The translations under genes were made by a program, and so were the position numbers. From IMG/VR virus record IMGVR_UViG_3300032322_003151, positions 1 through 24,037 of that record: 24,037 bases of DNA. The stretch is one strand, 5' to 3'. How positions within the stretch are numbered: position 1 is the stretch's first letter; every line of letters begins with the position of its first letter. The stretch comes from a virus. Below the pieces are notes generated by a model. That model made no database searches. It worked only from the letters and a program-made list of their open reading frames with translations, and was not told the DNA's origin. Below are positions 1 to 24,037 of this stretch, piece by piece.

Positions 1-33
1 AAAATTGTATAATAAACATCCAATCAGACAATT

Positions 34-984
34 ATGAATTTACGTGAGAATATTTTAAAAATTTTAAGGGAAGAACTCGAAGAATATTCCAGGACATTGA
101 AAAATGCTAGGAAACAAGGCAGTGGGTTGAGATTCCCCAAGACCGCAATCAAATATAATCCTCTAAGGTTTAGACCCGATAGTAGAGAAACGGTAGAGGA
201 TAAGGACCCAAAGGTAGGAACCGGAAAAAAACCCAAAGGGTCTGACAGAAGATTATACACGGATGAAAATCCAAGTGATACTGTATCGGTAAAGTTCAGA
301 ACCAAACAAGATATTATTGACACATTAAACAAAGAAAGCTTCAAATCAAAATCACATGCCAGACAATCTCAGATTATTAATTTGATTCATCAGAGATTAA
401 GAGTTGCGTTGGAAAGGGCCAAAGACCCTGAAGTTACAAAAAGATTAAGAACTGCTTTTGAATATATTGAATCCAAAAAGGAAGAATCTAAAAAGAAAAC
501 CCAAAAAATGGAAGAGGGGTTACACGACACATCTTGGCAAAATGAAAAAGGTGATAAGGTTACTCTTATTGATTTATTGAATGCCACAGAAGATATCCCC
601 GTTCAAAAAATATCTGTCGAAGAATTGAAACCTTATTTATTATCTTGGGATGATAACCCCGAGGAAATCAAAAAAATCGAGAAAGCCGATTTACAATACC
701 CCATTTTGATTTTCGTTACATCCAACGGAGAATTCATATCCATTATTGATGGACACCATAGAGCTAAAAAAGCTGCAAGAAAAGGGTTGGAGACAATCAA
801 GGCAAAAGTTATCAATATTGATACCTTACCAAAACATATCAGAAAAGTATTTTCCCATCTTGGGAATCAAGAAGAAATGACTGAGGGTGAAATAACTGAA
901 AGATGTTGGAAAGGCTACACTCAGAAAGGAATGAAAACTATGTTTGGTAAACGATACCCTAACTGCGTAAAAAAAACAAAATAA
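34..984 (+). CDS. ParB/Srx-like DGHHR-domain protein with C-terminal Cys tag
   Basis: This 316-residue protein has three parts. Residues 1-165 are basic and helical, starting with an amphipathic stretch (ENILKILREELEEY). Residues about 170-275 look like a ParB/sulfiredoxin-fold domain, with IPVQKISVEELKPYL, then a predicted beta strand (YPILIFV) and the signature D239-G-H-H-R243, followed by a helix (AKKAARKG). In ParB-like families this motif binds nucleotide or contributes to nuclease activity; here the activity is not known. The last 30 residues are a separate Cys/basic module with C291-W-K-G-Y and Y-P-N-C311. The stop is one base before the next gene, so the two are probably co-expressed. 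No Shine-Dalgarno sequence precedes the ATG. The domain call is fairly secure; the biological role is inferred only as an accessory, possibly head-associated, protein. Confidence 0.75.
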   Translation: MNLRENILKILREELEEYSRTLKNARKQGSGLRFPKTAIKYNPLRFRPDSRETVEDKDPKVGTGKKPKGSDRRLYTDENPSDTVSVKFRTKQDIIDTLNKESFKSKSHARQSQIINLIHQRLRVALERAKDPEVTKRLRTAFEYIESKKEESKKKTQKMEEGLHDTSWQNEKGDKVTLIDLLNATEDIPVQKISVEELKPYLLSWDDNPEEIKKIEKADLQYPILIFVTSNGEFISIIDGHHRAKKAARKGLETIKAKVINIDTLPKHIRKVFSHLGNQEEMTEGEITERCWKGYTQKGMKTMFGKRYPNCVKKTK

Positions 985-985
985 C

Positions 986-1228
986 ATGGGAATAAAAAGA
1001 GAAGAAATCAAAGGAACCGTCATTCTCAATGAGATTGAATCAGCGACAATAGTTCGCAGCCAATACGACACCGAAAGCAAAGACATGATTGTCGAGTTTA
1101 AAAACGGCACAAAATATCAATATAATGAAGTGCCCCATGCCACCTACACAAAATTTAGAATGGCAGAATCTCAAGGCAAATACTTTTCAACGGAAATAGC
1201 AAAAAAATTCAAATACAATAAACTCTGA
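986..1228 (+). CDS. KTSC-domain small protein
   Basis: This 80-residue protein matches the KTSC domain layout: a Ser/Ile strand (SATIVRSQYDTESK), a strand with V-E-F-K-N-G-T-K-Y-Q-Y, then V-P-H-A-T-Y-T-K-F and A-E-S-Q-G-K-Y-F. The family is named after a conserved Lys-Thr-Ser-Cys stretch at its C-terminus, which is degenerate here (residues 72-80 read IAKKFKYNKL-like). KTSC domains occur alone or fused to other domains in bacteria and phages, and their function is not established, though nucleic-acid or lysyl-tRNA-synthetase-linked roles have been suggested. The start lies one base after the preceding stop, implying translational coupling with the DGHHR gene. I am confident of the domain and have no evidence for a specific function. 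Confidence 0.75.
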   Translation: MGIKREEIKGTVILNEIESATIVRSQYDTESKDMIVEFKNGTKYQYNEVPHATYTKFRMAESQGKYFSTEIAKKFKYNKL

Positions 1229-1236
1229 TTTTTGTG

Positions 1237-1244
1237 TATTTATA
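1237..1244 (+). promoter_or_regulatory. TATTTATA element before the nucleotidyltransferase gene
   Basis: TATTTATA sits 4 bases upstream of the ATG at 1249, followed by AAGG directly against the start codon. It is one of a set of same-sense TATTTAT(A/T) elements in this window. Here the spacing is too short for a promoter serving this ATG, so a translation or processing signal is equally possible. Confidence 0.3.
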
Positions 1245-1248
1245 AAGG

Positions 1249-2001
1249 ATGGCCCAGATATCAACCATTCTAAAGAGCTTTGCTGTTAAAGATACCCTCA
1301 ACCCAAAGGTATGGGAAAACTATAAAGAGGGGGGTAAAGCTACTTTGAAACCTAAAGTTAAAGAAGCTTTGATGAAAATTGCCAATGATTTTCACCAAAC
1401 TCTAGGTGAAGAAGTTGAAGTTAAAGATATTGTTCTGACGGGAAGTTTATCGAACTACAACTGGTCAGAATTTTCAGATTTTGACCTGCATCTTATAATT
1501 GATTATAAACAATTTGGTAAGCAAGCACAACTCTACAGGGATTTGTTTGGTTTAAAGAAACAAGTTTACAACCAAAAACACGATATTAAAATCTATGGGT
1601 ATCCCGTTGAACTCTATCCACAAGATGCTGAAGAAGCTCACTTTGCATCTGGAGTATATTCCATACAAGACGACAAATGGATAAGCAAACCATCAAAAGA
1701 AAAGCCCCAGCTCGAAAGTCTAGTATTGACTAAGAAAATTGACTCCTGGGTTGAAAAAATCCAGAACCTAATTAAAAATATTAAAAAGGAAGGACTGGCA
1801 GCCAACGAAAAAAACGTAGAAAAACTCAAAGAGAAATTAAAAGACTACCGCAAGTCAGGACTAGAAAAGGAGGGTGAATATTCTTACGAAAACTTAGTTT
1901 TCAAATACTTGCGTCGGTCTGGACTTTTAGAAAAATTGTACGACACTGTGAACAGGCAAACCGACAAAGAGCTGTCTGTTGAGGTAAAAATGTTGGATTA
2001 A
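1249..2001 (+). CDS. Nucleotidyltransferase-like (pol beta superfamily) protein
   Basis: This 250-residue protein has a minimal nucleotidyltransferase core. G65-S66 in LTGSLSNYNW is followed by D77 and D79 in FSDFDLHLII, the paired metal-binding acids, and E121 in YPVELYP fits as the third acidic residue. In this superfamily such residues transfer a nucleotide to a nucleic acid, protein or small molecule; the substrate here is unknown. Residues about 155-210 are a Lys/Glu-rich, coiled-coil-like helical region (IQNLIKNIKKEG onwards), and the C-terminus is helical. AAGG directly precedes the ATG. It follows the DGHHR and KTSC genes, so three predicted non-structural proteins sit together upstream of the head genes. 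The fold is well supported by the GS/DxD/E pattern; whether it is catalytically active is inferred. Confidence 0.78.
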   Translation: MAQISTILKSFAVKDTLNPKVWENYKEGGKATLKPKVKEALMKIANDFHQTLGEEVEVKDIVLTGSLSNYNWSEFSDFDLHLIIDYKQFGKQAQLYRDLFGLKKQVYNQKHDIKIYGYPVELYPQDAEEAHFASGVYSIQDDKWISKPSKEKPQLESLVLTKKIDSWVEKIQNLIKNIKKEGLAANEKNVEKLKEKLKDYRKSGLEKEGEYSYENLVFKYLRRSGLLEKLYDTVNRQTDKELSVEVKMLD

Positions 2002-2013
2002 AGTTTTGCTAGA

Positions 2014-2055
2014 TATTTATTTATTAAGTTAATTATAAAACGAGCAATATTTATA
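2014..2055 (+). promoter_or_regulatory. Double TATTTAT element in the 67-base leader of the Thr/Pro gene
   Basis: The gap 2002-2068 holds TATTTATTTATT at 2014-2025 and TATTTATA at 2048-2055, the second ending 13 bases before the ATG at 2069. The same spacing recurs before the genes starting at 16709 and 20112, which makes this a good candidate for a phage promoter -10 or other initiation element. No Shine-Dalgarno sequence is present between the element and the ATG. Confidence 0.4.
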
Positions 2056-2068
2056 GTAAAAAAAGTCC

Positions 2069-2875
2069 ATGGCGTTGAATTATTTTATAGGGTTTTCTTG
2101 TATTAACGGGCAACAAGCATTTTTTGCCACCGAAGCCACTATCCAAGATGGTGCAATTTATGAATTACTAAGGGGTGCAACAAATATTGGTTGTTGGTCT
2201 CTAACTTCTTTCGAACCAACTTCTTCAGCTATAAGTGTGACAGTATTCAATGGTCCATGGAACAATTGTACCGATTGTCAAGGAGATTTGACACCAACAC
2301 CAACTGAATCTCCAACACAAACACCAACAAATTCACCTACGAATACACCTACAAACACAGTAACCCCAACCCCGAGTATTACAGCTTCTCGTACACCAAC
2401 ACCAAGCATAACCTCGTCTCCAACAGCAACCCCTACTAATACTAGTTCTCCGACTACAACACCAACAAACACACAAACCCAAACACCAAGTTCGACAGTT
2501 ACACAAACACCAAGTTCAACTAGGACACCAACACCTACTAATACTGCAACACAAACAATTACACCTACCAACACTTCAACAGTTACAAACACCCCTACTA
2601 CAACCCAAACCAGAACACCAACACCAAGTATTACAGCTAGTCCTACCGCAACAACAACATCAACGCCTACCCCAACACCAACTCCTTTTGGGGTTTTTGA
2701 CGTAAATGTGCAATATGAAGCCGAGGCTTGCGTAACATGTGGTGATGAAACCACCACAGCACCATATCCTCACCCAGTTGATTGGGTTCCACTTAGTCCA
2801 GACGGACAAAAACAAGGAACCGTTGTCGATTTGAGTGCGGTACAACTTGGTGGTATGCACGGCCTTAACAATTAA
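2069..2875 (+). CDS. Thr/Pro-repeat (mucin-like) probable virion surface protein
   Basis: This 268-residue protein has a globular N-terminus (residues 1-74, containing Cys and aromatic residues). Residues about 75-206 are a Thr/Pro/Ser low-complexity stalk built from TPTPT, TPTNT and TPSIT-like units, and residues 207-268 form a globular C-terminus with C221-V-T-C224-G-D226. It has no signal peptide or membrane segment. Such Thr/Pro stretches are extended, rod-like linkers and are common in phage surface and fibre proteins; they can also be glycosylation targets. Its neighbours are accessory and head genes, so a head decoration or a spacer holding a small domain off the capsid is plausible. 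The CxxCGD motif also occurs in the major capsid protein of this window. Function is inferred, not demonstrated. Confidence 0.65.
   Translation: MALNYFIGFSCINGQQAFFATEATIQDGAIYELLRGATNIGCWSLTSFEPTSSAISVTVFNGPWNNCTDCQGDLTPTPTESPTQTPTNSPTNTPTNTVTPTPSITASRTPTPSITSSPTATPTNTSSPTTTPTNTQTQTPSSTVTQTPSSTRTPTPTNTATQTITPTNTSTVTNTPTTTQTRTPTPSITASPTATTTSTPTPTPTPFGVFDVNVQYEAEACVTCGDETTTAPYPHPVDWVPLSPDGQKQGTVVDLSAVQLGGMHGLNN
2291..2686 (+). repeat. Degenerate ACACCAAC-type coding repeat
   Basis: About 400 bases are built from short degenerate units around ACACCAAC, encoding the Thr/Pro stalk. The units vary in length and sequence and have no spacers. Repeat tracts like this can change length by slippage or recombination while keeping the frame, so stalk length may vary between related phages. 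The complementary strand reads as a long Val/Gly frame, which is an artefact of the repeat. Confidence 0.85.
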
Positions 2876-2881
2876 AAATCT

Positions 2882-2889
2882 AATAAATA
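2882..2889 (+). promoter_or_regulatory. AATAAATA element, possible T4-type late promoter
   Basis: AATAAATA followed by an A-run lies 7 bases before the ATG at 2897. It matches the NATAAATA form of T4-family late promoters and recurs upstream of the capsid gene (14361-14368). Transcription starting about 6 bases downstream would leave almost no leader, so either the RNA is nearly leaderless or the element is only an A-rich translation enhancer. Confidence 0.25.
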
Positions 2890-2896
2890 AAAAACC

Positions 2897-4069
2897 ATGG
2901 CAAAATTAAAAGCAATCGGCAGTGAAAAACTAGAAGGTGCCGATAAATTGAAAAGAATTATGGAAATTGCCACTTACAGAATGCCCTCAACAAGCATTAA
3001 TGAAAGTGGAACTGAATATTCAATCAACCTAGCCGATGGGATGAAATATCACATCGTTAAAGAAAAACAAGGCTATATTATTAAAAAGGGACTTAATGAG
3101 TCTACTTTAGATTACATGGAGCCAATGAAAAATAGAAAGTATTTCTCATCTTACTCACAAGCTCTTAGAAAACTCAATCTTATCGTAAAGGAAACTAGCG
3201 AACTTCATGGAGAAACGGAAGAAGTCAAATTATTCGGTGAACAAAAAAAGTTTGTTTTGAAAACTCCAACAGCTCCAGCACCTGAAATGGAAACACCAGC
3301 AGTACCAGCAGAACCTGCTCCACTTCCAGAACCAGAATTACCAATGGCTGGTGACGAAGCTGACATGGACATGGATTTAGATTTGAGTATGGACGCAGAA
3401 GTTCCTGCTGAAGAACCTATGGACATGGAACAAGATTTGGAAGAAAAAGTTTCTTTCAAATTAATCCAAAAGCTTACCGGAAAACTAACTCAAAAAATGA
3501 GAGCTCTTGAATCACAAGATGGAATGAGTTCAGAAGATATCAAGTATGTTATCAATATGGTATTGTCAGCTGTTGACCTCACTAAACTCGAACCAGAAGA
3601 TATGGAAGATATCATGTCTAAGTTTGAAGATGTAGAAGCTGATGTGGAAATGGATATGGACATGGGTTCTGAAGAACCTTCAGCTGAACTAGATTTAGAC
3701 CTTGATGCTGAAATCACTCCAGAGGAACCAATGGAAGGTATGGGTTCAGAAGATTACGATTTTGAAATGTCTATTAAGGAAAGTAAAATAGACAAAGTAT
3801 TGAGCAAATATTTTGAAGTTTCAAACTCTGAAGTTGAATTGTCCAAAAAACTTTTCGAAGAAAGACAAATGCAAAAGAAACAGAAGATGACTTCTATGAC
3901 TTCAAAAATTGAGAGCTTGTCTGAAACCATCGAACAAGAATTAGCGAGTAAAAAATTCTTGGAAGAGAATGCTGGTTTTAACTTTATTGGAAGAACTAAC
4001 AAGAAAAACCTTGTCTTCGAAAGAAATAACAAACAAGTAAAAATCACAACTGAAGGAATTGTTTTATGA
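2897..4069 (+). CDS. Acidic Met/Asp-rich, probable head-associated protein
   Basis: I do not recognise a named family. The 390 residues fall into an N-terminal alpha/beta region (1-115), an Ala/Pro linker (about 125-150), and two strongly acidic MDMD/LDLD blocks (about 152-180 and 250-285). The acidic blocks flank a helical segment (SFKLIQKLTGKLTQKM to about residue 240). A coiled-coil-like Lys/Glu/Gln C-terminus (290-360) follows, with a short basic end. M282-G-S-E-D-Y-D288 closely matches M238-S-S-E-D-Y-D244 in the scaffold protein, at the same acidic-to-basic switch. Acidic, Met-rich, helical composition is typical of T4-like prohead core proteins, so a core or internal head protein is a reasonable inference. 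The stop overlaps the next start as ATGA. Confidence 0.6.
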   Translation: MAKLKAIGSEKLEGADKLKRIMEIATYRMPSTSINESGTEYSINLADGMKYHIVKEKQGYIIKKGLNESTLDYMEPMKNRKYFSSYSQALRKLNLIVKETSELHGETEEVKLFGEQKKFVLKTPTAPAPEMETPAVPAEPAPLPEPELPMAGDEADMDMDLDLSMDAEVPAEEPMDMEQDLEEKVSFKLIQKLTGKLTQKMRALESQDGMSSEDIKYVINMVLSAVDLTKLEPEDMEDIMSKFEDVEADVEMDMDMGSEEPSAELDLDLDAEITPEEPMEGMGSEDYDFEMSIKESKIDKVLSKYFEVSNSEVELSKKLFEERQMQKKQKMTSMTSKIESLSETIEQELASKKFLEENAGFNFIGRTNKKNLVFERNNKQVKITTEGIVL

Positions 4070-4461
4070 GGTATCTAACTTATATCAATGGACTTGGTCC
4101 TGATTATAAGGGAGACAATCTCTATGAGTTTATATTTTCTTCATCGAAGGATGTTTGGGGTGATGCTTGGGATTCTGCTCCCGCTAATGGTTACCCCTCA
4201 CCTCCAGATTTAGAACACATCAACAAAGTTGGTGTATTAAGAAAATCAAAAGTAAAACTTGAACTAGTTCAAAATTCTGATTACTTCAGCATGTCCGATG
4301 CCATGGACGGAGTTGTAGCTTTAGGTTGGGAAATTGAAGATTATGAAGAGGGTAGTCGATTGGTTTTCAGATTTGGTGAAGAAGAAACCGCTGTCAAAGA
4401 TAAATTATACGAGAAAGATATAGTTCTCGAGTTTGAAAAAAATGTTGTTTATGAAAACTAA
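4066..4461 (+). CDS. Conserved unknown protein, 131 residues
   Basis: I have no named family for this protein. It is an acidic, predominantly beta protein beginning YLTYINGLGPDYKGDNLYEF, rich in aromatic residues, with an internal DAMDGVVALGWEIEDY segment and an RLVFRFGEEE strand. It has no signal peptide, membrane helix or catalytic motif that I can see. The start codon overlaps the stop of the acidic protein gene by four bases (ATGA), and its end overlaps the next gene by 11 bases, so translation is probably coupled. Its resemblance to proteins of marine T4-like phages is a recollection only. Confidence 0.7.
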   Translation: MRYLTYINGLGPDYKGDNLYEFIFSSSKDVWGDAWDSAPANGYPSPPDLEHINKVGVLRKSKVKLELVQNSDYFSMSDAMDGVVALGWEIEDYEEGSRLVFRFGEEETAVKDKLYEKDIVLEFEKNVVYEN

Positions 4462-5314
4462 AGAAAAAATTATCCAATTAGTCGAAATGGGACTATCCCC
4501 AGACACAATTGCAAAATTGAATGAAAATCAAATTAATGTTTTATTCAAAAAAATTTCTTTGGCAGAGCAGGGTGCTGTGATGATTTCTGCTGACAAAGCT
4601 AGTCGTGACCCCCAAAAATTAAAAGACCTTACTTCAAGAGGTATCAATGTTCGTATTGAAGGTGAAGTTGCTGAGGATGAAGAAGACCCAATGGATTTTG
4701 AAAAAGGGGAAAGAACTCAAGCTCCACATCAAGTTGGTCCATCGTCCGATGATGGGTGGGACAATTATGGGGACGGAATGCCAACCGAGTCTGAAGAAAA
4801 AGACGAAAATAACCCTTGGGCTATATGCCACGCTCAATTAGGTCCTAAGAAAACGGCTAAGTTTGAAAGATGCGTCAAAGCGGTGAAGAAGAGTTTGAAG
4901 GAAGGAACTTCACCCATGGATTTTTTTATTGAAGAAAAAATCGTATCTTTGGTCGAGAATTATTTGGAACCAAAGATGACAAAAGGAGAATTTTTAGAAA
5001 CAATAGCAGAGCAAGGAGTTATCCGTCGTTCTGTTTACAAACCAAAATCAAAGAAGGGTAAGTCAATTAAGATGAGTAAACCTATCGGGGACTTGGGAAT
5101 GTTGCAATCGATGAGTGAGGCTGACACGGAAACAGCACCAGCTAAGCCCACAACAAAACCTGGGACCAAACCTGGCACTAGACCAGCCCACCCGGGAAAA
5201 AAACCTTTCGAAGGTCCAAATCCAGCTCCTAAAGCCTCACAGAAGGAAATCGAAAAGGCTAAAAATGATGTATTGAAATTAATTCAAGGTATTCTTCGTG
5301 ATGGCAAAAAATAG
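4451..5314 (+). CDS. Unknown protein with NPWAxC Cys/basic module
   Basis: The ATG at 4451 was chosen over an upstream TTG (4433) and ATG (4442) because it has the smallest overlap with the previous gene and opens with an amphipathic helix (KTKEKIIQLVEMGLSP). The 287-residue protein has an acidic, disordered middle, then N121-P-W-A-I-C126 and, about 20 residues on, FERCVKAVKKSLKEG. This is a short module with two Cys and a basic helix. A further helical segment (FFIEEKIVSLVENYLEP) and a Lys/Pro/Thr-rich linker (about 235-270) precede a final helix. The NPWAxC module is one of four Cys/basic modules in this window. Function is unknown; a virion-associated role is inferred from position. Confidence 0.7.
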   Translation: MKTKEKIIQLVEMGLSPDTIAKLNENQINVLFKKISLAEQGAVMISADKASRDPQKLKDLTSRGINVRIEGEVAEDEEDPMDFEKGERTQAPHQVGPSSDDGWDNYGDGMPTESEEKDENNPWAICHAQLGPKKTAKFERCVKAVKKSLKEGTSPMDFFIEEKIVSLVENYLEPKMTKGEFLETIAEQGVIRRSVYKPKSKKGKSIKMSKPIGDLGMLQSMSEADTETAPAKPTTKPGTKPGTRPAHPGKKPFEGPNPAPKASQKEIEKAKNDVLKLIQGILRDGKK

Positions 5315-6590
5315 AAAAATTCAGGAACAAATTGATTATGGGGACTATCCTGAGAGAATGGACCCAGGGTTTGAGCGTAAGCTTAGAGACCCTGAGAACC
5401 CTTTAGCAAAAAATCCTGCATTCCAGGAGGGAAACCAGGAAATTCAACGTCTGGCAACCAGACGTTTCAAACAAGTTGTTGATAAGGTTAGAGAAGTGAC
5501 TGGTAGAGAGACGATAAATTCCCCTATGGTTGCTCGAATGCTTATCAGTGAAGTCTATAGTAAAATCCCTCAAATTGTTCAAATTGAATCTCGTCACAAA
5601 GATGCTCTTGAAAATTTGGCAATTGAAGCATCTCTCGATGAGGCTCAAACACCAAGTGATTGGTTCGTGATTGAAGCATATCTAAACCGTGAACCCATTG
5701 ACACTAGTAACTTTAGATTAGCTGCTGACGAAATGGAAGAAGAAAATGAAGAAGAGGCTAAAGAGCTGATGATTCAAGCTGGTTTTGACATTAGTGATTT
5801 GACACCTGAGGAGCAATTAGAACTTGAGAAGCACAAGCGTAATATTATTAACGCTATCATTCAAGGAACTGCGAAAAAGGGGCATTATCTATTCCAAAAG
5901 CCAGAAATTAAGGCAAAACTAGACGAAATTGACCCACGTTTATACCGCATGTATTTGGAAGTTATGTCAGTAAATGACTTTATGTACTTCACAATGGATG
6001 ATTTGATTGACCAGATGAGCTCAACAGGTCAAGGCGTTGCTGGTATGGTTGAATTGGGTGATTCTGATGGTGAAGATGGTGGTGAAGAAGGTGGTGGTGA
6101 AGAAGCTGCTGACACCGTAATCAAAGCATACGGACTTATTTTCCCGATTGTATGCCATGAAATTCTTAAAGGAATTGAAGAGGCAAAAGGTAGATACGGA
6201 CTACCTGAAGACCCAGTAACTCGTGAAAAAGTTATGGGTCAGACTGACACTTTGCCTATGGAGGCTTGGTCTCTTAGAATTGGTCCTCAAGTTGTTGAAA
6301 AAATTCGTTTTGCATTGCCGGATGAGATTTTTGATGAAGACAACAAAGGGCTAATGAACTGGTTCCAAATGGAACTTTATAAACTCCCTGCTGAGGAATT
6401 TCTACAAATTATTGGAAATGCTATTTCCGACGACTCAGGCAAAAATTCTAAAGCAACTGATGAGTTCAAAGAACTTATTAAGATTGCAAAAAAGAATAAG
6501 GAGGAATATGACAGTTTCGAATCTAGTGAAGATTTAGAAGACGACGGATTAGATTTCTTAGCAGGATTAGGGATTTCCCGACCTGACTAA
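5301..6590 (+). CDS. Conserved unknown protein upstream of terminase
   Basis: This 429-residue protein is mostly helical and acidic, with Glu-rich stretches (MEEENEEEAKEL) and a Gly/Glu/Asp linker near residues 253-272. Segments such as KRNIINAIIQGTAKKGHYLF and YRMYLEVMSVNDFMYF look like a structured core. I see no catalytic motif. The ATG at 5301 is preferred to the GTG at 5298 one codon earlier; it overlaps the preceding gene by 14 bases. It ends six bases before the terminase gene, the position where many phages have a small terminase subunit, but the length and composition do not resemble gp16. A packaging or head-completion role is possible but unsupported. Confidence 0.65.
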   Translation: MAKNRKIQEQIDYGDYPERMDPGFERKLRDPENPLAKNPAFQEGNQEIQRLATRRFKQVVDKVREVTGRETINSPMVARMLISEVYSKIPQIVQIESRHKDALENLAIEASLDEAQTPSDWFVIEAYLNREPIDTSNFRLAADEMEEENEEEAKELMIQAGFDISDLTPEEQLELEKHKRNIINAIIQGTAKKGHYLFQKPEIKAKLDEIDPRLYRMYLEVMSVNDFMYFTMDDLIDQMSSTGQGVAGMVELGDSDGEDGGEEGGGEEAADTVIKAYGLIFPIVCHEILKGIEEAKGRYGLPEDPVTREKVMGQTDTLPMEAWSLRIGPQVVEKIRFALPDEIFDEDNKGLMNWFQMELYKLPAEEFLQIIGNAISDDSGKNSKATDEFKELIKIAKKNKEEYDSFESSEDLEDDGLDFLAGLGISRPD

Positions 6591-6596
6591 GAATTT

Positions 6597-8357
6597 ATGA
6601 CTAAAGAACAAGTAATCATAGAGTATAAGAAGTGCATGAAGAGCACTCCTTATGCTCTTAAAACTTATCTTCAAACTTACGATAACACTGTATCGAAGTA
6701 TGTACCTTTGGAATTGTTTCAAGACCAGGTGCAGCTTGTTGAGGATTACGAAGAGTTTAATGAAAACATCGCTCTAAAATATCGTCAAGCGGGTGTTTCT
6801 ACCGTTACTGCTGCATGGGCTAGTAAAAGATTGGCTTTTGCTAGAAAAGAAAAGCCAGAAAAAATCCTTATTATTGCAAACAAACTTGATACTTCTGTTG
6901 AATTTGCAAATAAAATTAGAGGATTCACCGAACAATGGCCCGCATGGGTTGGTATCGGGTTTGCTCCGGAAAAAAACTCAGCAAGACATTTCAAGTTGTC
7001 CAATGGTTGTGAGGTAAAAGCCGTAGCAACTTCACGAGACGCACTTAGAGGTTACACCCCAACGACCTTAATTTTTGATGAGGCTGCCTTTATTGAGGCT
7101 GATAGTGATTTCTGGGCTGCTTGTATGGCATCACTTTCTACTGGTGGTAAGGTAATCGTCATTTCTACTCCAAACGGATTTGACCCGATTTACTATGAGA
7201 TTTATGACCAAGCATTGCGTAATATGAACGATTTCAAAATTACCGAAATGTATTGGTACAGGGACCCCCGCTATACAAAAGACCTATACATGGTAAAAAC
7301 AAATGATATTGTTCATTACCTACTTAACAAACATGAATACACCTCAGATAAAATCATTGATTTGTCTGGGGAAAATAGTAGAGAAAGGCAACTCTCAACT
7401 CTTCACCAGTTTATAAATGACGGTTTCAAACCTTGTTCTTCTTGGTTTGAAAGCATGGTAAAAAAACTCAAATACGAAAGAAGAAAAGTCGCACAAGAAT
7501 TGGAGTGTAACTTTTTGGGTTCAGGTGATAATGTGTTTGATGCGCAAATGCTGCAGGATATCCAGAAAAATGACATTAAAGAACCTGCGGCTAAACTTAT
7601 TGGTGGTCAGCTTTGGATATGGAAAGAGCCAGAAAATGGTCACAAGTATGTTATGGGAGTGGACGTTTCACGAGGAGACTCTGAGGACTTCTCTTGTATT
7701 GAAATTATTGATTTTGATTCTAGGGAGCAAGTTTTAGAGTTTGTTGGTAAACTACCACCTGATACCTTAGCTGAAATTGCATATAAGTGGGGAATTATGT
7801 ATAGTGCTCTTTGTGTGATTGATTTAACGGGAGGTATGGGTGTTGCTACGGCAAGAAAACTGCAGGAATTGGGTTACGAAAATTTCTACTTTGATGGTGT
7901 TGACATGAGCAATAAATGGAAGTATGACCCAAAAATTAAAGAAAAAATTCCAGGAATTAACTTTAACAACAAAAGAGTTCAAATTATTGCCGCTCTTGAA
8001 GAAGCTATTCGTCACGATTTCAAAATTAGGTCAAACAGACTTATGAATGAAATGGGAACTTTTGTATACATCAATGGTAGACCTGACCACCAAAAAGGTC
8101 ACCACGACGATTGTATTATGGCAATATCCATGGCATTATATGTTGCAGAGGCCGCTTTCCCATCATTGGTTAAAGTGGCAAACCATACTAAAGCTATGTT
8201 GAACTCATGGAGTACAGTAGTAAATGAGAATAAAGATAAGTCAGAATATTTTAACCCTGCTCTACCTCAATTTTCACAACCTGGAATGCCAATGAATAAA
8301 AATTATTCATCATCTCGTGCTGATTACGAGAAGTATGGTTGGTTATTCGGTAGGTAA
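6597..8357 (+). CDS. terL: Terminase large subunit (T4 gp17-like)
   Basis: This is the packaging motor protein, with an ATPase that pumps DNA into the prohead and a nuclease that cuts the concatemer. The 586 residues are close to T4 gp17 (610). Residues about 41-50 (FQDQVQLVED) fit the adenine-binding Q motif. R63-QAGVS-T69 is the Walker A-like loop, LIFD161-E162 is Walker B with the catalytic Glu, and IS190-T191-P-N-G is the coupling motif. The RNase H-fold nuclease shows D356 (GVDVSRGDSED), D409 (CVIDLTGG) and D504-D505 (HHDDCIM), matching the expected acidic triad. No intein or frameshift is seen. It starts six bases after the previous stop. Genes 18 and 19, which follow 17 in T4, are missing here. 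Confidence 0.97.
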   Translation: MTKEQVIIEYKKCMKSTPYALKTYLQTYDNTVSKYVPLELFQDQVQLVEDYEEFNENIALKYRQAGVSTVTAAWASKRLAFARKEKPEKILIIANKLDTSVEFANKIRGFTEQWPAWVGIGFAPEKNSARHFKLSNGCEVKAVATSRDALRGYTPTTLIFDEAAFIEADSDFWAACMASLSTGGKVIVISTPNGFDPIYYEIYDQALRNMNDFKITEMYWYRDPRYTKDLYMVKTNDIVHYLLNKHEYTSDKIIDLSGENSRERQLSTLHQFINDGFKPCSSWFESMVKKLKYERRKVAQELECNFLGSGDNVFDAQMLQDIQKNDIKEPAAKLIGGQLWIWKEPENGHKYVMGVDVSRGDSEDFSCIEIIDFDSREQVLEFVGKLPPDTLAEIAYKWGIMYSALCVIDLTGGMGVATARKLQELGYENFYFDGVDMSNKWKYDPKIKEKIPGINFNNKRVQIIAALEEAIRHDFKIRSNRLMNEMGTFVYINGRPDHQKGHHDDCIMAISMALYVAEAAFPSLVKVANHTKAMLNSWSTVVNENKDKSEYFNPALPQFSQPGMPMNKNYSSSRADYEKYGWLFGR

Positions 8358-8360
8358 AAC

Positions 8361-8388
8361 TATTTATATTAAACTCATTTTAGTTTAA
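8361..8388 (+). promoter_or_regulatory. TATTTATA element and weak hairpin before the portal gene
   Basis: The 41-base gap between terminase and portal holds TATTTATA at 8361-8368 and a seven-base-pair A/T hairpin (TTAAACT 8369-8375 with AGTTTAA 8382-8388). No T-tract follows, so it is unlikely to be a terminator. It may be a promoter plus leader structure for the portal gene; the 30-base distance to the ATG differs from the usual 13-14. Confidence 0.3.
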
Positions 8389-8398
8389 GTTTAGAACG

Positions 8399-10261
8399 AT
8401 GGAAAATAGAAATCTTACGGTTTGGCAAAGATTATCAAGGGCTTTAGGTCCTGATGCTTTAATGAATCAAGATTTTCCTGTCTACAAATTAGATAAGAAA
8501 GAACTTCTCAGGACTACTGATAAGGCTGAATATGAAAGGGAAAAGCTTCAAGCTAAACAATCTTTTTATTTAGCTAATCAGTTTGCAAAGGTTGAAAATA
8601 ATCTTTATACTCAAGCCATTTATTACGAGCCGAATAGATTGGCTTCATACTATGATTACGAATCTATGGAGTACACTCCAGAGATTTCTGCTGCTTTGGA
8701 CATCTATGCTGAGGAGTCAACCACACCAAACGAAGATGGTATAATTCTTCAAGTTTATTCGGAGTCAAAAAGAATTAAATCGGTATTGGTAGATTTGTTC
8801 AACAATACGTTGGACATCAACACTAATCTTCCTATGTGGACTAGAAACACCTGTAAATACGGTGACAATTTTGTCTACATGAGACTTGACCCGGAAAAAG
8901 GAGTTATTGGATGTCAACAACTCCCAAATATTGAAATTGAAAGATTTGAACAAGGTTTAGCCACACGTAATGCTTCTGTTGGAGTACCTCAAAATCCAGA
9001 TGATAAAGGTTTGAGGTTTACTTGGAAAACTCAAAACATGGAGTTTCAACCTTGGGAGATTGCTCACTTTAGATTGTTAGGTGACGACAGAAAACTTCCA
9101 TATGGAACTTCTATGTTAGAGAAGTCTCGTCGTATTTGGAAACAACTTTTGTTATCTGAAGATGCGATGTTGATTTATCGCACATCTAGAGCACCAGAAA
9201 GACGAATATTCAAAGTTTATGTTGGTAACATGAACGATGATGATGTTGAAGCATACGTACAACGTGTTGCCAACAAATTCAAAAGAGAACAGATTGTAGA
9301 TTCTAAGACAGGTAATGTTGATATGCGTTTCAACCAAATGGCTGTTGACCAGGACTATTTTATTCCTGTACGTGACCCGGCACAACCTAGTCCAATCGAC
9401 ACACTACCAGGCGCTCAGAATCTTTCTGAAATCGCTGATATTGAATATATTCAAAAGAAATTAGTGACTGCTCTTCGAATTCCTAAAGCATTTTTAGGGT
9501 TTGAGGAAGTTGCTGGAGACGGAAAAAATCTAGCCCTTCAGGATATTCGTTTTGCTCGTACAATCAACAGAATTCAAAAGTCTATGATACAAGAACTAAA
9601 CAAAATTGCTATTGTACATTTGTTCTTGTTGGGTTTTGAAGAAGAGATTTCAAACTTCACTTTAGGTCTTACTAACCCATCTACTCAAGCTGATTTGCTT
9701 AAGGTAGACATCTGGAAAGAAAAAGTTTTGTTGTATCGTGATTTGGTTTCTGACCCAGGAAATGGTATCCAACCAACTTCTTCTACTTGGGCTAAAAAGC
9801 ATATTTTCAACTGGTCGGATGATGAAATCAGAACTGACTTGTTGCAACAGAGAATGGAAAGAGCAATTGGTGAGGAACTTAAGAATACTCCAACAGTAAT
9901 TTCCAAGACCGGAATTTTTGACCAGCTTGATACTCTTTATGGTAACAAACCAGGTGAGGGTGCTCCACAAGCACCTCCGGGAGAAGTTAGTGAGCCAGCG
10001 GCAGCCGCATTTGGAGGTGGAGGAGGTATCCCTGATTTAGGAACTGAATTGGGTGGTGAATTAGGTGGTGAAATTCCGGGTGGCGCACCTGAGGCTCCAG
10101 CTCCAGCAGAGGGTGAGGTTACTCCAGAATCCGTTTCCGATAGGGATATGAATATGTTAATTGAAACTGATTTGTATGGCAGTCATTATCTTAATCTGGG
10201 GATTGCTCAACAAAGTTTAGGTAAAATCGAAGAGGAGTTAGACAAGTTGTTAAATTCATAA
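8399..10261 (+). CDS. 20: Portal vertex protein (T4 gp20-like)
   Basis: This forms the dodecameric ring at the packaging vertex, docking the terminase and later the neck and tail. The N-terminus shows the gp20-type segment YYDYESMEYTPEISAALDIY with AEEST, and the core contains WEIAHFRLLG, the helix IEYIQKKLVTALRIPKAFLG and the stem-to-crown region. The protein is 620 residues, longer than T4 gp20 (524). The extra length is largely a Gly/Ala/Pro-rich linker at about residues 520-572 (GGGGGIPDLGTELGG and following) before a final helical segment (MNMLIETDLYGSHYLNLG). That linker is likely flexible and is not seen in T4. No Shine-Dalgarno sequence precedes the ATG. The call is secure from sequence and from its position after terminase. 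Confidence 0.95.
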   Translation: MENRNLTVWQRLSRALGPDALMNQDFPVYKLDKKELLRTTDKAEYEREKLQAKQSFYLANQFAKVENNLYTQAIYYEPNRLASYYDYESMEYTPEISAALDIYAEESTTPNEDGIILQVYSESKRIKSVLVDLFNNTLDINTNLPMWTRNTCKYGDNFVYMRLDPEKGVIGCQQLPNIEIERFEQGLATRNASVGVPQNPDDKGLRFTWKTQNMEFQPWEIAHFRLLGDDRKLPYGTSMLEKSRRIWKQLLLSEDAMLIYRTSRAPERRIFKVYVGNMNDDDVEAYVQRVANKFKREQIVDSKTGNVDMRFNQMAVDQDYFIPVRDPAQPSPIDTLPGAQNLSEIADIEYIQKKLVTALRIPKAFLGFEEVAGDGKNLALQDIRFARTINRIQKSMIQELNKIAIVHLFLLGFEEEISNFTLGLTNPSTQADLLKVDIWKEKVLLYRDLVSDPGNGIQPTSSTWAKKHIFNWSDDEIRTDLLQQRMERAIGEELKNTPTVISKTGIFDQLDTLYGNKPGEGAPQAPPGEVSEPAAAAFGGGGGIPDLGTELGGELGGEIPGGAPEAPAPAEGEVTPESVSDRDMNMLIETDLYGSHYLNLGIAQQSLGKIEEELDKLLNS

Positions 10262-10269
10262 TATTTATT
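10262..10269 (+). promoter_or_regulatory. TATTTATT element after the portal gene
   Basis: TATTTATT begins directly after the portal stop codon. It ends 19 bases before the ATG at 10289, or one base before an in-frame GTG at 10271. It is part of the same-sense series of such elements found before genes that do not overlap their upstream neighbour. Confidence 0.3.
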
Positions 10270-10288
10270 AGTGAATAATAACGACCTC

Positions 10289-10996
10289 ATGACTTTCGGA
10301 CAAATTAAATCCATCATCGAAAAAAACCTAGTAGAATCTTACAGGGATACTTCTACGTTCAAAAAAACTCTCAAGGAGTTCAAACATAATATTTTAACAA
10401 ATAAATCTTTTTCAAAGATTTATTCAATTTATGATGACCTTTCAAGTCCTCAAAACTTGACTGAAACCGAAGCAAAAGAATTCCTCGAAGAAGCCGTTAA
10501 TGTTATTAGACATTTATTAGAAAAAACTAACTTACCAAAAAATGGTGAGAAATCTAGCAACATTTATGAAGACATTGATAATGTTGTTTATTTCAACAAA
10601 GTAGATATCAAAGAGCGACTGAACTCCAAGAAAAATATTATTTCCAAATTGATGGAAAGCAAGGGTCAAACAAATGAAAGTGTTAAGATTCCTTTGAAAT
10701 CAATGGTTTCGATTGCTAATCAAACAATCTCAAAATATGTTGAAAATTTGGATGAGAATTCAAGAAAAGAAATTTTCCATATCTTAGCTAAAAGCACATC
10801 AGACTTGGAAAACGAGTTTGGTGACCTTAAAGAGTCAGCTGTAAACAAACTTAAAGTTTTATCAAGCAAAGAAAGTGATGTTGAATTGAAGTCCAAAATT
10901 AGTGAAACAATTTCTAAAATTGAAGCTGAAAAATACGACCAAATCAGTTACGTTAGACTCAAGAAATTAGAAGAATCTATTGTTCTTGATTTTTGA
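10289..10996 (+). CDS. Helical protein between portal and protease, possible prohead core protein
   Basis: This 235-residue, mostly helical Lys/Glu/Ser-rich protein begins MTFGQIKSIIEKNLVESYRD. A GTG six codons upstream (10271) would add MNNNDL but is less likely. It has no recognisable enzyme motif. In T4 the space between genes 20 and 21 holds the small prohead core proteins 67 and 68, so a core or assembly-factor role is a positional inference only. Its N-terminal amphipathic helix with LVE|S resembles the leader plus (L/I)xE pattern that T4 uses for capsid targeting and cleavage. The last 20 bases overlap, in antisense, the end of the bS21 gene. Confidence 0.7.
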   Translation: MTFGQIKSIIEKNLVESYRDTSTFKKTLKEFKHNILTNKSFSKIYSIYDDLSSPQNLTETEAKEFLEEAVNVIRHLLEKTNLPKNGEKSSNIYEDIDNVVYFNKVDIKERLNSKKNIISKLMESKGQTNESVKIPLKSMVSIANQTISKYVENLDENSRKEIFHILAKSTSDLENEFGDLKESAVNKLKVLSSKESDVELKSKISETISKIEAEKYDQISYVRLKKLEESIVLDF

Positions 10997-11162
10997 GTTG
11001 TTGAACGTATTTTGCTTTAATTTTTGTATTTCTTTTTTGAACTGATTTTTTCACAAACTCTTTTCTTGAGTTTAACTTTTGGTTCTGTCTAGTCTTAATC
11101 ACCTTAGACTTCAATATCTTCAAAGCCTTTTCGATGTTTTGGTTTACTTGAACTATCAGCAT
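10977..11162 (-). CDS. rpsU: Ribosomal protein bS21 homologue encoded by the phage
   Basis: This 61-residue, strongly basic protein lies on the strand opposite to the head genes. It starts MLIVQVN, then IEKALKILKSKVIKT, then R33-K-E-F with a following SVQKRNTKIKA and K-Y52-V-Q-Q-L. This follows the bS21 pattern in order: N-terminal beta strand, two Lys/Arg-rich helices, and an R-x-E-F-x-x-x-[PS] turn. bS21 sits on the 30S platform beside the anti-Shine-Dalgarno end of 16S rRNA and affects initiation. Phage-encoded bS21 is known from cultured and metagenomic phages. Tyr52 seems to align with the Tyr that helps occlude the anti-Shine-Dalgarno sequence in Flavobacterium. Its own leader has no Shine-Dalgarno sequence. 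It is convergent with the upstream gene, overlapping by 20 bases, and divergent from the gene at 11239. Confidence 0.85.
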   Translation of the reverse strand: MLIVQVNQNIEKALKILKSKVIKTRQNQKLNSRKEFVKKSVQKRNTKIKAKYVQQLKNQEQ

Positions 11163-11238
11163 ATAATAGAAATATTTGGAATTGTTGAAAAGTTTCTTAT
11201 TTTTTCATAAAAATAAACGATATTCAACTCATATATTA

Positions 11239-11691
11239 ATGAAAAAAGGTAAGACGGTTAAGTTAAACCAATACGAATCATTAAAAACATCCTACGGAAC
11301 AGTCGATTCAAAAAACCTTAAGTCTTTATACATAAACCTGCAAACTTGGGTTTGTCCTCATAAAGAATCTGACAACTGGGAAAGAGTAGTCGGTAATTTA
11401 TCAAGAAAAATTAAGCACTCAGTATTTGAAAGTATTAATACCGAATATTTCTCTGAAAAATTCATAGTAGACTTGGATTTGAGAACTAGTGGTATACAAC
11501 TTAACAAAAAATCTTTTATGAACCTTGAAATCAATCTCTATACAAAAACAGAATTAGATTTCAAAGGTTCACAAGTGAAAGAAGCTATCAAGAAAATTAT
11601 CAAAGAAATTTACCGGGATTGTATAATTAAAAACGATTATTTTACATTTAGTTCCAGTAAAGAAAAATCAAAAATAAAAACAATCAATTAG
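11239..11691 (+). CDS. Conserved unknown protein, 150 residues
   Basis: The ATG at 11239 is preferred to a TTG at 11176, because the shorter form leaves 76 bases for divergent promoters between it and bS21 and starts with a normal basic N-terminus (MKKGKTVKLNQYESLK). The protein is alpha/beta, with LQTWVCPHKESDNWERVV, then FIVDLDLRTSGIQLNKKSF and a beta strand (NLEINLYTKT), and a basic helical end (VKEAIKKIIKEIY). I recognise no named family, catalytic motif, signal peptide or membrane segment. Its place between gp20- and gp21-like genes suggests head assembly, but nothing in the sequence proves it. Confidence 0.65.
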   Translation: MKKGKTVKLNQYESLKTSYGTVDSKNLKSLYINLQTWVCPHKESDNWERVVGNLSRKIKHSVFESINTEYFSEKFIVDLDLRTSGIQLNKKSFMNLEINLYTKTELDFKGSQVKEAIKKIIKEIYRDCIIKNDYFTFSSSKEKSKIKTIN

Positions 11692-11696
11692 GATTA

Positions 11697-11716
11697 TATT
11701 TATCTTTAAAAAGATA
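11697..11716 (+). promoter_or_regulatory. TATTTAT element and small hairpin before the protease gene
   Basis: TATTTAT at 11697-11703 ends 15 bases before the ATG at 11719. A six-base-pair hairpin (TATCTT 11701-11706 with AAGATA 11711-11716) partly overlaps it and would sit at the start codon in RNA. Either could set expression of the protease; both are weak on sequence alone. Confidence 0.3.
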
Positions 11717-11718
11717 TA

Positions 11719-12435
11719 ATGAAAGATTTACCTATATTAGGTCCTAGAGACAGTGGAAAAGGTATCCTTATTGAAATGGATGCTGGATATGTTTCACCAA
11801 CAGACCGTTTAAATGAAGCCGTCCTATCTGAGCGTAAAGATATAGATTATAGAAATCCTTTTGAATTCTATGCTGTTTTACAGAAGTATGGTGTACCTAA
11901 CCGAAATGGTAGAGTTTATCCTGAGAGAATACTTAAGCGTGAAGCTGACAGATATAAGTCAGCAATCAAAAAAGGATTATCAACTTCGGAATTAAACCAC
12001 CCAGAATCATCCTTAATTGACCTTGATAGAGTTTCTCACATCATCACCGATATCTGGTGGGATGGAAATATTCTAATGGGCAAATTGAAGTTATTGACAT
12101 CTCCTGGATTTCATGAAAGTGGAATCGTTTCAACAAAAGGAGATATTGCAGCAAACTTAATGAGACAAGGTGTAACCATGGGAGTTTCTTCTCGTGGGGT
12201 TGGCTCTTTGAAAAAAGTTGGCGAGCAAAATGAAGTTCAAGATGATTTCGAATTAATTTGTTTTGACCTTGTATCATCACCCTCAACCCCTGGTGCTTAC
12301 CTATTTGGAAGCCCAGAGGAGAGAAGTATGTACGAAGAAAACCTCGAAGAAGAAAAAAAACAAAAAATTTCTGACTCAGGAATGGGTAAGTCAGTTGATT
12401 TAATGAAAAAATTAACCGATTATTTAAATCGTTAA
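11719..12435 (+). CDS. 21: Prohead maturation protease (T4 gp21-like)
   Basis: This is a serine protease that is built into the prohead core and, after assembly, cleaves scaffold and capsid proteins after (L/I)xE. At 238 residues it is close to T4 gp21 (212). Conserved features in order are FYAVLQKYGVPNRNGRVYP, SELNH94P with the catalytic His, GVSSRG with S157/S158 as candidate nucleophile, and CFD183LVSSPSTPGAY. These are the hallmarks of the gp21 group, which shares a fold with herpesvirus assemblin. The C-terminal 35 residues are charged and helical. Position directly upstream of the scaffold and capsid genes, separated by one small gene, agrees with T4 order. Its leader carries the TATTTAT element but no clear Shine-Dalgarno sequence. 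Confidence 0.93.
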   Translation: MKDLPILGPRDSGKGILIEMDAGYVSPTDRLNEAVLSERKDIDYRNPFEFYAVLQKYGVPNRNGRVYPERILKREADRYKSAIKKGLSTSELNHPESSLIDLDRVSHIITDIWWDGNILMGKLKLLTSPGFHESGIVSTKGDIAANLMRQGVTMGVSSRGVGSLKKVGEQNEVQDDFELICFDLVSSPSTPGAYLFGSPEERSMYEENLEEEKKQKISDSGMGKSVDLMKKLTDYLNR

Positions 12436-12444
12436 TTATAATTT

Positions 12445-12452
12445 TATTTATT
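12445..12452 (+). promoter_or_regulatory. TATTTATT element abutting the start codon at 12453
   Basis: TATTTATT ends exactly one base before the ATG, with no in-frame alternative start nearby. At this distance it cannot be a promoter for an RNA containing this start codon, so a translation-initiation or RNA-processing role, or coincidence, must be considered. Confidence 0.3.
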
Positions 12453-12662
12453 ATGGATGAAAAATTCTTCGTTGCTAAAATCGTTTATGATTTGCCAGAT
12501 GAAAACTCTGGTCGTGTAAAAAAAATCAGAGAGGAAAAACTCGTAAATGGGTTCTCTGTCACTGATGTAGAGGCTAAGGTTACTAAAAAGTATACCGGCT
12601 TTCAACACGACTGGCGAATAGTCTCAGTAGTAGAAAGTAAAATCGATGAAGTAATCGAGTAA
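12453..12662 (+). CDS. Small protein resembling the DUF4494 N-terminus
   Basis: This 69-residue protein has beta strands FFVAKIVYDLPDE and EEKLVNGFSVTDVEAKVTKK, then DWRIVSVVESKIDEVIE. The pattern of an acidic loop, a strand, then a V-T-D-x-E-A-x-V helix resembles DUF4494 proteins, which occur in Bacteroidota and their phages; the match is from memory and is tentative. It has no enzyme motif. It sits between the protease and the scaffold genes and is followed at once by a strong terminator, so it probably closes a transcription unit beginning upstream. In T4 there is no equivalent gene at this place. Confidence 0.6.
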   Translation: MDEKFFVAKIVYDLPDENSGRVKKIREEKLVNGFSVTDVEAKVTKKYTGFQHDWRIVSVVESKIDEVIE

Positions 12663-12666
12663 TAGT

Positions 12667-12692
12667 AAAAGGTGGGTTCTCCCACCTTTTTT
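12667..12692 (+). terminator. Rho-independent terminator after the small gene
   Basis: A perfect 10-base-pair stem (AAAAGGTGGG with CCCACCTTTT) closes a TTCT loop and ends in a T-run. It begins four bases after the stop at 12662. A-run and T-run flanks also make it usable on the other strand. Confidence 0.88.
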
Positions 12693-12695
12693 ATT

Positions 12696-12746
12696 TCCGT
12701 TTATACCTTTTTTCGTTGAGGAGGGGGGTATAAACGGATTTTTTTG
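12696..12746 (+). terminator. Second hairpin with T-tract just before the scaffold gene
   Basis: CCGTTTATACC (12697-12707) pairs perfectly with GGTATAAACGG (12727-12737). The stem can continue upward in RNA through U-G and U-A pairs between the T-run at 12708-12713 and the purine run at 12721-12726, leaving a seven-base loop. Seven or more T residues follow. It looks like a second terminator, but its right arm holds TATAAAC at 12729-12735, close to the T4 late promoter TATAAATA, so it may act as a promoter region instead. Confidence 0.7.
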
Positions 12747-12756
12747 TTTTGATAAC

Positions 12757-12764
12757 TATTTATT
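12757..12764 (+). promoter_or_regulatory. TATTTATT element before the scaffold gene
   Basis: TATTTATT abuts the ATG at 12765. A second in-frame ATG at 12780 (MQETKNLVEEAL) would place the element 15 bases upstream, matching the spacing seen before the genes at 2069, 11719, 16709 and 20112. Confidence 0.35.
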
Positions 12765-14357
12765 ATGAAAACAATTTACATGCAAGAAACTAAAAATTTA
12801 GTTGAAGAGGCACTCATTCAAATGAAAAACGTTGAAGAGGTAATTGCCGAAAACGCAAAAGGAATACTTGCTTCTACTATGAAGGAAGAAATCAGTCAGT
12901 TAGTAAAGGAATCTCTTTCTGAACAAGAAGATGATGAGATTGAGTTGGATGCAGAGTTAGACATGGTTGACATGGGTGACGAAGCTGAAGACATGGAAGA
13001 CTCTGAAGAATTAGATATGGGAATGGAAGATATGATGGATTTCGAAGATTCGGAAGAAACTATCGACATGACTGATATGTCTGATGAAGAAGTTATCAAA
13101 GCTTTCAAAGCAATGGGCCCAGAAGATGGAATCGTTGTTGTGAAAGATGGTGATGAAATTCATTTAACCGACGAAAGTGAGGACGCTGAGTACATCGTAA
13201 AACTTGAAGAATCTGAAATGGAGGAGGAAGATGATATGATGGCTGAAGAGGACGAAATGATGGAAGGTGAAGACATGATGGAAGATGAGATGGATTTCTC
13301 AGAACTAGAGATGCAAGAAGATGCGGATTTAGATGCTGTGATTGAAGCTCTTTATTCTTCTAAAAAAGATTCAGAGGACGATGAAATCATGTATGAAATA
13401 GAAATGGATGAGGAAGAAATGGAAGAAGGAATGGACGAAATGATGGACGAAGAAGATTCGGACATGATGGAGGAAATGTCTTCTGAAGATTACGACCTTA
13501 CCGAAGCTAAAATGACTGTAAAACCAAAAGGCGTTGGAATGGGTCATCCTAAATTTAAGTACGATAGTACTTTACCTAAAAAAGGATTTGACGACCACAA
13601 AAAGGCTGGACCTAAAACTATGGGTACTGGTAAAGCAAAATTTGAGTTCAAAGAAGGTGAAATGGAAGAAGGGAACGACTGGGGTTCTAAAAAACACGAA
13701 TACAAACGTAAGAAAGTAAACGGTGTTGAGAAGAAAGCTGGTGAAGGTAAAGATGGTCACTATAAAGACTACGAAGGAAAATTCGGAGGAAACAAAGGTG
13801 ACAAATCTAAAACACATCCTGGTAAAAAAGACTATGAAACCAAAGAAGAAGCAAAAGAAGCTGCTAGAACTTACGGAATGGGGTCTAAAGAAGGTAGAGG
13901 ATTAAGAAAAGGTATTACAAACAACAGAAATTATGTTTATGGTAATAATGGCGTTAAAGTAGAATCTATTGACGCTGAGTTGAAAATGCTCAGAGAAAAA
14001 AATGAAGAGTACAGAAAAGCATTGAATGTTTTCAGAGAGAAACTCAATGAGGTTGCTGTATTCAATTCAAATCTAGCTTATGCAACAAGATTGTTCACAG
14101 AACACTCCACTACTAAAAAAGAAAAAATCAACATCTTGAGAAGATTTGATTCTGTAGAATCTCTCAAAGAATCAAAACAACTCTACAAGACAGTTAAGGA
14201 TGAGCTTTCACATACTGAAACAAAAAATATTTCAGAAAATGTTGAAAGACAGTTGAACACAACAAAAACTTCGGGTTCAGCAACCACCCTTATCGAGTCT
14301 AAGACATATGAGAATCCTCAATTCTTAAGAATTAAGGACTTAATGTCAAAATTGTAA
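12765..14357 (+). CDS. 22: Prohead core scaffold protein (T4 gp22-like), enlarged
   Basis: This scaffold directs capsid assembly and is then degraded by the protease. Its place between gp21 and gp23, its acidic helical nature and a C-terminal coiled-coil part (FREKLNEVAVFNSNLAYATR, HSTTKKEKINILRRFDSVES) support the call. At 530 residues it is about twice T4 gp22 (269). Residues about 50-235 are extremely rich in Glu, Asp and Met (for example MEEEDDMMAEEDEMMEGEDM). Residues about 245-400 are instead Lys/Gly-rich (KPKGVGMGHPKFKY, GGNKGDKSKTHPGKKDY). The acidic block and the basic block could pair electrostatically or bind DNA; this is inference. The start may be the ATG at 12780 instead. M238-S-S-E-D-Y-D244 also occurs in the acidic protein at 2897. 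Confidence 0.82.
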   Translation: MKTIYMQETKNLVEEALIQMKNVEEVIAENAKGILASTMKEEISQLVKESLSEQEDDEIELDAELDMVDMGDEAEDMEDSEELDMGMEDMMDFEDSEETIDMTDMSDEEVIKAFKAMGPEDGIVVVKDGDEIHLTDESEDAEYIVKLEESEMEEEDDMMAEEDEMMEGEDMMEDEMDFSELEMQEDADLDAVIEALYSSKKDSEDDEIMYEIEMDEEEMEEGMDEMMDEEDSDMMEEMSSEDYDLTEAKMTVKPKGVGMGHPKFKYDSTLPKKGFDDHKKAGPKTMGTGKAKFEFKEGEMEEGNDWGSKKHEYKRKKVNGVEKKAGEGKDGHYKDYEGKFGGNKGDKSKTHPGKKDYETKEEAKEAARTYGMGSKEGRGLRKGITNNRNYVYGNNGVKVESIDAELKMLREKNEEYRKALNVFREKLNEVAVFNSNLAYATRLFTEHSTTKKEKINILRRFDSVESLKESKQLYKTVKDELSHTETKNISENVERQLNTTKTSGSATTLIESKTYENPQFLRIKDLMSKL

Positions 14358-14360
14358 AAA

Positions 14361-14368
14361 AATAAATA
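14361..14368 (+). promoter_or_regulatory. Candidate T4-type late promoter of the capsid gene
   Basis: AATAAATA, matching the NATAAATA late-promoter form of T4-like cyanophages, lies 24 bases before the capsid ATG. Transcription starting about six bases downstream would give a leader of roughly 18 A-rich bases with a weak AAGA before the ATG. A strong separate promoter for the capsid gene is expected in this family. Confidence 0.4.
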
Positions 14369-14392
14369 AAAATCCTAAAAACAAAAAAAGAA

Positions 14393-16225
14393 ATGGGAGC
14401 ATTATTAGAAAGTGGTCTTGTTGGTAACATCGGTCTTAAGCACCTTAAAGTTATCAAAGAAGATACAATCAACAAATGGGACAAGTTAGGTTTCCTCGAT
14501 GGACTTAACGGTCACCTTAAAGAGAATATCGCGCAGTTGTATGAAAACCAAGCGTCTTATTTGATTAACGAAGCAGCATCAACTGCTGATACCGGTTCAT
14601 TCGAAACTGTTGTATTTCCAATCGTAAGAAGAGTTTTCTCTAAGCTTTTGGCTAACGACATCGTTTCTGTACAAGCGATGAACCTTCCTATCGGTAAGTT
14701 GTTCTACTTTGTACCTAACATTCAGTCGTACCAACCAACGGCATTCAACGAGCACTATGCACCTTACGGAGCACCAAATGCAAATGCTGACCAAACTCCA
14801 AACTCTGGTTATGACTACGATAACACTAGAGACCTTTACGATAGATTCTACGAAGGTAACGAACCTGCTTTGGACCCTCCAGGTCTTTACGACTACTCTA
14901 AAGGTTCATTTTCTGCAATCACTCCAGGTGTTACAATTGGTGAAACTGGTTCAGCGATTGCTGGTGGTGTAAAAACGGTTGCATGGACTGGAGATTCTCT
15001 TGTAGCAACTGCATACACTTTGGGTAACTACAGAAAGGTTTTACTTGAATTGACAGGTTTCCAACCTGCAGGTGCTGGTCAACTTATCGGTCCTAACGGT
15101 AACCCTATGGATACTGAAGAATTCTTGACTGACCTTCAAATCCGTGGAGTTGCGACAAACTGGTATACTTCAGCAAACACATCAAATAACTACTTGTTCA
15201 GAGTTGTAACTCAGAAATACGGTAAAGGGATTGTTCAGTATGGTACTAATGAATCTTTAGCATTCCCACAAAGTAGAACTGGTGGTGGCGTTTACAACGA
15301 TGTTTGTGATGTTGACGGTAAAATTTACTTAGAAGTTGATTTACAAGTTCCTGTTTGTATCTCTTGTGGTGATTCATCACTTGACGGATACACTGGTTCA
15401 ACATTCTCTTCTTCAACAGCAACCAACAACGCATTCTTGGCAACATACAGAATTTACAAGAATCTTGAATTTGAAGATAAAATTGGTGAAGTTTCTTTTG
15501 ACCTTCAGTCTGTGACTGTTTCGGTTACCGAAAGAAAACTTAGAGCTCAATGGTCTCCAGAAATGGCGCAAGACGTTGCAGCATTCCACAACATTGACGC
15601 TGAAGCTGAATTAACAGCTTTGTTGTCTGAGCAAGTGGCTGCTGAAATTGACCGCGAAATTTTGAGAGATTTGAGAAAAGCTGCATCTTGGAACCTTCGT
15701 TGGGATTACAACGGATGGAAGAGATTCAACTCTGGTACTACTCCTTACACTCAAAAGGACTGGAACCAAACTCTTATCACTGCAATCAACCAAATCTCAG
15801 CTCAAATCCACAAATCAACTTTGAGAGGTGGAGCAAACTGGATTGTTGTATCTTCTGAGGTATCTGCTATCTTCGACGACTTGGAGTACTTCCACGTGTC
15901 TAACGCAGCTCCTGAGCAAGACCAATACAACATGGGTATTGAAAGAGTTGGAACATTGGCTGGTAGATACCAAGTTTACCGTGACCCTTACTTCCCTGCA
16001 AACCAAGTATTGTTGGGACACAAAGGTACATCGTTGCTTGACACTGGTTACATCTACGCACCATACGTACCATTGCAACTTACTCCAACAATGTATAACC
16101 CATTCAACTTTACACCTATCAAGGGTATCATGACTAGATACGCTAAGAAGGTTGTAAACAACCGTTTCTACGGTCGTATCACAGTTGATGGTGTTAGAAC
16201 ATTCGACTTGAGAGAATTGAGATAA
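14393..16225 (+). CDS. 23: Major capsid protein (T4 gp23-like)
   Basis: This is the hexamer-forming shell protein of the head, with 610 residues against 521 in T4. Diagnostic stretches are WDKLGFLDGLNGHLKENIAQ, LYENQASYLINEA, FETVVFPIVRRVFSKLLAND, VSVQAMNLPIGKLFYFVP, SFDLQSVTVSVTERKLRAQW, SPEMAQDVAAFHNIDAEAEL and the C-terminal MTRYAKKVVNNRFYGRITVD. L57-I-N-E60|A61 fits the (L/I)xE cleavage rule of the prohead protease and lies close to the T4 cut after residue 65, so the mature shell protein probably starts at A61. Extra length lies mainly between residues about 120 and 345, an insertion-domain region, and includes C322-I-S-C325-G-D327. A-rich leader, followed by a terminator. Confidence 0.97.
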   Translation: MGALLESGLVGNIGLKHLKVIKEDTINKWDKLGFLDGLNGHLKENIAQLYENQASYLINEAASTADTGSFETVVFPIVRRVFSKLLANDIVSVQAMNLPIGKLFYFVPNIQSYQPTAFNEHYAPYGAPNANADQTPNSGYDYDNTRDLYDRFYEGNEPALDPPGLYDYSKGSFSAITPGVTIGETGSAIAGGVKTVAWTGDSLVATAYTLGNYRKVLLELTGFQPAGAGQLIGPNGNPMDTEEFLTDLQIRGVATNWYTSANTSNNYLFRVVTQKYGKGIVQYGTNESLAFPQSRTGGGVYNDVCDVDGKIYLEVDLQVPVCISCGDSSLDGYTGSTFSSSTATNNAFLATYRIYKNLEFEDKIGEVSFDLQSVTVSVTERKLRAQWSPEMAQDVAAFHNIDAEAELTALLSEQVAAEIDREILRDLRKAASWNLRWDYNGWKRFNSGTTPYTQKDWNQTLITAINQISAQIHKSTLRGGANWIVVSSEVSAIFDDLEYFHVSNAAPEQDQYNMGIERVGTLAGRYQVYRDPYFPANQVLLGHKGTSLLDTGYIYAPYVPLQLTPTMYNPFNFTPIKGIMTRYAKKVVNNRFYGRITVDGVRTFDLRELR

Positions 16226-16242
16226 TATCTCGAACTACAAAA

Positions 16243-16270
16243 AGGAAGGGGGCTTACGCCCCCTTTTTTA
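16243..16270 (+). terminator. Terminator after the capsid gene, bidirectional in form
   Basis: AAGGGGGC pairs with GCCCCCTT around a TTAC loop, with further A/G-to-T pairs, and a T-run follows at 16264-16269. The minus-strand copy also has a T-rich tail (TTCCTTTTTG) and directly follows the stop of the convergent gene at 16268, so it probably ends transcription from both sides. Confidence 0.9.
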
Positions 16271-16453
16271 TTTTCTATATTTTGGATTACAAAATTTGGA
16301 ATCATTACCAAAGTATAAACACCTAAGAACACCAACTTCAGTTCTAATATGTTCGTATTCATCGCCATAATAGGGTTTATGTCCTTTTCTAACAACTTCA
16401 GTTAGAAAATGCTCCCCTTCTATAATTCTTTTACTTATTTCGTTTGGATTCAT
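16268..16453 (-). CDS. Small unknown protein convergent with the capsid gene
   Basis: The ATG at 16453 (MNPNEISKRIIEGEHFLTEV) gives 61 residues; an earlier start at 16519 would overlap the upstream gene by almost 90 bases and is less likely. AAGG lies directly before this ATG. The protein is basic and has VVRKGHKPYYGDEYEHIRTE followed by C and aromatic residues (VGVLRCLYFGNDSKFC). I recognise no family. It overlaps the preceding minus-strand gene by 23 bases, so the two form a small operon facing the head module. Two Cys and the KxH/YY residues do not add up to a known metal site. Confidence 0.55.
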   Translation of the reverse strand: MNPNEISKRIIEGEHFLTEVVRKGHKPYYGDEYEHIRTEVGVLRCLYFGNDSKFCNPKYRK

Positions 16454-16676
16454 CCTTGGGATTTGATTTTGAAATATTATTTTTAATACGTAGTGACTTT
16501 GAAAGAATTTCTGCTTCACTCAAATTAAAAATTCCGGAATTGTAAGCTTTTTCTAATGCTACTTGAATTATGAAGACCGCTTGTTCTTGGTTTAACTCGT
16601 CAATCAACTTTTGAAAATCCTCAGATGATTGAATATTTATTCTGTCAAATAACTGAATTGGAGCGAAATCTTGCAT
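16431..16676 (-). CDS. Small unknown helical protein
   Basis: This 81-residue protein begins MQDFAPIQLFDRINIQSSED and has a predicted helix pair (FQKLIDELNQEQAVFIIQVA, LEKAYNSGIFNLSEAEILSK) and a Ser/Lys/Asn-rich basic tail. It has no enzyme motif, membrane helix or signal peptide. It is the first gene of a two-gene minus-strand unit; its start is 32 bases from the oppositely oriented gene at 16709, so a divergent promoter lies between them. The helix-turn pattern could suggest a small regulatory or structural adaptor, but I cannot assign it. Confidence 0.6.
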   Translation of the reverse strand: MQDFAPIQLFDRINIQSSEDFQKLIDELNQEQAVFIIQVALEKAYNSGIFNLSEAEILSKSLRIKNNISKSNPKDESKRNK

Positions 16677-16687
16677 ATAAAATTAGA

Positions 16688-16695
16688 TATTTATA
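16688..16695 (+). promoter_or_regulatory. TATTTATA element in the divergent intergenic region
   Basis: The 32-base gap between oppositely oriented genes contains TATTTATA in the plus sense, 13 bases before the ATG at 16709. AAGG follows 4 bases before that ATG. Read on the other strand the same bases are TATAAATA, the canonical T4 late promoter, pointing at the gene starting at 16676, so the site could serve either direction. Confidence 0.45.
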
Positions 16696-16708
16696 AAAAT
16701 ATAAGGTC

Positions 16709-17353
16709 ATGAAAAAGAAAATCAACGAGAGTACCTCGGCTATTAGTAGTGGTCCATATAAAGGAAAATTGAATATTACACCACAAAGTTGGACTGATGC
16801 TCAGTTACAACCTTTTATTGTGAAAATTTCTAAATTCTTGAGTAACGACACTTCTTATGATTCTTTTGATGGTGAACTTGAGAAGTCTAAAAAAGAAATA
16901 AACCAGGACGAAAAAAAAACTAAATCAAATATGAATAAAGTGAAAAAAATTAGAAAAGACATTTTCAAAGGTGAGGATGTTCTTAAAGAAGATTTAGCTG
17001 TTTGGTTTGGTACAAAGAAAAAGCCTAAAGGTAGTAAACAACCTAAAGGTCCTTGGGTAAACATTTGTAGAAAAAAAGAAGGTGGTGGTCATCCTCCCTG
17101 TGGACGTGAAGAAGGTGAGTCAAAGGCATACCCGAAGTGCAGAGCAGCAGGTGTCGCAGCTAAAATGACAGACGCACAAAAGAAGGCCGCATGTGCTCAA
17201 AAGAGAAGAGAAGAAAAAAAGAATCCCAAGGTAGGAAAGGGAAACAAACCTACCATGGTATCTTACAAACCCAAAAAGAAAAATGAGGGTTTAAAAAACC
17301 TTATTACTAAGGTTCTAAGAGAGACTATTGATTCGAAGAAGAATCAGGACTAA
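16709..17353 (+). CDS. Cys/Lys-rich protein resembling DUF5872
   Basis: This 214-residue, very basic protein has an N-terminal segment (SSGPYKGKLNITPQSWTDAQ to YDSFDGE, residues 13-56), a Lys/Glu helix (57-95) and the module D95-L-A-V-W99-F. It continues with WVNIC120, HPPC131GRE, YPKC144R and KAAC162AQKRREEKK. This arrangement of a Trp, four Cys and Lys/Arg blocks resembles the DUF5872 type seen in many phage proteins; the match is recalled, not computed. Four Cys with spacings of 10, 12 and 17 could bind metal or form disulfides, and the charge suggests nucleic-acid contact. The C-terminus is an amphipathic LKNLITKVLRE helix. Its final 29 bases overlap the convergent gene at 17325. Confidence 0.7.
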   Translation: MKKKINESTSAISSGPYKGKLNITPQSWTDAQLQPFIVKISKFLSNDTSYDSFDGELEKSKKEINQDEKKTKSNMNKVKKIRKDIFKGEDVLKEDLAVWFGTKKKPKGSKQPKGPWVNICRKKEGGGHPPCGREEGESKAYPKCRAAGVAAKMTDAQKKAACAQKRREEKKNPKVGKGNKPTMVSYKPKKKNEGLKNLITKVLRETIDSKKNQD

Positions 17354-17663
17354 CCGATGTTTGTTCTTCAGAGTTTGATGTAGCACTGTCTTGTTTCACC
17401 TCCTTGGATTCAACTTTAGGAATTGAATTTTCTGGTTTAGCTCTAACAGTTTCTTTAACACTTGGCTTTTGGGATTCCTGTGTTGGGATATTTTGCAAGA
17501 CTTTAACATTCATACTTCCAGAATAGGGTTCTGGTGATGGTGTTTCTTTAGAAAAAGCTCGGCTAATATTTGGAATATTAAGTACTAGCAAACTAAGAAT
17601 AAGACCTATACATACAAGGATACCTATACCAGTATAATACAATGTGAAGAATGGGTGTTTCAT
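17325..17663 (-). CDS. Single-pass membrane protein with Pro/Ser/Glu tail
   Basis: This 112-residue protein has one strong membrane helix at about residues 9-30 (YTGIGILVCIGLILSLLVLN) near the N-terminus, then an extended, low-complexity tail rich in Pro, Ser, Glu and Lys (KPENSIPKVESKEVKQDSAT). With few positive charges before the helix, topology is not certain, but a tail outside the cytoplasm is reasonable. Candidates include an inner-membrane lysis component (i-spanin type) or a superinfection-exclusion protein; the tail lacks the clear coiled coil of typical i-spanins, so neither is supported. The start overlaps the upstream stop as ATGA, and the end overlaps the convergent plus-strand gene by 29 bases. 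Confidence 0.65.
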   Translation of the reverse strand: MKHPFFTLYYTGIGILVCIGLILSLLVLNIPNISRAFSKETPSPEPYSGSMNVKVLQNIPTQESQKPSVKETVRAKPENSIPKVESKEVKQDSATSNSEEQTSVSPDSSSNQ

Positions 17664-18064
17664 TGTTTTTCTTTGATGATTTTTTGTAAGGAAGACTTGA
17701 TGTTTGCTGTTATTTGTTGTTCGAAAACCTCTCTACGCTTTTCGACTTCGTTGTCAAAAAGTGAAATTATTTGGTTCCATGACTTGTCATTCATGTGCAC
17801 GTCGTAGGCGTAAACATGGTTGATTATCTTCACTCGGTGCGAATCAAGAATTATAAAAATCTCGTTCTTTTCACTTCTAATATATCGCTTACCGCTAATT
17901 GGGGTTAGCAACATTACTGAGTCCGGTTGGTTGATGAATTTCTTGCATACTGCTATGCAATCACGCTCATACACGGATTTTTCTTGTTCGGTACTGACAT
18001 ACCGAAACAGTTGGAGTGTCTGTTTTTGGATAAACCGACGAAATTTATGTTCTAGATTTTTCAT
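17660..18064 (-). CDS. Conserved unknown protein, 134 residues
   Basis: The ATG at 18064 (MKNLEHKFRRFIQKQTLQLF) was chosen because AAGG lies just upstream; a start seven codons earlier (18085) is possible. The protein has a basic N-terminal helix, a Cys-containing segment (RDCIAVCKKFINQPDS), and a beta-rich core (VMLLTPISGKRYIRSEKNEI with FIILDSHRVKIINHVYAY). It ends in a long amphipathic helix (FDNEVEKRREVFEQQITANI). I know no function for it. The alternating strands around ITPISGKRYI recall a small enzyme or binding fold, but I see no catalytic set. It is coupled by ATGA overlap to the membrane protein gene. Confidence 0.68.
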   Translation of the reverse strand: MKNLEHKFRRFIQKQTLQLFRYVSTEQEKSVYERDCIAVCKKFINQPDSVMLLTPISGKRYIRSEKNEIFIILDSHRVKIINHVYAYDVHMNDKSWNQIISLFDNEVEKRREVFEQQITANIKSSLQKIIKEKQ

Positions 18065-18106
18065 TACCTTAATCTTTGATGACAAAGGTAAAACAAATTT
18101 TTCAAA

Positions 18107-18601
18107 TTAACAATATGCTCCCGAACATCTTTTTTTGCCGTCGAGACCAGGTTGTTCACCCTGACACACTTGTACTGCATATCCGTTAGCGTATGCTGAA
18201 GGGTATACATCATATTTAGCCTTAGCCGCCGCCATACCTCTAGCACATAACGGAGTTCCAGCCTTTTTTCTGTTCTTTTTCTTTTTTGCTTCCATGATAT
18301 CCATATCCATAGCGAACATCAATTCCTCACCATTACCTTCAATCTCATTCATCATAAAATCGAATACTTGGTCAAGATTTTCTTTAGCTACCGTGATATG
18401 GTCGTCAGCCCAATCGTGCCCATTTTCCAAAATCGCATGAATTTTATCGTGGTCCAACTCTAAAAGTCTCTCAGCTTGTCTTTTCATTTGTTCTAGATTG
18501 CTGAAAAACATGTAACGGTTATGTTCATGTTCAGCTTCTTTTAAAGCTCTTAAAACAAGGTTTTTGAGGTCTGACTCTGATAGTTTGATTACTTTTTTCA
18601 T
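18107..18601 (-). CDS. Helical protein with C-terminal YPSAYAN Cys module
   Basis: This 164-residue protein begins with an amphipathic helix (ESDLKNLVLRALKEAEHE), continues with a helical acidic body (residues 27-104, including HDKIHAILENGHDWADDHIT), a Lys-rich linker (105-114), and a short module. The module reads GTPLC119ARGMAAAKAKY, then VYPSAYANGYAVQVC146, and ends with two further Cys (159, 164). The YPSAYAN-type module recurs on unrelated phage proteins and has no known function; this is recollection. It starts in an ATGA overlap with the larger upstream gene, so the two are translated together. The clean split between a helical body and a Cys module looks like a domain tag. Confidence 0.7.
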   Translation of the reverse strand: MKKVIKLSESDLKNLVLRALKEAEHEHNRYMFFSNLEQMKRQAERLLELDHDKIHAILENGHDWADDHITVAKENLDQVFDFMMNEIEGNGEELMFAMDMDIMEAKKKKNRKKAGTPLCARGMAAAKAKYDVYPSAYANGYAVQVCQGEQPGLDGKKRCSGAYC

Positions 18602-20112
18602 TTTTTGTTAACGATTTGGAATATTAATGTGTCTTTATAAATATCTTTTTCTCCGCTTGTGTTCACCTTGATGTCAACATAATACTCGTTAGGTATTTTG
18701 TCTCTCATGTCAAACATGAAATAGTATTCATTTGGTGTTCGGTTTACGGCAGTCCAATCTTGAACTTGTACTTCGGTTGTACCCTCAGTAACATAAACAC
18801 GATAATATACATCGATGTTTTCAAGAAGATTTTGTGATGTCCATTCTTTCTTAACAACAACACCCACTTTACGAACTTCCGTATTAAGGATTTTTTCGTT
18901 TTGGAGAATGCCGTAGAAGCTAAAGCCATACTTACTGGGTTCTTTAGACAGACTTCCAATTTGAATTCCGGCAGAATAATTTTGTAAGACGAACTGGTTT
19001 GTTACGTTTGGTAAAGACTGACCATTTATTGTGAGTCCTGTCCATACATCGTAAAATAGGCAAGGGGCTGCTTGGTTAACAAATATGTTAGGAACGGTTA
19101 CTTCATATACCCCCCTTGTAACTTGACATGTTGTAAGTCCTGAACCTCCTGATACAACGTCACCATTTTGGTCTTCAATGTTCACTCCTGGAAGATTATC
19201 AAGATTTACAAAATCCCCATTTTGGTAGACATAGAGATATAGTTTGTTGGTTTGGTTTTTAAGGAATACATTTCTATCATCTTGGATTAGGTCGTTATAA
19301 TCTGTCAAGAGATATGGCTGATAGAATGTTTGGGTATATTTGCCGAAGAAACCAACAGAGTACGAATCTGTAAGACCCGTTATATTTTCAATGTCTGGTT
19401 TATATGCTATACCCCAACCTGTAACACCGGTGATAGTTCCATCAAGAATTCCGTTGATTTCATTAGTCATATCAAACTGGATGTCTTCATTACCCAATTC
19501 AAAGTGTTGCTCATCAACAATTGTTATTGAAGAGTAGTTAAGTCCTGTAAGACCTGTCAGGCTATTTCTATTGTCGTATATGCCAGGTTGAGACCAATTG
19601 GCTACCGTTGTTGTTTGATACCAGTTTGAAGGGCGTAGAGAGAAGCTTTTGTTGTTGTATTGCTCAATAGCTGTTTGAGACCCTGATATACCATTTTGAG
19701 TTGTTCCAAAGTCATTGTAGTCGTAACCAACACCTTCATCCCAAAATTGTGGTGTTCCAGTTGCTCCAGAGAACTTTGGAATTCTAAAGAGAATAAGGTC
19801 AAAAGAAGTTGCTCTTTTTCTTCCATTGCTCATGTTGGTATTGATAAGGTCGTCACTGAATGATGATGTGTTGGTCATCATAAGAGTATGAGTAATGGCT
19901 GTAGTACATCCAGTTGAGATGTATTTTTCCATCATCATTTGTCTTAGACCATCTAAGTCTAAATCAAAAATGAAACGGGTAAAACCGAAGTTTGGAACCA
20001 CAAGGTCAGAGCTACCAAAATTGAGCTCAACCACCGGGTTTCTGGCAGTGTTTGTGTATAGATTTGAAAGAAGAGTATTGTTTCTACTAAAATACGACCT
20101 GTAAATTGACAT
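18598..20112 (-). CDS. Probable tail/baseplate structural protein
   Basis: This 504-residue protein is rich in Asn, Thr, Tyr and Gly, with the beta-strand-heavy composition of phage tail and fibre-attachment proteins. It starts SIYRSYFSRNNTLLSNLYTN, has NPVVELNFGSSDLVVPNFGF, TRFIFDLDLDGLRQMMMEKY, RATSFDLILFRIPK and WDEGVGYDYNDF, and a C-terminal domain with repeated strands (VYYRVYVTEGTTEVQVQDWT) that resembles an Ig-like or jelly-roll fold. It has no enzyme motif. It lies directly after the gp5-like hub gene and before the Cys-module gene, so a baseplate or tail-fibre-connector role is a reasonable inference; the precise part is unknown. I recall similar proteins in uncultured marine phages. 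Confidence 0.7.
   Translation of the reverse strand: MSIYRSYFSRNNTLLSNLYTNTARNPVVELNFGSSDLVVPNFGFTRFIFDLDLDGLRQMMMEKYISTGCTTAITHTLMMTNTSSFSDDLINTNMSNGRKRATSFDLILFRIPKFSGATGTPQFWDEGVGYDYNDFGTTQNGISGSQTAIEQYNNKSFSLRPSNWYQTTTVANWSQPGIYDNRNSLTGLTGLNYSSITIVDEQHFELGNEDIQFDMTNEINGILDGTITGVTGWGIAYKPDIENITGLTDSYSVGFFGKYTQTFYQPYLLTDYNDLIQDDRNVFLKNQTNKLYLYVYQNGDFVNLDNLPGVNIEDQNGDVVSGGSGLTTCQVTRGVYEVTVPNIFVNQAAPCLFYDVWTGLTINGQSLPNVTNQFVLQNYSAGIQIGSLSKEPSKYGFSFYGILQNEKILNTEVRKVGVVVKKEWTSQNLLENIDVYYRVYVTEGTTEVQVQDWTAVNRTPNEYYFMFDMRDKIPNEYYVDIKVNTSGEKDIYKDTLIFQIVNKK
18636..18643 (-). promoter_or_regulatory. TATTTATA copy inside the end of the upstream gene
   Basis: Read on the minus strand TATTTATA lies 34 bases before the ATG at 18601 but within the coding end of the upstream gene, where it encodes part of a Lys/Asp-Tyr stretch. 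It may be chance; it is listed because orientation matches the other copies. Confidence 0.15.
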
Positions 20113-20125
20113 TATACTTTTTCTT

Positions 20126-20133
20126 AATAAATA
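20126..20133 (-). promoter_or_regulatory. TATTTATT element before the structural gene at 20112
   Basis: On the minus strand TATTTATT ends 13 bases before the ATG at 20112, the same spacing as before the plus-strand genes at 2069 and 16709. Being on the other strand, it shows the element follows gene orientation, not genome strand. It fills most of the 21-base gap after the hub gene. Confidence 0.4.
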
Positions 20134-21633
20134 TCAATTCAAACGAATATATTGATTAAGTACTTTAGTATAAGCTTCATTTAACTGTTGGATGAGATTA
20201 TCCACGTTTGAACCGTCTTCCGTTACTGGAATGGGGGGTTCACCAGGGAAACCATGAGTGTGGGATACCAAGAACCTTACAATTACATTCAATAGTTCCA
20301 GAAGTTCTTCTCCTCTCACAGCACTTGAGGTATTTGGTTGAATTTGAAGTGCGAAAGTTTGCTCGTCAATACCATATAAGGTGTTGCTGAAATTAATTTT
20401 GTTTTTTCCAGGTATTTGAGAAAGCTGAGATAAAAGATAAACGTGTTGAGCCCCAAATGCTCCGTAAGTTTCAGGTAAAGCATTTGTTTCGATTTTCCTA
20501 AAACTCTTTGGTGTTATTTTGATAGGGTCACCAACTCTGTCTTTCTGGTAAATCAAACCGTATCCACCAATTTTGTCGTTGGGGTTTAATTTGATTTTGC
20601 TAAAAACACTTGTAAGAACTTGGCGTACTTGATTTACAGGTGTTGTTTGCATCAATTGATACGAACTGTTAGTTGGTCTGAAAAAGATTGGAAATCTCTC
20701 ATCAAATGCGCTAAAAAGAACCGTACCTGTTTTAGTTTTGAGTTCAGCGTTACAATCTTGTAAGAAATTATTGATATAAACAATAGCCTGTTGTAAACTC
20801 AACATAGAAAACGTTTGTGAAGCACGAATGAATTTGTATTGCTCCACGTTTGAGTCAACCTTTAGATTTTGTGAAGTTGTTAGCACATTAGGAAGTAATT
20901 TGTACAATCTTACACTTCCATTAAACAAATCAAAGGTGTTTTCAGGATTACTAATTTCATACTCTAAAAGATAGTTGACCTGCAGATTTTGTACTTTAAC
21001 ATCCGCTTGTTTTACAGTTCCCCCAATCGAGGTCTTTGTTTGAAACTTACTTAATTGTATAAATGCTCTGTTTTTGTTTCCTACCGGGTCTCTATTTGAA
21101 ACAAGTTCTCCGTTATATTTTCCGGCTCTAATAAGGGTGGTATCTTCTTTTAATACAATGTCGGTACTTCCTCTACCCAAAAGAGCAACATCCCCTGGGT
21201 CTGGAAAAACACCATCTGGGTCTGGGTTTTTGTATGTACCATCAGGGTTTCTTAAGTTTTGTGCACCAATAATCTGAACTCCTGATATATCGGTAAACTT
21301 TTGAGATTCGTTGTAGTTTTCCTGAACTATATTCTGGATTCTGTTGAAAGGTCCTTGAATATAGTATTGGTTAAGGAATTGAGTGGTATTAGGCTCGTGA
21401 TAATATACCTGAACTAATTCATCAACTTTGGGTACAGACCATACATAAAGAGGAAGTAGTGAATTGAAAACAAAGGGGTCCTTTTCAGTCCAATAGTTTT
21501 TTGGGCTGAATCCATCATAACTCTTCTTGATTGCGGCAATGTCATCAGTAAGTACCTGGACTCTTACTCTTCCAAGATTAAGAGGGTCTTGGTTGTCAAC
21601 TACCACACCATAAAACCAAATTCTACCTTCCAT
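20134..21633 (-). CDS. Baseplate hub protein, gp5-like OB-fold, no lysozyme domain
   Basis: The N-terminal 95 residues match the OB-fold of the T4 gp5/VgrG-type central hub: RIWFYGVVVDNQDPLNLGRV, then RVQVL, a proline-rich loop (NSLLPLYVWSVPKVDE) and LVQVYYHEPN. The protein is 499 residues; in place of the T4 lysozyme and long needle it has a middle region with no recognised domain and a C-terminal segment with S457-HTHGFPGEPP, a motif common near the end of hub/spike proteins. The hub carries the cell-puncturing spike at the centre of the baseplate. Absence of the lysozyme implies that cell-wall digestion is supplied by another protein. It overlaps the upstream gene by 11 bases. The OB call is good; which hub role it serves is less certain. 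Confidence 0.78.
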   Translation of the reverse strand: MEGRIWFYGVVVDNQDPLNLGRVRVQVLTDDIAAIKKSYDGFSPKNYWTEKDPFVFNSLLPLYVWSVPKVDELVQVYYHEPNTTQFLNQYYIQGPFNRIQNIVQENYNESQKFTDISGVQIIGAQNLRNPDGTYKNPDPDGVFPDPGDVALLGRGSTDIVLKEDTTLIRAGKYNGELVSNRDPVGNKNRAFIQLSKFQTKTSIGGTVKQADVKVQNLQVNYLLEYEISNPENTFDLFNGSVRLYKLLPNVLTTSQNLKVDSNVEQYKFIRASQTFSMLSLQQAIVYINNFLQDCNAELKTKTGTVLFSAFDERFPIFFRPTNSSYQLMQTTPVNQVRQVLTSVFSKIKLNPNDKIGGYGLIYQKDRVGDPIKITPKSFRKIETNALPETYGAFGAQHVYLLSQLSQIPGKNKINFSNTLYGIDEQTFALQIQPNTSSAVRGEELLELLNVIVRFLVSHTHGFPGEPPIPVTEDGSNVDNLIQQLNEAYTKVLNQYIRLN

Positions 21634-21832
21634 TTCTATTCTGATATTCTTTCAGGATTGAATTGTACAATTCTTCTACTTTATCGAGATAAACACTCAA
21701 ACCTAAAATGTTTTGTTTGGTTGTCTCAAACTCATCTGCAAGCTGGTCCATCACTTGTTCCAGCCGTTGATTTGGTACATTTTTAGCGTCTTTGGCTACC
21801 TCCACGAACACTTTGAATTCTTCCTGTGTCAT
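21623..21832 (-). CDS. Small helical protein coupled to the hub gene
   Basis: The ATG at 21832 (MTQEEFKVFVEVAKDAKN) is preferred over one at 21850, because an AAAGG lies about eight bases upstream of it and it begins one base after the upstream stop. The 69-residue protein is almost all helix, acidic, with a regular heptad-like pattern (LEQVMDQLADEFETTKQNIL, VDKVEEL-like spacing) and no membrane helix or Cys. It overlaps the hub gene start by 11 bases. A small coiled-coil protein here could be a tail-assembly chaperone or hub-associated adaptor; there is no direct evidence. Confidence 0.72.
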   Translation of the reverse strand: MTQEEFKVFVEVAKDAKNVPNQRLEQVMDQLADEFETTKQNILGLSVYLDKVEELYNSILKEYQNRNGR

Positions 21833-21833
21833 A

Positions 21834-23987
21834 CTATTTTCCTTTTGCAAATACTTTTAATACCCCCCCTGAAAGTGGTGGAACAAACACTGTCCCTTCT
21901 ACTTTACCGTTTGCGATGAATTCGTCATATCCACCCTTTTGCATTGCAGTGGTAAATGCAACCATTCTGTTTGGACTACCATCTGGCAAAGTTCCGGTTT
22001 TAAGTCCGTAAGCTTGCATATACTCAATAGTATTGAGCACGCCTCTCTCTGGGCTCATTCCTGGTAAAAATTCTGTCAACACGAGTAATGCATTTGGCAG
22101 TGGTGAAGGTGGGGTTCTAGGTTCACCTCTGATTAATTCCAGAATTCTTTGAATCTGTTTGATTAAGCTTTTACACTCTCGGTAATTTAGGAATCCTTGA
22201 ACTAGTGGTTCAGCATAGTTAAGAATTGCGTTAATTGCTTTTAACTTAGCACTCTTACTGGTTCTGGCAATATCTCTTAAAATTTCTCTGAGTAGTCTTA
22301 GAAGGTTTTTCTTGAGCATGTTGAATAGTAATTCCAGAAATCTATTCATGATTCTACCGATTACTCTTGTAACAAACTTTCTAAATTTTTTGGCAAAATC
22401 AACCCCATCAGTTACCAAGGTGCTTGCTAAAGCATTTATGGTGTTAGCAGAATTAATAAGGGTATTCGCTGAGGAGATGATTGAGTTACCAGATACTATA
22501 AGATTGTTTGCAAAACCTAAAATTTGTTCTCTTTGATATTCAACGAAAATAAACATAGGAAGTAGGACTTTGGGAGTAAAAATTGAATAAAAAAGTGCTG
22601 CAGGGATTTTTTTTATTAAATCTTGGTTAAATGGATTTTCAAAGTTAAATCCAACACCACCAAAACCTTCCTGTGACCAAGTTTGAGGTATATTATCTAA
22701 AACTCTTTCAATTTCTGCTACTTGGTCTTCAACTGGGAGAGAATCGATGGTGTTGGATAAAGTATCAAGTTCTTGAAGTAAAATTTGGTTATTTACCGGT
22801 AAATCAACATTATCACAATCAATGTATTGGACAATACCCCTTTTCTGATTATTAGAGGCCTGGTTAATGTCATTTAACTCAATTTCAGTGAACGCGAAAA
22901 ACTCATCATCCAAATTGTCCAACTCAGAAACTTTTGCTACCCCAGATACATCTATTTCAGATGAACCTGGTTCACAAATACCCATAATCCTAAATAAAAT
23001 TGTTACAAATTTATTCTGGTTTTCTAATTGCTGGATTGACAATCCACTTGCCAGAAGACCTGTTGTTATGTTAAGTAAGCTTGCAAGGAAAGTCTTGGCA
23101 TTAAACAAATCAATTGATTGAATATAATCACCAATTGCTGTGACAATTGTATTTGCTGAAAATTGAAGAGTGGCTTGAGCCGGATTAGTCGATGTGGGAG
23201 AACCTTCTCTGTCAAGCAGAAAGACTCTGAAAAAATCTCCAGTTTCACCAAGACCATTTTGTTGGGTGTATTCTATGTCAAAAACTTTTTGACGGCTTCT
23301 CCCATTATAATAAACCGAATATTCATCTTTAAATGTTTGCCCTTTGTTTTGAATGCGTTCGTTTAATTCATAGTTCATTGGAAACCCTGAAGTACCCGCA
23401 TAGTTTTTGTAGGTGGCTAAACTTGTTATACCAGTAGTTTCATAATATAACTTTCCGATTTGAGTCTGAGGATTGATTTTCAGTGAATTGTTAAAATCAA
23501 TACTTTCAACTCTAACATATATCCCTTCTTGTTGGGGTAATAATGATAATGAAGGTATGCTTTGAACTTGGGTTGTTGATAACCCTTTGTAAGTTTGTTC
23601 CTGCGCACAATCTAAAGTACGGAACATTTCTTCCTGGATTATTGTACTAATTTCGCCTTTCATTTTAAACACAAGTTCCAATAGATTTTTTCTAATCAAT
23701 TGATTTGTGTTTGTATATCCAGTACCTAAGTTTGTCTGATTAATAAGACCAACCAATTTATCAAAACTGGTTGGTTGGTTTCTTTTATCCCTACTTTGGT
23801 TTGCTTCAACTGAAGACTTTTGACCCGCTAATGCCTGCAGAGATTGTGCAAGACTATCACCCCTTTTTTTATCACTTTCTTGAGTGAGCTGCCTTGATTC
23901 ATTGTATGCCTGCAGCGCAGCAATTCTATTCGAAATTGCTTCGTAACCTCCTGCTATGTCTAAAGATTGATTACTGAATATTGGCAT
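21834..23987 (-). CDS. Large tail/baseplate structural protein, family unknown
   Basis: This 717-residue protein starts MPIFSNQSLDIAGGYEAISN, followed by a coiled-coil-like segment (AALQAYNESRQLTQESDKKR), then a beta-rich region (residues about 130-290, with GIYVRVESIDFNNSLKIN and DEYSVYYNGRSRQKVFDIEY). A hydrophobic stretch follows near residues 458-482 (IPAALFYSIFTPKVLLPMFI), then a basic amphipathic region (about 530-580, KFRKFVTRVIGRIMNRFLEL). The mixed make-up suggests a large baseplate or hub-associated protein; it is too short and lacks the uniform helical make-up of most tape measures. It is translated with the small helical protein and the hub downstream. I cannot name a T4 equivalent. 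Confidence 0.68.
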   Translation of the reverse strand: MPIFSNQSLDIAGGYEAISNRIAALQAYNESRQLTQESDKKRGDSLAQSLQALAGQKSSVEANQSRDKRNQPTSFDKLVGLINQTNLGTGYTNTNQLIRKNLLELVFKMKGEISTIIQEEMFRTLDCAQEQTYKGLSTTQVQSIPSLSLLPQQEGIYVRVESIDFNNSLKINPQTQIGKLYYETTGITSLATYKNYAGTSGFPMNYELNERIQNKGQTFKDEYSVYYNGRSRQKVFDIEYTQQNGLGETGDFFRVFLLDREGSPTSTNPAQATLQFSANTIVTAIGDYIQSIDLFNAKTFLASLLNITTGLLASGLSIQQLENQNKFVTILFRIMGICEPGSSEIDVSGVAKVSELDNLDDEFFAFTEIELNDINQASNNQKRGIVQYIDCDNVDLPVNNQILLQELDTLSNTIDSLPVEDQVAEIERVLDNIPQTWSQEGFGGVGFNFENPFNQDLIKKIPAALFYSIFTPKVLLPMFIFVEYQREQILGFANNLIVSGNSIISSANTLINSANTINALASTLVTDGVDFAKKFRKFVTRVIGRIMNRFLELLFNMLKKNLLRLLREILRDIARTSKSAKLKAINAILNYAEPLVQGFLNYRECKSLIKQIQRILELIRGEPRTPPSPLPNALLVLTEFLPGMSPERGVLNTIEYMQAYGLKTGTLPDGSPNRMVAFTTAMQKGGYDEFIANGKVEGTVFVPPLSGGVLKVFAKGK

Positions 23988-23992
23988 AGGAC

Positions 23993-24037
23993 TTACATTC
24001 TGTACTTAGAATTGTCCTCAATTTCAGAATCTTTTTC
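23993..24037 (-). CDS. C-terminal end of a minus-strand gene cut by the window edge
   Basis: Reading into the window from the right edge on the minus strand, 14 open codons end in TAA at 23993: an acidic tail ending SEIEDNSKYRM. The gap to the next ATG (23987) is only five bases, as expected within an operon. Only the tail is visible, so the product cannot be named. Confidence 0.45.
   Translation of the reverse strand, partial: EKDSEIEDNSKYRM

Follow-up and report, generated by a model that had tools for sequence, protein, structure and literature searches.

An antisense bS21 gene among the head genes of a phage, without the autoregulatory leader of most of its plausible hosts

Results

The bS21 gene lies antisense in a T4-type head region

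The window, by which we mean the whole stretch of viral DNA that was analysed (24,037 nucleotides; IMG/VR record IMGVR_UViG_3300032322_003151), contains a head region with a T4-type terminase large subunit gene (6597..8357, plus strand; PF03237, phrog_2) and a gp20-type portal gene (8399..10261, plus strand; PF07230, E 8e-77), followed by a gene of conserved position for a 241-residue protein to which no function was assigned (10271..10996, plus strand). On the minus strand, at 10977..11162, an ATG-initiated open reading frame encodes a 61-residue protein rich in lysine and arginine. The 3′ end of the 241-residue gene runs into it tail to tail by exactly 20 bp (10977-10996). A 76-bp divergent intergenic region (11163..11238), aligned across relatives and showing no Shine-Dalgarno (SD) sequence before the bS21 gene, separates it from a plus-strand gene for a 150-residue protein (11239..11691), beyond which lie genes for a prohead protease of family S77 (11719..12435, plus strand; PF03420, E 1e-24) and the major capsid protein (MCP) Gp23 (14393..16225, plus strand; PF07068, E 8e-74). 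The 150-residue neighbour adjoins bS21 in nearly all loci and gave no significant Pfam or PHROG family; from its position, rather than by sequence comparison, it is the putative equivalent of fam498 (bS21_CN) of Chen et al. (2022, PMC9723584). Elsewhere in the window, a gene product encoded at 2069-2875 carries a long Thr/Pro-rich repeat (TPTPT...) and has no assigned function.

The original prediction, made from the letters alone, had placed a basic bS21 of 61 residues antisense among head genes, with a 20-base overlap; its coordinates and length were correct, the minus-strand position between plus-strand T4-type flanks holds, and the profile search against the bS21 family bears out the identification. 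Residues 4-54 match Pfam Ribosomal_S21 (PF01165) with 33.7 bits (E 3e-8), above the family cut-off of 27. The NCBIfam equivalog TIGR00030 gave 22.6 bits, below its cut-off of 28.95, which argues for a divergent member of the family; judged by these profiles, the protein belongs to PF01165 and does not reach the level of an equivalog to host bS21. The closest solved structure is bS21 in the Flavobacterium johnsoniae ribosome 7JIL (Chen et al., 2022, PMC9723584), with E 1.2e-6 and, among the PDB matches, 32 bits compared with at most 16 for other phyla. The two proteins are of the same family, that of the window being two residues shorter in the N-terminal turn, and Tyr52 pairs with F. johnsoniae Tyr54 in the alignment, as had been predicted. 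An AlphaFold2 model built with 18 phage sequences consists of a single uninterrupted helix over residues 10-60 (pLDDT 90.8, pTM 0.52); Foldseek returned no PDB match for this helix, and the model gives no information on docking at the 16S 3′ end.

Viral contigs were scanned with the bS21 protein, which returned 73 loci, and with the portal protein, which returned 80; the latter set is unbiased toward bS21 because it was retrieved via the portal. The order terminase (TerL), portal, 241-residue gene, antisense bS21, 150-residue gene, protease, scaffold, MCP was found in nearly all loci, within the reach of the contigs. Complete bS21 homologues were present at 143 loci (89 distinct proteins), and the median dN/dS among 14 close relatives was about 0.09, taken over the 56 pairs for which dS could be computed and with synonymous sites near saturation. 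The reading frame is therefore more than a chance one, and the gene is under strong purifying selection. Two loci of the portal-derived set, L135 (6830-6972) and L148 (10569-10710), keep both neighbours around a gap of about 140 bp with no bS21 between them, and a family search of these contigs, which are fragments, found no bS21 elsewhere. Hence bS21 appears dispensable in some relatives, and the divergent 150-residue neighbour is not strictly tied to it. A 62% identical bS21 was also seen on a 46-kb viral contig (L036) with no TerL, portal, protease or MCP neighbours in the DNA examined, a different phage context.

The phage protein is of the Tyr54 type with an N-terminal helix of its own

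The 89 distinct phage proteins were compared with 147 bS21 proteins from Bacteroidota hosts. Position 52 is aromatic in every phage protein (Y 84%, H 10%, F 6%). About half of the sampled hosts carry Arg at the Tyr54 position, so that Tyr is not universal in Bacteroidota. Against host profiles, the window protein scored 51.6 bits with the Tyr type and 26.8 with the non-aromatic type. The Tyr-type profile was the better match for each of the 89 phage proteins, which supports assignment of the window protein to the Tyr54 (Bacteroidia) type as far as profile scores can tell. One host rpsU in the collection comes from a metagenome-assembled genome titled Rhizobium sp. (L216) but shares 89% identity with the Flavobacterium gene; the bin is probably mislabelled or contaminated.

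The N-terminal helix of the window protein, LKSKVIKTRQNQ, is phage-specific. Residues 15-30 (consensus K[T/I]LKSKVIKTKQNQ-L) hardly vary among the phages, with nearly fixed differences from hosts at Leu17, Ser19, Val21, Ile22, Lys/Arg25 and Gln26, and the identity of phage bS21 to any host copy compared was at most 49%. A genome scan with a single phage pattern, ALK[IT]LK[SGR]KV, matched 65 stretches, none of them in a bS21, and revealed no bacterial relative; limited as it is to one pattern, this result agrees with a phage-specific helix. In a tree restricted to Bacteroidota hosts, a branch with SH-aLRT 100 sets the phages on one side and all 147 hosts on the other. The donor is not identified by this tree, because it rests on few columns (64) and Bacteroidota is the sole host phylum included.

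The phage bS21 leader lacks an extended Shine-Dalgarno sequence

Duplex energies were calculated between the last 30 nt before each start and the 16S 3′ tail GGAUCACCUCCUUUCU, which was assumed to be common to all rather than read for each host. The leader of the window bS21 gave -3.6 kcal/mol, far from the extended SD of autoregulated rpsU (about -13 kcal/mol or stronger). Phage bS21 leaders as a group had a median of -2.0 kcal/mol, none of 77 reaching -10, and a median z of 0.09 relative to shuffled sequences of identical composition. In Flavobacterium-type hosts the rpsU leaders had a median of -22.0 kcal/mol, with 28 of 28 at or below -10. Across the phylum sample this level was reached by 23 of 35 Tyr-type rpsU leaders (about two thirds) and by 53 of 75 of the other type. 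Thus the phage bS21 gene is without the autoregulatory leader of most of its plausible hosts. A host-side parallel to the phage gene was seen in two Bacteroidota genomes that each carry a pair of bS21 genes (G106, L314 and L343; G121, L290 and L323), one member of the pair having an extended-SD leader and the other a weak SD or none.

The other gene starts examined in the window had a median of -3.3 kcal/mol, and only one of 25 starts, a doubtful TTG, fell below -10, in keeping with the earlier claim that most phage messages lack SD sequences. Since genes of Bacteroidota and of phages lack SDs by default, the missing SD before phage bS21 need not have been selected.

A TATTTNT element precedes bS21, portal and protease genes

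A TATTTCT element, a putative phage late-promoter or initiation element, lies just upstream of the bS21 start (11168..11174, minus strand). Within 40 nt upstream of bS21, TATTTNT was found in 85% of 79 distinct loci, compared with 15% in single-base shuffles, and upstream of other genes in 95% of 64 (portal), 100% of 63 (protease), 8% (TerL) and 0% (MCP); these counts come from related loci and are not independent. The recurrence of the element before non-homologous genes is a stronger argument than the counts themselves. The window contains 8 copies of ATATTTAT, where 1.8 would be expected; they lie on both strands between 2013 and 20134, several of them shortly before gene starts, and may represent a late promoter or an initiation signal in this group of phages. 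Identity of TATTTNT with the T4 late promoter was considered and dropped, the T4 promoter TATAAATA being its reverse complement.

From the opposite strand of bS21, a timing unlike that of the late head genes had been proposed. This runs against published RNA data, in which phage bS21 is transcribed together with the late structural genes (Chen et al., 2022, PMC9723584), and against the motif shared with portal and protease, and we have abandoned it. The shared element would lend indirect support to expression of bS21 with the late structural genes.

In the divergent region and its relatives (11163-11238 in the window) there is a conserved imperfect inverted repeat, GTTTATTTT ... AAAATAA(C); many relatives also have a GTCAAAA block upstream of bS21. 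The repeat and the block may possibly reflect shared control of the divergent pair formed by bS21 and its neighbour.

Discussion

The finding must be counted as known in its main outline, because Chen et al. (2022, PMC9723584) report exactly the same locus: a reverse-strand bS21 among TerL, portal, protease and MCP genes in five clades of Bacteroidetes myophages, with conserved neighbours, an aromatic residue at Tyr54 and a divergent N-terminal helix. Replacement of host bS21 in ribosomes was proposed in the same study, so that both the antisense arrangement and the idea of substitution were already published in 2022. The window, from a lake-type virus of Bacteroidota, adds a further example. 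Its bS21 resembles those of clades a-e in standing on the reverse strand between two hypothetical genes of the TerL-portal-protease-MCP region, in its Bacteroidota type and Tyr54 equivalent, and in its divergent N-terminal helix, and we found no difference in kind.

What can be added concerns the leader. In F. johnsoniae, ribosomes free of bS21 prefer rpsU through its extended SD, which results in autoregulation, and loss of bS21 or mutation of Tyr54 frees SD recognition (McNutt et al., 2023, PMC9976891). With the family and the aligned Tyr in common, phage and host genes differ in the leader (-3.6 kcal/mol against about -19 to -25 for Flavobacterium-type rpsU) and in residues of the N-terminal helix. 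Since its leader carries no extended SD, the phage gene should escape host autoregulation, and its product should help to keep host rpsU off. Whether this argument applies would vary with the host, because 12 of the 35 Tyr-type rpsU leaders in the phylum sample are also without a strong SD. Chen et al. (PMC9723584) mention neither autoregulation nor promoters, and among open-licence papers we found none on phage bS21 escaping rpsU autoregulation; the leader difference, a modest addition, is the only one made here.

We consider it probable, at roughly two chances in three, that a late phage paralogue of bS21 fills the host 30S site and keeps the ribosome in its SD-blind state while standing outside the rpsU feedback. 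A Bacteroidota myophage would make this paralogue late, along with its head proteins, and the protein would take the place of bS21 on the platform of the host 30S subunit. Through its C-terminal half, which includes Tyr52, it would preserve a host-like contact that holds the anti-SD tail out of the way, and the ribosomes would stay SD-blind, as the SD-less late mRNAs of the phage would need. Host rpsU, with its extended SD, would be translatable mainly by bS21-free ribosomes; the phage message, having none, would be read by ordinary ribosomes outside the feedback loop, and ribosomes filled with phage bS21 would keep host rpsU repressed. More tentatively, the phage gene may serve as a feedback-proof copy: having no extended SD and retaining anti-SD occlusion, it would provide late bS21 independently of the host circuit, shut off host rpsU through that very circuit and replace host bS21 without any protease.

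Chen et al. and the original prediction laid their emphasis on a specialised ribosome, in which the altered N-terminal helix shifts mRNA selection toward phage messages. The near fixation of residues 15-30 in phages, unlike hosts, speaks for this, as does the mapping of the divergence to the helix near the mRNA path (PMC9723584). However, we identified no feature of the phage mRNAs that such a helix could read, the phage genes have a common SD-less type of leader, and evasion of host factors could likewise make the helix diverge; we regard a shift in selection as rather doubtful. The opposite effect on the anti-SD, namely that phage bS21 displaces the host protein and frees the anti-SD for SD-bearing phage messages, could draw on the freed SD recognition in F. 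johnsoniae lacking bS21 or its Tyr54 (PMC9976891). It is disfavoured because the aromatic residue is kept in phage bS21 and the phage genes are SD-less, as the start energies given above indicate, and is the least credible account that we weighed.

A role away from the ribosome and without stable binding to it, for example as an RNA-binding protein, a basic protein packaged in the virion or a decoy, would suit both the basic charge, fit for nucleic-acid binding, and the constant position of bS21 among head genes, and packaging in virions was raised by Chen et al. (PMC9723584). Conservation of the ribosome-contacting C-terminal half and of the aromatic residue makes it very improbable. Furthermore, Mizuno et al. 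(2019, PMC6375957), as cited by later authors, reported that the bS21 of another phage entered E. coli 70S ribosomes. The bS21 of Pelagibacter phage HTVC008M, tested in that work for incorporation into E. coli ribosomes, is likewise phage-encoded but belongs to a different host phylum.

Among viral ribosomal proteins, phage bS21 is the most common, and it is a candidate for making ribosomes specialised by a phage; where rpsU of Bacteroidota is autoregulated through an extended SD, that the phage copy stands outside the loop is a testable statement. McNutt et al. (PMC9976891) suggested that autoregulation lets the host recover from displacement of its bS21; such recovery would be weakened by a phage copy that has no SD of its own yet keeps the anti-SD hidden.
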